From: Cyclobacteriaceae bacterium
GTDB lineage: Bacteria; Bacteroidota; Bacteroidia; Cytophagales; Cyclobacteriaceae
Direction: 5' to 3'
Assembly: GCA_019638285.1 (NCBI GenBank)
Contig: JAHBUB010000020.1
Location: 1-58,072, forward strand
Length of the DNA stretch: 58,072 bases
The notes under the pieces are model-generated. The model was not told the origin of the DNA. It did not search any database and saw only the letters and a program-made list of their open reading frames with translations. Below, piece after piece: positions 1 through 58,072 of this stretch. Every line of letters starts with the position of its first letter. Position 1 is the first letter of the stretch. The position numbers and the translations under genes were made by a program.

Positions 1-1
1 C

Positions 2-553
2 ATTACACAACTGTCGTCAAAGCGATATTGGGAACTTAGTGCGCTGAATGGCTCATTGGGAAACACTATCATTACATTGCCTTTGAGAGATGAAGAGAAT
101 CTTTCGGGAGCGTCAGGTCTATTTGCTGTAGGAGAATCAGAAGTTGCGTTAGGGCCTTACCAAAGCCTGGGCCAATCTGCTTTTGTGGGTGACCCGGTTA
201 ACGGTACGGTAGGCAGTGAGTCATCTCCCACACGCTCATTCTTTACAGTAGTTGTTCTGAGTGGTGAAAAAAATGTAATTGTTTATAATGGGGTTTCACC
301 CAATGGGGATGGATACAATGACTATTTCCAGATTTTTAATATAGATCACTATCCAAGTAATACCGTTTCCATCTACAATCGCTGGGGCGATAAGGTCTTT
401 GAAGTCAATGGATATGATAACGATCAGAAAGTGTTTAAGGGAGAAAATAACACCACTGGAAACGGGAAGTTATCCAGTGGAGTATATTTTTATAAAATCC
501 TTTTGGGTGATGGTTCCAAAGAACTCACCGGCTATCTAGAATTGAAAAATTAG
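2..553 (+). CDS. T9SS type B sorting / gliding-motility C-terminal domain protein (5' truncated)
   Basis: The 3' end of a larger secreted or surface protein. The frame is open from base 2, so the gene begins left of the window; the in-frame TTG at 56 is not a convincing start. The last ~90 residues match the gliding-associated C-terminal (CHU_C, TIGR04131-type) domain: a SPNGDGYND segment, then SIYNRWGDKVFE, then a GVYFYKILL strand near the C-terminus. In known members this domain directs export across the outer membrane by the type IX secretion system (type B signal). The part before it is low-complexity and unassigned. The cargo function is unknown because the N-terminal portion is missing. 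The gene is convergent with the E2 gene, 5 bp away. Confidence 0.85.
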   Translation: MTQLSSKRYWELSALNGSLGNTIITLPLRDEENLSGASGLFAVGESEVALGPYQSLGQSAFVGDPVNGTVGSESSPTRSFFTVVVLSGEKNVIVYNGVSPNGDGYNDYFQIFNIDHYPSNTVSIYNRWGDKVFEVNGYDNDQKVFKGENNTTGNGKLSSGVYFYKILLGDGSKELTGYLELKN

Positions 554-558
554 ACTCG

Positions 559-1857
559 TTAGATAGCCTGATTCAAATCAAACTGCTCCAGGTAATCAGC
601 TACTCGTCTCACAAACATACCCCCCAGAGATCCATCTACCACTCGGTGATCATAAGAGTGCGACAGGAACATCTTATGACGAATGGCAATTACATCTCCT
701 GTTGGAGTTTCAATGACAGCAGGCTTTTTCTGTATCGCACCTAAAGCCAATATGCCTACTTGTGGCTGCATAATAATGGGTGTACCCATTACATTGCCAA
801 ATGAACCCACATTGGATACACTATAAGTTCCTCCGGCCAATTCGTCTGGCTTTAGTTTGTTGTCACGCGCACGACTTGCAATATCGTTTACGATTTTGGC
901 AAGGCCTTTCAAATTATATTGATCCGCGTTTTTAATCACAGGCACAATCAAATTGCCAGATGGTAGGGCTACGGCCATTCCAATATTTATGTCTTTCTTT
1001 TTAACAATGCGATCGCCATCTACCTGGATGTTGATCATTGGAAAGTCCTTAATTGCTTTGGCAACGGCCTCGATGAAAATGGGTGTAAATGTTAACGAAG
1101 AGCCTTCCTGTTTTTGGAATTCATTTTTCACTTTGTTTCTCCACAACACAATGTTAGTTACATCGGCTTCCACAAAAGAAGTAACGTGTGGTGAGGTGCG
1201 CTTGGAGTCTACCATTCGCTCGGCAATCATTTTGCGCATTCTATCCATTTGGATAATTTCATCTCCTGCACTAATGGAAGCGGGAACGGCAGGCTTGGAT
1301 GAAACAGGTGTTGATGTGGTTGTTTGTCCTGATTTACGTTGTTGTAGATAAGTGAGTATGTCTTTTTTTGTTACCCTACCTTCACTGCCAGTTCCGGGTA
1401 CAGTCTCTAGTTCAGCTACAGGGATATTTTCTTCTTTGGCAATATTTTTAACAAGGGGAGAGTAAAATCTTGATGATGATTTATAATCGGCTGCTGGCAC
1501 ATGACTGCTGCCATTACTTTTATCGGCTACCAATGCCGGTTCTGCTTTAGCTGGCGCTGCTACTGGTTTGGATTCGGCTTTGCTGGCTAGCTTATCTACG
1601 GGCTTTGCATCGTCACCATCTGTAGCAATAATGGCAATGGCTGACCCTACTTTTACTACTTCGCCATCCTTTGCCAGAATTTCTTTGAGCACACCGGCAT
1701 GGGTGGAGGGTACTTCTGTATCCACCTTATCAGTGGCAACCTCTAAGACGGACTCATCCTGCTCAATTTTATCACCAGGCTTTTTTAGCCATGATAAAAT
1801 GGTTGCTTCCATGATACTTTCACCCATTTTGGGCATAATTAGCTCTACCAACGCCAT
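559..1857 (-). CDS. 2-oxo acid dehydrogenase E2 component (lipoyl acyltransferase)
   Basis: Dihydrolipoamide acyltransferase core of a 2-oxo acid dehydrogenase complex, 432 aa. It carries one N-terminal lipoyl domain with the lipoylated lysine at about residue 44 (EVATDKVDTEV). A Lys/Pro/Ala-rich linker follows, then a peripheral subunit-binding domain (about 130-170, GRVTKKDI) and a catalytic domain ending in the active-site motif HRVVDG. The binding-domain and catalytic sequences look more like the branched-chain or multi-substrate class than OdhB, but the substrate cannot be fixed from sequence. No E1 or E3 gene lies in the window, so it seems to be monocistronic. A TAnnTTTG-like -7 box lies just upstream. 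Confidence 0.93.
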   Translation of the reverse strand: MALVELIMPKMGESIMEATILSWLKKPGDKIEQDESVLEVATDKVDTEVPSTHAGVLKEILAKDGEVVKVGSAIAIIATDGDDAKPVDKLASKAESKPVAAPAKAEPALVADKSNGSSHVPAADYKSSSRFYSPLVKNIAKEENIPVAELETVPGTGSEGRVTKKDILTYLQQRKSGQTTTSTPVSSKPAVPASISAGDEIIQMDRMRKMIAERMVDSKRTSPHVTSFVEADVTNIVLWRNKVKNEFQKQEGSSLTFTPIFIEAVAKAIKDFPMINIQVDGDRIVKKKDINIGMAVALPSGNLIVPVIKNADQYNLKGLAKIVNDIASRARDNKLKPDELAGGTYSVSNVGSFGNVMGTPIIMQPQVGILALGAIQKKPAVIETPTGDVIAIRHKMFLSHSYDHRVVDGSLGGMFVRRVADYLEQFDLNQAI

Positions 1858-1878
1858 TTTAATCTAATTTTTAATTTA

Positions 1879-1886
1879 CAAAGTTA
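1879..1886 (-). promoter_or_regulatory. Candidate -7 box of the E2 gene
   Basis: On the minus strand this reads TAACTTTG, a full match to the Bacteroidota -7 consensus TAnnTTTG, about 21 bp upstream of the E2 start codon. No clear -33 TTTG was seen at the usual distance, so the call rests on the -7 box and its position. Confidence 0.4.
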
Positions 1887-1922
1887 GCATTTTTGGAACC
1901 ACTCACTAATGTGCAATTTTAA

Positions 1923-3170
1923 TCAGGCGGGTAAATTTTCCCGAATTAAGTTCAGTGCCGCTGTGGCTGTATACTCGATATTATATAGCCTTTCCTGCGA
2001 TAATTTTAGAAGTTTCGTTACCGTTTTTCGTTTATCAGAATAGGCAATCCAAATAGTGCCCACGGGCTTATCGGGCGTGGCGCCACCGGGGCCTGCAATG
2101 CCGCTGGTGGCTATGCCTATATCGGCATTGAACTTGCTCCGGACTATGTTGGCCATTTCAATAATAGTGGGTTCGCTGACTGCGCCATATTTTTCCAAAG
2201 TCTCCGGCCTGACTCCGAGCTGTCTCATTTTGATTTCGTAATCATACGGTATTATACTGCCCAAGTAATAATCTGAACTACCCGGAATGCTGGTAATGAG
2301 GTGCGACAAGTATCCGCCTGTACAACTTTCGGCAATGGATAGTTTTAATTTTTTCTCCCGTAAAATATTACCGATTACAACCTGAAGAGGAGTATCTCCA
2401 TAGCCATAGATATATTCACCGGCCAGTGGCTTCAACTTCTCGACCAGTACGTTTATCTCCTGCTTTAAAACATCAATCGAATCGCCTGTGCCAGTGAGCC
2501 GGAGTTTTACTTCACCCAGACCTGGTAGGTAGGCTAGCCTAATGTGGTTTGGAAGGCTTTTTTCCCAGTCCGAGATTTTATCTGCGAGATAGGATTCGCC
2601 AATGCCGACCGTTCTTATCATTTGATGGTGCAGGGCAGGCGTTTGAAACTTGGCTTTCAATTTAGGGATAACCATATCGAGCATCATTCTTTTCATCTCA
2701 TGGGGCACACCGGGCATGGAGACGAACACTTTGCCATTTTTATCAAACCACATACCCGGAGCAGTACCCGTAGGGTTGGTAATTTTGGTGCAGCAGATGG
2801 GGAGTGCCGCTTGTTGGCGATTTACTTCTGTCAGTTCGCGGCCGCGTCTTTTGAAAAAGTCTGTCACTTCAGCAAGGGCCTCCGGATGAATAGCAGTTTC
2901 GCAATTAAAGTATTTAACAAGGCAGGGTTTGGTCAGGTCATCGCTGGTGGGGCCAAGACCTCCCGTGATGAGAACGATGTCAGCATGGTGTTCGGCCTCC
3001 GCAAAAGCGGTGAGGATTTGATCTTCCTTATCACCGATGGTGGTTCTTCTAATCACTTTGAAGCCGACTTTGTCCAGTTCTACACTGATCCAATGTGAAT
3101 TGGTATCCTTGGTTTGTCCATAAAGCAATTCATCTCCGATGGCCAGTATTTCAACTAAAACAGGGTTCAT
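1923..3170 (-). CDS. cinA: CinA family protein / nicotinamide-nucleotide amidase
   Basis: 415 aa, full length for two-domain CinA. The N-terminal half is a MoCF/COG1058-type domain with GDELLYGQTKDTN and the GGLGPTSDD motif at about residue 70. The C-terminal half is the PncC-like amidase domain with SIAESCTGG at about 280 and TSGIAGPGG near the end. Family members deamidate NMN to NaMN in pyridine-nucleotide salvage; some N-terminal domains hydrolyse ADP-ribose. The name competence-damage protein is historical. It reads as a single gene, with 65 bp to the E2 start downstream. Confidence 0.95.
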   Translation of the reverse strand: MNPVLVEILAIGDELLYGQTKDTNSHWISVELDKVGFKVIRRTTIGDKEDQILTAFAEAEHHADIVLITGGLGPTSDDLTKPCLVKYFNCETAIHPEALAEVTDFFKRRGRELTEVNRQQAALPICCTKITNPTGTAPGMWFDKNGKVFVSMPGVPHEMKRMMLDMVIPKLKAKFQTPALHHQMIRTVGIGESYLADKISDWEKSLPNHIRLAYLPGLGEVKLRLTGTGDSIDVLKQEINVLVEKLKPLAGEYIYGYGDTPLQVVIGNILREKKLKLSIAESCTGGYLSHLITSIPGSSDYYLGSIIPYDYEIKMRQLGVRPETLEKYGAVSEPTIIEMANIVRSKFNADIGIATSGIAGPGGATPDKPVGTIWIAYSDKRKTVTKLLKLSQERLYNIEYTATAALNLIRENLPA

Positions 3171-3369
3171 TTCAATTTTTATTTTCGTGTGATTACACTT
3201 TGATCAAATATCAATAAAAATCACAAAAAGACATTTTTTGTTCATTTGATGGCTGTTTATTTTCAACTCCTTTCAGGGGATTAATCGGATTAATCTTTAT
3301 TTCAAGCAAGTACTAAAGAAAAGGTTTGTGTATTCTTTCTAACTTTAGCCTTCCATATCAATAATAAGA

Positions 3370-4086
3370 ATGCAAAAATTCCAACTCATTATATTGTCAC
3401 TTGTGTTTGGTGCTTGTACCACAGCACAAATTAATCAAGCCATTTCCACAGCCGGAGGTACGTTGGGTGGAGAAGCTCCACTCACTGCGAATGATGTTGC
3501 CAATGGATTGAAAGAAGCCCTTATCAAGGGTATCTCCAATGGGTCTGATTTGGCCTCTCAAATGGATGGCTATTTTAAAAATGAAGCTATTAAAATTCTC
3601 TTTCCTCCGGATGTAAAAAAGGTAGAGGATAAGCTGCGTCAAATTGGATTGGGTAGTGAGGTGGATAAGTTTGTAATGACGCTGAATAGAGGAGCTGAGG
3701 ATGCGGCCAAGGAAGCCAAGCCTATTTTTATTGCGGCTATTAGATCGATGACAATTGATGACGCTTGGGGTATATTGAAAGGCGATCAAAATGCTGCTAC
3801 AGAATACCTGAAGCGCACCACTTCTGCCCAACTAAAACAAAAATTTAGTCCGGTAATCCAGAATTCATTGGATAAAGTAAATGCAACCAAATACTATACC
3901 GATCTTGTTAATACGTACAACAAGATTCCGTTTGTCGAAGATGTTAATCCCGACCTTAATGACTATGCTACTGACAAGGCCATTGAGGGGCTGTTTGTGA
4001 TGGTAGCAAAAGAAGAGAAAGAAATAAGACAAGACCCTTTAGCGAGGACTACTGATTTATTAAAAAGAGTATTTGGAGCTCAATAA
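3370..4086 (+). CDS. DUF4197 domain lipoprotein
   Basis: 238 aa. The N-terminus is a lipoprotein signal with lipobox VFGAC (Cys at about residue 16). The rest matches the DUF4197 family along its length: GLKEALIKGI, then FPPDVKKVEDKLRQIGLG, NRGAEDAAKEAKPIF, DAWGILKGDQNAATEYLKRTT, and a C-terminal ARTTDLLKRVFG. No biochemical role is established for this family. It probably sits in the periplasm, lipid-anchored. It is 15 bp upstream of the PaaN-like gene on the same strand, so the two may be co-transcribed, though no functional link is evident. Confidence 0.9.
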   Translation: MQKFQLIILSLVFGACTTAQINQAISTAGGTLGGEAPLTANDVANGLKEALIKGISNGSDLASQMDGYFKNEAIKILFPPDVKKVEDKLRQIGLGSEVDKFVMTLNRGAEDAAKEAKPIFIAAIRSMTIDDAWGILKGDQNAATEYLKRTTSAQLKQKFSPVIQNSLDKVNATKYYTDLVNTYNKIPFVEDVNPDLNDYATDKAIEGLFVMVAKEEKEIRQDPLARTTDLLKRVFGAQ

Positions 4087-4101
4087 TTTTTAAGATAAAA
4101 C

Positions 4102-5769
4102 ATGAGTTTGTTTAAAAAGTACGAAGACACAATTAGTAAAGCCATTAAGGCACTGCATGACCGAACCTTTTTTGCGGCATACCCCGAGCATCCATCACCA
4201 AAAATCTATGGAGAGACTGCGGATGCCGATGGTCAGGCAAAATTCAAAGCAAGTATCGGGAAGAAGTTTGAAGAATTGAAACAAGAAAACCCTGAGGGTT
4301 GGGCAGGACAGGAAGAGTCACCTTACTTGGGAGATGGCCTTAAGATAAGTTATCCTACTTTTTCACCGGATACATTAATCAATCGTTCTAATAAAGCATT
4401 TCATCAATGGAGAAAAGTTGCGGCCAGTGAACGAGCCGGGATTTTGGTGGAATCATTGGAGCGTGTAAAGAATCGTTTTTTTGAAATTGCATACGCCACG
4501 ATGCATACCACCGGCCAAGGTTATATGATGGCTTTTCAGGCCTCCGGTCCACATGCGGCAGACAGGGCCATGGAGGCGATTGCTGCCGGCTATGAAGAGT
4601 TGAAGCGTTTTCCTGCCAAAGCACTTTGGGATAAGCCGATGGGTAAATACAATTTGCAAATCAATAAAGAGTGGAGGGCAGTACCTAAGGGAATTTCTTT
4701 GGTAGTAGGTTGCTCTACCTTCCCTACCTGGAATTCTGTAACCGGAATTTATGGAAGTTTGGTTACGGGTAATTCGGTAATTGTAAAACCTCATCCGGGC
4801 GCTATTTTGCCTATCGCCATTTTTGTGGCGGAAATTCAAAATGTATTGGCGGAGAACAATCTCGATCCGAACATCTGCCAGTTGGCAGTAGATACATTTG
4901 ATAAGATGATCACCAAAGACCTGGCGCAGCATAAAGATGTGAAGTTGATAGACTATACCGGAAGCTCTGCTTTTGGGGATTACCTGGAGGCGATTCCGGG
5001 GAAAACAGTTTTTACCGAGAAGACAGGCGTAAACTCCGTGATACTCGATTCAGTCGATGATATTGACAAAGTAGTGGCCAACCTTTCTTTCTCTGTGAAT
5101 CTTTACAGTGGACAAATGTGTACGGCACCTCAGAATTTTTATATCCCGCAAGGGGGTATCAAAACTGCGGAAGGGGCTGTTAGTTTTGATGAGTTTGCAC
5201 AAAAGTTTGTGGATAGCATTAATAGCCTGGTAGACAACCCAAAGGCAGGTCCTTTTGTGTTGGGCGCTGTTCAGAATAAGAAAACGTATGAGCGCGTAAC
5301 AGAAGCAGAAGGTCTGCCAGGTAAGGTATGGCTTAAGTCGCGCACATTTGAAAATCCGATGTTTAAGAATGCACGCGTGGCCACTCCTGTAGTAGTAGAG
5401 ATCGATGGTTCTAAAAAAGAGATTTTCAGCAAAGAACTTTTTGGTCCGATTGCACTGCTCATTAAAACCAAGAACACGGATGAGTCCATTGCTTTGGCCA
5501 AGGAAATGGCGATGAAACACGGAGCTATTTCCTGTGGCGCCTATACGATGAATGAGGAGGTGAGAGAGCAAATAGCTGATGAGATGGCGTTGGCGGCAAC
5601 TCCGGTATCGTTCAATTTAGTGGGCGGTATTTACATGAATCAAAATGCTGCCTTCTCTGATTTTCATGTTACGGGAGGGAATCCTTCAGGCAACGCATCG
5701 TTTACCAATCCGGAATATGTGTCTAAAAGATTTACGTGGGTGGGGCATAGGGAGCCGGTGAAGGGTTAG
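4102..5769 (+). CDS. paaN: PaaN-type aldehyde dehydrogenase family protein
   Basis: 555 aa aldehyde dehydrogenase-fold enzyme that fits the short PaaN-like family (about 550 aa, TIGR02288-type), which lacks the C-terminal MaoC-like hydratase domain of the bifunctional PaaZ/PaaN. It shows the cofactor-binding region (VKPHPGAILP), a GSSAFG glycine motif and a catalytic cysteine at about residue 340 in SGQMCTAPQNF. In the phenylacetate pathway the family oxidises an aldehyde intermediate. No paaABCDE genes are in the window, so the real substrate is uncertain. A strong bidirectional terminator follows the stop codon by about 60 bp. Confidence 0.85.
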   Translation: MSLFKKYEDTISKAIKALHDRTFFAAYPEHPSPKIYGETADADGQAKFKASIGKKFEELKQENPEGWAGQEESPYLGDGLKISYPTFSPDTLINRSNKAFHQWRKVAASERAGILVESLERVKNRFFEIAYATMHTTGQGYMMAFQASGPHAADRAMEAIAAGYEELKRFPAKALWDKPMGKYNLQINKEWRAVPKGISLVVGCSTFPTWNSVTGIYGSLVTGNSVIVKPHPGAILPIAIFVAEIQNVLAENNLDPNICQLAVDTFDKMITKDLAQHKDVKLIDYTGSSAFGDYLEAIPGKTVFTEKTGVNSVILDSVDDIDKVVANLSFSVNLYSGQMCTAPQNFYIPQGGIKTAEGAVSFDEFAQKFVDSINSLVDNPKAGPFVLGAVQNKKTYERVTEAEGLPGKVWLKSRTFENPMFKNARVATPVVVEIDGSKKEIFSKELFGPIALLIKTKNTDESIALAKEMAMKHGAISCGAYTMNEEVREQIADEMALAATPVSFNLVGGIYMNQNAAFSDFHVTGGNPSGNASFTNPEYVSKRFTWVGHREPVKG

Positions 5770-5825
5770 CAAATTTTCTTGCCCCAAAGCGAGTAAGCAT
5801 TGTGTCATTGAGAAATGAATTATAA

Positions 5826-5862
5826 CAAAAAACCCCGACAGGTCGCCTTGCCGGGGTTTTAA
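5826..5862. terminator. Bidirectional intrinsic terminator
   Basis: A GC-rich hairpin (AAAACCCCG pairing with CGGGGTTTT) is flanked by A-run and T-run on either side. It sits between the convergent PaaN-like gene and the hypothetical gene at 5885, so it can serve both strands. Confidence 0.85.
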
Positions 5863-5884
5863 GGATATGCCACATGTTGTTTCA

Positions 5885-6601
5885 TCATACTCTGGGTTTA
5901 GTAAAACGAATTTGTCTGACGGTTCGATACTCAGAACTGTTAAATCCGAATAGCGACTTCACGTACTGTTTGGACCGTTGCCCTACATCATAGAGGTTTT
6001 TATCAAGGTGATAGAACACCTCATTCCTTTTTCTGCGGGCCTCTTGCCATGATACAGTTGCATCGATCACGCTGCTGTTGTGTTTTTGCAGGGTGGTGAG
6101 GTACTTTTTAAGTGACTCGACCATAAGCTCCTGCTCATTGGTTTTGTAGCGGGGTGATGCAGACACTGTTTCCAACAGTTTGGCAAAGTGTGCCACCAGA
6201 CTGGAGTAATCGGTACCGCGGGCTCTGCGTTTGGTCTTGGGCTTTTCTTCACCTTCCTTGACGATCGGTGCTCTGTCTGCCATCACGCGGCCGTACATTT
6301 TGCGCGACATGGTTCTGGCATCGGCTACGGTTTGCGGCATGGCGCCACCGGCAATCAGCGCACTGATGACACGTGTAGTCAGTGGTCTTAGCGTGCCGAA
6401 AGCCTGCTCACGCGAGTTGGTAGCGACTTCAAAGCCTGTTCGGGCAGTATCTACTTTGCTTAACACAGTTTGTGCCTGGCTCAACAAGGTGGCCATTGCT
6501 TTCACCTGAAGGTTTTGGTTTCCGGGATTGTAGGATCCTCCTAACCCGGTGCAGATGCCCAAGAGCTTCTCAAGGGATTGCAAGTTTTTAACGTTGGACA
6601 T
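5885..6601 (-). CDS. Conserved hypothetical protein (Bacteroidota)
   Basis: 238 aa, no recognised domain. It is soluble and mostly helical, with no signal peptide. Residues about 55-100 are neutral helix (AKVD, EQAFGTLRPLTTRVISAL), followed by a short basic/acidic linker (KEGEEKPKTKRRARG) and a C-terminal helical part with a basic, Tyr/Phe-rich tail (KQYVKSLFGFNSSEYRTVRQI). The protein looks intact and coding (GC and codon use match the neighbours). A hairpin followed by a T-run on the same strand lies at 6642-6663 just upstream. I do not recognise a function. Confidence 0.7.
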   Translation of the reverse strand: MSNVKNLQSLEKLLGICTGLGGSYNPGNQNLQVKAMATLLSQAQTVLSKVDTARTGFEVATNSREQAFGTLRPLTTRVISALIAGGAMPQTVADARTMSRKMYGRVMADRAPIVKEGEEKPKTKRRARGTDYSSLVAHFAKLLETVSASPRYKTNEQELMVESLKKYLTTLQKHNSSVIDATVSWQEARRKRNEVFYHLDKNLYDVGQRSKQYVKSLFGFNSSEYRTVRQIRFTKPRV

Positions 6602-6641
6602 AATTGATAATGGTTTAAATTGTTTAACATACTCTAATAAC

Positions 6642-6663
6642 GGAAAAACCCTATGAAAGGGTT
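6642..6663 (-). terminator. Hairpin with T-run upstream of the hypothetical gene
   Basis: AACCCT and AGGGTT arms form a 6-bp stem; on the minus strand it is followed by TTTTT. It could end transcripts coming from the 21-bp array side, or act as a leader attenuator for the gene at 5885-6601. Confidence 0.4.
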
Positions 6664-6798
6664 GTGTATTTTTTAAAAATAATTAAAATTATTTTTTGTG
6701 TTGAGATTGAAACACCAAAGGTCATTATGCGTTATTAGGAAATTCTTATAAAAACGCCTTGGGGGGAAGTTTTGTGATTCAGGGTAAGGGTTTTGTAG

Positions 6799-6822
6799 CC
6801 TGCCATGTCTTCGGCAGGTAAG
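6799..6822. repeat. Small palindrome (CCTGCC / GGCAGG)
   Basis: A short inverted repeat, CCTGCC with GGCAGG around an 8-base loop, in gene-poor DNA just before the 21-bp tandem array. No T-run follows it. Function unknown. Confidence 0.4.
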
Positions 6823-6875
6823 TGGCAAGGAGGTAATTGCAGGTGGCGGAGGTCTTCTTCTTTTTGAAGGGTGCC

Positions 6876-7148
6876 TTATGACTGCTGACTTATGCCTTAT
6901 GGCAACGGGCTACTTGCTTATAGCAACTGAATGATGCTTTCTTGCTGCTGTCGGGTGGGTTGTCGCAACTGATCAGTCCGTTATAGCAACGGACGACAGG
7001 GATATTGCAACTGATTAGCCCCTTATAGCAACAGGCGGATGGCTTATGGCAACATGCGGGAGCGTTATAGCAGAGGCGCAGTCTTTTATGGCAGCTTACT
7101 ACCGTCTTATAGTAACAGCGGAGTGGGTTGTATCTACCAATCACCAAT
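6876..7148. repeat. Tandem array of 13 degenerate 21-bp units
   Basis: Thirteen consecutive 21-bp units fill exactly 273 bp, starting at 6876, 6897, 6918, 6939, 6960, 6981, 7002, 7023, 7044, 7065, 7086, 7107 and 7128. The first ten bases follow the consensus TTATAGCAAC (TTATGGCAAC in several units); the remaining eleven bases are variable. Units 4, 7 and 13 are the most diverged. On the minus strand a 101-codon frame (6890-7195) crosses the array and translates it as heptads beginning C-[YH]-[KN]. Without homologues one cannot tell whether DNA or peptide is under selection. The period equals two turns of B-DNA, which would place the conserved half-units on one face. Confidence 0.9.
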
Positions 7149-7195
7149 CCGTTCCTGGTGTGAGATTGGGAATGGGATACTCTATTGGTAGCCAC
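6890..7195 (-). CDS. Doubtful ORF across the 21-bp array (Cys heptad repeats)
   Basis: 101 codons with an ATG start at 7195. From about residue 27 the protein has a cysteine every seven residues in a C-[YH]-[KN]-x4 pattern. It has no signal peptide or membrane segment. The open frame may simply follow from a 21-bp (seven-codon) period that lacks stop codons in this phase. Cys-rich heptads with basic residues could bind metal, but nothing else supports translation. Confidence 0.25.
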   Translation of the reverse strand: MATNRVSHSQSHTRNGLVIGRYNPLRCYYKTVVSCHKRLRLCYNAPACCHKPSACCYKGLISCNIPVVRCYNGLISCDNPPDSSKKASFSCYKQVARCHKA

Positions 7196-7443
7196 CCATA
7201 GAGTACGTTGCTAATGACGCTGTGCAGACTGGCGACCCCACTGTTATTCAGTGAGGCGCTGGGTGGGTTTTCTTTTGTGGTTTGCAATGTCCTGGTCAGT
7301 TCGGCCACGGACTGTTCTGTCAGGTCGGAAGACCTGACCTCACTATAAAGATCTCCATTAGGGCAAGGGGAGGGGTTTAAAATATTTAAATAGGTTGAAG
7401 AGCATATTTTATCTTTCGCCAGGTAGAGAGGGTGATCGGATAA
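7141..7443 (-). pseudogene. Open frame without start codon, possible gene remnant
   Basis: A 100-codon stop-free stretch on the minus strand ends in TGA at 7141-7143 and has no ATG in frame. Its composition is protein-like (for example EQSVAELTRTLQTT, then SLHSVISNVLYGW). It is richer in GC than ordinary intergenic DNA here. It overlaps the first units of the 21-bp array in another phase. I do not recognise a family; it may be a gene fragment or chance. Confidence 0.25.
7319..7338. repeat. Perfect palindrome GTCAGGTC / GACCTGAC
   Basis: An 8-bp perfect stem around a GGAA loop. A related, less perfect copy (AGATCG with CGACCTGACA) lies at 36569-36588 in another gene-free stretch. This suggests a small dispersed palindromic repeat, not a gene-specific site. 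Confidence 0.5.
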
Positions 7444-7486
7444 TCAATAAGAAACCCTACTTTATCGTTCAGTAGGCGGGCTTGGT

Positions 7487-8242
7487 TCAAAAAAACCACA
7501 ACTTAATGGCCATTCCTATTACGGAGACTACGAGTATTCTTTTGATCCACTTTTCACCTGCACCTACCGACCACCGGCTGGCATACCATGCGCCAGTACC
7601 CTGACCAATGGCTAGCGTAAGTCCTATGGACCAAATGATTTTGCCTCCGATGGCAAAAATGAGTACAGCTGCTCCTGTGTAGAGTATGGCAACAAAGACT
7701 TTGATGTAATTGATTTTGATCAGATTAAATTGATTGACGTGCGTTAGCAGTGCAATGACAAGAAAGCCTATGCCTGCCTGAAGAAAACCACCATATATTC
7801 CCAAAAGAAAAAAGAGAAAGGTGCCCAATACCTGTCTGGAGGGTGACATTTTTTCATCGTCTACTTTTTTTGATGACTTGCGATTGAAAATGATGGAGAT
7901 CACCACCGCCACCATCACGATGGCAAGTATTCTATTGAAAACGACATCTGAAATGTCGGTAGCTAGCCAAGCCCCGATAAGACCCCCAACAAGGGAAACA
8001 CCGGAGAGATAATAAGTATATGGAAACGGCAGCTTTACACCTTTGCTATGAAAGCCACCTACCGCAAAAATATTTTGAGTGAATGTGGCTACCCTGTTGG
8101 TTCCATTGGCGACTGTTCCAGGCAATCCCATAAAAATGAGGATGGGCATTGAAATGAGCGAACCACCACCTGCTACAGTATTTAGAAAGCCGGTAAAAAT
8201 ACCAACGGCAATGTAGATGGGGTACTCAAACCAGGGTGACAT
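7487..8242 (-). CDS. TauE/SafE family sulfite exporter-type permease
   Basis: 251 aa integral membrane protein with about seven to eight hydrophobic segments. The TauE/SafE signature is visible: FLNTVAGGGSLISMPILIFMGLP near the N-terminus, and a second repeat with GIYGGFLQAGIGFLVIALL at about 145-165. Family members export sulfite, sulfoacetate or other organic anions. No sulfur metabolism genes are adjacent, so the substrate is unknown. It is separated from the SDR gene upstream by 34 bp on the same strand and may share its transcript. Confidence 0.9.
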   Translation of the reverse strand: MSPWFEYPIYIAVGIFTGFLNTVAGGGSLISMPILIFMGLPGTVANGTNRVATFTQNIFAVGGFHSKGVKLPFPYTYYLSGVSLVGGLIGAWLATDISDVVFNRILAIVMVAVVISIIFNRKSSKKVDDEKMSPSRQVLGTFLFFLLGIYGGFLQAGIGFLVIALLTHVNQFNLIKINYIKVFVAILYTGAAVLIFAIGGKIIWSIGLTLAIGQGTGAWYASRWSVGAGEKWIKRILVVSVIGMAIKLWFF

Positions 8243-8276
8243 TGTTAAAGATTAATTATTTAGTAGGGGAGGCTAT

Positions 8277-9077
8277 CTATCTCACCTTTACTTTTCTGAT
8301 CATTCTGGAGAAATAGCCAGGGAAGAATCTTTTGAGGTATACCCCTAAGGTTTCCTTCCCACCGATGTATACTTCGTTTTTCTGTTGCGCGATGGCTTTA
8401 GCGATTTGGTGGGCAGCTTTTGCTACCGACATGCCATTGCTTTGTGCATCGTCCATTTTATTGAGCTTTGAGCCGTCACCGGTAAGCGCAGAGACGGATA
8501 TCCTCGTTTGAATAAATCCCGGAGCGATTAGGGTCACTTTTATATTTTCTTTCCACAATTCTGCACGAAGAGATTCAAAGAAACCATGCAGTGCGTGCTT
8601 TGAGGCAGCATATCCCGATCGATAAGGAGTGCCAAACTTTCCGGCAAGGCTTGTCATCACTGCAATTTGTCCACGCTTTTGTTTACTAAACTGCGGTAAC
8701 AAAAACTTTGTAAGTGCAATAGGACCAAAATAATTGACTTCCATAATCTTTCGGTCTACTTCCATGGAGGTTTCCATGACCAAACTTCTTTGACTTACTC
8801 CTCCATTGTTGATTAGTATATCCACATGACCAAAAGCCTGTATGGCAGCCGCTACACTAAGTTGTAAAGTATCTGCTGCGGTCAGGTCCAGGGGGAGTAT
8901 CTTAATGCTATCTTGCGCGGAGGGATCACAATTACCTTTTACTTTTTCAAGTTCTTCTTTTCTTCTGGCTGAAATAATTAAACGAGCTCCTCTTTTAGAG
9001 AGTTCATAAGTGAGTGCTTCGCCAATACCTGATGATGCACCCGTTAACCAGACTACTTTGTTATTAAAGTAAGACAT
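8277..9077 (-). CDS. SDR family oxidoreductase
   Basis: 266 aa classical short-chain dehydrogenase/reductase. It has the nucleotide-binding TGASSGIGE motif at residues 12-20, NNGG (NNAG variant) at about 90, catalytic Ser at about 142 and the YAASK motif. The sequence after it (FFESLRAELWKENIKVTLIAPGFIQT) resembles the DhrsB/7-like, lipid-active SDRs. The C-terminal tail is basic and Phe-rich and may touch membrane. The start codon overlaps the stop of the upstream gene by one base (TAATG), a sign of translational coupling with the small membrane protein. Confidence 0.92.
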   Translation of the reverse strand: MSYFNNKVVWLTGASSGIGEALTYELSKRGARLIISARRKEELEKVKGNCDPSAQDSIKILPLDLTAADTLQLSVAAAIQAFGHVDILINNGGVSQRSLVMETSMEVDRKIMEVNYFGPIALTKFLLPQFSKQKRGQIAVMTSLAGKFGTPYRSGYAASKHALHGFFESLRAELWKENIKVTLIAPGFIQTRISVSALTGDGSKLNKMDDAQSNGMSVAKAAHQIAKAIAQQKNEVYIGGKETLGVYLKRFFPGYFSRMIRKVKVR

Positions 9078-9454
9078 TATATAGCTTCTTTGGATTGCTT
9101 GTTTTGTTCAACATAAACCCAAATCGTATATATCCCCAGTGCAGTGCCTATTGGGGAAGAAAATAATTTAAAGCATCCGAGGATGAGCGCCATGACGAGT
9201 GCCCACGATTGTTTGTACAAAAGCCCGATTCCTGCAATAATGGATGGAAGTGAAAAGAAGATAATAACAATGGCGGGAAGAAATTGAAAGATGCTGGTGA
9301 TAAGCTGAAGGATAGCTGCCTCGTGAGGATCAATTTCGTGTGCCACTATTGAAAGTATGGTAGATAAAAATATGGATAATCCGAAGATAAACACTACTTG
9401 TAACGTTCCGGAAACAACGTATAGGATACCTAATATTCTTTTGTGGCTTTCCAT
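9077..9454 (-). CDS. Small four-helix membrane protein, function unknown
   Basis: 125 aa with four predicted membrane segments (about 10-35, 45-65, 68-85, 90-115) and a short charged C-terminus (EQNKQSKEAI). It resembles the small DUF-type membrane proteins common in Bacteroidota, but I cannot name one with confidence. It is coupled to the SDR gene by a one-base stop/start overlap. It may therefore act with that enzyme in lipid or membrane metabolism (inference from context only). Confidence 0.7.
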   Translation of the reverse strand: MESHKRILGILYVVSGTLQVVFIFGLSIFLSTILSIVAHEIDPHEAAILQLITSIFQFLPAIVIIFFSLPSIIAGIGLLYKQSWALVMALILGCFKLFSSPIGTALGIYTIWVYVEQNKQSKEAI

Positions 9455-9487
9455 AATAAAAAATGGTTTGAGGCAATTTACATAAAG

Positions 9488-9994
9488 CTATCTACTCTTC
9501 CGTTTGTAAATCACAAAATCGAACGAATAGCGGTGTCTTTCATCCGCTTCATGAGGTTTTCTTGATACTTCTGTCCACTCATTGGGGTCGAAAACAGGGA
9601 AGTAAGTATCTCCCTCTATTTCAGCATTGATCTCTGTGAGGTAGAGAAAGTCTGCTCCCGCCAAAGACTGCTCGTAAATCTGTGCGCCACCAATTATAAA
9701 TAACTCCGTTTCATTATTGGCCCTGGCTATTTCAATTCCATTTTCTATGGAGTTTACTACCACACATCCGGCAGCTTTAAAATCTTTTTGCCTGGTGACC
9801 ACAATGTTTGTTCTGTTTGGAAGAGGTTTGAATTTAGGAAGCAGGGAATCGTAGTTTTTTCTTCCCAACAACACATGATGGCCAGAGGTCGTTTGCATAA
9901 AGTATTTCATGTCGTCCGGTAGCCGCCACGGAAGATCGTTTTCTTTTCCTATAATGCGATTTTGAGCAACAGCTGCAATGAGTGATATAACCAT
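9488..9994 (-). CDS. folA: Dihydrofolate reductase
   Basis: 168 aa, normal length. It shows the DHFR pattern: [29 protein letters not shown] at the N-terminus with the substrate-binding Asp in LPDDM, then [14 protein letters not shown], and the [13 protein letters not shown] motif at about 110-123. It reduces dihydrofolate to tetrahydrofolate with NADPH. It starts one base downstream of the fmt stop on the same strand; the pair links folate reduction with use of formyl-THF. Confidence 0.97.
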
Positions 9995-9995
9995 G

Positions 9996-10910
9996 TTAAA
10001 TTTTATTTCCTCTAAAAAATTCTTTGATATTCATTTTCTTTTTCCCTTCAGGTTGTAACTCCTCAATGCTCAGCCATCCATCTTTTGTTTTGAAATAGAG
10101 CTCATCTTTTTGATTAGTCACAAAATCAGTTTCACTATTGTTGTGGCTTTCGGGCATGGACACTTTAAATATTTTATAGGTTTTGCCGTTGATTTTAGTC
10201 CAGGCAGATGGGTAGGGACTCAAGCCTCTCACAAAGTCAATTATTTTTTTTGAACTTTGGCTCCAGTCTATCTGACAGGTTTCTTTATAAATCTTTGGAG
10301 CATGTTTTACTTCTGCCGTATTATCTTGAGGTATGGTGGGATAGTCTCCACTTTCAATAGCTTTCACTGTCTTTAATACCAGAGCCGCTCCTTTTGTCAT
10401 TAGTCTTTCATGCAGTGTTCCAACAGTATCCTCCGGATGAATGGGTTCTTTTTTCTGAAAAATTATACTTCCTGTGTCAATTTCATGTTTGAGGAAAAAT
10501 GTAGTTACGCCTGTTTCCGTCTCTCCATTGATAATTGCCCAGTTAATGGGAGCAGCACCCCGATACTGAGGAAGGAGGGAGGCATGTAAATTGAACGTGC
10601 CCAATGAGGGCATTGACCAAACGGCCTCTGGCAACATTCGGAAGGCGACAACAATCTGCAGATTGGCATTGTAAGTTTTCAACTCATTCAGAAAACCTGA
10701 AGATTTTAGGTTGGTGGGTTGTAGTACAGGAATGTTGTTTTCCAATGCGCATTGTTTTATTGGCGATGCAGTTAGCTTTTGCCCACGTCCCTGAGGTTTG
10801 TCAGGGGCGGTAATAACTGCAACCACATTGAAATTGTGATCGATAAGGGTTTGTAAACTGGGCACAGCAAACTCAGGGGTACCCATGAATATGATTCTTA
10901 AGCTATTCAC
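9996..10910 (-). CDS. fmt: Methionyl-tRNA formyltransferase
   Basis: 304 aa, near the usual 310. The N-terminal formyltransferase fold has [11 protein letters not shown], the catalytic motif [20 protein letters not shown] at about 110-130 (Asn/His), and HEIDTGSI with the catalytic Asp. The C-terminal OB-like domain that binds tRNA is present but short. The enzyme formylates Met-tRNAi with 10-formyl-THF. Downstream folA follows almost without a gap. Upstream, 61 bp separate it from nth. Confidence 0.97.
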
Positions 10911-10971
10911 AAATTTTGTTATTGAAGTTGCAAAGGTTCTTTGCTTTTAGTGATTAGCCAAATTTATTTGT

Positions 10972-11607
10972 TCAGTCCCTCAACTTTTTTGGCATATGCT
11001 TGCTGCATATAGGGCACGATTCCCATCGGTGACCGCGTGCCGGACAATATTCCCTTCCGAAGTAGATGATCTGTAAGTGGGCTTTGTTCCATTTATTTTC
11101 AGGGATCAACCGTTTGAGGTCTTTTTCAGTTTGCACTACATTTTTACCATTTGATAATCCCCAACGATGCGCGAGCCGATGGATATGTGTATCTACAGGG
11201 AAAGCCGGTATACCAAACCATTGTGTCATCACCACAGAAGCAGTCTTGTGCCCCACAGCTGGTAATTCTTCCAGGGCTTCAAATGTATTGGGCACTTCAC
11301 CATTGTATTTCTCAACCAGAATTTTGGATAATCCTGCAATACCCTTGGATTTCATGGGCGATAGTCCGCAAGGTTTTATGATTTCTTTGATCTCCTCAAC
11401 GGAGAGTTTCATCATGTCATAGGGGTTATCGGCTTGTTTGAATAAAATGGGGGTGGTTTTGTTAACACGCTCGTCCGTACATTGGGCGGAAAGCAAAACT
11501 GATATCAATAAAGTATAAGCGTCTTTATGTTGAAGTGGAACCTCAGGGTTGGGATAAAGTTTGTTTAAAATGGCAAGGATATCTTTTACCTTCTCTGCTT
11601 TTGTCAT
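10972..11607 (-). CDS. nth: Endonuclease III (Nth), iron-sulfur loop altered
   Basis: 211 aa DNA glycosylase/AP lyase. The helix-hairpin-helix is intact with catalytic Lys in LPAVGHKTA, and the catalytic Asp is in FPVDTHIHR. It removes oxidised pyrimidines in base excision repair. The C-terminal cluster loop is unusual: the classic spacing C-x6-C-x2-C-x5-C is replaced by C-x9-C-x2-C, with no fourth cysteine. A standard [4Fe-4S] cluster is therefore doubtful. A 24-codon homologous fragment of another nth gene lies 1.3 kb upstream, beyond the REP/RAYT locus. Confidence 0.95.
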   Translation of the reverse strand: MTKAEKVKDILAILNKLYPNPEVPLQHKDAYTLLISVLLSAQCTDERVNKTTPILFKQADNPYDMMKLSVEEIKEIIKPCGLSPMKSKGIAGLSKILVEKYNGEVPNTFEALEELPAVGHKTASVVMTQWFGIPAFPVDTHIHRLAHRWGLSNGKNVVQTEKDLKRLIPENKWNKAHLQIIYFGREYCPARGHRWESCPICSKHMPKKLRD

Positions 11608-11639
11608 GTTTTTCTACTTTGTGGTTAAAAAGTCATAAA

Positions 11640-12265
11640 TAGCCCACGTTTCGAACGAGGGCTTGTGAATCAATTGTTTTAGGCATTTTTTACTTGGCTC
11701 AATGTAATCGATAGAATCGCTTTTCTCATACGTCCTCGTTACAAACGAGGACGATTTTACATTTTTATACTACAATCACTCTTACCAAAGGCTTATGAAT
11801 TAATTGTTTGGCACTTTTTATTTGGCTCAATGTAAGCGATAGAATCGCTTTTCTCATGCGTCCTCGTTACAAACGAGGACGATTAACACGATTTTACATA
11901 TTTTATACTGCGATCATTTTTACAAAATTGAATAGTCCTCGTTTGTAGGGAGGACTTACGAATCGAGTGTTTTTAACACTTTTTACTTTTTCAATCTCGG
12001 TCATATATAATTTTGAGCTCATGTAAGCGATAGAATCGCTTTTTTCATGCGTCCTCGTTACAAACGAGGACGATTAACACGATTTTACATTTTTATACTG
12101 CGGTCATTTTTACCAAATTGAATAGTCCTCGTTTTTAACGAGGACTATTCAATTGAGTGCTTTTAGTGCTTTTACTTTCTCAACCTCAAGCATATTTGTT
12201 GGCTTAGATATTCACTAAATAGTCTTTTTCATTTCTAATGAGGACTTGTTAATTATTCCCAACTC
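11640..12265. repeat. REP-like repeat cluster next to the RAYT gene
   Basis: About 630 bp made of diverged copies of one unit. Each unit combines (a) a paired hairpin, AGCGAT-AGA-ATCGCT followed about 10 bp later by the CGTCCTCGTT stem (ACA loop), at 11706-11753, 11835-11881 and 12026-12072; (b) a segment beginning TTTTATACT that repeats the last codons of the transposase gene, near 11764, 11902 and 12092; and (c) a second hairpin type built on AGTCCTCGTT, at 11641-11663, about 11934-11955 and 12118-12152. Unit spacing is roughly 130-190 bp. Such paired palindromes beside a Y1 transposase define REP/RAYT loci in other bacteria. Confidence 0.85.
12118..12152. repeat. Perfect 16-bp-stem palindrome (second REP type)
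   Basis: TTGAATAGTCCTCGTT and its exact reverse complement flank a three-base TTT loop. It is the best-preserved copy of the second hairpin type; the copies at 11641 and 11934 carry mismatches, which suggests this one is the youngest. Confidence 0.85.
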
Positions 12266-12267
12266 TT

Positions 12268-12822
12268 TTATACTACGATCACTTTTACCAAACCCTTTTC
12301 TCTTCTGCTATAGTCACAGGCGCTGCTGTATAAATAATCATCTGCATTTCGTACTAAGCCTGCTCTTACAGGATTGTCATGAATGTAATCAATCTTTTCA
12401 ATTATATCGATGTTGGAATTATCAAGGTCAATGGCATGATTTCCATCAGTCCAAAATTTGTAATCTCTGGCCCTGCCTGTCCTTCTTGCTTCAAATGAAA
12501 ATTTATCTAGTAGCCAGTCCTTTCGACTTTCCGGTATTTCCTGAATTGCTTCCACTATTCTCTTTGAGGTAAATTTTTTGAAATCTCTTAGGAAGTCGGA
12601 CATTCGGTGAGGAGGCCTGCATGACGCTACTAGATGTACATGATTTGACATAATGACCCATGCATAAACATTTAACCCTTTGGCTTCAATGCAAAAATTT
12701 AGTGAGTTAACCACTATGTCTCTGAGTTCTTTACGACTGAAGGCATCGATCCAGTTGATAACAGTCAGCGTTAAGAAGTACTTTGCGTGTTGATCTTGGA
12801 TTAAGTATCTGTCGCCTGCCAT
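12268..12822 (-). mobile_element. REP-associated tyrosine transposase (RAYT, Y1_Tnp family)
   Basis: 184 aa single-strand HUH nuclease. It has the metal-binding HVH at residues 61-63 within MSNHVHLVASCRP, and the candidate nucleophile Tyr146 in DYIHDNPVRAG, the typical RAYT C-terminal motif. Family enzymes cut and rejoin single strands at REP hairpins and are usually domesticated single-copy genes. The gene is intact from ATG to stop. REP-like hairpins lie on both sides (11640-12265 and 12873-12919), and the gene's last six codons recur inside the repeat units. This points to past duplication of the 3' flank. Confidence 0.88.
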
Positions 12823-12872
12823 GAGTTGGTGTTTAGATTATTTCTTTGATCATTAATTTCGGGTTGTATGTA

Positions 12873-12919
12873 AGCGATGGAATCGCCTTTCTCGTGCGTC
12901 CTCGTTGCAAACGAGGACG
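12873..12919. repeat. REP-like paired hairpin, upstream side of RAYT
   Basis: Same two-hairpin unit as on the other side: GCGAT-GGA-ATCGC, then a perfect 10-bp CGTCCTCGTT stem around a GCA loop, followed by GATTAA. It lies between the transposase start and the nth remnant, in the same orientation as the copies at 11706, 11835 and 12026. Confidence 0.85.
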
Positions 12920-12931
12920 ATTAATACGGTT

Positions 12932-13003
12932 GAAAACTTCTGGATTTGGATTGTACTTGTTGAGAACGGAAAGGATGTTTTTTACTTTTTCAGCCTTGGT
13001 CAT
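12932..13003 (-). pseudogene. 5' remnant of a second nth gene (24 codons)
   Basis: The minus strand from 13003 encodes MTKAEKVKNILSVLNK and onward to PNPEV, identical at 18 of 24 positions to the start of the intact Nth at 11607. Many codons differ only in the third base. The remnant therefore comes from a diverged functional homologue and is not a freshly decayed duplicate. After codon 24 the homology stops and the REP-bearing DNA begins. It starts 17 bp after the stop of the cyclophilin gene. Confidence 0.8.
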
Positions 13004-13020
13004 GCTTGTTTGCTTTTCAT

Positions 13021-13650
13021 CTATTTTACTATACTCACTTTTTTGATGTAGTCAAGCTCAGGAAAACTATTAAGAAGATATTTATTTCCATAGACTTGAA
13101 TAGAATCTTGCCTTGGACTATTACCATATCCCGAATAAAGCAGGTCTACTGCCGCCTTATTTTCTATTACTTTCCCCACTACCGGAAACCCACTCACGTT
13201 AAAATACTTTAATGTGTCCAGCCGTGGAGAGTTGCTTTTTATGTTAATAAATAATTGAGTGCCCCTTGTGTTGGGGCCTCCTCTGGCGAATGATATGGTG
13301 CCTTCTGTGTTGGGCTCAATTACAGGTTCGTCTATTAGCTTATGACCTTCCCAAAATGCATTAAGTGTAGCGTCATTATTGATTCCAAATTGAGCCACGT
13401 AATCTTTTACAACTCGAAATATGGCCCCATCATCATAAAAACCACTTTTAATTAGTTGATACACGCGATCGACAGCTTTAGGAGACCAGGCGCGATGAAA
13501 TTCTGCCACAAAGTCACCTTTTGATGTTTCAAATTTGGCTTTAAAGCTCGCTGGAGCTTCCTTGTTGAGTAGCCTGTTACTTATGCGGGAAGATGAACAG
13601 GAGATGAAAAGGAAAAGAAATATTCCGTATAGGATGTGTGAGGATTTCAT
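13021..13650 (-). CDS. Peptidylprolyl isomerase, cyclophilin-type lipoprotein
   Basis: 209 aa. It has a lipoprotein signal peptide with Cys in LFISC at about residue 18. A cyclophilin fold follows: FETSKGDFVAEFHRAWSPKAVDRVYQLI, FYDDGAIFRVV, GTISFARGGPNTRGTQLFIN and a GFPVVGKVIE segment. It would catalyse proline cis-trans isomerisation in the cell envelope. The active-site Arg (in FRVV) and the GTQLFIN strand are present. An FNR-like palindrome lies about 50 bp upstream of the start. Confidence 0.9.
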   Translation of the reverse strand: MKSSHILYGIFLFLFISCSSSRISNRLLNKEAPASFKAKFETSKGDFVAEFHRAWSPKAVDRVYQLIKSGFYDDGAIFRVVKDYVAQFGINNDATLNAFWEGHKLIDEPVIEPNTEGTISFARGGPNTRGTQLFINIKSNSPRLDTLKYFNVSGFPVVGKVIENKAAVDLLYSGYGNSPRQDSIQVYGNKYLLNSFPELDYIKKVSIVK

Positions 13651-13695
13651 TCAATTTGTTTTAATATGGGTATGATTTCTAATTCGAAAGGTTAA

Positions 13696-13709
13696 CTGAT
13701 GTAGATCAA
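13696..13709. promoter_or_regulatory. FNR/CRP-like palindrome upstream of cyclophilin gene
   Basis: CTGAT-GTAG-ATCAA matches the FNR box TTGAT-N4-ATCAA at 9 of 10 positions. Its centre is about 52 bp upstream of the cyclophilin start (minus strand). No convincing TAnnTTTG box was seen at the usual spacing, so this could be chance. Confidence 0.3.
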
Positions 13710-13745
13710 GATATCTTCACTGGTCCTAGTACAAGCGAGAGGTAA

Positions 13746-14900
13746 TTATTTATACAATAAGTATTTTGATCTCTTTGCTTTAAATGCATTTAATCCTTTT
13801 TGCCAGGTAAGCTTAATTTCATCTTCACTCATTCCGCTTATGATCTGCTCTTTCAATGTACCTGTGCCGGCCAGCGTATTAAAGTAGGGCGTGAAAAACT
13901 GATCCTTATCAGGGTATTTGTTATAGAAGGCTATTAAATACTTTAGAGAGATATTCGATTCGGGCTTTGTATTTCTCAAATCGAGGCCATAACATTCCTG
14001 ATTTTCATGAGGTGGATGGTTGGACATTCCAGGAGTACTTACCGGTGTAAATTTGAATGGATATTCCTTCATTTTAGGATTACCGATAACTTCAAAAGGC
14101 ATGGACGTTCCTCTTCCTACGCTAACAACTGTCCCTTCGAACAAGCAAAGTGAAGGATACCAGGTAATAGCATTTTGTGTAGGAAGATTGGGGGATGGCT
14201 TGAGGGGTAAGACATAGCTCATGTTATGAGAATAATTTTTCATAGGAATTATTTCCAGTTTGCACTGGATGCCGTCTTTTAGCCATTTTTCTCCGAGCAT
14301 CATGGTGGCCAATTCACCTACGGTCATTCCATGGGCAATGGGTATCGGGATAATTCCTACAAAAGATTTGAATTCTGGCTCTAACATAGGGCCATCTACA
14401 AAACTGTTTGGATTGGGTCTATCTAGAACCATTACCGTTTTATTGTTTTCTCCACATGCCTCCAGCATATAATAGAGAGAACTGATGTAAGTGTAAAAGC
14501 GAACACCCACATCTTGTATATCAAAAATGACCACATCCACATCCTTCAATTGTTCTGAGGTTGGCTTTTTGGCATTTCCATAAAGGGATACAATGGGCAA
14601 TCCTGTTTTTTCGTCTATAGAATTATTTATCTTTTCCCCATCTGCAGCTTGTCCTCTAAAGCCGTGCTCAGGCGAGAATATTTTAACCAGATTCAAGCCA
14701 AGGCTCAGCAGTGTGTCGGCCAGGTGGGTGTGGCCCACTTGTGAGGTGTGATTGACAAGCAAGGCAACACGCTGGCCTTGTAATTTAGATGCCAACAAAT
14801 CGAGCTGTTCAGCCCCCAGCAATATTTTATCATTGGTCTGTCCATCACAAGACATAGCACCAATCCATAAAAAAGCAGACAACCCAATTATCCTTATCAT
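13746..14900 (-). CDS. namZ: Exo-beta-N-acetylmuramidase NamZ family (DUF1343) lipoprotein
   Basis: 384 aa, full length for DUF1343. The N-terminus is a signal with a possible lipobox (GAMSC, Cys at about 18). Family motifs include VALLVNHTSQVG, LNLVKIFSPEHGFRG, VVIFDIQDVGVRFYTYISSLYYML, VLDRPNPN and FEGTVVSVGRGTSMPFE. Characterised members release terminal MurNAc from peptidoglycan fragments, so a role in cell-wall recycling is likely. It is upstream of the cyclophilin gene on the same strand, with 95 bp between them. Confidence 0.9.
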   Translation of the reverse strand: MIRIIGLSAFLWIGAMSCDGQTNDKILLGAEQLDLLASKLQGQRVALLVNHTSQVGHTHLADTLLSLGLNLVKIFSPEHGFRGQAADGEKINNSIDEKTGLPIVSLYGNAKKPTSEQLKDVDVVIFDIQDVGVRFYTYISSLYYMLEACGENNKTVMVLDRPNPNSFVDGPMLEPEFKSFVGIIPIPIAHGMTVGELATMMLGEKWLKDGIQCKLEIIPMKNYSHNMSYVLPLKPSPNLPTQNAITWYPSLCLFEGTVVSVGRGTSMPFEVIGNPKMKEYPFKFTPVSTPGMSNHPPHENQECYGLDLRNTKPESNISLKYLIAFYNKYPDKDQFFTPYFNTLAGTGTLKEQIISGMSEDEIKLTWQKGLNAFKAKRSKYLLYK

Positions 14901-14947
14901 TTTATAAGTAATTTGCTTATCGATTCAATCAAAATTAAGCCAATATC

Positions 14948-16168
14948 TTGAACCTTGGGTACTTCATATCAAAAAGGATAAGCCGCGAACAGAAGGATGG
15001 GTTTTCTTCAATTACCCACAAAATAGCCATTGTCAGTATCGCTATTGGATTGGGTGCTGCAATTGTTTCTTTTCTGATCATGGAGGGTTTTCAGGAAACC
15101 ATCAAAAACAAAATATACAGTTTTAGTTCTCATCTAATTGTGACGCGCTTTACCATGAATAACTCTATGGAAGAGCAGCCTTTCTTTTACAATATTGATT
15201 TATACAAGAATTATCAAAAGTATGGGTTTGTCGACCATGTGCAGGAGTATGCGCACAAGGCGGGTTTGATCAAAACCGATGAGGAAGTATTGGGAATTAT
15301 ATTTAAAGGTGTGGGAAAAAGTTTTGACCTCAACGCATTCAAACAAAATATGGTGGAGGGAGAATTTCTTCATTTACCTGATTCAAGCTATGCTTTTGAG
15401 GCAGTGATAAGTAGAACAATTGCCAACAAGATTAAGGCAAAAGTGAATGATGAGATCATTGTTCATTTCTTTCAAAACCCACCACGGTTTAGAAAATTAA
15501 AAGTGGTAGGTATTTATGAAACCAACCTATCTGATTATTATGACAATAAGATAATTATTGGAGATATCCGCTTAATATCACGACTTAACGATTGGGCAGA
15601 CAGTGTGGCGGGTGGCCTGGAGGTGTTTGTGAAAAACCCAAAGGATATTGATAAAGCCTATGATGCGATAGGAAAAGACATGGACTATGATTTGTATATA
15701 GAAAAAGTGAGTGATAAGTATGTTCAGGTATTTGAATGGCTGGAATTAATTAGCAGACAGATAAATATTTTGTTGGTGGTTATCCTTACCGTAGTGTGTG
15801 TAAATATGATCTCGATAGTGTTGATTCTTGTGATGGAGCGTACACAGATGATTGGTTTACTAAAGTCGATGGGGGCGAACAACAGAATGATTCGATCGAT
15901 ATTTGTTTATGGGGGTATCAATTTGATTGCAAAAGGATTGTTGTATGGCAATGCAATTGGCTTGGGGTTGTGTTATATTCAATATCAATTTCGTTTTGTT
16001 CAACTAAATCCCCATGATTACTATATGAGTTTTGTTCCCATTAGTTGGAACTGGGGTATTGTGATCTTGCTAAACCTTCTCGTATTTTCGGTAGTGACAA
16101 TTGTATTACTTGTTCCTACAGCTATTGTTTCACGCATCAACCCCATCAAAGCCATTCGATTTGACTGA
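14948..16168 (+). CDS. FtsX-like ABC transporter permease (LolC/E-type)
   Basis: 406 aa with one N-terminal membrane helix (IAIVSIAIGLGAAIVSFLI), a large periplasmic domain (about 50-260) and three C-terminal helices, the LolC/LolE/FtsX layout. The start is TTG at 14948, giving MNLGYFISKRIS, which fits the family. Such permeases, with an ATPase, release lipoproteins from the inner membrane. No ATPase gene is adjacent; in many Bacteroidota LolD is elsewhere. It is divergent from the namZ-like gene (47 bp). Confidence 0.88.
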   Translation: MNLGYFISKRISREQKDGFSSITHKIAIVSIAIGLGAAIVSFLIMEGFQETIKNKIYSFSSHLIVTRFTMNNSMEEQPFFYNIDLYKNYQKYGFVDHVQEYAHKAGLIKTDEEVLGIIFKGVGKSFDLNAFKQNMVEGEFLHLPDSSYAFEAVISRTIANKIKAKVNDEIIVHFFQNPPRFRKLKVVGIYETNLSDYYDNKIIIGDIRLISRLNDWADSVAGGLEVFVKNPKDIDKAYDAIGKDMDYDLYIEKVSDKYVQVFEWLELISRQINILLVVILTVVCVNMISIVLILVMERTQMIGLLKSMGANNRMIRSIFVYGGINLIAKGLLYGNAIGLGLCYIQYQFRFVQLNPHDYYMSFVPISWNWGIVILLNLLVFSVVTIVLLVPTAIVSRINPIKAIRFD

Positions 16169-16278
16169 ATTATTACTGTTGGCAATGTACTATTCAGTGT
16201 AGCTATTTGTAATACTAAGTCAGGGAAGACAGAGTCAGGTTGATTCTTTTTGGAAAATTCCTTAAAAAGTGGCCTTCT

Positions 16279-17028
16279 TTATGAGGTAGTCCTTTTATAG
16301 GACTTAAACCAACTGCCCACCTTAAGTTGGATGACGCCAAAAAATGCTTCTTTGAATATTCCTGCAGAAAGCTTTGATTGGCCGCGAACGCGCTCGGTAA
16401 AGATGATGGGTATTTCTATGAGTTTGAATCTATATTTCCATGCAAGGAATTTCATTTCGATTTGAAATCCGTAGCCAGTAAACTTTACCTTATCCAGCGG
16501 GATCGTATCCAACACAATCCTTTTGTAACATACAAATCCCGCAGTTGCATCGCGAATAGGCATACGCGTGATAAGCCTGACGTACGCACTGGCAAAGTAA
16601 GAAAGCAATACCCTGCCCATTGGCCAATTCACAACATTTACACCTGTGACATAACGGGAGCCTACGGCCATATCAATACCCCCTTCTGAACAGGCTAAAT
16701 ATAGATTGACAAGATCCTTTGGGTCGTGAGAGAAATCCGCATCCATCTCAAGCATGTACTCGTAACCCTTCTCCAGTGCATATTTAAATCCTGTAATATA
16801 AGCTGTCCCGAGTCCTAATTTTCCCTTGCGTTGAATCAGGTGCAACCGCTCTCTAGATTGATTGAAATTAGATTGTAGATTCTTAACGATTTCTGCTGTT
16901 CCGTCAGGGGAGTTGTCATCTACAATGAGCAAATCAAAATCCTTGGGCAGATTAAAAACTGCCTCAATGATAAGACTGATATTCTCCTTCTCATTGTAAG
17001 TAGGAATGATGACGATTGCGTTACTCAC
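16279..17028 (-). CDS. Polyprenol-phosphate mannosyltransferase-like GT2
   Basis: 249 aa family 2 glycosyltransferase. The N-terminus has VIIPTYNEKENI and LLIVDDNSPDGT; the DxD-type metal site is in LEMDADFSHDP at about 95. A C-terminal region with AGFVCYKR and PIIFTERVRGQSK matches DPM1-like polyprenol monophosphomannose synthases. Members transfer mannose or a similar sugar from a nucleotide sugar to a polyprenyl phosphate at the inner membrane. It lacks the C-terminal membrane domain of the long form. Confidence 0.9.
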   Translation of the reverse strand: MSNAIVIIPTYNEKENISLIIEAVFNLPKDFDLLIVDDNSPDGTAEIVKNLQSNFNQSRERLHLIQRKGKLGLGTAYITGFKYALEKGYEYMLEMDADFSHDPKDLVNLYLACSEGGIDMAVGSRYVTGVNVVNWPMGRVLLSYFASAYVRLITRMPIRDATAGFVCYKRIVLDTIPLDKVKFTGYGFQIEMKFLAWKYRFKLIEIPIIFTERVRGQSKLSAGIFKEAFFGVIQLKVGSWFKSYKRTTS

Positions 17029-17143
17029 AAAATTTTTTGGTAAGCAACAAAACTAATAAAAAGCATAAGATCAGCCAATTGGGTAAATGCTCACTTTGGG
17101 GTAATTTCAGGCTTTCATTTCCAATTTTGTTGAATTATCTGCC

Positions 17144-17665
17144 ATGGCATTTAAAAGTAAATGTGTGTTTCTGGATCGGGATGGTGTTTTAAACGAAGAT
17201 AGACCCGACTACTCGTATCAATTGGAACATTTTAAAATATTGCCGGGTGTACCTCAGGCATTGCAGCAATTAAAAGAAGCAGGGTATTTCTTGATCGTAG
17301 TGACCAATCAATCCGGAATTTCTCAAGGTATTTATTCTCAGCGAGACATGGAGGCATGTCACAAATATTTACAAAAAGAGTGTGAAGGAGTGATAGATCA
17401 TTTCTATTTCAGTCCTTACCATCCCAAGGTAACTGAATCGCTGGGGCGCAAACCCGGAACACTGCTTTTTGAGAAAGGGATTGCGAAATTCAATATTGAC
17501 CCCATGAATAGCTGGATGATAGGTGATAGGGAGCGCGACCTTATTCCTGCAAAACAACTGGGCATGCGCACTGTTCTGATCAATAACGAGACGAAGTCTG
17601 AAGGACAGTGGGATTTCACGGCCCTAGATCTGGCAACCGCAGCGAAAAAGATACTCTCAAAGTAA
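17144..17665 (+). CDS. HAD-IIIA phosphatase, GmhB-like
   Basis: 173 aa HAD-superfamily enzyme. Motif I is FLDRDGVLNED with both catalytic aspartates; motif II is VVTNQSGISQG; motif IV is MIGDRERDL. This matches D-glycero-D-manno-heptose-1,7-bisphosphate 7-phosphatase and related histidinol-phosphate phosphatases. The cysteine-rich zinc loop of E. coli GmhB is missing: the corresponding stretch reads FSPYHPKVTESLGRKPG. No other heptose genes are nearby, so substrate is not certain. Confidence 0.85.
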   Translation: MAFKSKCVFLDRDGVLNEDRPDYSYQLEHFKILPGVPQALQQLKEAGYFLIVVTNQSGISQGIYSQRDMEACHKYLQKECEGVIDHFYFSPYHPKVTESLGRKPGTLLFEKGIAKFNIDPMNSWMIGDRERDLIPAKQLGMRTVLINNETKSEGQWDFTALDLATAAKKILSK

Positions 17666-17781
17666 CTCTTTGTAATGCTTCGGCTTTTTGCATTGTTTAG
17701 ATAGCTTTCTTGATGAGCAGCTTCATCGAAAGTTTCTAGAGAATGTACTCTATAAGTGCTAAAAGATTGGCAGGGTAATTG

Positions 17782-17789
17782 TAAATTTG
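17782..17789 (+). promoter_or_regulatory. Candidate -7 box of the DUF4412 gene
   Basis: TAAATTTG is a full match to TAnnTTTG, 37 bp upstream of the ATG at 17826. A matching -33 element at standard spacing was not found. Confidence 0.4.
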
Positions 17790-17825
17790 TTTGAGCGTTG
17801 ATTCTGAACCGTTTTCAAAAATAAT

Positions 17826-18638
17826 ATGAAAAAATCATTAATCATTTCCTTAGTGGCTCTCTCTATTCTTGTTCATGCACAGGATTTTGAAGGCACTATT
17901 ACCTGGACTATTCAAACAGACATTAAAGATCCAAAAATGAAGGCTCAAATGGAGCAGGCGCAGCAACAAATGAAGGACCCTGCAGTACAGGCGCAAATGA
18001 AAAAAATGCAGGAGCAGATGAACGATCCTCAAATGAAAGCGATGATGGAATCTAATCCACAAATGAAGGCCCAGATGGATAAAATCATGAAGATGTCAGC
18101 TGGTGGAGATATGAATGATATGATGCCGAAAGGCATAGTGATAAAGATTAAGAATCAGAATATGCTTACCCATATGGATGGTGGCATGATGGGGGGAGAC
18201 ATTTTATACTTAAATGAGAAGGGGCAGTCCTATCATGTGGATAGAGAAAACAAAACTTTCTCACTAATGCCTAAGACCAGTGATAATGAATTGGATGCTA
18301 AGGTTACAAAAACATCAGAATCAGCAACTATTTTAGGATACCACTGCACTAAATATAAAGTGGAGATGACCGAGCAGGGCAAAAAGATAACACAATACTT
18401 GTGGGCCACCACAGAACTAAAGGGGATAGACATGAAGCGAATGGCCGGCCAAAACGGGAGTGGAAAGAATTCTTTTTTCTATAAGGAGATAGAGGGTGTT
18501 CCGCTTAAAATGCAAATGACAATGCCAGAGATGGAAATGACAATGGAAGCAAAAGAAGTGAAAAAGCAATCTTTGCCTGCTAGTGAATTTATTATTCCCT
18601 CTGACTTCAAAGAAGTGAAGGGAATGATGGGTAATTAG
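17826..18638 (+). CDS. DUF4412 domain secreted protein with Met/Gln-rich segment
   Basis: 270 aa with a Sec signal peptide (cleavage after VHAQ, about residue 19). Residues about 35-95 are a strikingly Met/Gln/Lys-rich, helix-forming stretch with repeated QMK and PQMK. The remainder resembles DUF4412: GQSYHVDRENKTF, ILGYHCTKYKV, and EKIEGVPLKMQMTMP-like sequence near the end. It is probably periplasmic. No function is known. The Met-rich stretch could bind Cu(I), but that is only a composition-based guess. Confidence 0.8.
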   Translation: MKKSLIISLVALSILVHAQDFEGTITWTIQTDIKDPKMKAQMEQAQQQMKDPAVQAQMKKMQEQMNDPQMKAMMESNPQMKAQMDKIMKMSAGGDMNDMMPKGIVIKIKNQNMLTHMDGGMMGGDILYLNEKGQSYHVDRENKTFSLMPKTSDNELDAKVTKTSESATILGYHCTKYKVEMTEQGKKITQYLWATTELKGIDMKRMAGQNGSGKNSFFYKEIEGVPLKMQMTMPEMEMTMEAKEVKKQSLPASEFIIPSDFKEVKGMMGN

Positions 18639-19409
18639 TTTGTTAGTATCTATTTCGGCCTCAGCCGGCATATTGAATATATCTTGACTGGGGCTTTCTT
18701 CTTTTAACTTGATATTTACAAAGTTCACCTCATATCTTTTCTTTCCAATGGTGCCATCGCTGTATTGGTATCCTACCAGCTTTGTAGGCATACGTAATCC
18801 GCTTATATCTTTCCAATCTTCATAACTTAAAGCATTATAATTTTCATGGGCCTCACCCGAATAGTAGGTAACTGTATAGCGCAATTTATCCATCTGCCTT
18901 GTTGACTGATCAATCAACAACTTATAAGCGTCTTTATCGGCATCACCTACGCCTGCTTCAAAGTTTACATTAATCACATTATACAATTTTCCGCCTACCG
19001 TAAGAGTGTCTTCAGAATAAAGTGCTCCGGGTCGGTCACAATAAAGGGGATAGTTAAAAAGTAAGAATATAAATTGTGATAAAAACGAGCAGAGCGACCA
19101 TTGAAAGCGCTTTTGTTGGGAGTCACCCAAACTTCTTTACCATCAAGCCAATTTTAAAAGAGTCGGCTACTGTTAAATATTTTCTATTTAAAAGATCAAG
19201 TGTATAGTGCTCTGTTGGAGAGGTGTCTCCATCATAGAGTAAATCGTACTTCAATGTTTTAAAGCTTTCTCACCTATCTAGCCCATCATGAGCTTTTAAT
19301 GTTTCAGAAAAATAGGAAGGGAGTGAAGTATAACGATCAACTGGCGCTTTTGGCTAAGTGCGCACGAAACAATTAGGAAAATTACTGACGTAAGCGAATA
19401 GGTTCTCAT
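18639..19409 (-). pseudogene. Decayed secreted protein gene (DUF6503-like)
   Basis: Pieces in different minus-strand frames form one ancestral protein. It starts with a signal peptide from ATG 19409 (MRTYSLTSVIFLIVSCALSQ). A frame change near 19345-19355 leads to a segment ending ETLKAHDGLDR, then a TGA stop at 19270-19272 replaces the expected Trp. Two further one-base losses follow, near 19140 (G-[F]D-GKEVW region) and near 19035 (VTDPGALY). The rest runs through LRYTVTYYSGEAH and EDWKDISGLRMP to SQDIFNMPAEAEI. The end has lost its stop and runs into the DUF4412 gene. The pattern matches DUF6503-like Bacteroidota secreted proteins. Confidence 0.8.
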
Positions 19410-19535
19410 TTGAATAATTTGTATCAATAATATTATGTGCAAAGTTACTAAACTCACTTTGTTAACATTTGTCACTGATCGAGAATCACTGATTTGCAGT
19501 TATTTAAGGCATTCTTTATATGGTTAATGATAGAG

Positions 19536-19549
19536 GTGACATAAATCAA
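19536..19549. promoter_or_regulatory. FNR-like site upstream of the first YceI gene
   Basis: GTGAC-ATAA-ATCAA matches 8 of 10 positions of the FNR box. Its centre is 55 bp upstream of TACATTTA (19594-19601), a 7 of 8 match to the -7 box, which would suit a class I position. It shares the TGAC-N4-ATCA core with sites at 30723 and 40834. Weak on its own. Confidence 0.3.
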
Positions 19550-19620
19550 TATTTTCAATGATTGTCATCATGGGATAGGCGAAATCCGCCCTTTACATTT
19601 AAGCCTAAACCAGAAACGAT

Positions 19621-20214
19621 ATGAAAACGCTAGTAAGCTATCTGGCATTTATTTTTGCCTTTGCAATAATTATTGATCGCGCAGAAGCGCAAACATCTTA
19701 TAACATAAAATCGGAAAAAATTACAGTGGCCGGGTCATCCAGCCTACATGATTGGGTGTCTGAGGTAACGAAAGTGGAATGGAGCGGGGTGATGAAAGTG
19801 GAGAATAGAAAGCTGGTAGAGGTATCTAAAGCACATATAAAAATACCCGTAATCGCCATTAAGAGCGATAAGGGTAGAATTATGGATAATAAGACCTATG
19901 AGGCATTTAACGACAAAAAGTATCCAACAATTTCTTATCAAATGTCAGGGGCCACATTAAGTGGAGATGTGATTAAAGCAACAGGAATATTATCTATGGC
20001 AGGCGCCTCCAGGTCTATTGAGATGAATGTTAAGTATAAGATGATGACAAACGAAGACATTCAACTTATAGGCTCTTACACCTTGAATATGAAGGATTAT
20101 AAAATGGAACCACCTACGGCTGTAATGGGAACGATTAAAGTAGGCGAAGAGGTGACGGTGAGTTTTGATCTAATGTTATCCCCGGGACAGGACATTAGTC
20201 AAATAAAAAAATGA
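19621..20214 (+). CDS. YceI family periplasmic protein (copy 1)
   Basis: 197 aa with signal peptide (cleaved near AEAQ, residue 24). It has the YceI lipocalin-like fold: ITVAGSSSLHDWVSEV at the start, KYPTISYQMSGA in the middle and DYKMEPPTAVMGTIKVGEEVTVSFDLML at the end. YceI proteins bind polyprenoid or other lipophilic molecules in the periplasm. It precedes a barrel gene by 63 bp on the same strand, probably one transcription unit. Confidence 0.9.
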   Translation: MKTLVSYLAFIFAFAIIIDRAEAQTSYNIKSEKITVAGSSSLHDWVSEVTKVEWSGVMKVENRKLVEVSKAHIKIPVIAIKSDKGRIMDNKTYEAFNDKKYPTISYQMSGATLSGDVIKATGILSMAGASRSIEMNVKYKMMTNEDIQLIGSYTLNMKDYKMEPPTAVMGTIKVGEEVTVSFDLMLSPGQDISQIKK

Positions 20215-20277
20215 ATTGACTTTATAAACTATACCAATTAACACAAATAGAACATAACCGCTTAACAACTTAATAAC

Positions 20278-21600
20278 ATGAAAACTAATTTTAATTTTTT
20301 AAAAAGTATTGCATTAATCGTCAGCCTGATGGTTGGGGGGGTTGTGCATGCACAACAGGCTTCAATGCAATATTATCGTACAAACGATAAAAACGGAATC
20401 AATGTTTTTGAAGCCTCTAAGGAAAATCCGGAAACATTTGATGGGCTAAAAGTGCGGGTTGGTGGCGACTTTGCCATGCAATTTCAAGGCCTGCGCCACA
20501 GTAATACAGCCGGAAATCTGGTGAAGTTAGGTTCTGACTTTAACCTGCCTTCAGCGAACTTAAATCTAGATGTTCAACTGTATGACGGAATGAGAATGCA
20601 CTTACGCACTTACCTTTCATCAGCGCATCACAATGAATCATGGATTAAGGGTGGGTACATGCAAATAGATAAACTTAACTTCATTAAGGAAGGATTTTTG
20701 GAAAATATTATGCAATACACCACCATCACCATTGGATTGGATGAATTCAATTACGGAGATGCTCACTTCAGAAGATCTGACAATGCCCGGGCACTTTACA
20801 ACCCTTTTATTGGTAATTATATCATGGACTCTTTCTCTACTGAGGCATTTGGTGAGGTAACTGTTCAGAATAATGGATTCCTCGTGGTGCTTGGTGTAAC
20901 CAACGGCAAATTGAACCAAAATGTAACCTTAACACCAACCAGTGATAACAAACCCTCTTTCTTTGGGAAGGTTGGATTTGATAAACAACTGAATGATGAT
21001 TTGAGATTGAGGCTTACTGGTTCATGGTATACCAACCATGGTACCTCAACAGGTACATGGCTTTACGGGGGCGACCGAGCCGGAGCACGATATTATAATG
21101 TAATGAGTGTGCCTGCAGATCCTACCGCCATTCCTCCAGTGGCTGCGCAGGCTACCAACTTTGATGGTCGCTTTAATGCACGCTTTACTAAACTTACTGC
21201 AATACAGGTGAACCCTTTCGTTAAGTTCAAAGGCTTGGAGTTCTTTGGTATCTATGAAATTGCGGGTGGAAGCAATGAGTTTACTACCCCTACCGTAGAC
21301 AAGGAAGGCTCTTTTACACAAATAGCCGGTGAGTTGTTATATAGATTTGGTGCAACAGAGCAATTCTACTTGGGCGGAAGGTATAATACAATAAGTGGAA
21401 AAATGCGCGAAAGTGCTACCGAAGACATGAAGATCAATCGCCTCAATTTTGGAGGAGGATGGTTCTTGACAAAGAATGTGTTGACAAAAGTGGAATATGT
21501 AAAACAGAATTATGAAGGAAATGCATGGACTGGTTCTAATGCACGTTTCCTTGGTGGGGAGTTTAAAGGTATATCAGTAGAAGCAGTCATTGCCTTCTAG
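20278..21600 (+). CDS. Outer-membrane porin-like beta-barrel protein
   Basis: 440 aa with a signal peptide (cleaved after VHAQ, residue 26). The rest is rich in alternating polar/hydrophobic, aromatic strands typical of a 16-18-stranded barrel, ending in a strand with terminal aromatic (FKGISVEAVIAF). I see no specificity signature. Its position between YceI genes suggests it may work with them in the outer membrane or periplasm. A strong terminator follows. Confidence 0.8.
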   Translation: MKTNFNFLKSIALIVSLMVGGVVHAQQASMQYYRTNDKNGINVFEASKENPETFDGLKVRVGGDFAMQFQGLRHSNTAGNLVKLGSDFNLPSANLNLDVQLYDGMRMHLRTYLSSAHHNESWIKGGYMQIDKLNFIKEGFLENIMQYTTITIGLDEFNYGDAHFRRSDNARALYNPFIGNYIMDSFSTEAFGEVTVQNNGFLVVLGVTNGKLNQNVTLTPTSDNKPSFFGKVGFDKQLNDDLRLRLTGSWYTNHGTSTGTWLYGGDRAGARYYNVMSVPADPTAIPPVAAQATNFDGRFNARFTKLTAIQVNPFVKFKGLEFFGIYEIAGGSNEFTTPTVDKEGSFTQIAGELLYRFGATEQFYLGGRYNTISGKMRESATEDMKINRLNFGGGWFLTKNVLTKVEYVKQNYEGNAWTGSNARFLGGEFKGISVEAVIAF

Positions 21601-21617
21601 GTAATGGAGTTTATCAA

Positions 21618-21650
21618 GAGTCACTCCAGATAGGGAGTGACTCTTTTTTT
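21618..21650 (+). terminator. Intrinsic terminator after the porin-like gene
   Basis: GAGTCACTCC pairs with GGGAGTGACTC around a short loop and is followed by seven T. It ends the YceI-porin unit. Confidence 0.9.
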
Positions 21651-21717
21651 GATATTAAAGTTTCGATTCCTCAATTCATCATATGACCTTTTCAGTTTTA
21701 CTAAATTGGTACTATAA

Positions 21718-22326
21718 ATGAAAGCAATTGTAATCTGTATCTTTTTGGGGCTAATGGGGTTTACCAGAACACCAGAAGGAGGCATTCTTGTTCATCACCT
21801 TATTGTTCTACCTTCAAGTAAGGTTACTATTGATGGTAAGACGAATGTTAACTCATTTAGATGCGCCATCACCCAATATACAGGTAAGGATACACTTGTT
21901 CTTCTTGAGGGAGGGAAAAATAAAAAGCCATTCTTCAAGAAGGGATACGTGGGACTTGAGGCAGCCAGGTTTGATTGTGGTGTGCAGCTGATGACAAGTG
22001 ATTTTTGGAAAACAATTAAATACAAAGAATACCCAGTTGTTTCAATTGACTTTATATCTTTTGAACGCACTTTGCAACTCACTTCTGGCAGAGACATTTT
22101 TAGAGGCAGAATGCAGATTTCGCTGGCGGGTGTTACCAAATCATTCGAAATGGATTGTACAATTGAGGTAGAGGAATCAGGGCTTATTCATTTTAAGGGA
22201 GGGAGACGTTTCACTTTCTCTGACTTCAAACTGGAGCCTCCCTCCAGAATGATGGGCCTGGTGAAAGTAGAGGACACATTAGAGGTTAGCTTTCATCTGG
22301 TGTTATTGCTCGACAAAAATGCGTGA
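21718..22326 (+). CDS. YceI-like protein (copy 2, diverged)
   Basis: 202 aa with a short N-terminal hydrophobic segment (signal or lipid-anchor-like, IFLGLMGFTRT). It keeps the YceI pattern: VTIDGKTNVNSFRCAI, YPVVSIDFISF, then RMQISLAGVTKSFEMDC and FKLEPPSRMMGLVKVEDTLEVSFHL at the end. It differs strongly from copy 1, including extra cysteines (residues about 48, 82, 144). It lies 117 bp after the porin gene terminator and is convergent with copy 3. Confidence 0.82.
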   Translation: MKAIVICIFLGLMGFTRTPEGGILVHHLIVLPSSKVTIDGKTNVNSFRCAITQYTGKDTLVLLEGGKNKKPFFKKGYVGLEAARFDCGVQLMTSDFWKTIKYKEYPVVSIDFISFERTLQLTSGRDIFRGRMQISLAGVTKSFEMDCTIEVEESGLIHFKGGRRFTFSDFKLEPPSRMMGLVKVEDTLEVSFHLVLLLDKNA

Positions 22327-22332
22327 TGAAGA

Positions 22333-22917
22333 TTACCTCCTTGTAGGGATTAGTTTGATGTTGAATGATACCGTTATCTCATCTCCTGTAGAAACGGTGC
22401 CAAACATGAACGAAGGTGGCTCGATTCCGAAGTCACTCATTTTTAATTTCTTTTTCCCAGTGAACAAGAGCGCTTGATTTTCGAGTGGCTGGTATTCTGT
22501 TTCGACACTGATCGATTTTGTGCTTCCTGCCACAGTCAGGTTTCCAGTACACTCAATTTTCCCGGAACTAATTTTAGATGACGTCAGTATAAAGATTATT
22601 GATTTATGGGAATCTGCATCTAATGCACTATAGGCATTTTTGTCCATTGCAGAGTGGCCGCTTTTTAAGCTTTCACAAGGCACACTCAGAGATAATGAAT
22701 TGAGTTTAATAGGCAACCCTTCATCGGAAATTTCAAATTCAACCCGATACTTCCCTTCATCCGAATTCATGGTCCACACATTTAGTGTAGATGTGCCCGA
22801 TATGGATAAGTAGGAATCGTCACTTTGACGATATCTGACTTGGGCAATACTATTGGAATGCGTAGCGATAAATGCAAAAAAAAGAAAGAGTCTTATGAAT
22901 CTATTTTGATTCGTCAT
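22333..22917 (-). CDS. YceI family protein (copy 3)
   Basis: 194 aa with signal peptide (cleaved near SIAQ, residue 26). YceI features: LSISGTSTLNVWTM, then SALDADSHKSIIFIL, GNLTVAGSTKSISVE and FGIEPPSFMFGTVSTGDEITVSFNIKLI. It overlaps the end of the arginine decarboxylase gene by 17 bp, so it is likely translated from the same mRNA. That gives an unusual pairing of a periplasmic lipid-binding protein with a polyamine enzyme. Confidence 0.85.
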   Translation of the reverse strand: MTNQNRFIRLFLFFAFIATHSNSIAQVRYRQSDDSYLSISGTSTLNVWTMNSDEGKYRVEFEISDEGLPIKLNSLSLSVPCESLKSGHSAMDKNAYSALDADSHKSIIFILTSSKISSGKIECTGNLTVAGSTKSISVETEYQPLENQALLFTGKKKLKMSDFGIEPPSFMFGTVSTGDEITVSFNIKLIPTRR

Positions 22918-24298
22918 ACCCCAATACTTTCAGCATGCTATTACTGGTTTGTTCAGGCGCAAAAAGTTTAGTAGATATCTCGCCATCCTCATTGCGACTA
23001 ATCAATACATGTTTTGGTGCGGGTATCAAGCAATGTTGTATTCCGCCATAGCCTCCAAGCGATTCCTGATAAGCACCCGTGTGAAAGAATCCAATGTACA
23101 GTGGCTCTTCGTCATTAATCATGGGTAAAAAAACCTCACCGGTATGTGCCTCTGAATTGTAATAGTCCATGCTATCGCAAGTAAGACCTCCCATATTTAT
23201 TTTGTGATAGGGATCATCCCATTTATTGATGGGCAAGAGAATGTATTTTTGATTTAATCCCCAGGCATCGGGCATTTGAGTGATGAAGGAGCCATTGATC
23301 ATATACCATAGTTCTTTGTCATTCTGTAATTTTTGATCGACCACAGAATAAAGAATGGCTCCACTTTCGCCAACAGTATAGCTCCCAAATTCAGTAAAGA
23401 TATTAGGGACAGGTACGTTGTTCTTATCACAAATCCATTTGATGTTCTCCACAATCTGTTCGATCATGTATTTATAATCGTAGTGAAAAGTGAGTGATTG
23501 TTTAATGGGAAATCCTCCCCCAATATCGATTGAATCCAATGTGCTACATATCTTTTTCAGTTCGCAATATTTGAAAATGAATCGGCTCAACTCACTCCAG
23601 TAATAGGCAGTGTCTTTAATGCCGGTACTAATAAAGAAATGCAACATCTTCAATGTAGCCTTATTGCTTTTTTCAATTTTGTCTCTGTATAAGGGAATGA
23701 TGTCGCTGTACCTTACACCAAGTCTGGAAGTGTAAAACTCAAATTTGGGTTCTTCGTCTGATGCAATTCGAATGCCTACCGTGAATGGTTTCTCCACTTT
23801 GGCCTCATAAACATCAATCTCACTGATGGTATCAAGAATGGGAATGCAATTGAATTCATCATTTAAAAGCCCAACAATGCTATTGGTGTAGTCTGGCATT
23901 TTGAATCCATTGCATAGTATGAATGTGTCTTTTGATATTTTTCCCTGGTCAAACAGACTTCTGATGATAGGGATATCAAATCCGGAAGAAGTCTCCAGAT
24001 GCACATCATTTTTTAATGCCTCTTCCATCACAAATGAAAAGTGTGATGACTTAGAACAATAGCAGTATGTGTAGTTGCCTTTATATTTAAATTTTTCAAT
24101 GGCATTGTTGAACGTGGCCTTTACAAATCGGATATTTTCGCTAATTCTTGGCAGGTAGGTCAGTTTTAGGGGAGTTCCATATTCTTTAATGATATCCATA
24201 AGTGGGACATCGTTAAATTGCAACTCGTTTTCCCACACTTTGAACTCTTTTTGTGGGAATTCAAATGTTTGTTCTATTAGGTCGCGGTAGCTCTTCAT
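22901..24298 (-). CDS. speA: Biosynthetic arginine decarboxylase (Bacteroidota type)
   Basis: 465 aa PLP enzyme of the alanine-racemase/ornithine-decarboxylase fold. PLP-lysine is in a YCYCSKSSHF segment at about 80; glycine-rich IDIGGGFP at about 265 and the GESGAILYSVVDQK region at about 310 follow. It is shorter than the 630-660 aa E. coli SpeA and matches the Bacteroidota arginine-decarboxylase group. It converts arginine to agmatine for polyamine synthesis. The divergent neighbour encodes arginase, giving two competing fates for arginine. Confidence 0.9.
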   Translation of the reverse strand: MKSYRDLIEQTFEFPQKEFKVWENELQFNDVPLMDIIKEYGTPLKLTYLPRISENIRFVKATFNNAIEKFKYKGNYTYCYCSKSSHFSFVMEEALKNDVHLETSSGFDIPIIRSLFDQGKISKDTFILCNGFKMPDYTNSIVGLLNDEFNCIPILDTISEIDVYEAKVEKPFTVGIRIASDEEPKFEFYTSRLGVRYSDIIPLYRDKIEKSNKATLKMLHFFISTGIKDTAYYWSELSRFIFKYCELKKICSTLDSIDIGGGFPIKQSLTFHYDYKYMIEQIVENIKWICDKNNVPVPNIFTEFGSYTVGESGAILYSVVDQKLQNDKELWYMINGSFITQMPDAWGLNQKYILLPINKWDDPYHKINMGGLTCDSMDYYNSEAHTGEVFLPMINDEEPLYIGFFHTGAYQESLGGYGGIQHCLIPAPKHVLISRNEDGEISTKLFAPEQTSNSMLKVLGYDESK

Positions 24299-24508
24299 TT
24301 CACACTAAAGGGTTTTAGGAGGGTGCAATATTGGTATAATTTCGCCATCTTTACAATCGAAATTTAAATCTGTATGACAGATCAATTTATCTGCTGTAGC
24401 GCTAAAATTACCCATTCCTTACCAGATTATTGAAGAGTCTAAAATTAGGCTTTTGAGATAGTTTTTGACAGCAGGATACAATATTTTCAATTATTAATTT
24501 TATTAAAA

Positions 24509-25471
24509 GTGAACGATATAAAAATCATCGAGGTGAAGTCGGAGATTGGAGCTGGTACACGTGGTGCAAGTCTTGGTGTGGAGGCTATGAAAATTGCCAG
24601 TTTGGACTTAGGGTCCGACTTATTCAGACAATATGATTCCGTGGAAGTTGAGAATGTAAACGAGCTTCTTTTTGATGGAGCAGAGCATGCTCATTCTAAA
24701 TTTATTGATGGTGTGCTGATCATGGAAGAACGAGTTTGTCTTGAGGTTTATGAAACCATGCTGGATGATCGCTTTCCATTAGTAATGGCAGGTGATCATT
24801 CTACTGCTTATGGTACTATTGCGGGTATTAAAAAGGCAAATCCCAAAAAGAGATTGGGTGTAATTTGGATAGATGCACATGCAGATATTCACTCGCCTTA
24901 TACTACACCCTCTGGAAACATGCATGGGATGACTGTGGCAATGGCGTGTGACATTGATAATCTGGAGTGCAAAATCAACGACCCTAAGAACGAGACGGTA
25001 GAGTACTGGGAACAAATTAAGAATGTGGGTATACCAGGCGCAAAGGTTTATCCGGAGGATTTCGTCTATATCGCTGTGCGGGACCTGGAGAAGCCGGAGA
25101 ATTATTTGATTAACAAGTACGGCATGGGGTTTATTACCACAGAAGAGGTAAAAAAAATGGGTGGAAAAAAGGCTGCTGAGCGTGCACTCCAAATGCTTGA
25201 ACACTGCGATCTGATTTATGTTTCTTTTGATGTAGACAGTATTGATTCTCGGTTTTCTACAGGAACAGGAACCCCTGTGCCAAATGGCCTGACGGTTGAT
25301 GAAGCAAAATCGCTCAATGAAGAGCTGGCGTTGAGCCCCAAACTTTGTGCCTGGGAGATTGTAGAAGTAAATCCTACTTTGGATACAGAAAACAGAATGG
25401 CAGAGAGTGCTTTTGAAATTTTGGAAGCTACAGCAAAAAGTATAGCCTCCCGGCCAGTCCCCTTAGAATAA
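24509..25471 (+). CDS. rocF: Arginase family protein
   Basis: 320 aa ureohydrolase; GTG start at 24509. The binuclear-manganese ligands are visible: GDHS at about 95, DAHADIH at about 123 and DVDSID at about 240. The arginase-specific SGNMHGM and GTPVPNGLT motifs favour arginase over agmatinase. It hydrolyses arginine to ornithine and urea, cytosolic. It is divergent from speA (210 bp apart) and belongs to a polyamine/arginine cluster with the deoxyhypusine-synthase-like gene downstream. Confidence 0.9.
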   Translation: MNDIKIIEVKSEIGAGTRGASLGVEAMKIASLDLGSDLFRQYDSVEVENVNELLFDGAEHAHSKFIDGVLIMEERVCLEVYETMLDDRFPLVMAGDHSTAYGTIAGIKKANPKKRLGVIWIDAHADIHSPYTTPSGNMHGMTVAMACDIDNLECKINDPKNETVEYWEQIKNVGIPGAKVYPEDFVYIAVRDLEKPENYLINKYGMGFITTEEVKKMGGKKAAERALQMLEHCDLIYVSFDVDSIDSRFSTGTGTPVPNGLTVDEAKSLNEELALSPKLCAWEIVEVNPTLDTENRMAESAFEILEATAKSIASRPVPLE

Positions 25472-25481
25472 TCCTTTCTTA

Positions 25482-26120
25482 TTAATTTTCTTCTAGAATA
25501 TTGATATATGCTTTGATGGTAGACATTAGATTTCTTCTAATGACAGGATCGGTAAACATTCTTGGGATGCTGCTGGGCTGAGAAATGATGAGATAGGTCA
25601 CTTTAATACTTCCATTGCCTAGTTTTTGGAAAGTCCAACTACCCAGTAGATTCATGCGGGTAACACCATCACGTACAGGAGAAATTTGATCGTCTTTAAT
25701 ACTCTTGAACGTAATGAAAATTTTATTTTCTCCATTTTTGACTATCTGATAAATCAATAAATGATCCTGATCACTCACAGGCCATGGAATGTCATGGTAA
25801 GAGTATTCAAGCCATGCAGTGTCGGTAGCGAGTGGGTATACTTTGAACTCCGAAACATGATTTTGCCAATCCATGATTTTATCTTCGTTTCTTAACAGTT
25901 GGAATGCTCGGTTGAGTGATGACTTCACAATGAATTCTCCTTTTACTTCTCGTGCATTCTGAGGAGGATATGAGTCCGGAAAAATGATCCAGCGCTCATA
26001 GATTTTGATAGAATCCTCTTCCCTGACCAAAACAAATTGGTCGCTACCCTGTGCCAGTACGGGTGATGTTGTTAACAGCCAAAGGGTTATTCCCATTATG
26101 TTGCTGAGGCTTAATTTCAT
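25482..26120 (-). CDS. START/SRPBCC domain secreted protein
   Basis: 212 aa. Signal peptide (cleaved near VLAQ, residue 24), then a START-type lipid-binding fold: VREEDSIKIYERW, FIVKSSLNRAFQLLRNEDKIMDW, DIPWPVSDQDHLLIYQI, and SQPSSIPRMFTDPVIRRNLMSTIKAY as the C-terminal helix. Members bind lipids or sterol-like ligands. Location is probably periplasmic. It is convergent with the arginase gene (10 bp) and divergent from the deoxyhypusine-like gene. Confidence 0.85.
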   Translation of the reverse strand: MKLSLSNIMGITLWLLTTSPVLAQGSDQFVLVREEDSIKIYERWIIFPDSYPPQNAREVKGEFIVKSSLNRAFQLLRNEDKIMDWQNHVSEFKVYPLATDTAWLEYSYHDIPWPVSDQDHLLIYQIVKNGENKIFITFKSIKDDQISPVRDGVTRMNLLGSWTFQKLGNGSIKVTYLIISQPSSIPRMFTDPVIRRNLMSTIKAYINILEEN

Positions 26121-26255
26121 TTTACAAAAAGATCAATAAGAAGGCTCAATAGTAACTGAATAAACTTGTTTTTATTTGTCTTTTTTTGATAAAGATTAAC
26201 CACCTATACTCTTCGTTTTTACTTAATTTCGCATCTTATCAAACATAACCCATTG

Positions 26256-27236
26256 ATGATGAGCAAAAACCGACCCATCTCCGAATTTATTGAAAGAAAC
26301 TATCTTCACTTTAACTCAGCTGCTCTGGTAGATGCTGCCAAAGCCTACAAAGTGCATGTGGAAAGTGGAAAGAAAATGATGGTAACCCTTGCCGGTGCTA
26401 TGAGTACAGCGGAATTGGGAATTAGCTTCGCTGAAATGATTCGGCAAAATAAAGTGCACATTATATCATGTACAGGAGCAAACTTGGAAGAGGATATCAT
26501 GAATTTGGTGGCTCACTCCCACTATAAGCGAATACCTAACTATCGCGATCTTACACCGGAGCAAGAGTGGGATCTTTTGCAAAATCACTTGAACAGGGTT
26601 ACTGATACCTGTATTCCTGAGGAGGAGGCATTTAGAAGGCTTCAGGCGCATCTGTTTAAGATATGGAAAGATGCAGAAGATAATGGGGAACGCCTGTTTC
26701 CGCATGAGTTCATGTTTAGATTATTAAACAGCGGTGTGCTCAACCAATATCATGAAATTGATCCCAAGAATTCATGGATGATTGCAGCCGCTGAGAAGAA
26801 TATGCCGATGGTAGTTCCTGGATGGGAAGACTCTACCATGGGGAATATCTTTGCATCTTATTGTCTGACCGGAGAGCTAAAGGCATCCACTATGAAAAGT
26901 GGTATAGAATATATGGTTTGGCTGGCGGATTGGTATACTGAAAATTCAGGTAAAGACGGAATAGGCTTTTTCCAGATAGGAGGGGGTATTGCAGGTGACT
27001 TCCCAATTTGTGTGGTGCCCATGTTGCATCAGGATTTGCAACGCGATGGTGTTCCGTTTTGGAGTTATTTCTGTCAGATTAGCGATTCCACAACTAGTTA
27101 TGGCTCCTATTCGGGTGCTGTGCCCAATGAAAAAATAACATGGGGTAAATTAAGCATTGAAACACCAAAGTTTATTATTGAAAGTGATGCAACCATTGTG
27201 GCGCCTCTGATCTTTGCTTATATACTGGATATGTAA
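26256..27236 (+). CDS. Deoxyhypusine synthase family protein
   Basis: 326 aa from ATG 26256 (a TTG three bases earlier also exists). It matches the deoxyhypusine synthase fold: SCTGANLEEDIMNL, FPHEFMFRLLNSG, KNMPMVVPGWEDSTMGN, FFQIGGGIAGDFPI. The lysine that forms the imine intermediate in the family is kept (TWGKLS, about residue 298). Bacteria lack eIF5A, so this enzyme must act on another substrate. Bacterial homologues have been shown to act as homospermidine synthases. Its place beside speA and arginase supports a polyamine role. Confidence 0.9.
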   Translation: MMSKNRPISEFIERNYLHFNSAALVDAAKAYKVHVESGKKMMVTLAGAMSTAELGISFAEMIRQNKVHIISCTGANLEEDIMNLVAHSHYKRIPNYRDLTPEQEWDLLQNHLNRVTDTCIPEEEAFRRLQAHLFKIWKDAEDNGERLFPHEFMFRLLNSGVLNQYHEIDPKNSWMIAAAEKNMPMVVPGWEDSTMGNIFASYCLTGELKASTMKSGIEYMVWLADWYTENSGKDGIGFFQIGGGIAGDFPICVVPMLHQDLQRDGVPFWSYFCQISDSTTSYGSYSGAVPNEKITWGKLSIETPKFIIESDATIVAPLIFAYILDM

Positions 27237-27239
27237 TTG

Positions 27240-27362
27240 TTTGGTGTCTTGGTGTCATTGTGGTGAATTTCTTTTGCCACTAAGACACCCAGTCACGAAA
27301 TTTCGATTATTAAAATTTGAAAAATCTCTTGCGCCTCTGCAGTTAAAAAGGCACTTGACAAT
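27240..27362. repeat. Candidate dispersed intergenic repeat with inverted arms
   Basis: GGTGTCTTGGTG and CACTAAGACACC form an 11 of 12 inverted repeat around about 25 bases, and a GCGCCTCTGCAGTTAAAAA tail follows. I recall sequences of this style as common between genes in Bacteroidota genomes. It lies between the deoxyhypusine-like gene and argS; no T-run directly follows. Confidence 0.45.
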
Positions 27363-27367
27363 AAAAA

Positions 27368-29146
27368 ATGAATCTGGATCAACTACTAAAATCAAAAATA
27401 GAAGAAGCACTTGGTGTTTTATTTGATGCTGCCAAAACGAGTGTTCAGATACAACCTACTAATGCCGAGTTTGAGGGATCGCATACTTTGGTTTGTTTTT
27501 CATTAACAAAAATTTCTAAAAAGAAACCCGAAGAGACTGCGGAATTGATTGGCCAATGGTTAATTGAGAATACTACTCTTGTTGACAGGTATAATGTTGT
27601 TAAAGGCTTTTTGAATCTTGTGCTTGATGACAAGGTGTGGGTTGAAGTTTTTCAATCCATACTCAAAGAAGGAAATTATGGTGTGGTGCCGCCTGCTGGC
27701 AAAGAAATAATGGTGGAGTATTCTTCTCCCAATACCAACAAGCCTTTACACCTTGGTCATCTTCGGAATAATTTTCTAGGCTGGAGTGTAGCTGCTATTT
27801 ATGAAGCTGCTGGGTTTATTGTTCATCGGGTTCAGATCATTAATGATCGAGGTATTCACATTTGCAAGTCGATGGCTGCATGGAAGCTTTTTGGAAATGG
27901 TGAAAATCCAGAGAGCAGTGGGTTGAAAGGAGATAAGCTGGTCGGAAAATATTATGTGGAATTTGATAAGGTTTACAAAAAGGAAATTACTGATTTGGTA
28001 GCGAAAGGAGCTTCTCAGGAACAAGCTGAAAAAGAAGCTCCTATCATGAAACTAGCGATAGAGTTACTGCAAAAGTGGGAACAAAGGGATGCTGATACCA
28101 TTTCACTTTGGAAAATGATGAACGGTTGGGTGTACAATGGTTTTGAGGCCACATACCAACAAATGGGAGTTCAATTCGAAAAACTTTATTTTGAGTCTGA
28201 GACCTATCTGCTGGGGAAGGAAGAAGTATTGAAAGGTGTTGAGCAGGGCGTTTTCTTTAAAAAAGAGGATGGCTCTGTGTGGGTAGACCTTACTGCAGAT
28301 GGATTGGATGAAAAGGTTTTATTGCGATCCGATGGCACTTCTGTATACATGACGCAGGATATTGGCACAGCCATCCTTCGTTTCCGTGACTTTCCTAAAA
28401 TATCAAAGCAGGTCTATACGGTAGGCAATGAGCAAGAGTATCATTTTAAAGTTTTGTTTCTGATTTTGGCAAAATTGGGCTATACCTGGGCAAAAGAATG
28501 TTTTCACTTGTCATATGGTATGGTTGACCTTCCATCGGGTAAAATGAAATCACGTGAAGGTACGGTGGTGGATGCCGATGACTTGATGGCAGAAATGATT
28601 GAGGAGGCAGAAAAGCAGACTCGTGAGTTGGGTAAAATTGATGAAATGGATGAGGGTGAAGCAAATGACCTTTTTGAAATGATCGGTATTGGGGCTTTGA
28701 AGTTCTACCTGTTGAAGGTAGATCCAAAAAAGAGAATGATGTTCAATCCCAATGAGTCCATTCAGTTGCAGGGCCATACGGGTCCGTTTATTCAGTATAC
28801 CCACGCCAGAATTCGCTCGATAGTTCGAAAGGCAGCTACGATGCCAATAAAGAGGGATTCAATAAACGTTGATGCTCTACTTCCCAATGAACAAAAATTA
28901 ATCAGTCTGCTTTCCATATATCCGACTCGAATTCAAGATGCGGCCAGAGATTATTCACCTTCAGTAATAGCTGGGTATGTTTACGATTTAGCCAAAGAAT
29001 ACAATCAATTTTATCAGGCCATTCCCATTTTCTCAGAGAATGATCAACAAAAGCTTGGTTTGAGGGTTGCGTTATCTGAGAAGGTAGGAGAGGTACTTAG
29101 TAAATCAATGAAACTGCTGGGGATAAGGGTTCCTGAAAGAATGTAG
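27368..29146 (+). CDS. argS: Arginyl-tRNA synthetase
   Basis: 592 aa, normal length. Class I synthetase with HIGH-type motif HLGHLRNN at about 133, the KMSKS-like KMKSREG at about 400, an N-terminal Add-1 tRNA-binding domain and a C-terminal DALR anticodon-binding domain ending RVPERM. It charges tRNA-Arg. The start ATG follows the intergenic repeat by a few bases. Confidence 0.97.
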   Translation: MNLDQLLKSKIEEALGVLFDAAKTSVQIQPTNAEFEGSHTLVCFSLTKISKKKPEETAELIGQWLIENTTLVDRYNVVKGFLNLVLDDKVWVEVFQSILKEGNYGVVPPAGKEIMVEYSSPNTNKPLHLGHLRNNFLGWSVAAIYEAAGFIVHRVQIINDRGIHICKSMAAWKLFGNGENPESSGLKGDKLVGKYYVEFDKVYKKEITDLVAKGASQEQAEKEAPIMKLAIELLQKWEQRDADTISLWKMMNGWVYNGFEATYQQMGVQFEKLYFESETYLLGKEEVLKGVEQGVFFKKEDGSVWVDLTADGLDEKVLLRSDGTSVYMTQDIGTAILRFRDFPKISKQVYTVGNEQEYHFKVLFLILAKLGYTWAKECFHLSYGMVDLPSGKMKSREGTVVDADDLMAEMIEEAEKQTRELGKIDEMDEGEANDLFEMIGIGALKFYLLKVDPKKRMMFNPNESIQLQGHTGPFIQYTHARIRSIVRKAATMPIKRDSINVDALLPNEQKLISLLSIYPTRIQDAARDYSPSVIAGYVYDLAKEYNQFYQAIPIFSENDQQKLGLRVALSEKVGEVLSKSMKLLGIRVPERM

Positions 29147-29195
29147 TTCTTTTCATTTTGTCCTTAGCCCTGTAATAAACTTTAAACGGATATAT

Positions 29196-29759
29196 ATGTT
29201 TAGGTTAGTATTAGTGACACTGGGTGTCTTGGTCTTAATATCTACTTTTATGTTATCATCTTTATTCGGTTCAGATGTTTCTCCTCAGGATGGCTTTGGA
29301 TCTATTTATGATTTTAAAATGAAGTCCCTGAGTGGCGAGGAAATTAATTTTTCAAAATACAAGGGGAAGAATCTTTTAATTGTCAATACTGCCTCAAAAT
29401 GTGGTTATACCTATCAATATGCAGATCTTGAAAAGCTTTATGATCAGTTGGGGGGTAAAGCAGAGATATTAGGCTTCCCGGCAAATAATTTCTTATGGCA
29501 AGAGCCTGGAAGTAATGAGGAAATTGCTGAGTTCTGCCAGAAAAATTATGGAGTTAAATTTCAAATGTTTGAAAAAATATCGGTGAAGGGTAAGGACAAA
29601 CATCCACTTTACCGTTGGCTGGAAGCCAAATCGGGAAAATCTCCTTCCTGGAACTTTAATAAATATGTAATAAATAAAAATGGAGAAGTGGTCGGGTTTT
29701 TTCCTGCTAAAGTGAATCCACTTGATGACCAAATTCTTTCGCTGCTCAGGAAAGAATAA
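29196..29759 (+). CDS. Glutathione peroxidase family thiol peroxidase
   Basis: 187 aa with an N-terminal membrane/signal segment (residues 4-24), so likely periplasm-facing. The peroxidatic Cys69 is in NTASKCGYT, Trp is in SWNFNKY and Gln in LWQEPG. The usual second cysteine of the FPCNQF motif is replaced (GFPANNF). A later Cys in EEIAEFC may serve as the resolving residue with thioredoxin. It reduces lipid or hydrogen peroxides. It is followed by menA after about 36 bp. Confidence 0.92.
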   Translation: MFRLVLVTLGVLVLISTFMLSSLFGSDVSPQDGFGSIYDFKMKSLSGEEINFSKYKGKNLLIVNTASKCGYTYQYADLEKLYDQLGGKAEILGFPANNFLWQEPGSNEEIAEFCQKNYGVKFQMFEKISVKGKDKHPLYRWLEAKSGKSPSWNFNKYVINKNGEVVGFFPAKVNPLDDQILSLLRKE

Positions 29760-29795
29760 TGGAAGTTATAATTAGGATGTGCTAAATTTGCTTTG

Positions 29796-30692
29796 ATGCA
29801 AGCCAAAGCCTGGATAACCGCATTTAGACCTCGTACATTGCCTTTGGCCCTGTCATGTATTGGTATGGGTGCTTTTCTGGCAGCTTCTATGGGAGCATTT
29901 CAATGGGATATTTTTTTACTTTGTGCAAGTACTACTGTTTTGTTGCAAATACTCTCCAATCTCGCCAATGACTATGGTGACACTGTGAATGGAGCAGATC
30001 ATCATGAAAGGATAGGCCCAATGCGTGCGGTGCAGTCGGGGATTATCACAAAAGAATCAATGAAAAAAGCATTAGTTGTTTTCGTTATTCTTTGCCTTAT
30101 CAGCGGTATTTGGTTATTGAAAGTATCCTTGGGCGGAAACCTAGAGGCGATTTTGGTTTTTTTTGGTTTAGGTGTTCTTAGTATTCTGGCTGCGATGGCG
30201 TACACTGTTGGCAGGAAGCCCTATGGCTATCTGGGCATGGGAGATTTTTCTGTTTTGATTTTTTTTGGAATAGTGGGTGTGCTGGGATCACTTTACTTAT
30301 TTACAAAATCTATTAGCTGGGATCATTTGTTACCCGCGATGAGTTGTGGTTTTTTTTCGATGGGTGTGTTGAATATCAATAATATTCGCGATATCGAATC
30401 GGATAAAAAGGCAGGTAAGTTTTCTTTACCGGTGCGGATAGGCAGAGACAAAGCGATAATATATCATTGGGTGTTAATAATCAGTGGATTATTGAGTGCA
30501 ATTGCGTTTACCATAATAAACTACACCAGCTTTTTGCAACTACTTTTTTTAATCACCGTTCCATTATTTATAAATAATGGCTTAGCTGTTTCCAGGCGGT
30601 CACCAAAAGAATTAGATCCCTTTTTAAAGCAGATGGCCCTATCCACATTATTATTTGTGGTTCTTTTCGGCATCGGTATTCTTTTGGGATAG
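29796..30692 (+). CDS. menA: 1,4-dihydroxy-2-naphthoate polyprenyltransferase
   Basis: 298 aa from ATG 29796. UbiA-superfamily membrane enzyme with about eight helices. The prenyl-diphosphate motif NLANDYGDTVNG(ADH) at about 60 and the second Asp motif NNIRDIESDKKAGK at about 195 are intact. MenA attaches the prenyl tail in menaquinone synthesis, consistent with the menaquinone-based respiration expected for this phylum. A TAAATTTG -7-like box lies at 29783-29790, only six bases before the start, so a leaderless mRNA is possible but unproven. Confidence 0.93.
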   Translation: MQAKAWITAFRPRTLPLALSCIGMGAFLAASMGAFQWDIFLLCASTTVLLQILSNLANDYGDTVNGADHHERIGPMRAVQSGIITKESMKKALVVFVILCLISGIWLLKVSLGGNLEAILVFFGLGVLSILAAMAYTVGRKPYGYLGMGDFSVLIFFGIVGVLGSLYLFTKSISWDHLLPAMSCGFFSMGVLNINNIRDIESDKKAGKFSLPVRIGRDKAIIYHWVLIISGLLSAIAFTIINYTSFLQLLFLITVPLFINNGLAVSRRSPKELDPFLKQMALSTLLFVVLFGIGILLG

Positions 30693-30722
30693 GGCTTGGT
30701 TTTGCCTAAATAAGGATTGAAT

Positions 30723-30736
30723 ATGACATTAATCAT
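30723..30736. promoter_or_regulatory. Second FNR-like site, distal, upstream of uspA/ccoI unit
   Basis: ATGAC-ATTA-ATCAT shares the TGAC-N4-ATCA core seen at the cbb3 operon. Its centre lies 22 bp (about two helical turns) upstream of the better FNR-like box at 30745. Confidence 0.35.
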
Positions 30737-30744
30737 GTTTTTGA

Positions 30745-30758
30745 TTGATTGCAATCAT
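30745..30758. promoter_or_regulatory. FNR-like operator of the usp-ccoI-ccoS unit
   Basis: TTGAT-TGCA-ATCAT matches TTGAT-N4-ATCAA at 9 of 10 positions and contains the palindrome TGATTGCAATCA. Its centre is 33 bp upstream of the centre of TATTTTTG (30781-30788), i.e. near -40, the activating position of FNR-type regulators. Confidence 0.6.
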
Positions 30759-30780
30759 TATGATTTTTGAGTAAGCCGGG

Positions 30781-30788
30781 TATTTTTG
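30781..30788 (+). promoter_or_regulatory. -7 box of the usp-ccoI-ccoS unit
   Basis: TATTTTTG is a full match to TAnnTTTG, 34 bp before the ATG at 30822. It also shows that a TTG-started reading from 30786 would begin inside the promoter, which favours 30822 as the start. Confidence 0.55.
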
Positions 30789-30821
30789 ATAGAAGTCTCA
30801 TTTGTTTATAAAGACCCAAAA

Positions 30822-31655
30822 ATGAAAAAGATACTAGTTCCTTGTGATTTTTCTGATTCTGCAGTACAGGCTTTCAAGTTTGCAGTGGAGGTGGCGAACC
30901 AAAGTAAGGGTGAGTTGCTATTGCTTCACGTAGTGGAGCTTCCTGTTATGCATGATAATATGATGATGCCAACATTCTCTTTCGAAGACACATTTTTGAA
31001 AGAAATGAAAGAGCAGGCCAACAAAGATTTTGCTAAGATGAAAAGCAAATGGGCAAAAGAAGGCCCGAAAGTGTCCACCTTTGTTCATTATGGAGCGCCT
31101 ACGCCAACGATCAGTCAATTTGTAAATGAAAAGAAAGTTGACCTTATCATTATGGGAACCAAGGGAGCATCTGGCTTGAAGGAGTTTTTTGTAGGATCTA
31201 ACACGGAGAAAATCGTACGGTGGTCGCCCGTACCTGTTATATCGATCAAAAAATCAGTAAAAGCCTCATCTATTAAAAATATTGTATTTCCGAGCACACT
31301 CGGAGAAGATGAGGAAGAATTAATGATGCGAGTAAAAGCATTGCAGTCTTTTTTTAAAGCAAAACTTCATGTATTGAATGTAAATACCCCTTCCAATTTT
31401 CGAACCGATGTAGTGACACGTCAACGGATGAAAGACTTTGCTAAGCGGTTTATGCTAAAGGATTATACGCTAAATGTATACAACGATTTGAATGAAGAAT
31501 TGGGGGTTGCTAATTTTATAAAAGAAGTAAGCGGTGACATGGTGGCTATGGCTACACACGGGCGAAGAGGTCTTAATCACTTGATGAGTGGAAGTATTGC
31601 AGAAGACGTAGTGAATCACATTGAGTGTCCTATCTGGACTTGGAGAACGAGATGA
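30822..31655 (+). CDS. Universal stress protein (tandem USP domains)
   Basis: 277 aa from ATG 30822 (the in-frame TTG at 30786 lies within the promoter). Two USP domains: residues 1-145 with KKILVPCDFSDSA and the nucleotide-binding MGTKGASGLKEFFVGSNTE, and 146-277 with ATHGRRGLNHLMSGSIAE. Tandem USPs respond to starvation or low oxygen and bind ATP/AMP. It lies 24 bp upstream of the CcoI gene on the same strand, so it is probably co-transcribed with the cbb3 copper pump. It is a paralogue of the protein at 46910. Confidence 0.92.
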   Translation: MKKILVPCDFSDSAVQAFKFAVEVANQSKGELLLLHVVELPVMHDNMMMPTFSFEDTFLKEMKEQANKDFAKMKSKWAKEGPKVSTFVHYGAPTPTISQFVNEKKVDLIIMGTKGASGLKEFFVGSNTEKIVRWSPVPVISIKKSVKASSIKNIVFPSTLGEDEEELMMRVKALQSFFKAKLHVLNVNTPSNFRTDVVTRQRMKDFAKRFMLKDYTLNVYNDLNEELGVANFIKEVSGDMVAMATHGRRGLNHLMSGSIAEDVVNHIECPIWTWRTR

Positions 31656-31679
31656 TTTAGGTATTATCTAATAATATAC

Positions 31680-34088
31680 ATGCAACCCGATCAGTCTATC
31701 ATTGAGGATACCCTCAATATGCGCCAAACTGTATCCTGTTTCCATTGCGGTCAGCCATGCAAGCGGCAGGATTTTTTATCAGATGAAAAGTCTTTCTGTT
31801 GTTATGGATGTAAGACTGTATATGAAATACTCAATGAAAATGATCTTTGTGAGTATTATGATTTTGAGGCCAACCCGGGAATTCGTTTTGATATAGATAC
31901 AGATGAGACTTATACCTATCTGGATAACACCGAAATATCGTCAAAGCTGCTTTTATTTGAAATCAATGGAATAAGTCGTGTGCAGTTTTATGTTCCGGCC
32001 ATCCATTGTATCTCTTGTATATGGCTACTTGAAAACTTAAACAGACTCGATAAAGGAATATTAAAATCAGAGGTAAATTTTGCTAAGAAAACTTTGCTGA
32101 TTGACTTTAATGCAAAGAAAATTTCATTGGGTAAGGTGGCTTCCTTACTGGCGTCCATAGGATATAAACCTTTGATCAGTCTGGAGACTGAGAAGGATAA
32201 TCCCCAAAAAAATAAAAACAATCATTTCATTGTACAGTTAGCAGTAGCCGGCTTTTGTTTTGGAAACATCATGCTTCTGAGCTTTCCAGAGTATTTAGGC
32301 ATTGATCATTTGGAGGGCAATCTGCGCGACCTCTTTTCTTATTTGAATATTATTCTGGCACTCCCAATAATTCTCTTTAGTGGAAGAGATTATTTTACTT
32401 CAGCCTGGAAAAGTTTTAAACAAAAGCAGATCAATATTGATGTGCCCATAGCCGTTGGTATTTCGGTGCTCTTTGTAAGAAGTGCAAGTGATATTTTGTT
32501 ATACTCAGAACCAGGATACATGGATTCTTTGGCTGGCCTGGTTTTCTTTCTCCTTATAGGTCGATGGTTTCAAGGTAAAACGTATGAAAGCCTTTCCTTT
32601 GATCGAGATTATAAATCCTACTTTCCGTTAGCTGTTTTTAGAAAAGAAAATGATGATTGGAAAGCTTGTGTAGTCCATCAACTGGATAAGGGCGATCACA
32701 TTCGAATACGTAACAGAGAAATTGTGCCGGCTGATAGTTTGCTGATAAATGATTCAACTTATGTTGATTATAGTTTTGTTACAGGCGAAGCCAATCCGGT
32801 AAGGATAATGGCGGGAGAGAAGGTGTATGCAGGAGGAAGGATAATTGGGCAGCCTGCCATTTTGACGATCGTAAAGAAGACTTCGCAAAGCCATCTGACC
32901 AGCTTGTGGAACAATGAAGCATTTAGTAAGCCGGAACAGAAAAGCTATCAGTCACTCATGGATAAAGTGGCAAAGAGGTTTACCTGGACTGTACTGGGGC
33001 TGGCATTGGCCACAGGGCTCTACTGGTATTGGGCCGATGCAGAGCGAGTTTGGTTAGTGGTTACGGCAGTGCTTATGGTGGCGTGTCCTTGTGCCCTTGC
33101 CCTTGCAGCACCATTCACGTATGGAAGCATGCTGCGCGTACTTGGAAATCATGGCCTTTATCTTAAGAATGCCCATGTGGTGGAAAACATGGCGAATGTG
33201 GATAGCGTTGTGTTTGATAAAACGGGAACGATTACGCATGGTTCTGATAGTGTCGTTTGGAATGGTACTATGAATGAAGAGGAGCTAAAAGGGGTAAAGG
33301 CAATAGCATCCTCCTCCACACATCCCTTAAGTATGCTCATTGCAAAAAACATTCAAGGAGATGGATTGGAATCACTTGAATATTATGAAGAGTTTCCCGG
33401 AAAAGGAGTGTCAGGGAGGATAGGAGATATGTCCATTCAATTAGGATCAGCAACTTTTGTGGGATTGGAAGACACCAAACTAAATGCAACAAGAGTTTAT
33501 GTAACGATCAATAATGTGCAGAAGGGACATTTTGAAATTGGTACTGCCATTCGTCCTGGAATTAAAAAACTAGTATCCAATCTGGGTGTGAAAGTAAAGG
33601 CTTTGCTTTCTGGAGATGGCCCTGCAGAGGAGGAAAAAATGAAATCAATTTTTAATGCTTCAACCATTTTAAAGTTTCTTCAAAGCCCCCATGATAAGCT
33701 TAACTATATTTCTGAATTGCAATCAGGTGGAAATACAGTGATGATGTTGGGAGATGGTCTAAATGACTCAGGTGCATTGAAACAAAGTAATGTAGGGATA
33801 GCAATTGCAGACGACACAGGAATCTTTACGCCTTCTTGTGATGGGATACTAAACGGGGCGCAATTGGAAAAGTTGGATGTGTTTCTTGGATTATCAAAAT
33901 CAGCCCTTACTGTTTTAAAAATCAGCCTCGGAATTTCCCTTCTTTATAACGTGGTAGGATTGAGTTTTGCGGTTACAGGACACCTTACGCCACTGGTGGC
34001 TGCGATTTTAATGCCGATTAGTAGTATATCGGTCGTTGCCTTCACTACCTTTATGGTCAATATCATCGCCAAAAAGAGATTATCATGA
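31680..34088 (+). CDS. ccoI: Cu+-translocating P-type ATPase for cbb3 oxidase (CcoI/FixI)
   Basis: 802 aa P1B-ATPase. The N-terminus has a cysteine-rich domain (CFHCGQPC, CCYGC) and an HMA-like CISC site (about 110). Membrane helices follow, with the TM metal site CPCALALA at about 465, phosphorylation motif DKTGTIT at about 515 and GDGLNDS at about 690. The cysteine-rich N-terminus and the adjoining CcoS identify it as the oxidase-maturation pump that exports copper for CuB insertion, not CopA. It overlaps ccoS by four bases (ATGA). Confidence 0.95.
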   Translation: MQPDQSIIEDTLNMRQTVSCFHCGQPCKRQDFLSDEKSFCCYGCKTVYEILNENDLCEYYDFEANPGIRFDIDTDETYTYLDNTEISSKLLLFEINGISRVQFYVPAIHCISCIWLLENLNRLDKGILKSEVNFAKKTLLIDFNAKKISLGKVASLLASIGYKPLISLETEKDNPQKNKNNHFIVQLAVAGFCFGNIMLLSFPEYLGIDHLEGNLRDLFSYLNIILALPIILFSGRDYFTSAWKSFKQKQINIDVPIAVGISVLFVRSASDILLYSEPGYMDSLAGLVFFLLIGRWFQGKTYESLSFDRDYKSYFPLAVFRKENDDWKACVVHQLDKGDHIRIRNREIVPADSLLINDSTYVDYSFVTGEANPVRIMAGEKVYAGGRIIGQPAILTIVKKTSQSHLTSLWNNEAFSKPEQKSYQSLMDKVAKRFTWTVLGLALATGLYWYWADAERVWLVVTAVLMVACPCALALAAPFTYGSMLRVLGNHGLYLKNAHVVENMANVDSVVFDKTGTITHGSDSVVWNGTMNEEELKGVKAIASSSTHPLSMLIAKNIQGDGLESLEYYEEFPGKGVSGRIGDMSIQLGSATFVGLEDTKLNATRVYVTINNVQKGHFEIGTAIRPGIKKLVSNLGVKVKALLSGDGPAEEEKMKSIFNASTILKFLQSPHDKLNYISELQSGGNTVMMLGDGLNDSGALKQSNVGIAIADDTGIFTPSCDGILNGAQLEKLDVFLGLSKSALTVLKISLGISLLYNVVGLSFAVTGHLTPLVAAILMPISSISVVAFTTFMVNIIAKKRLS

Positions 34089-34249
34089 GTATCATCATTC
34101 TTTTGATTTGCATCAGCTTGGCCATCGCATTGTTATTCCTTGGTGGCTTTATCTGGAGCATGAAAAGTGGCCAATACGATGACACCTATGGGCCTTCCGT
34201 AAGAATGCTCTTTGATGATAAAAAAAAACAAACCAAGAAGGACAAGTAG
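34085..34249 (+). CDS. ccoS: cbb3-type oxidase assembly protein CcoS
   Basis: 54 aa; one N-terminal membrane helix (IIILLICISLAIALLFLGG) followed by the CcoS signature FIWSMKSGQYDDTYGPSVRMLFDD and a Lys-rich tail. It is needed for cofactor insertion into cbb3 oxidases. The start ATG overlaps the ccoI stop as ATGA, so translation is coupled. It is short enough to be missed by automatic gene calls. Confidence 0.95.
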   Translation: MSIIILLICISLAIALLFLGGFIWSMKSGQYDDTYGPSVRMLFDDKKKQTKKDK

Positions 34250-34258
34250 TATCCGGTG

Positions 34259-34277
34259 TTATTCCTGGTTGGAATAA
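34259..34277. terminator. Hairpin between ccoS and the convergent dehydrogenase gene
   Basis: TTATTCC and GGAATAA form a 7-bp perfect stem around TGGTT, between convergent stop codons. No strong T-run follows immediately, so terminator function is only likely from position. Confidence 0.4.
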
Positions 34278-34279
34278 AC

Positions 34280-35206
34280 TCAGTATCCTTTTTCTCTTGA
34301 AAGGATGTTTAGTAAAGGCTTTCCTTCTTTCATTCTGTAATAATTTTCAACAATCTGTGGTGCCACTGATGTGGGGTTAGTGAGACTGGCGATATGCGGT
34401 GTTATATTTATTCTTGGATGCCTCCAAAGTCTATTGTTTTTGGGAAGAGGTTCTTCAGAAAAAACATCCAGGCTTGCTCCAGAAAGATGTCCTTCGGAGA
34501 TAAGCTGCATTAAATCTTCCTCTATAATTTGTTCGCCACGCCCCACATTGATCACAAATGCATTTTTAGGTAATAGCTGCAAACTTTTTTTGTTGAGAAT
34601 GCCTTTTGTTTCCGGTGTAAGCGGGAGGATGGAAACCAGAATATCCGTGTGAGATAAAAAATCAGGAAACTCCTTTGTGCCCGAGTAAACCTTCATGCCT
34701 AATTCTTCTTTAGCAGTTCGTGCCCAGCCAATTACATTGAATCCCGTCTTCTGCAATTCTGTTGCTACTTTTGCCCCGATTGCCCCAACACCCATAATGC
34801 CCACTTTTACATTTTTTACCCTCAGGTATTCTGCGGGTTTCCAAATGGATTCTATCTGTTTTATCTTGAAAGCATTCAGGTCGCGGAGGTGGTTCATAAT
34901 AAGCGCCAGCACAAACTCTGCCATATCCTGCGCCAGATAAGGGTCTACCAACCGCGTAATGGAGATGTTATTTGGTAAATCAGGATCTCTCAACAGATGA
35001 TCTACACCTGCCCCCATCGATGAAATGCATTTCAGATTGGGGTAATCCTTAAAAATCCCGTAGGGATGTCGCCAGGTGAGTGCAAAACTTATTTCTTCCC
35101 GATTGGAGTCATTTGGAAACGCACGAATATCAAGCCCTGAATCAACCTCCTTCAATGCGCTGATCCACGGTTCTACTCCTTTTGGATTAATAATAACAAT
35201 GGCCAT
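34280..35206 (-). CDS. ghrA: Glyoxylate/hydroxypyruvate reductase A family dehydrogenase
   Basis: 308 aa D-2-hydroxyacid dehydrogenase. NAD(P)-binding VGIMGVGAIGAKVA at about 138, catalytic Arg in NVGRGEQI at about 225, Glu in FSEEPLP, and His in PHIAS at about 275. The N-terminal half (SSMGAGVDHLL) matches the GhrA group, which reduces glyoxylate and hydroxypyruvate with NADPH. It is 64 bp from the upstream FAD oxidoreductase start on the same strand and could share its transcript. Confidence 0.9.
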   Translation of the reverse strand: MAIVIINPKGVEPWISALKEVDSGLDIRAFPNDSNREEISFALTWRHPYGIFKDYPNLKCISSMGAGVDHLLRDPDLPNNISITRLVDPYLAQDMAEFVLALIMNHLRDLNAFKIKQIESIWKPAEYLRVKNVKVGIMGVGAIGAKVATELQKTGFNVIGWARTAKEELGMKVYSGTKEFPDFLSHTDILVSILPLTPETKGILNKKSLQLLPKNAFVINVGRGEQIIEEDLMQLISEGHLSGASLDVFSEEPLPKNNRLWRHPRINITPHIASLTNPTSVAPQIVENYYRMKEGKPLLNILSREKGY

Positions 35207-35270
35207 AATTATAGAGAACGCAAATATAACTGCTTGGTTCTCTCCAAGCGACTTGAAATTTAAAACTTAC

Positions 35271-36473
35271 CTAAATAAAGACCGGCTCGAAGGATTTAGC
35301 TGAATAAGGGAAGGGTACGTCATTATGTTTTGTAAAATAAGCCGCAATGCTACCCAGTGCGTCAGAGCACATGGCTGAGTAGCCATTGCCACCGGCTGCC
35401 ACATAAAGATTTCTCTGATCTGCGTCACCGATATAACAATGTTTGTGTTTGGTTCTACTGATGATGCACTTTTTCGTCTTATACCCAATGGTTTTTAAAT
35501 CGGGCATGATGTAGTGTAATGCCTTGCGCAACATTTTTTCATTGGTATCAGTGTTTCCATATCGAAACCAATGTTGAATCTCTTCCAATTGGGTGAAAGT
35601 AATGTCTGTCGATAGATTGCAGCCCATCTTCAGATAGAACTGGCCATCAGGATATTTTACTGGCCTCACCAAATAGATTCCTTCTACTTCGTCCGTGTCC
35701 AATTCATAAAGTAGAGAGGGAAGATTGGCCAATCGTTGGGCTTCCTCTTCACTTACCTGGGCTAACAGAACAGTTTCACTTTCCATTTCAAGATCAAGTG
35801 GACGAGGAAGTAATCCGTTAAAATTGGAAAAAGCCCCCGCAGTGACCAGCACTTTTGAAGAGGAAAACTCAAGCCCTTTTTCTGTTTTGATTTTATAAAT
35901 GCTACTAGTCGAATTTATGTTGAGAACAGTATCTTTAAAAATTTCACCTTCTCTATTTTTAAATACTTTCAGTTGTGCCAGAATTAACTGCATGGGATTG
36001 ATGTGACCAGATGGCGCAGACTCTAACATACCAAATGCACCGGTGGGAAAGGTATAATGGGGTAATGCTTTATGAATAAGATCAGCATTTTCAAAAAATT
36101 GATAAGGCAGCCTGAGTTGATTGGCTTGTTCTGGAAGTTTTTTCAAGTAATCATCCTTTCCATGAGGCGACACGTAAAGGCAACCCACGGGATAATGAAA
36201 TGGAATGTCACTTTCTTTTTCGAGTTGGGGGTAGTGGGCCGCAGATTGTTGGTTCAACCTGGTCCAGACAGGGTCAACGCCTATTACCCTTTGCACTCGC
36301 GCCTGATCGTAGTGACTGGCAAAAACCTGAGCGGTATTCAAATCATGCAATGGTTCATCCGGTCCAATGATGGCGACCCGTTCATATGAATTTTTAAGGT
36401 ATTTGGCAGCGGCAGAACCGATAAGTCCTTTTCCTATTACAATGCAATCATATGGAAGAGAATGCTGTGTCAT
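35271..36473 (-). CDS. FAD-dependent oxidoreductase (DadA-like)
   Basis: 400 aa. N-terminal dinucleotide-binding motif VIGKGLIGSAAAKYL (GxGxxG). A DAO-type fold, with a GAFGMLESAPSGHINPMQL stretch at about 165 and a C-terminal FAD contact YVAAGGNGYSAMCSDALGSIAAYF at about 365-385. Likely oxidises an amine or amino acid to an imino acid. Substrate is not readable from sequence. It shares the strand with ghrA downstream, and the pair may process an amino or hydroxy acid. Confidence 0.82.
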   Translation of the reverse strand: MTQHSLPYDCIVIGKGLIGSAAAKYLKNSYERVAIIGPDEPLHDLNTAQVFASHYDQARVQRVIGVDPVWTRLNQQSAAHYPQLEKESDIPFHYPVGCLYVSPHGKDDYLKKLPEQANQLRLPYQFFENADLIHKALPHYTFPTGAFGMLESAPSGHINPMQLILAQLKVFKNREGEIFKDTVLNINSTSSIYKIKTEKGLEFSSSKVLVTAGAFSNFNGLLPRPLDLEMESETVLLAQVSEEEAQRLANLPSLLYELDTDEVEGIYLVRPVKYPDGQFYLKMGCNLSTDITFTQLEEIQHWFRYGNTDTNEKMLRKALHYIMPDLKTIGYKTKKCIISRTKHKHCYIGDADQRNLYVAAGGNGYSAMCSDALGSIAAYFTKHNDVPFPYSAKSFEPVFI

Positions 36474-36805
36474 GAATTCAAATGGAGAATGGCCTACTTA
36501 CTTTATTTTCAAAGGTAGTTTAACTAAATTTAAATAGTGTCTTATAAGGTTGAAACGAATGTGGTAGACAGATCGAACGACCTGACAGCAATATTATTGC
36601 TCAATTAGGATTGTAAATCCTCAAATATTCACTCCTGGAAGTGAAGAATCATTATTATTAAATTTTATAAAGTCCTATCTTAACACTTATGAATAAACGA
36701 TATTAATGACACATCTGTAATAGAGGCCCCATCAAAGAATTTATAACTTTTGTCAATTCAGTCTCCTTTGGAAATTATATACTTTTACTTTTTAAACGAA
36801 AACTC
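36474..36805. other. Gene-free 332-bp stretch
   Basis: AT-rich spacer between the divergent FAD oxidoreductase and DUF885 genes. It holds a partial copy of the GTCAGGTC palindrome at 36569-36588, and otherwise no stem or conserved box I could support. It presumably carries the two divergent promoters. Confidence 0.5.
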
Positions 36806-38641
36806 ATGAAAGTATTTACAGGGTGTTTCATAGCCCTACTCTTGATCATTTTTTCAAACTGCACAAACGCACCTACAAAAGATGATCATATCGCTGCGGC
36901 CGATAGCCTGTTTCGTGCTTATTATGATTTCAAGCTGAGGATCAACCCCATAGAAGCGACCAAGGCCGGAGAGAATCAATACAATGATCGCGTGGCCAAT
37001 TATGTTTCAGGCCCCTATCTAAAGGAAATTGAAGAAAAGTATACCCGCTTTCTTAATATAATAGATCGATATGATTCTTCCATGGTAACACCCTCACAAT
37101 GGATGAGTCTCCGGGTGATGCAATGGGATTGCAACATTAAAAGAGAGGGACTGAATAACAAAATAGTTACAGTAGCTTCTCCGATGTATGACCTTCCTAG
37201 CTTTGAATTGATGCCACTGGCTCAAATCACTTCTCTTCAGTTGTATTTTTCACAATTGGCGGGAGGGAAAAGTGTCCAACCTTTCAACACGGTAGAAGAT
37301 TATGATAACTGGTTGAAGCGAGTAGATGATTATCTTGCCTTCCTCGATACGTGCATGGTGAATATGAATGAGGGAATCGAAAAGGGAATTGTGATGCCCA
37401 AGGTTCTGATTAGAAAAATGATTCCTCAACTCGATGAATTTATCAATGCACCCAATATGGAGCATCTATTTTATGGTCCGGTTGAGATTATGCCTGCCAG
37501 TTTTCCTCCTGAAGATCGGATGAGATTAACAATGGCCTATGCTGAAATGATTGAAGGGAAAATCGAACCTAAGTATAGAGATTTGCGAGATTTTTTAGTC
37601 AACACCTACCTTCCTGCAGGACGGGAAACATCAGGTATCAATGCATTGCCCAATGGGCCTGAAACGTATAACTACCTGGTGAAATTGAGTACAACCACCT
37701 TAATGAGTGCAGATGAGATACATGAGCTAGGTAAAAATGAAGTGACGCGAATAAGAGGTGAAATGGAAAAGGTGAAAACGGAAATCGGATTTAAGGGAGA
37801 TCTAAAAGAATTTTTCGAACAAGTAAGAACCAGCAAAGAACAAATGCCTTTCACTGACCCTTCTCAGGTAATTGCTAATTTTAATGACATTCATAACCGA
37901 ATGAGTGTTCGATTGAATGAAGTCTTTGATCTTAAACCCAAAGCCAGCTTTGAAGTGAGAAGAACAGAAGCCTTCCGAGAAGCTTCTGCCAGTGCAGAAT
38001 ATGTTCCAGGTACAAAGGATGCCTCTAGGGCGGGAGTTTTTTATGTTCCCATTCCGGATGTAGCATCCTATAATAAGTACAATGCGGAGGCACTCTTCTT
38101 GCACGAGGCTGTCCCGGGCCACCATTATCAACTATCCCTTCAGCAGGAAAATGACAGCCTTCCTGAGTTTCTTCATCCGGAAAGCATGGGTGTGTTTGTT
38201 GAAGGATGGGCCTTGTACGCTGAATCATTGGGAAGGGAATTGGGGTTGTATGAAGATCCCTATCAATACTTTGGTATGTTGAGCATGGAAATGCACAGGG
38301 CCATTCGACTGGTTGTGGATACGGGTATTCATGGTAAAGGCTGGACTCGGGAGCAGGCCATTCAATATTCCCTCGACAATGAGGCAGACTCAGAGGCGTC
38401 CATTACCGCAGAGATAGAAAGGTATATGGCAACTCCCGGGCAGGCTTTGTCTTATAAAATTGGACAGCTTAAAATAAGAGAACTTCGGACTAGAGCTGAG
38501 GAAGCCCTGGGAGAAGCATTTGATGTAAAAGAATTTCATAATCAAGTACTTAATTCAGGCAGTTTACCACTTGTGCTATTGGAAGAAAAGATTGATAACT
38601 GGATTGCTACGGAAGATGTTTCTCACGGATCACACAGATAA
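36806..38641 (+). CDS. DUF885 family lipoprotein, peptidase-like
   Basis: 611 aa. Lipoprotein signal with Cys in IFSNC at about residue 19, then DUF885 over nearly the full length. The metal-binding motif HEAVPGHH at about 434 (HExxxGH type) with EGWALYAESLG shortly after is typical of this metallopeptidase-like family. Location is the cell envelope. Substrate is unknown. The last residues (SHGSHR) overlap an inverted repeat at 38620-38700, so the natural C-terminus may have been altered slightly. Confidence 0.88.
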   Translation: MKVFTGCFIALLLIIFSNCTNAPTKDDHIAAADSLFRAYYDFKLRINPIEATKAGENQYNDRVANYVSGPYLKEIEEKYTRFLNIIDRYDSSMVTPSQWMSLRVMQWDCNIKREGLNNKIVTVASPMYDLPSFELMPLAQITSLQLYFSQLAGGKSVQPFNTVEDYDNWLKRVDDYLAFLDTCMVNMNEGIEKGIVMPKVLIRKMIPQLDEFINAPNMEHLFYGPVEIMPASFPPEDRMRLTMAYAEMIEGKIEPKYRDLRDFLVNTYLPAGRETSGINALPNGPETYNYLVKLSTTTLMSADEIHELGKNEVTRIRGEMEKVKTEIGFKGDLKEFFEQVRTSKEQMPFTDPSQVIANFNDIHNRMSVRLNEVFDLKPKASFEVRRTEAFREASASAEYVPGTKDASRAGVFYVPIPDVASYNKYNAEALFLHEAVPGHHYQLSLQQENDSLPEFLHPESMGVFVEGWALYAESLGRELGLYEDPYQYFGMLSMEMHRAIRLVVDTGIHGKGWTREQAIQYSLDNEADSEASITAEIERYMATPGQALSYKIGQLKIRELRTRAEEALGEAFDVKEFHNQVLNSGSLPLVLLEEKIDNWIATEDVSHGSHR

Positions 38642-38701
38642 GTACAGAAAAAAACATGCCGTGCTATTCTATTATCTGTGTAAGGCTGTGCCATCTGTGA
38701 G
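38620..38701. repeat. Inverted repeat overlapping the DUF885 stop codon
   Basis: CTCACGGATCACACAGATAA (38621-38640) pairs with TTATCTGTGT plus CATCTGTGAG (38670-38700). The left arm contains the last codons and stop of the DUF885 gene. The words are of the style of ATCTGTG-type repeats seen between genes in many genomes. It may also act as a terminator, though without a clear T-run. Confidence 0.5.
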
Positions 38702-38799
38702 CCATAATTTGACACCTTTATAAGTTAGGTTATGGCGAGTCATATTGCTAATTTTCGACTATACCTTATGTTTATAGTTATCAATCTTTTGATGGATTC

Positions 38800-40350
38800 A
38801 TGAAGCGATTATTCTCTGTTGTAGTTATGCTCGCCTGTATGGGGGCCTATGCTCAGGAGCCTAGGCGTACTATTGACATTGCAGATGTGTTTGAACAGGC
38901 GCTTACAGGAGATTCCGATTCCGAAAGGGAATTTGAGGGATTACAGATTCAGTTTACAAAACTTGAGGACAAAAGCATCTATGAATATCTTGTAGCCAGG
39001 CATCCCGATAAGGTAAATAAGTCAGGACAAGTTGAGTTAGTGAGCCATATTATATTTACAAATTGCTTATTTGAAAAAAGTTTAGATTTTGAAAAAATAG
39101 TATTTAAAAATCTTACCCTAACCGGGTGTTCAGTAGGGAATCAGCGATTCAGTAATGCACAATTTCAACTATTAAAACTGCAAGACAATAAAACAGACAA
39201 CTCCATAGAATTATCCGGAGTCAAAGCTACCTCATTAGAGATCAAGGAAAATTCAGTAGGATATGAAATTTATATAGAGAAAGATAGCATTGTGGGTGAT
39301 ACTTTTATTGAGGGTAATAAACTGGATGCAGGAGAGATTGTAGTATCATCTTGCTATTTTAACGGTTCTGTTACTGTAGGTAATAACGAGGTCTCGGGGG
39401 TTTTAATTGAAAATTCGGATTTTAAGTTTCCTGAGTATGGCGAGTTTAACAATTATAAGCTTGCGGATAATATTTCTTCTGACTTATACCTTACTTCAAA
39501 TCATTTCAGTGGAGATGAAACGAGTAAAGTATATTTTAACAAGGGTAACTACTTGAATCTGGATGTCCGTAAAAATGAGTTTGCAGTAAATGTGTATTTC
39601 ATAGAGAACAAAGCAGAGGAGCGGTTCTTTTTAGTGGATAATAAATTTGATAGGCATGTCTCATTTGAAAAATTTCTATTTTCTGAAACATGGAATGAAT
39701 TGTATTGGAAGCAACTGGCAGGATACAAACTTCGCTATGCAGATTATGGTGGTGAAACCAAGGAAGAATTGGATGATGAAATCAAATACAGCAATCTAAT
39801 AAATATTTATAAAGGACTTCATACTATTTTTCTTTCACGAGGTGATATAGAATCAGCCAATGCCTGCTACAGTGAGATGAAGCAATTGCAGGGGCGAAGA
39901 CTAAAACTGGTGTTTCAGGAGAAAAGAAGTTTTAGTAGTTTTTTAAGATGGCAATTGAATGTGCTCTTAAAAGTTTATACCAACCATGGCACTGATCCGG
40001 CATTGGCAGTGGTGATGTCGTTTTTTGTGATAATGTTTTTTGCTATGTTATATCTTTTCTTTCCATCAGAATGGGATTCAGATAGTGTGAATAGATTACT
40101 TATTAGTTATGAGCAGTTTCTTCAAAGAAAGAAGAAGGCCAGTTTAGCTCCGATCTTAGTCGTTTTTGGTTCGGTTTTGCTTACCCTGATTAATTCAATT
40201 ACGCTAAGTATTAACAGTTTCGTTACGCTGGGCTTTGGTAGTATCCCTACAAAAGGTTTCGCCCGCTATCTGTGCATCGTGGAAGGATTTATAGGCTGGT
40301 TTTTGCTGAGTATATTCACAGTAGCACTTATTAATCAGGTGTTGGCATAG
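38800..40350 (+). CDS. Exported repeat domain fused to K+-channel-like pore
   Basis: 516 aa. Signal peptide (cleaved near AYAQ, residue 19). Residues about 80-310 form a series of short strands with recurring Asn/Phe/Leu steps (FTNCLFEKSLDFEKIVFKN and later ENKxxERFFLVDNKFD), like a beta-helix of the pentapeptide type. After a basic linker, membrane helices lie at about 400-425 and 448-470. The selectivity-filter-like TLGFGS at about 476 is followed by a last helix (CIVEGFIGWFLLSIFTVALI). The end matches the Ion_trans_2 pore-helix-filter-TM2 layout. It may be a gated cation channel. Function is otherwise unknown. Confidence 0.7.
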   Translation: MKRLFSVVVMLACMGAYAQEPRRTIDIADVFEQALTGDSDSEREFEGLQIQFTKLEDKSIYEYLVARHPDKVNKSGQVELVSHIIFTNCLFEKSLDFEKIVFKNLTLTGCSVGNQRFSNAQFQLLKLQDNKTDNSIELSGVKATSLEIKENSVGYEIYIEKDSIVGDTFIEGNKLDAGEIVVSSCYFNGSVTVGNNEVSGVLIENSDFKFPEYGEFNNYKLADNISSDLYLTSNHFSGDETSKVYFNKGNYLNLDVRKNEFAVNVYFIENKAEERFFLVDNKFDRHVSFEKFLFSETWNELYWKQLAGYKLRYADYGGETKEELDDEIKYSNLINIYKGLHTIFLSRGDIESANACYSEMKQLQGRRLKLVFQEKRSFSSFLRWQLNVLLKVYTNHGTDPALAVVMSFFVIMFFAMLYLFFPSEWDSDSVNRLLISYEQFLQRKKKASLAPILVVFGSVLLTLINSITLSINSFVTLGFGSIPTKGFARYLCIVEGFIGWFLLSIFTVALINQVLA

Positions 40351-40351
40351 A

Positions 40352-40720
40352 TTACTTCTCTTTTAGAGAGCGGTACTCAGTTACAATATCTTTGTTGCCG
40401 GTGTCAACAATGCGAATGGACTCACCAGCCGTATAGGTTATTTCAAAGGTAGCTCTGCGTTTGGTGCAAGTGAATACAGTTTTGTCTTTGCCGTCAAAAG
40501 CTTTCTTCACAACATCATAAGTATCACTTTCAATAACGATTGCCCTGCCAGTGAAATCGATGGCAGTATTAACAGACACTTCTTCTTTGCCATCGGGCCT
40601 GATGGTTTGCTTTACAGAGGCAGTCACCACACCTTGGAAACCTCTACGATCGTTTGTGCTTTGTGCATATAAGCCCATGGAAACGACTGATATCATGAAG
40701 ATTAGCACTGCCTTTTTCAT
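40352..40720 (-). CDS. Small secreted hypothetical protein
   Basis: 122 aa with signal peptide (cleaved near LYAQ, residue 20). Short periplasmic beta-rich protein with no recognised family. It has one cysteine (VFTCTKRR). It is convergent with the channel-like gene, ending two bases from its stop codon. It reads as intact. Confidence 0.6.
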   Translation of the reverse strand: MKKAVLIFMISVVSMGLYAQSTNDRRGFQGVVTASVKQTIRPDGKEEVSVNTAIDFTGRAIVIESDTYDVVKKAFDGKDKTVFTCTKRRATFEITYTAGESIRIVDTGNKDIVTEYRSLKEK

Positions 40721-40833
40721 TTTATTCTGTTTAAATGTTTCAAATTTAAAATTAACAATACATCATACACAATAAACATGCCGATAGCTATGAAGATAAA
40801 ATTCATTTCCAATAAGACAAAATACCCTGATTC

Positions 40834-40847
40834 CTGACCAAAATCAT
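40834..40847. promoter_or_regulatory. FNR-like operator of the cbb3 operon
   Basis: CTGAC-CAAA-ATCAT matches the FNR box at 7 of 10 positions. Its centre lies 32 bp upstream of the centre of the -7-like box at 40869. The same spacing (33 bp) is seen at the ccoI unit, which strengthens both. Confidence 0.45.
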
Positions 40848-40868
40848 CTTTTTACCTAAGCGCTATCA

Positions 40869-40876
40869 TATTTATG
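40869..40876 (+). promoter_or_regulatory. -7-like box of the cbb3 operon
   Basis: TATTTATG matches TAnnTTTG at 7 of 8 positions, about 56 bp before the ccoN start codon. Confidence 0.4.
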
Positions 40877-40931
40877 AGGGGGTGGCTCTTCTACTTTTAT
40901 GCCTTAAAACCGTAAAAAACCGAACCTTTCT

Positions 40932-43063
40932 ATGGAATTAGAAAAAATAAACTATGACAACAAGATTGTAAAGGCCTTTATTATAGCTACAGTCACCTTT
41001 GGCATTATAGGCATGAGTGTGGGCTTGTTGGCCGCCATACAATTATTCTATCCACTCTGGAATTTTGACCTACAATACACCTCGTTCGGTAGGATAAGAC
41101 CTTTACACACCAATGCGGTTGTTTTTGCATTTGTGGGTAACGCCATGTTTGTGGGGATTTATTACAGTATGCAGCGCCTGCTCAAGGCCAGAATGTTCAG
41201 CGATTTGCTAAGCTGGATTCACTTCTGGGGATGGCAGTTAATAATTTTAGCAGCAGTTATTACACTTCCTCTGGGGATGACCTCCTCCAAAGAGTATGCA
41301 GAGTTGGAGTGGCCAATAGATATCGCCATTACAATTATATGGGTAGTCTTTGGTTGGAACATGATAGGTACCATCCTAAGAAGAAGAGAAAAGCACATGT
41401 ATGTAGCCATTTGGTTTTACATTGCTACGTTTGTGACAGTCGCTGTGCTTCATATCGTCAATTCGTTTGCGATTCCGGTGACCATGTTCAAAAGTTATTC
41501 CTGGTATGCGGGTGTACAGGATGCGCTTGTGCAGTGGTGGTACGGACACAATGCAGTTGCCTTCTTTCTTACCACCCCCTTTCTTGGGTTGATGTATTAC
41601 TTTCTCCCTAAAGCTGCCAATCGTCCGGTTTATTCTTACAAATTATCCATCGTACACTTTTGGTCATTGATTTTTATCTATATCTGGGCCGGCCCTCACC
41701 ATTTGTTGTATACTTCCTTACCGGATTGGGCGCAATCTCTCGGGGTGGTATTTTCTATTATGCTGATTGCTCCATCTTGGGGTGGTATGCTTAATGGCCT
41801 ACTCACATTGCGTGGAGCATGGGATAGAGTACGAGAAGATCCTGTTCTAAAGTTTATGGTAGTAGCCGTAACTGCTTATGGTATGGCCACGTTGGAAGGT
41901 CCACTTCTTTCGCTAAAGAATGTGAATGCCATTGCTCACTTTACGGACTGGATTATTGCCCACGTTCACGTAGGCGGTTTGGGCTGGAATGGCTTTCTGA
42001 CCTTTGGTATGCTGTACTGGGTTATCCCTAGGATGTGGGGAACAAAATTATATTCAACAAAACTGGCCAATCTGCATTTCTGGGTGGGCACGTTGGGGAT
42101 CATGTTCTATGCACTTCCCCTTTACATTGCAGGGGTGGTACAAAGCCTGATGTGGAAAGAATTTACAGCAGATGGATTTCTACAGTATCAAAATTTCTTG
42201 GAGACCACCACGCAGATTTTGCCCATGTATATGTTACGTGCAGTAGGAGGTAGCCTCTATCTCACTGGGGTAATTATTATGGCATACAACTTAATCAAAA
42301 CTGCGTATGCAGGTAAGTTCATTGCCAATGAAGAAGCAGAGGTTGCTCCGATGGTAAAAACAGTGAGCAGTGGAGGACACTGGCATCATGTGCTGGAGCG
42401 GAAGCCAGTGATATTTACAGTGCTTGCATTGGTAGCTATATTAATTGGTGGGGCAATTGAGATGGTACCCACTTTCCTGATCAAATCCAATATACCTACT
42501 ATTGCTAGCGTAAAGCCCTACACTCCTCTGGAGCTACATGGAAGGGATATTTATGTGCGAGAGGGTTGTGTAGGTTGTCACTCTCAGATGGTACGCCCAT
42601 TCAGGTCAGAGGTACAACGTTATGATCCTACCAATGGGGAGTACTCCAAAGCAGGGGAATATGTTTATGATCATCCTTTTTATGGGGCTCAAACCGTACC
42701 GGCCCTCACCTGCAACGCGTAGGCGACAAGTATGCCGACAGTTGGCATTTCCGACATATGCTTGCCCCAGGCGATGTTTCGAATGGATCCATCATGCCCG
42801 CTTATCCATGGCTTTATGAGCAATTGATAAACAAAGAATTAACTCCGAGAATGATTGCTGCCATGAGAACGGTAGGCGTGCCTTATGAAGACGGTTATGA
42901 AGAGGTGGCCAATGTGGATTTGGATAAGCAAGCTGCACGCATTTCAGAGAACCTCGGTCTGGAGGGATATGATATTGTGAAAGAAGCTGAGATAGTCGCA
43001 CTGATTGCTTATCTCCAACGGCTGGGTACAGATATTAAAGCGAATAAAGTAGCAGGAAAATAA
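40932..43063 (+). CDS. ccoNO: cbb3 oxidase fused subunits I and II (CcoNO), frameshifted
   Basis: One gene of about 710 codons read in two frames. Frame one (40932-42722) holds the 12-helix heme-copper catalytic subunit CcoN with conserved His residues, then the start of CcoO with heme motif CVGCH. It shifts at the T-run 42677-42681: restoring one T turns the following bases into DHPFLWGSNRTGPHL and continues in the frame of 42758-43063 (GDKYADSWHFRHMLAP, GSIMPAYPW). Everything downstream is intact. In Bacteroidota CcoN and CcoO are normally fused. The missing T is either a sequencing error in a homopolymer or a real, recent mutation. Confidence 0.92.
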
Positions 43064-43085
43064 CCTTTATCAAAGTTTAAATAAT

Positions 43086-43289
43086 ATGTATAAAGATATT
43101 TTAGGAGATATTGATAACATCGAGATTTGGCCAACCATATCCTTTGTCATCTTTTTTCTATTCTTTTTGATTCTGATTTGGTGGGTGTTGAAGGCTGATA
43201 AATCCTTTATTACTGAAATGAGCAACAAGCCATTTGAAGATGGAATTGATACCGAAAGAAGAGAGGCAATAAAATCTAACGAACTATGA
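43086..43289 (+). CDS. ccoQ: cbb3 oxidase small subunit CcoQ
   Basis: 67 aa with one membrane helix (ISFVIFFLFFLILIWWVL) and a charged C-terminal tail. Position between ccoNO and ccoP and the single-helix form match CcoQ, which stabilises the complex. The stop overlaps the ccoP start as ATGA, so they are translated together. Confidence 0.88.
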   Translation: MYKDILGDIDNIEIWPTISFVIFFLFFLILIWWVLKADKSFITEMSNKPFEDGIDTERREAIKSNEL

Positions 43290-44206
43290 AAAAAGTAAAA
43301 GCAATATTTGCCATGATGTTACTCTCCATTGGGACATTTGCGCAATCTGGTAATGCAAACAAAGGATCAATGTGGGAGGATCCCGTTTCTCTCTTTTATG
43401 TAACCGTGGGGTTTTTAATTGTAGTTGCAGTATTAGTAATTGTTGTCGCCTTGTATCTGCTTCAGGTGTTGCGATATATGGCAAAAGATACAGCGATAAA
43501 ACGTGCCAAGGCTCAAGGCATTGAATATAAAGAACAGCCGAGTTGGTGGGAGAATTTAAATCAGAAGCTGCATGGATTTGTTCCTATTGAAAAGGAAGAG
43601 GCCATTATCATGGATCATAGTTATGATGGGATTCGCGAGTTGGATAATCACTTACCACCCTGGTGGAAATGGTTGTTTTACGGAAGCATCATCTGGGGGG
43701 TGGTTTATTTTATTGCCTATCACGTCACTGATTCATTGCCGCTTCAAACAGAAGAATATAATACTGAAGTAGCACAAGCTGAAGAGCAAGTAAGAAAGTT
43801 GAAAGCCGCTAATCCCGGAGCAGTTATTGACGAAAATACAGTAATTTTAACTACGGAGGTCACTGCCCTTGCGGATGGTAAAGAGACCTTTAATAACATT
43901 TGTTCCTCATGCCATCGGATGGACGGAGGAGGGGATATTGGTCCCAACTTGACAGATAAATATTGGAAACATGGTGGTTCCGTTAAGGATGTATTTAAGG
44001 TTGTAAGAGATGGGGTACCCAATACAAATATGGTGGCTTGGGGTGGAGCATTGAGTCCTGAAAAAATGCAAAACGTATCGAGTTATCTGCTGACCTTACA
44101 AGGAACAAATCCACCCAATGCAAAAGCACCAGAAGGAGATTTGTATGAGCCGGCTGCGACTAAACCAGCAACCAGTGATAGCGTGAAGACACAAGCATCA
44201 ATTTAG
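43286..44206 (+). CDS. ccoP: cbb3 oxidase subunit III (CcoP), single heme c
   Basis: 306 aa. N-terminal hydrophobic segment, then helices at about 35-60 and 128-148, and one c-type cytochrome domain with CSSCH at about 212 and axial Met region NTNMVAWGG. Classical CcoP has two heme-binding motifs; only one CxxCH is present, as often in Bacteroidota. It passes electrons to CcoN. It follows ccoQ with a four-base overlap; ccoG begins 22 bp later. Confidence 0.93.
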   Translation: MKKVKAIFAMMLLSIGTFAQSGNANKGSMWEDPVSLFYVTVGFLIVVAVLVIVVALYLLQVLRYMAKDTAIKRAKAQGIEYKEQPSWWENLNQKLHGFVPIEKEEAIIMDHSYDGIRELDNHLPPWWKWLFYGSIIWGVVYFIAYHVTDSLPLQTEEYNTEVAQAEEQVRKLKAANPGAVIDENTVILTTEVTALADGKETFNNICSSCHRMDGGGDIGPNLTDKYWKHGGSVKDVFKVVRDGVPNTNMVAWGGALSPEKMQNVSSYLLTLQGTNPPNAKAPEGDLYEPAATKPATSDSVKTQASI

Positions 44207-44228
44207 ATAAGGAGAACAAAGCAATACA

Positions 44229-45671
44229 GTGAAGGAAAAAGAAACCAAAGAAAATCTATATGAGTTTGATGAGGAGTTCAGAGACTCCATTTCAACTGTA
44301 GATGCAGAGGGAAAACGGATTTGGATATATCCCAAAAAACCATCTGGGAGATTTCATAATTGGCGTATTGTAGTAAGTGTTTTTTTACTTGCTATACTTT
44401 TTGCCGGACCTTTTATAAAGTTGAATGGCAAACCGTTTTTTTTATTAAACTTCTTTGAGCGGAAATTTATAATTTTTGGTCAGGTATTTTGGCCACAGGA
44501 CTTTTTTCTGCTCGCACTTACATTGGTTACCTTCTTCGTTTTTATAACCCTATTTACAGTTGCTTTTGGAAGGATTTGGTGTGGCTGGATGTGTCCTCAG
44601 ACACTGTTTCTGGAAATGGTGTTTCGGAAAATCGAATATTGGATTGAAGGTGACGCCAATGAACAAAGGAAATTGGATAAGGCGCCTTGGAATGGCAGTA
44701 AGATTTTTAAAAAGACCAGCAAGCAAATTATATTTTTTGCTATTTCCCTATTGATTGCACATCTTGTGATGGCCTACATGGTGGGAGTTGATGAGGTTGT
44801 TAATATAGTGAGTCAGCCACCCTCCGAACACATGGCAGGCTTCATCGGATTACTTGCTTTTACAGGCGTTTTTTATGGTGTCTTTGCGAGATTCAGAGAG
44901 CAAGCTTGTATTGCAGTCTGCCCTTACGGAAGGCTTCAGGGCGTATTGCTTGTGAAAGATTCACTTGTGGTAGCATATGATTGGCTGCGAGGAGAGCCCA
45001 GGGGAAAGATCAGGAAAAGCGAATCAAGTACTGAAGCCAACAAGGGAGATTGCATCGATTGTAAATTATGTATTCATGTGTGCCCTACGGGTATTGACAT
45101 ACGCAATGGCACTCAACTCGAATGTGTGAACTGCACTGCTTGTATTGATGCGTGTGATGATGTAATGGTGAAGATAGGCAAGCCCAAAGGGCTGATCAGA
45201 TATTCATCTTATAATGCCATTAAAGAGGGGGTGCTTAAAATATTTACTCCACGAATAGCGGGATACAGCGTGGTGCTAGTCGCTTTGGTGAGCCTATTAA
45301 TGTACTTTATAATAACACGTGCCGATATTGATACCACTGTTTTAAAGGCCCCTGGTACGCTGTATTCCAAAACTGAGGATGGGCAGATTACAAACGTGTA
45401 TAATATTGAATTTGTTAACAAAACTTTTAATGAGGTATCACTTGATGTAAGGGTTGAGTCTCCTGAAGCAGCATCCTTATTAAAAATTGGTGACCCAAAT
45501 ATTTTAGTGCCTAAAGAGGGTAAATTAAAAGGACTATTCATGATTAAGCTTCCTGAGAAGGATATCAAGTCAATGAAAATGAATGTGGTTCTAGGAATAT
45601 ATCAGGATGGTGAGAAAATAGAAACTACAAATGCGCGTTTTATAGGACCGATAAAGACGACTAAAAAATAA
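44229..45671 (+). CDS. ccoG: cbb3 oxidase accessory protein CcoG
   Basis: 480 aa; GTG start at 44229. Several membrane helices, a GRIWCGWMCPQT motif, and two [4Fe-4S] ferredoxin-type clusters (CIDCKLCIHVCP and CVNCTACIDACD, about 277-310), then a periplasmic C-terminal domain. In studied species CcoG reduces Cu(II) for cbb3 assembly. It sits in the operon between ccoP and ccoH. Confidence 0.95.
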   Translation: MKEKETKENLYEFDEEFRDSISTVDAEGKRIWIYPKKPSGRFHNWRIVVSVFLLAILFAGPFIKLNGKPFFLLNFFERKFIIFGQVFWPQDFFLLALTLVTFFVFITLFTVAFGRIWCGWMCPQTLFLEMVFRKIEYWIEGDANEQRKLDKAPWNGSKIFKKTSKQIIFFAISLLIAHLVMAYMVGVDEVVNIVSQPPSEHMAGFIGLLAFTGVFYGVFARFREQACIAVCPYGRLQGVLLVKDSLVVAYDWLRGEPRGKIRKSESSTEANKGDCIDCKLCIHVCPTGIDIRNGTQLECVNCTACIDACDDVMVKIGKPKGLIRYSSYNAIKEGVLKIFTPRIAGYSVVLVALVSLLMYFIITRADIDTTVLKAPGTLYSKTEDGQITNVYNIEFVNKTFNEVSLDVRVESPEAASLLKIGDPNILVPKEGKLKGLFMIKLPEKDIKSMKMNVVLGIYQDGEKIETTNARFIGPIKTTKK

Positions 45672-45682
45672 AAAGACTAAGC

Positions 45683-46108
45683 ATGAATTTTGGAAAGTGG
45701 ATAGTGGTGGCGTTTGTGCTCTTTGCAGTGTTTATAGCAACACTTGTAACAGTGTGTATAAGACAGGACATAAGTTTGATTAGACCCGATTATTATCAGG
45801 AAGAATTAGTACATCAACACAAAATGACATTGATTCAGAATGCTAAGTCTTTGGAGGCCCTTCCGGTTATTTCTATTTCTGAAAATATTTTAACCATATC
45901 ATTTTCTGATTTTGACAAAATTGAAAAAGGTGAATTGCGTTTATTACGACCTTCAGATGTAAAGTTAGATAAGAAATTTACTCTTCAGGCTGGCAATCAG
46001 AAACAACAATTTCCCTTGGATGTTTGGAGCAAAGGATTGTACAGAGCCAGTGTACAATGGACCATGAGTGGTAAGGAGTTTTATTATGAACGCTTAATCG
46101 TACTGTAA
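45683..46108 (+). CDS. ccoH: FixH/CcoH family assembly protein
   Basis: 141 aa with one N-terminal membrane helix (WIVVAFVLFAVFIATLVTVC) and a beta-rich periplasmic domain including RPDYYQEELVHQHKM. Matches FixH/CcoH, needed for cbb3 assembly. Its stop and the next start share a base (TAATG), so the two are coupled. Confidence 0.88.
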   Translation: MNFGKWIVVAFVLFAVFIATLVTVCIRQDISLIRPDYYQEELVHQHKMTLIQNAKSLEALPVISISENILTISFSDFDKIEKGELRLLRPSDVKLDKKFTLQAGNQKQQFPLDVWSKGLYRASVQWTMSGKEFYYERLIVL

Positions 46109-46791
46109 TGTATCTTACTGCTATACTAATGGGACTTGCCGGAGGCCTGCATTGTGTAGGCATGTGTGGTCCATTGGTTTTGGCAGCAACAGCGAAAAGT
46201 CCTTTCGTGGGAAGTAAATTAATTTATAACCTGGGACGAGTGCTAACATATGGACTATTAGGAACAATAGCCGGTGCAATGGGTGGCGTTATTCAGATTA
46301 CACCCTACCAAAATCTGTTGGCGTACCTTTTAGGTGGAGTTTTTTTATTGATTGGTTTTGGTGCAATAAGCGGGGTGCATATCCCTTTATTGTCATCAAT
46401 TATTCATCGGTTTACAAATTGGTTAAAGGCAACTTTTGGAAATTTTCTGAGAGGAAAAAAAAATATCTTTTTTCTAGGGATGCTCAATGGATTGCTTCCG
46501 TGTGGGCTCACTTATTTGGCCCTGACTTACTGCCTCACCCTTGATTCTTTTGTAGAAGGATTTTTGTTTATGATTATTTTTGGAATTGGCACTATTCCTG
46601 TAATGGTAGGACTGTTGTGGCTGCTGGGTAATGTATTGGATAAGCTCAGGGTAAATTATAGGAGAATAAGCATGATTGTAATGATTACCATTGGGAGTTT
46701 GGTGATCGGCAGAACATTGTTGTCCCATGAGAATCATCATGGAAAGGATGTTCAAAACAGCATGCTTATTGACGATGTAATATGCCGATAG
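46108..46791 (+). CDS. UreH/TauE-like membrane protein of the cbb3 operon
   Basis: 227 aa with six or seven helices. Two cysteine-bearing motifs, GLHCVGMCGPL at about 11-20 and GLLPCGLTYL at about 130, are typical of the sulfite exporter TauE/SafE (UreH/DsbD_2) family that follows ccoH in Bacteroidota. The paired cysteines suggest metal (probably copper) transport or thiol transfer for oxidase maturation. A His-rich tail (HENHHGK) fits metal binding. It closes the operon. Confidence 0.88.
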   Translation: MYLTAILMGLAGGLHCVGMCGPLVLAATAKSPFVGSKLIYNLGRVLTYGLLGTIAGAMGGVIQITPYQNLLAYLLGGVFLLIGFGAISGVHIPLLSSIIHRFTNWLKATFGNFLRGKKNIFFLGMLNGLLPCGLTYLALTYCLTLDSFVEGFLFMIIFGIGTIPVMVGLLWLLGNVLDKLRVNYRRISMIVMITIGSLVIGRTLLSHENHHGKDVQNSMLIDDVICR

Positions 46792-46803
46792 GGCATTTTT
46801 ATT
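46783..46803 (+). terminator. Weak terminator at the end of the cbb3 operon
   Basis: TGCC and GGCA form a short stem overlapping the stop codon, followed directly by TTTTTATT. The stem is only four pairs, so efficiency is uncertain. Confidence 0.4.
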
Positions 46804-46846
46804 GTTGCCTGAAATAGTTACTTTTACTAGTGTTAGAACCATGTTT

Positions 46847-46884
46847 GTGGTGAGGAGTCCGGATACCTCGGGTATTTTCACCAC
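46847..46884 (+). promoter_or_regulatory. Nested stem-loop in the usp leader
   Basis: An outer stem GTGGTGA/TCACCAC encloses an inner hairpin ATACC-TCG-GGTAT followed by TTTT. It ends about 25 bp before the universal stress gene start. It may be a terminator, an attenuator or an mRNA-stability element. Confidence 0.45.
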
Positions 46885-46909
46885 CTACTTAAACTAAATT
46901 AACTGACAA

Positions 46910-47758
46910 ATGAAACGAATTCTTGTACCTACAGATTTCTCTAAGACATCCATTATTGCACTTGAAGTGGCATGTGAAATAGCCAAAAAAGCAGGTGCTG
47001 ACGTAATTGCATTACATGTAGTGGAGGAGGCTACTGCTGAATCTTTTAGGGTTACCGGAGAGGTAGTGCAGCGAAATTTTGAAGACCGGTTATACACCTT
47101 CAAGCTTCTTGAGAAAGCAAAAAAGCAATTGGAGAAACTGGTTCACGATCCGAAATTTGCTTCTATCAGACTTGATGGTGAGTTGAGACTAGGGAACCCA
47201 TTTCATGGAATGAATTCGATTATTATAGAACAGAAGGTTGATCTAGTGGTAATGGGTACGCGTGGCGTTACTCAGATAAAAGAAATGATTATTGGCTCTA
47301 ATACTGAAAAGGTAGTTCGTCATTCAAAGGTGCCAGTACTTTCTGTTCATAAGAAACCATCCAGAGTCAATTTTAAAAATATTGTATATGCTACATCCAT
47401 GTCAAAGAATGAGGAGAAGTTTTCTAAGATAGTTATGGAGGCGCAAGAACTGTACAATTCTAAAATTCACTTGGTAAGGATCAACACACCTGGAGATTTT
47501 CAGCGTGATCGTGTTGCAAAAGACTATATGGAGAAGTTTGCCAAAAAACTTGGGCTAAAGAACTATACGATTAATGTTTATAACGACTTGACAGAAGAGG
47601 AAGGTATCATCTATTTTGCTGAGAGCATTCATGCCGATATGATTGCTATGGCAACACATGGCAGAACGGGCTTTGCGCATGTGCTTGCAGGAAGTATTGC
47701 TGAGGAAGTGGTAAATCATGCCAAGCGTCCTGTGCTTACTTATGTGATTAAAAAATAA
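46910..47758 (+). CDS. Universal stress protein (tandem USP domains), second copy
   Basis: 282 aa with two USP domains: KRILVPTDFSKTS at the start, the ATP-loop MGTRGVTQIKEMIIGSNTEK at about 125, and ATHGRTGFAHVLAGSIAEE in the second domain. It is clearly related to the product at 30822 along its whole length (shared FKNIVY/FP, FAK..LKNYTINVYNDL). The two usp genes flank the cbb3-related blocks (ccoI unit and cbb3 operon). A strong terminator follows. Confidence 0.92.
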   Translation: MKRILVPTDFSKTSIIALEVACEIAKKAGADVIALHVVEEATAESFRVTGEVVQRNFEDRLYTFKLLEKAKKQLEKLVHDPKFASIRLDGELRLGNPFHGMNSIIIEQKVDLVVMGTRGVTQIKEMIIGSNTEKVVRHSKVPVLSVHKKPSRVNFKNIVYATSMSKNEEKFSKIVMEAQELYNSKIHLVRINTPGDFQRDRVAKDYMEKFAKKLGLKNYTINVYNDLTEEEGIIYFAESIHADMIAMATHGRTGFAHVLAGSIAEEVVNHAKRPVLTYVIKK

Positions 47759-47779
47759 CGTTAATCAGGTAAAATATGA

Positions 47780-47814
47780 AATAAAGCCCGCCTGGTACGG
47801 GCTTTATTTTTTTA
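47780..47814 (+). terminator. Intrinsic terminator after the usp gene
   Basis: TAAAGCCCG pairs with CGGGCTTTA around a seven-base loop, followed by seven T. It ends one base before the ATG at 47815, which makes that ATG an unlikely start for the next gene. Confidence 0.9.
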
Positions 47815-47826
47815 ATGAGGATGAAC

Positions 47827-48624
47827 ATGGAGGATTATTATCAAATTCTTGGTATAAGTCCACGGGCCACACAATTGGAAGTGAGGCATTCGTTTAGAAA
47901 ACTGGCAGTGTTGTATCATCCGGATAAGAATAACACTAAGGAGGGAGAGGAGAGGTTTAAAGAAATCAATCAAGCTTACGAAGTACTCAGTAATCCAAAA
48001 AAAAGAGAGCAGTATGATCTTTCAATTGCCAATGGGTATTCATCCCCTTCAGCCGCCCAATCTATCCATAGAGATCCTGCGTACAAAAGAAGGCAGAGGG
48101 CACCTTATACGCAGAGAGAGGCACGACAAAGTGCTCAGGAGCTTATGGCTGAATATTTGCCTATATTCAGATGGATATGTTATGTGGCATTGCTTGTCAC
48201 CGTAACGGTCGCTATAGACTATTCATTACCTTTTGAAGAACACACTATGGATATCGAAGAGATCAACAGAGTCTATAGAACAGGAAGGGGAGGAGGAATG
48301 ATGTATGATCATGATGAGTTAATTACAAAGAATGGAATCATTATTGAATTGCGTGATGCGGATGTCCCTTATTTTAAATCCACCCCCTCTATAAGCATTC
48401 AACAAACTCTATTATTTCGTAAGATTGTAACAGCGGCAATTCCTTCTGGTGAATACAAGATAAGGGTGGCAGCCATTTATGGAAACCTATTCTTTATCTC
48501 CATTATTCTTTTTGTCTCCTCTCTGCTGGGTGTCATCATGAGAAATAGAATTGAGTTCTCATTTAATCTTTCCATAGTTTCTTTTGTGCTTTTGATTATT
48601 GTTATGTTTTTATTAATTAGATGA
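47827..48624 (+). CDS. DnaJ-domain membrane protein
   Basis: 265 aa from ATG 47827, preferred over 47815 because GAGG stands six bases before it and 47815 touches the terminator. N-terminal J domain (residues 1-65) with HPDKN. After a Ser/Arg-rich linker come one membrane segment at about 115-135 and two more near the C-terminus. It lacks the Cys-rich and substrate domains of DnaJ, so it is a specialised membrane co-chaperone for DnaK. It is one base from the SUI1 gene. Confidence 0.85.
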
Positions 48625-48625
48625 G

Positions 48626-48976
48626 ATGAGTAAAAAAAAATCAAACGACTGGAAAAATAGAGAAGGCGTAGTATACTCTACCAATCAAGACTTTGGTTAC
48701 GACACTGGCCAGTCGCACGAGAGTGAAACGCTAGCGCCTGCCCAACAAAATTTGAAGGTGATGCTGGATAAAAGTGGCAGGGCAGGAAAGCAGGTAACGT
48801 TGATTAAAGGATTTATTGGAACGTCTGCAGATTTGGAGGCGCTTACCAAAATACTAAAAACAAAATGTGGGGTTGGTGGATCTGCCAAAGATGGTGAAAT
48901 ACTCATTCAGGGTGATGTGCGTGAAAAGGTATTTTCAATACTGATCAATGATGGCTATAAGGCAAGGAGTGGATAA
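48626..48976 (+). CDS. yciH: Translation initiation factor SUI1/YciH family
   Basis: 116 aa; SUI1/eIF1-like fold in the C-terminal half: [41 protein letters not shown], then [13 protein letters not shown]. YciH-type proteins affect start-site fidelity and may work under stress. It follows the DnaJ-domain gene with one base between and probably shares its mRNA. Confidence 0.93.
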
Positions 48977-49027
48977 AAGGCTGCCTCAAAACTTTAAAAC
49001 AGCCCCTGTAATTATAACCCAAATTGA

Positions 49028-50158
49028 TTACTTCCGCTCTTTCAATTTTTTCAACTCCTCTTGATAAACATTTAGGAACGGCTTTTGATTTTCAGGAATG
49101 TTTTTAATGGCCAACTCCCAGTACTTGACAGCATTTTTATTATCACCAATAGCAGCATAACCCCTTGCAAGGCCTGCATTGGGCGTAAACTTATCTTCTG
49201 GATGCAACTTCTGGTTTAACTTGAATACTTCCAGTGCTTTGTCATTTTTTCCTGCTGCGATAAGTGAACGACCATAGCCATGGATTTGGATTGCGTTGGC
49301 TGTTGGAAGATTAATTGCCCTGGTCATTACCAACTCTGCTTCGTTATCCTTACCCATTGCGTTCAATACATTGGCCTTTGTTTGCAAAGTAAAAAAATCT
49401 TCCTGACCAATAAACTGACGGTTGATAGCAGCTTCTGCCCAGGTAAGAGCTTCTTCCAAATTAATCTTGTTGTCTGCACAAAAACTTGCAGCTGCCATAA
49501 AATTTTGATGCGAAAACCCTAAAGAACCTCTTAATTCATTTCGTATAATGTCCACGTACACATCATTGATGTTGGGGATTTCAATAGTAACTGGAATCTT
49601 TTTATTTTCCCATTTCAAATATACCACTGCTGAACCGGGTTGACGATCTTCAAATCCATAGGTGAGATATTCTGTATAATCGGTGTCTGTGGGTATGGAT
49701 TTGGTACGTGCAGCATCTTCTTTGATATCATAAAAGAAGCTACCCCAACTTGTTGAATTGTTGGATAAGATATAAGTCCATGGCGTATCTTTTTCCGCAA
49801 TGAGGAACAAGCCATAAGTGCCGGCCTTGACGTTTGCACCACCAAATTTAACAGCGTGAGAGAAAGTAATGGTTGTGTTTTCATTAGCACCCGCTCTCCA
49901 AGGAGCCGCAGTAGAGGTACCAAAGCCTAAATCATTAAGGCCATAAGGCACCAATTTCCCCCAAATATGACCTTTTCGATCTGTTCCATCGGGAGCGTGT
50001 ACTTTGGGACTATTGTAATTAACGGTGACTTTAACAGGGCCAATCCATTGACTTACTTCTGCTTTCTGATTTCCCCCACTGGGTGGTAGAGTAATTCCCT
50101 GTGCAAAAAGGGTCGATGAGATAAATCCAATAAGGATGATTGTAAATAATTGTTTCAT
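49028..50158 (-). CDS. DUF2911 domain secreted protein with TPR region
   Basis: 376 aa. Signal peptide (cleaved near LFAQ, residue 20). Residues about 25-180 are DUF2911 (VTVNYNSPKVHAPDGTDRKGHIWGKLVPYG, AGTYGLFLIAEKDTPWTYILSNNSTSWGSF). The rest is a helical TPR-like region with AINRQFIGQEDFFTLQTKANVLNAMGK and later ALEVFKLNQKLHPEDKF. Probably periplasmic. No function is known for the family. Confidence 0.88.
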   Translation of the reverse strand: MKQLFTIILIGFISSTLFAQGITLPPSGGNQKAEVSQWIGPVKVTVNYNSPKVHAPDGTDRKGHIWGKLVPYGLNDLGFGTSTAAPWRAGANENTTITFSHAVKFGGANVKAGTYGLFLIAEKDTPWTYILSNNSTSWGSFFYDIKEDAARTKSIPTDTDYTEYLTYGFEDRQPGSAVVYLKWENKKIPVTIEIPNINDVYVDIIRNELRGSLGFSHQNFMAAASFCADNKINLEEALTWAEAAINRQFIGQEDFFTLQTKANVLNAMGKDNEAELVMTRAINLPTANAIQIHGYGRSLIAAGKNDKALEVFKLNQKLHPEDKFTPNAGLARGYAAIGDNKNAVKYWELAIKNIPENQKPFLNVYQEELKKLKERK

Positions 50159-50264
50159 AATGCTGAAATTGATTGAGGTTAATATTCATAGTACACCTTC
50201 TCTTAAACGTATTTCCTCAATAAGGTTACTAACCCGACTCGTGGTATTTTGCTATTGCTTAATC

Positions 50265-51164
50265 CTAAATCGAATGGATGTTTTCAGGGATAGCCACCCA
50301 AAGCGACAATGGATTTATTTTGACGTTGAACTCGGTTGCGGCTCCTGCTGCCTCTCCATCAATATGGAACGGTATTTCGTTATTGGTTATAATTTTAATT
50401 TCCCTAGCTTGTGAGAAGTGAATTATTTTTGATTGCACCAAAGTTCTGTTAAAAAGCCTTCGAACAAATTGGAATCCTTGTAGGGTATTCATTTTATTTA
50501 CCAGGCACACATCAATCAATTGATCGCAAAGAGAAGCAGTAGGAGCGATGTAGGCATTGTTTCCAAATTGTGATGAGTTGGCAAACGAGATGCTAAATAA
50601 GTTTTCCATAGTAGTTACTCCATCCACCTCTACCTCACATTCAAAGGATTTGAATTTATTAAATTGGGTTATAACAAGTTTCCCATAAGTAAGTAGCCCC
50701 CTTTTGCCATCCCTTGCAAACAACTCTGCTATATGACCATCGAAACCCACTCCAGATACATTAACAGACAAACGATCATTGATGTGAATGGTATCAATTT
50801 GCAGGATATTTTTCATGTCAAGCATTAATAACGCATCGTTAATAGATAGTGGAATTTTTAAATGTCTCGCGAGTCCGTTTCCAGAACCCTTGGGTATAAT
50901 ACCCAATACTACCGATGAATTTAATAATCCTTGGGCTACTTCGTTCACCGTGCCATCCCCCCCCACAGCGAAGGCTATTTTAAATTTATTTTCAACAGCC
51001 ATTTTAGCAAGTGTTGTGCCATGGCCTGGTTCTCTGGTAAATTCAATGGCACACTCAAGGTTTCTTTTTGTACATTGCGTCAATATCTTTTTTTCCACTG
51101 CCGGAGAATATCCTGTGCCCGAGTACTTGTTGACTATGAATAAAATCTTGTTACAGTCGCTCAT
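50265..51164 (-). CDS. Diacylglycerol kinase family lipid kinase
   Basis: 299 aa. DAGK catalytic domain with nucleotide-binding GGDGTVNEVAQGL at about 68 and GSGNGLARHL at about 97, and the C-terminal YegS/LCB5-like beta domain. It phosphorylates diacylglycerol or a related lipid at the membrane, feeding phosphatidate. No partner gene is adjacent. The divergent YopX-type gene lies 50 bp away. Confidence 0.9.
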   Translation of the reverse strand: MSDCNKILFIVNKYSGTGYSPAVEKKILTQCTKRNLECAIEFTREPGHGTTLAKMAVENKFKIAFAVGGDGTVNEVAQGLLNSSVVLGIIPKGSGNGLARHLKIPLSINDALLMLDMKNILQIDTIHINDRLSVNVSGVGFDGHIAELFARDGKRGLLTYGKLVITQFNKFKSFECEVEVDGVTTMENLFSISFANSSQFGNNAYIAPTASLCDQLIDVCLVNKMNTLQGFQFVRRLFNRTLVQSKIIHFSQAREIKIITNNEIPFHIDGEAAGAATEFNVKINPLSLWVAIPENIHSI

Positions 51165-51214
51165 TGAAATTGCAAAAAAGAGTTGTAAGTTAACAATTAC
51201 AACACAGCAGCGCT

Positions 51215-51553
51215 ATGAGTTATTTTGTTCCAAGAAAAATAAAGTTTAGGGCCTGGAATAGCGAGGCTAAATTATTAATGCGGCTCGATCGCATTGATTG
51301 TAATAAGGGCGAGTTGTTTCGTAAAGACCATGTATTGTTACAATTCACAGGCCTTTTGGATAAAGAGCAGGAAGAGATTTACGATATGGATGTTTTGCTG
51401 ATTTATTCTGAAAAGCATCTTGTATTTTGGGATTCTGAGAAAAATGGTTGGTTCTTCTCAAAACTTGATCAGCCTTCAGAGCGCAATCCATTTTTGAATG
51501 TGAATGCGAGGGTAATGAAAAGACTGGGAAACTATTTTGAATTACAGAAATAG
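51215..51553 (+). CDS. YopX family protein
   Basis: 112 aa. YopX pattern: KIKFRAWNSEAKLLMRLDRI at the start, LLQFTGLLDKEQEEIYDMDVLLIY in the middle, and a C-terminal NPFLNVNARVMKRLGNYFE. YopX genes are mostly found in phages. Here it sits alone among core genes, with no other phage feature nearby, so it may be a domesticated remnant or a chromosomal family member. Function is unknown. Confidence 0.8.
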   Translation: MSYFVPRKIKFRAWNSEAKLLMRLDRIDCNKGELFRKDHVLLQFTGLLDKEQEEIYDMDVLLIYSEKHLVFWDSEKNGWFFSKLDQPSERNPFLNVNARVMKRLGNYFELQK

Positions 51554-51561
51554 CGTTCTGA

Positions 51562-51795
51562 TTAAAGTTTTGACTCTATGTATTTTACTGCCTGGCTGAT
51601 GGTTTGCATTTTCTCTGCATCATCATCTGGTATTTTAATATCAAAAGTTTGTTCAAAATCCATTACCAATTCAGCGTAGTCCAGTGAGTCTATGCCAAGG
51701 TCTTTTACAAAGTTTGCATCTGGTGTTATTTCTGATTCGGGGATTCCTAGTTTTTCTACTAATATAGAGGTGACCTTTTTCTGAATTTCGGACAT
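51562..51795 (-). CDS. acpP: Acyl carrier protein
   Basis: 77 aa acidic helical protein. The phosphopantetheine attachment Ser37 is in GIDSLDYAEL (variant of DSL). Carries growing acyl chains in fatty-acid or lipid synthesis. It is not next to fab genes, so it may serve a special pathway or be the main ACP encoded alone. A TAGCTTTG -7 box is at 51817. Confidence 0.93.
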   Translation of the reverse strand: MSEIQKKVTSILVEKLGIPESEITPDANFVKDLGIDSLDYAELVMDFEQTFDIKIPDDDAEKMQTISQAVKYIESKL

Positions 51796-51816
51796 AATAA
51801 ACTGCTTAGTTATTTA

Positions 51817-51824
51817 CAAAGCTA
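51817..51824 (-). promoter_or_regulatory. Candidate -7 box of acpP
   Basis: Minus strand TAGCTTTG, a full match to TAnnTTTG, 21 bp upstream of the acpP start. Confidence 0.45.
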
Positions 51825-51850
51825 GAAAATATTAATGGATTTTCTCGGAT

Positions 51851-53197
51851 TTAGAATCGCAGTAAAAACTCTGTTCCTTCTCCTAATTTAGACTTCACAG
51901 TAATACGGCCCTCATGCTGGCGCATAATCTGTTTGGAAAGGCTCAGTCCTATGCCTGACCCGCTTTTTTTTGTGGAATAGAACGGCACAAATATGCGTTC
52001 AAGTGCTTCGGAGTCTATTCCGTCCCCATTATCGCTTATTGATATTATTGGCCTTGTTTTTTCGTCTACGTAAGCTTTTAGCTCAACGTGTTTCTCTTTC
52101 TGTTCAGAAAAAGACTGCATGGCATTTTTAACAAGATTGATAATCACTTGCTCAATCATGCTTTTGTCCACACTTATGATCAAATCTTCAGGGTCAATGG
52201 TTATTGAGATTTTTATGCCATTATCAATGAGTTCCTTTTTTTGAAGAATAGCCATTTCTTCCAACAGTTTTTTTACTTTCACCGGTGCCAGATTAGGCTG
52301 AGTTCGTTGGGATAGATTTTTGAACTCCCTTACGAAATGTATTAAACCGGCACTGCGCTTGCTGATTGTTTGGATGGACAAATGCATATCTTCCATCTCA
52401 GCTTTATTAAAGGTAGCAACAGGCTGATTCATTTTACTTTGCAGCTCATCTTCCACCACACCTGCGAGGGAAGAAATGGGTGTTATGGAATTCATTATCT
52501 CGTGGGTGAGTACCCTCACCAAATTTTGCCATGCCTCCATTTCTTTTTCATCCAATTCACTTTGAATGTTGTTCATGGAAATCAGTTTTATCACCTCACC
52601 TCGCAATGTGAGCTCAATGGCGTAAATGGATATTTGAACAGTCTCATCGGCCAATACCAGTCGCGTCAGTTCTCGTCCTCCGGTTTTTAATTTGAGAAAT
52701 GCTTCCACCAACACATCACTTACCGGTCGCAAGTCATCAATATGCTTGGCTTGAGTTACATGTAATAATTTTTTGGCGGCTATATTCATCATCTGAATGG
52801 ATCCATCTTTTTTAAAGGTGAGCAATCCAATACCTATGTGCTGAACAATATTTTTAAAAAATTGATATTCAGAATCTTTTTCACTTCTGGAGGTTTTAAG
52901 TTTGGTAATGGCTTCATTCAATTCATTGTGCAATCGTTGAACTGCGGGATTATCACTATCTGTCTTAAATGAAGAGGACAGATCATCAAACCTAATTGCA
53001 TCCAAGAAAGACGCAATGTTTTCATTGGATTCCTCAAATTCTTTAATAAGATGAGATATTTGAAATAGTGTAGCTCCTGCCAATGCGAGAACAAGGATTA
53101 TATTGAAAGAATTGGCCATCGCAAAGGCCGTTGCAAATACAGTAGCTACTAAAATAGCAATGCGTGTAACAAGGGGTGAGCGCAGGTTAAAGCCCAT
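51851..53197 (-). CDS. Sensor histidine kinase (NtrY/AtoS-like)
   Basis: 448 aa. Two N-terminal membrane helices (about 7-45), a PAS-type domain (about 105-205), and a transmitter with His at about 236 in LTHEIMNSITP, an N-box LVKNAMQSF, ISDNGDGID and GSGIGLSLSKQIM. It overlaps the response-regulator gene upstream by 11 bp, so the two form an operon and a pair. Signal unknown. The short periplasmic loop suggests an internal or membrane cue. Confidence 0.92.
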   Translation of the reverse strand: MGFNLRSPLVTRIAILVATVFATAFAMANSFNIILVLALAGATLFQISHLIKEFEESNENIASFLDAIRFDDLSSSFKTDSDNPAVQRLHNELNEAITKLKTSRSEKDSEYQFFKNIVQHIGIGLLTFKKDGSIQMMNIAAKKLLHVTQAKHIDDLRPVSDVLVEAFLKLKTGGRELTRLVLADETVQISIYAIELTLRGEVIKLISMNNIQSELDEKEMEAWQNLVRVLTHEIMNSITPISSLAGVVEDELQSKMNQPVATFNKAEMEDMHLSIQTISKRSAGLIHFVREFKNLSQRTQPNLAPVKVKKLLEEMAILQKKELIDNGIKISITIDPEDLIISVDKSMIEQVIINLVKNAMQSFSEQKEKHVELKAYVDEKTRPIISISDNGDGIDSEALERIFVPFYSTKKSGSGIGLSLSKQIMRQHEGRITVKSKLGEGTEFLLRF

Positions 53198-54554
53198 ATT
53201 TTTCCATCCGCCTGTACAGGGATGCTCTCGTCAGACCAAGTTCATCGGCTGCCTTTGAGATGTTGCCACTGTGAAGTTGTATGGCCTTGACAACTGCAGC
53301 CTTCTCTACTTCATCCAGATTCAATGTATCGCTTTCTGTGATTGATCCACTTTTTCTGTTAAACAGAAAATCGCTTTCTTGCAGGGTAGGCGAATCTGCC
53401 ATAATTACTGCACGTTCAATAGAATGTTGTAGCTCCCTGATATTTCCCGGCCAGGCATATTTTTTTAATTTGGCAATTGCTTGTTCAGAAAATGAGATTA
53501 CGTCCTTATGATATTTTTTGGTGTAGAAATTTAGAAAGTGATCAGCAAGCATTGGAATGTCTTCGACACGTTCATACAATGGAGGTATACGGATTTCAAC
53601 CGTATTGATACGGTATAAAAGATCTTGTCTGAATTTCCCTTCTTCTACCATATGGTGTAACGGCATGTTAGTGGCGCAGATCAATCTAATATCCACATCT
53701 ACAGGACCATTGGAACCAACTCTTGTAATCTGTCTTGCTTGTAAGGCTGTTAAAAGTTTGCTTTGCAAAGCCATACTGAGATTACCAATTTCATCTAAAA
53801 ACAATGTGCCGCCATTAGCCAGTTCAAAACGTCCTGTTCTGTTTTCTCGTGCATCTGTAAACGCACCTTTTTTATGGCCAAATAACTCGCTTTCAAAAAG
53901 TGTCTCAGTGATAGCCCCCATGTCTACACTTACAAAAGAGTTGTCTTTGCGCAGTGACTTCTGGTGGATGGCTCTGGCTACTAACTCCTTGCCGGTACCG
54001 TTCTCTCCTAAGATTAATACATTGGCATCAGTTGCTGCTACTTTGTCAATCAATGTAAATACTTCCTTGATCGAAGTACTGTTACCAATGATGTCACGAA
54101 ATGGTTGGCTGATTTGTTCTTCAAGCATTTGCTTTGCTTTGCGCAACTTATCAACTTCATTGTAAGATTTTTTCAGTTTAATAGCAGTAGAAATCGTAGC
54201 TATTAATTTCTCATTTTGCCAAGGCTTTAAAATGAAGTCTGTGGCCCCCTCTTTCAGGGCGCGAACCGCCATCTCCACATCACCAAAAGCAGTAATCATA
54301 ATTACCACCGCATCAGGATCTTTTTCTTTGATTTGTCTCAACCATTCAAACCCTTCTTTCCCTGAAGTGGTGTCTTTGCTGAAATTCATATCCAACAAAA
54401 TGACATCGTAGGTGTCATTGTTGAGCAGGAATGGAATCTTGTTTGGGTTCTTGTCGATGATGACCTGATGACCGTACTTTTTCAACAGCATCTTGGCTGC
54501 CAATAGCACATCTTCATCGTCATCGATCATTAAAATTTTGCCGCCTTCGTTCAC
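53187..54554 (-). CDS. Sigma-54-dependent response regulator (NtrC-type)
   Basis: 455 aa. Receiver domain with phosphorylated Asp55 (LLDMNF), AAA+ domain with Walker A GENGTGKE at about 183, GAFTDA loop at about 236 (in place of GAFTGA), Walker B LFLDEIGN, and a C-terminal Fis-type HTH (ISKAADELGLTRASLYRRM). It activates RNA polymerase with sigma-54. Its kinase is the next gene. Three 16-bp palindromes upstream could be its own binding sites. The GAFTDA form is, as I recall, common in Bacteroidota regulators of this type. Confidence 0.93.
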   Translation of the reverse strand: MNEGGKILMIDDDEDVLLAAKMLLKKYGHQVIIDKNPNKIPFLLNNDTYDVILLDMNFSKDTTSGKEGFEWLRQIKEKDPDAVVIMITAFGDVEMAVRALKEGATDFILKPWQNEKLIATISTAIKLKKSYNEVDKLRKAKQMLEEQISQPFRDIIGNSTSIKEVFTLIDKVAATDANVLILGENGTGKELVARAIHQKSLRKDNSFVSVDMGAITETLFESELFGHKKGAFTDARENRTGRFELANGGTLFLDEIGNLSMALQSKLLTALQARQITRVGSNGPVDVDIRLICATNMPLHHMVEEGKFRQDLLYRINTVEIRIPPLYERVEDIPMLADHFLNFYTKKYHKDVISFSEQAIAKLKKYAWPGNIRELQHSIERAVIMADSPTLQESDFLFNRKSGSITESDTLNLDEVEKAAVVKAIQLHSGNISKAADELGLTRASLYRRMEKYGL

Positions 54555-54602
54555 GTGATTCAGGTTCAGGTTGACTTATATTAATAGAAAAACTATGCCA
54601 GC

Positions 54603-54677
54603 TTCGGTACTGCCCGAAATCAGCGTTATGAGCAGCAGAAATGTACTGTCACGTACAAATATGTTCAAAAATGAACA
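54603..54677. promoter_or_regulatory. Three 16-bp palindromes upstream of the sigma-54 regulator
   Basis: Each is a 5-N6-5 inverted repeat: TTCGG-TACTGC-CCGAA (54603-54618), TGTAC-TGTCAC-GTACA (54642-54657) and TGTTC-AAAAAT-GAACA (54662-54677). The last two share TGTwC...GwACA and are 20 bp apart centre to centre. They lie 49-123 bp upstream of the regulator start on the minus strand, and near the divergent gene at 54806. Confidence 0.6.
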
Positions 54678-54805
54678 CTTTACAGTGCGATTTCGAAGAT
54701 AATAATGATTTTAATGACCAAAATCGAAGGATTGTAAAGAAATAAACTTTATACCACGAAAACACATATAGGGTGTAACTTCAACAGAATGGATTCGTCA
54801 TGTGA

Positions 54806-55339
54806 ATGTTACCTAGAAACCGAATAATGAATTTAAAATCAGCAGTGTTGGAAGAATTTAAAATCAATATTAAGCACAAACTTGCCGCCCTTTGGACATC
54901 GGTTATGTTCTGTTACGTATATGGTGATTATTTTGAATTATATGTTCCGGAAAAAGTGGAAGGACTTCTAAATGGTTCAAATGTACTCAACAGTCCGGTT
55001 GCTTTATTTACTGCATCAGTTGCACTGGCCATTCCTGCGGTAATGATTTCAGTTTCCGTTCTCGCTAAACCTGTACTGAATAGATGGCTTAATATTATTT
55101 TTGGGGTGTTGTATTCATTGCTCATGATATTGATAGGATTTGGATCAATCTCAGCATGGTATTCTTTTTACGTTTTTCTAGCCTTCACAGAAAGCATTCT
55201 TACACTGCTCATCGTTTGGTTGGCCTGGAAGTGGCCGAAAAAGATACCGATTAAAATTATTCTGTTTTCAAACTCTTTACCGGATTCATCAAAGCGGCTT
55301 TTATTGCTTGATAGCTTACGATTAATAGTGTCACAATAA
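54806..55339 (+). CDS. DUF6326 family membrane protein
   Basis: 177 aa from ATG 54806; the ATG at 54827 (MNLKSAVLEEF) gives a better fit to the family start. It has four membrane helices, and a DUF6326-like motif YVYGDYFELYVP near the first helix. The last ~30 residues (after KWPKK) read into the convergent permease gene and overlap it by 83 bp. They look unlike the family and may result from a lost stop codon. Function is unknown. Confidence 0.75.
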   Translation: MLPRNRIMNLKSAVLEEFKINIKHKLAALWTSVMFCYVYGDYFELYVPEKVEGLLNGSNVLNSPVALFTASVALAIPAVMISVSVLAKPVLNRWLNIIFGVLYSLLMILIGFGSISAWYSFYVFLAFTESILTLLIVWLAWKWPKKIPIKIILFSNSLPDSSKRLLLLDSLRLIVSQ

Positions 55340-57914
55340 GCGCACCTATTCCCGTAACCGCGAAAATATTCCATGAAATGGTAGTTTTGTATCCATATTG
55401 TCCAAGCCAGCTATTCATGAAGTAAAAAGAAATGGGGATGGCGAGCCCACAAGAAATAATGATCAGCACAATAAAATCCTTTGATAGCATTTTCCACAGA
55501 CTGGTTATGGAGGCACCCATTATTTTACGTACACCAATTTCTTTTGTACGTTGTTCTGCCATAAAAGAAGCCAAACCAAACAATCCAAGCAAACTGATAA
55601 TCAATGCTAGTGCACTAAAAAGTGTTGCTAATTTTCCGATTCGCTCTTCTGCCCGAAACTTTGCATTATAGGCTTCATCTGCAAATGTGTAATCAAAAGG
55701 AGCGGATGGAACTATACTTGCAAGAACAGATTGTATTTTCGGCAATGCCAAGTGAGGGCTCACGGTTGGTTTTAATTTAATATAGAGCCACTCCATATCA
55801 CGCTCCGAAAGGAAAATAATCGATGGATCGGTTGGCTCATAGGGCGATCCTTTCACCATGTCTTTTACAACACCCAATATTTTATAGTCACCCCTGTTGT
55901 CTCCGCCAGGTGACCAGTTGAGTGATTCCCCAACTGGATTTTCAAGGCCTAGAATTTCCAATGCAGATTCGTTTATAACGATGCCTGAACGGTCACTTGG
56001 GAATGCGCGTGAGAAATCGCGACCTTCAATAAACTCCCATCCAATGGTTTGACCATACTCATGGGTTACAAAAATGGTATTGAAACTCGGATCATACTTC
56101 CGGTCATGCCAGGAGAATCCACCATTCCAACCACGGGTATCAGTGACAGAATAGTTAGCCTCAGCAATTTCTTCTACAACCCCCGTATTTTTTAATTCAT
56201 TTTGTAGCGACTGATACTGGCCCTTATATTCAGGTGAAGAAGTTCTCAATTCGATCAGGTTGGCTCGCGAATAACCCACCGGTCTATTTTTTGCAAATTG
56301 TATTTGTTGATAAACAATCGCTGTACCTATGGTAAGTGTGATGGAAACAGTAAACTGCACCACCACCAAAACGCGCCTTGGTATCATGGCAAAACGGCCG
56401 GCTTTAAAAGTGCCTTTCAATATTTTTACTGCATTGAACGAAGATAAGTAAAGTGCGGGGTAGCTGCCCGCCAGCAACCCCGTGAATGTTGTAAACCCAA
56501 CAACTATTGCCCAAAATATTGGGTTGGCGATAGGTATGGAAATATTCTTGTCACTTACATCGTTAAACCAGGACAAACTCAACTGAACCGTTATCAATGC
56601 AATAACGGTTGCGATTATTGCTACTAAAAAAGTTTCCCCAAAAAATTGTTGAATCAATTGACTGCGTAAAGAACCTATTGATTTTCTGATTCCTACTTCT
56701 TTAGCCCTTTTCTCAGAGCGTGCCGTACTCAAATTCATGAAGTTGATGCAGGCAAGCAGCAAAACAAAAATTCCAATAGCACTATAATACCAAACCGACA
56801 GCATACGCTTGCTGGTTACTAATTCACCATTTCTGAATTCTGAATTCAGATGCCATTGGCCCATCGGATGTAGAAAAATTTCAGGTTTTGTTTCAGCGCT
56901 CTCTGCATTCACGTGTGAAAGCATTACATCTTTTATAATCTTTGATGTTTCTTCAAAATCGCCTCCAGGATAGAGTTGCACAAAAACGTATACAAAATAA
57001 TTATCCCAGGCATCCAGCGTTGCCCAACCATCAATGTAAAGGTCTAGAGGCGCAAAGTAAGAAGCATCATTAAATGTTGAATTCCGAGGTAGGTCTTCAT
57101 ACACTCCTGTTACTTTTAAATCCCATTTGGCATCCATCATTACCACCTGGTTGATAGGGTCGGCATCACCAAATAGCTTTTTGGCAAGAGATTCCGAGAG
57201 TAGAATGCTTTTCATTTCCTTGAGTCCCTGCCTTGTACCGCCAACCATTTTCAAAGTCAGCATGTCGGGGCCTTCGGCCTGCATGAAGTAGCCACTTTGG
57301 GTAAATTTTTTCTCACCAAAAGCAACAACCCTTTCTTCAGTTCGCGCACGTACCATCGCTACGTCTTTAAAATGCGATCCGTACTCTGTTTTGAGGAGGG
57401 TGCCCAGACCTGTCACAAGGGGAGTATTAACTTCCTTTTCGCCACCCAATATCTCACTTCGATATACCTGAGCTATCGTATCGTAGTTTTCATGATACTT
57501 GTTAAAGGACAACTCATCGTAAATCCATAAACCAATTAGAATGGCTACTGTCATTCCGAGAGCCAGACCTCCGATGTTAATAAATGAATACCCTTTGTTA
57601 CGCAAAAGATTTCTCCATCCAATTTTTAAATAACTTTTATACATGCCGTAAGTGTTTAAATTTTTATAGCCCTCTACTGGCCTGATTATGCTTGGTCTAA
57701 ATAGCAGCAATACATCAATAATGAATTTTCTATCTGCTTTTCGTTTTCCTATCTCTATTGTTCTTTCTTTATACAACTCTACCAGGTCGCCTTCAATACT
57801 GTTCACCAACTTCGGATGGCAGAACCAGCGGAAGAAGCAGAGAAATAAACAAGGAGGATTTGATTTATCTATATTCAATTTATCTATTAATAGGTTAATC
57901 TGGTTTCTAACCAC
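55257..57914 (-). CDS. FtsX/MacB-like ABC permease with N-terminal prefix domain
   Basis: 885 aa, start GTG at 57914. Residues about 25-85 form the permease prefix domain typical of Bacteroidota (FFRWFCHPKLVNSIEGDLVELY). Then come an FtsX-like module with helix at about 105-125 and three helices around 375-470, a second MacB-type periplasmic domain (about 520-740) and three C-terminal helices (about 760-880). Such two-module permeases pair with an ATPase to export or handle peptides and antimicrobial compounds, but no ATPase is in view. The gene upstream on the same strand encodes a similar permease. Confidence 0.9.
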   Translation of the reverse strand: MVRNQINLLIDKLNIDKSNPPCLFLCFFRWFCHPKLVNSIEGDLVELYKERTIEIGKRKADRKFIIDVLLLFRPSIIRPVEGYKNLNTYGMYKSYLKIGWRNLLRNKGYSFINIGGLALGMTVAILIGLWIYDELSFNKYHENYDTIAQVYRSEILGGEKEVNTPLVTGLGTLLKTEYGSHFKDVAMVRARTEERVVAFGEKKFTQSGYFMQAEGPDMLTLKMVGGTRQGLKEMKSILLSESLAKKLFGDADPINQVVMMDAKWDLKVTGVYEDLPRNSTFNDASYFAPLDLYIDGWATLDAWDNYFVYVFVQLYPGGDFEETSKIIKDVMLSHVNAESAETKPEIFLHPMGQWHLNSEFRNGELVTSKRMLSVWYYSAIGIFVLLLACINFMNLSTARSEKRAKEVGIRKSIGSLRSQLIQQFFGETFLVAIIATVIALITVQLSLSWFNDVSDKNISIPIANPIFWAIVVGFTTFTGLLAGSYPALYLSSFNAVKILKGTFKAGRFAMIPRRVLVVVQFTVSITLTIGTAIVYQQIQFAKNRPVGYSRANLIELRTSSPEYKGQYQSLQNELKNTGVVEEIAEANYSVTDTRGWNGGFSWHDRKYDPSFNTIFVTHEYGQTIGWEFIEGRDFSRAFPSDRSGIVINESALEILGLENPVGESLNWSPGGDNRGDYKILGVVKDMVKGSPYEPTDPSIIFLSERDMEWLYIKLKPTVSPHLALPKIQSVLASIVPSAPFDYTFADEAYNAKFRAEERIGKLATLFSALALIISLLGLFGLASFMAEQRTKEIGVRKIMGASITSLWKMLSKDFIVLIIISCGLAIPISFYFMNSWLGQYGYKTTISWNIFAVTGIGALIVTLLIVSYQAIKAALMNPVKSLKTE

Positions 57915-57944
57915 CAGAAGAACTAGTATCTAGCAACCATTTAT

Positions 57945-58072
57945 TTATTCCGAGCGCAACGAATTGGCCGGATTAGCCAATGCTGCTTTTACGGTCTTGA
58001 AACTCACCGTAAAAAGGGCAATCAACAACGTACTCAATCCTGCAACAATAAAAACCCACCAATGTATTTCAA
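57945..58072 (-). CDS. ABC transporter permease, FtsX-like (only the 3' end in window)
   Basis: The last ~42 codons: a membrane helix (WWVFIVAGLSTLLIALFTVS) and the end FKTVKAALANPANSLRSE, typical of FtsX/MacB-type permeases. It ends 30 bp before the GTG of the next permease, so the two are tandem paralogues, likely in one operon. The rest is beyond the window. Confidence 0.88.
   Translation of the reverse strand, partial: EIHWWVFIVAGLSTLLIALFTVSFKTVKAALANPANSLRSE

Follow-up and report, generated by a model that had tools for sequence, protein, structure and literature searches.

The window, a 58,072-nt stretch of a Cyclobacteriaceae genome, holds on its minus strand (11640-13003) an intact transposase gene that is followed by three units, each of which begins with a copy of the gene's own last 25 nt. 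Compared with its relatives, the locus is an element of the RAYT/TIRtron type with an array assembled from fragments of the element's right end. The units in the window share a single start point in the gene (p), and two of their three junctions have the same outer tip (T). In 11 related loci, the alignments show a fixed T combined with a variable p. A boundary that is exact on one side and variable on the other constitutes a readable record, in that each junction identifies the joined end as well as the site that received it.

The transposase, the element ends and the downstream units

Read from 13003 to 11640 on the minus strand, the locus comprises a diverged 69-nt copy of the start of nth (nth', 12935-13003), the left end with two hairpins (12868-12931), the transposase gene (12268-12822), its 3' flank and the three units. 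The array runs up to an intact nth gene (11607-10972, minus strand; HhH-GPD, endonuclease III-like, PF00730) on the right flank, and the left neighbor is a gene for a cyclophilin-type PPIase (13021-13650, minus strand; PF00160).

The transposase is a RAYT (REP-associated tyrosine transposase, Y1 HUH) with a full ORF of 184 amino acids. Against the curated RAYT model NF047646 (REP_Tyr_transpos), whose cut-off is 80, it scores 93.8 bits; the Pfam family Y1_Tnp (PF01797; cut-off 23) gives 41.3 bits. These scores bear out the sequence-only reading's claim of an intact Y1 HUH transposase. Alignment with relatives shows the HUH motif and the region of the catalytic tyrosine to be intact; NHVH and YIHDNP fall on the invariant columns H61, H63 and Y146 of a nine-sequence alignment. 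In searches of whole genomes, the proteins most similar to it (G076, G063 and G066; ~54-58% identity) belong to other families of the order, and the best matches within the genus reach 46% identity at most. The closest named relative, a Cyclobacteriaceae MAG (L180, JAOUKJ010000022.1), encodes a protein with 62% identity in its best segment. Upstream of that RAYT, we counted by eye about a dozen ~20-nt tandem half-hairpin repeats like GCGTTACAAACGCGGACTA; downstream of it are very short pieces that end at the tip. The window's own genome (G000) has five further Y1_Tnp matches, on C16, C1, C7, C85 and C72, with that on C72 below the cut-off. End copies were absent at the C85 match, the one of the five examined for them. 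The single-contig genome G092 has 22 RAYT matches, and the remaining 95 genomes of the same search have 0 to 12.

Hairpins surround the gene, as had been claimed. Paired hairpins, CGTCCTCGTT..AACGAGGACG with a GCGAT-type partner, lie at 12874-12919, 12025-12072, 11834-11881 and 11706-11753; AGTCCTCGTT-type hairpins lie at 12125-12145 and 11935-11955, and an altered one is at 11641-11663. The two left-end hairpins, 5' of the gene, read CGTCCTCGTTTGCAACGAGGACG (h1, 12897-12919) and GCGATTCCATCGC (h2, ~12874-12886), and the left end folds with a z-score of -4.9. Single-strand DNA folding supports seven hairpin stretches (z -3.9 to -11.9); an eighth, at 12205-12250 directly 3' of the gene, shows no fold (z -0.35). 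As in a TIRtron, inverted repeats flank the RAYT: 12898-12922 and 12121-12145 are 88% complementary over 25 nt. The GTAG tetranucleotide is absent from the 8 nt preceding each of the seven hairpins, and the unpaired tag of the CGTC REP superfamily was not seen, the CGTC here being paired within the h1 stem. Loop orientation suggests that CGTCC hairpins are of the left-end type and AGTCC hairpins of the inverted right-end type. The two larger hairpin types distinguished by the sequence-only reading are both present; rather than two separate REP classes, they more plausibly represent the left end and the right end of a single element, in opposite orientation.

Unit 0 (12118-12267) is the RAYT's own 3' flank. 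It holds an nth-start-like ATG (12193), a stretch of possibly decayed hairpins and the right-end hairpin (12125-12145), and it ends at T, directly after ATTCAA. Unit 1 (11928-12117) opens with the last 25 nt of the RAYT gene (12093-12117) and continues with left-end-type h1 (12050-12072) and h2 (12025-12041), an nth-like ATG (12004), a right-end hairpin (11935-11955) and T. The full plan of a unit is visible here: the 3' end of the gene comes first, then the left-end hairpins, a spacer containing the nth-start-like ATG, the right-end hairpin and finally the tip. Unit 2 (11790-11927) has the 25 nt (11903-11927), h1 (11859-11881) and h2 (11834-11850) and is without the right-end hairpin. Unit 3 (11640-11789) has the 25 nt (11765-11789), h1 (11731-11753), h2 (11706-11722) and the altered right-end hairpin (11641-11663). 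In this order, the three gene-end copies are 88, 88 and 92% identical to the gene (E 4e-4, 4e-4 and 9e-6, searched against a 1.5 kb flank), and all of them begin at the same p, TTTGG. The tip GACTATTCAA immediately precedes the copy at two of the three junctions; the remaining junction has lost its right-end hairpin. The alignment of a gene-end copy in each of units 1 to 3 supports two earlier claims: that the downstream units carry the transposase's last codons, and that the array consists of serial copies of the gene's 3' flank rather than of independent REPs.

The sequence-only reading overlooked nth' (13003-12935) and the short nth-start-like pieces in two units. These 24-nt ATG pieces, at 12193 and 12004 (minus strand), match nth' at 18 and 21 positions, respectively, and the present nth at 16 each. 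The frame of nth' continues through the left-end hairpins as an ORF of 56 codons (13003-12833) with its stop just 5' of the RAYT; it could be a leader ORF. Between nth' and nth, 49 of 69 nt are identical. The differences number 6, 1 and 13 at the three codon positions, and because they fall mainly at the third, nth' was apparently still functional as a gene while it diverged. We considered a long target duplication made on insertion as its source, but the divergence is coding-like, and arrival together with the element, or a long persistence, would explain it equally well. Orthologs of nth are present in 54 of the 58 genus genomes searched, our own included, the others being 76-93% identical. 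No donor of nth' was found among 30 genus nth genes (own included); the best matches were 53/69 (L074 and L075), and our own gene gave 49.

In the genus, 27 of 29 relatives have a NamZ-like gene upstream of nth (within 100 nt in 26; one of the flanks covered 453 nt only), and no PPIase gene was found upstream of nth in any of the 29 relatives' loci examined over up to 1.5 kb. A PPIase search of 96 genomes returned matches in five, our own included, with the best other at 46%. The window's PPIase gene, its nth' and its RAYT array all sit between the NamZ gene and nth, and the three together look like an imported or inserted block.

Gene-end copies in related loci and in the genome

The sequence-only reading had suggested that this locus bears on how such arrays grow. 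The analysis supports that suggestion. Some of the related genes in other Bacteroidota likewise have copies of their ends. At 12 RAYT genes in 11 other loci (L058, with two genes, L057, L150, L236, L189, L144, L146, L151, L208, L183 and L159), the downstream copies end at one tip T and start at variable p. With tip motifs picked after inspection of the loci, we found 44 tip occurrences there. In 31 of them the sequence after the tip maps back to the element; the other 13 stand at the end of an array or lead into unmapped sequence. The junctions that could be mapped have 23 distinct p across the 12 genes, from stop-124 to stop+61, and follow no clear sequence rule. T itself lies 0-11 nt beyond the foot of the terminal hairpin (median 5, for 14 typed tips). 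In L151, five T are each followed by a different p; each of the two L058 genes has three distinct p, L189 has three and L236 two. L208 has eight copies with a single start and a period of ~132 nt, resembling the window array. The tip rule was not seen at five of the 17 genes with downstream 3'-end copies: in L048, L153 and L220 the copy is hundreds of nucleotides distant, and the start of the copy in L132 and L138 does not fall at a tip.

The RAYT of G076 forms a clean element, with the left end CCAATCGCCCTCG.. and a right end that is its inverse. Four copies of the element, 90-97% identical, occupy four places, and their homology ends within ~3 nt of the left tip CCAATCGCCC and the right tip GCGATTGGG. 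Truncated copies are found beside these elements as well as in other families. Tandem left-end copies in G076 begin at the same left tip as the element. The boundaries of the array in G076 are thus those of the element, since the homology stops there and the tandem copies share the left tip. Left-side copies likewise begin at the left tip and end variably, at most 81 nt into the gene (L043a, L048, L058a, L058b and L057). Only ~9 distinct end points could be mapped on that side, several weakly, and many left tips have no parent match.

One array in G076 (L057, on C9) mixes right-end pieces, consisting of 3' end and right end, of two RAYT families. A single DNA search of G076 at E 1e-5, which a diverged copy could escape, did not find the gene of the second family; two-ended mini-elements of that family, ~150-160 bp long, lie on C3 and C23 (L170 and L171). 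Taken together, the second-family ends in L057, the gene not found and the short elements suggest that fragments of this kind can arrive from other places.

To gauge frequency, end copies were counted if they lay on the same strand, were anchored at the gene end and lay at most 1.5 kb away with E ≤1e-3, given at least 300 nt of flank per side; concordant copies are 5' pieces upstream or 3' pieces downstream of the gene. The order-level set held 84 RAYT genes in 77 of 79 loci; 78 of these genes were tested, the window included, with 125 control ORFs from the same loci. Concordant copies were found at 14/78 RAYT genes versus 4/125 control ORFs (p 6e-4), any self-copy at 26/78 versus 9/125, and discordant copies at two RAYT genes and two control ORFs. 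Copies of 3' ends lay downstream in 16 cases and upstream in one; copies of 5' ends lay upstream in four and downstream in one. Among genes collected after the pattern was first noticed, the concordant figures were 9/57 versus 4/94 controls (p 0.03), or 6/57 (p 0.18) when the weak cases L132, L138 and L153 are removed.

A phylum-wide set of 80 named loci, the best 80 of 299, held 77 RAYT genes and 145 control ORFs and showed no significant enrichment of concordant copies (6/77 versus 5/145, p 0.20). In these best 80 of 299 loci, any copy was present at 17/77 RAYT genes versus 10/145 control ORFs, discordant copies at six RAYT genes (two of them tandem paralogs, L241) and two control ORFs, and polarity was looser (15 concordant and six discordant copies). 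For IS200/IS605 transposase genes, 30 of the 32 listed places, from 12 genomes with many near-identical copies, were tested, and none of the 30 had a self-copy of any class (14/78 RAYT genes versus 0/30, p 0.01). The structure is therefore clear where it is present and its frequency is moderate, with enrichment shown for the order-level set.

Dispersal was searched for with the main hairpin and with a 649-nt query of array DNA. The main hairpin pattern (≤2 mismatches) occurs at six places in the 3.98 Mb genome, all six at this locus (C13:11732-12918). The array query gave 11 matches, nine at the locus; the other two, of 23 nt (E 0.008) and 17 nt (E 0.64), look like chance. None of the six reading frames inspected at the 23-nt match, on C1, contained a RAYT C-terminus, and the match was set aside. 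Because every main-hairpin place is local, the dispersed REP family envisaged by the sequence-only reading is not supported, this being the outcome which that reading had itself named as excluding one. What remains is a local element.

How the array may have grown

We lean, with modest confidence, toward a reading in which the RAYT cuts at the tip and the freed end is joined one-endedly to nearby DNA of the element itself, adding truncated copies. The enzyme would cut single-stranded DNA at T, beside the hairpin; the freed end would be joined to a weakly specified site close by within the element itself, probably on the sister strand at a replication fork; and each event would add one truncated copy. 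According to the available text of a treatment of groups 2 and 3, such HUH enzymes act on single-stranded DNA close to hairpins, cutting it at a short site that is chosen with the help of the GTAG guide, and then join a 3' end to the covalent intermediate (PMC8266576). In the window, the first unit was probably multiplied later by unequal exchange, since all three copies have one p. The arrays examined gave no sign of growth that is still going on. A fixed tip near a hairpin, together with a loose second site, fits cutting and joining better than it fits either slippage or nested insertion.

Slippage or template switching at the hairpins could instead have produced the tandem copies with the transposase uninvolved, T being fixed by the hairpin only. 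The units are indeed local and of small size, with p lying between stop-124 and stop+61, and the hairpins fold strongly. Slippage normally relies on microhomology, however, and the 23 distinct junctions have 0 nt of it in 11 cases, 1 nt in nine, 2 nt in one and 3 nt in two. Single-nucleotide microhomology (9/23) is somewhat above chance, but 20/23 junctions have 0-1 nt. Further, T falls within ~3 nt of the boundary between separate copies of the G076 element. IS200/IS605 elements likewise have hairpin ends, yet all 30 of the genes sampled are without such copies. We therefore regard slippage as unlikely, though deserving of some weight.

Another possibility is that whole elements inserted into themselves and that homologous deletion between direct repeats then left a one-sided truncated piece. 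Left-end copies with 45-81 nt of gene do abut the next left end in L043a, L048 and L058a, and G076 contains several near-identical copies of its element. Random insertion should hit the whole ~700-nt element, but all 23 mapped p lie within ~220 nt of T; nor are the two sides complementary in L058a or L048. Nested insertion thus strikes us as quite improbable. A classic REP/RAYT system, in which dispersed REPs gathered around their RAYT, is hardly credible and, as far as this genome goes, already mostly refuted. In its favor, the gene is a member of the RAYT family and its hairpin pairs recall BIME/REPIN organization; against it, the six hairpin places are local and the units include pieces of the gene.

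In its general form, the cutting-and-joining reading would be that Bacteroidota RAYTs perform one-ended, tip-anchored transposition, with a precise cut at one end, near-arbitrary joining nearby and a truncated self-copy per event. This broader proposal we hold tentatively and place somewhat short of probable. If it is true, REP-like arrays would be a record of half-transpositions, and small hairpin elements released from their gene could originate in them. The second-family 3' end in L057, whose gene the single DNA search of G076 did not find, is in line with this proposal.

Relation to known systems

The tip rule hints at how hairpin arrays grow and makes their growth directly testable. In the accessible parts of PMC8266576, the spread of REP sequences is said to be still to be elucidated, and RAYTs are described as being without evidence of mobility. 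If the enzyme makes the junctions, RAYTs such as this one would be more than domesticated genes, being active in one-ended joining, and there would be a source for small hairpin elements.

Elements of this kind are already known. A rule by which truncated self-copies are anchored at the tip was not found in the literature searched on RAYT, REP and TIRYT, mostly outside subscription journals, and the available portions of PMC3733652, PMC6006769 and PMC8266576 do not describe such partial transposase copies. The earlier suggestion that the unit structure is little described for Bacteroidota stands only in part: unusual structures flanking RAYTs have already been reported there (subclass 2.6), whereas gene-end copies go unmentioned in the text available (PMC6006769).

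The IS200/IS605 elements (IS608, ISDra2) share the catalytic superfamily and hairpin ends with the window element (PMC8266576, as far as its available text goes). They differ in that the window RAYT scores 35.8 bits against their model NF033573, under its cut-off of 55, and in that the 30 genes tested were all without end copies. REPtrons and REPINs (GTAG REPs, RAYT groups 2 and 3) also combine an HUH transposase with oppositely oriented flanking hairpins, by the accessible account in PMC8266576; in contrast, the window has neither a GTAG foot nor dispersed copies, and its units hold the gene's 3' end.

Subclass 2.6 (RAYT group 5), as presented in the sections available of PMC6006769, resembles our element in its occurrence in Bacteroidota, similar protein length, HUH motif and unusual flanking structures. 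Its motifs are NH[LIV]H, WQ and YIH[QN]NP; NHVH of the window fits the first, whereas WT and YIHDNP depart from the others. Further, the structures of the window were not found elsewhere in its own genome. For the TIRtron (TIRYT), a RAYT-like gene between long terminal inverted repeats, the available text does not mention tandem copies with gene pieces or a fixed tip with a variable start (PMC3733652). The TIRtron has in common with the window a RAYT-type gene and inverted, hairpin-bearing ends, and copies of its ends can cluster (PMC3733652, same text).
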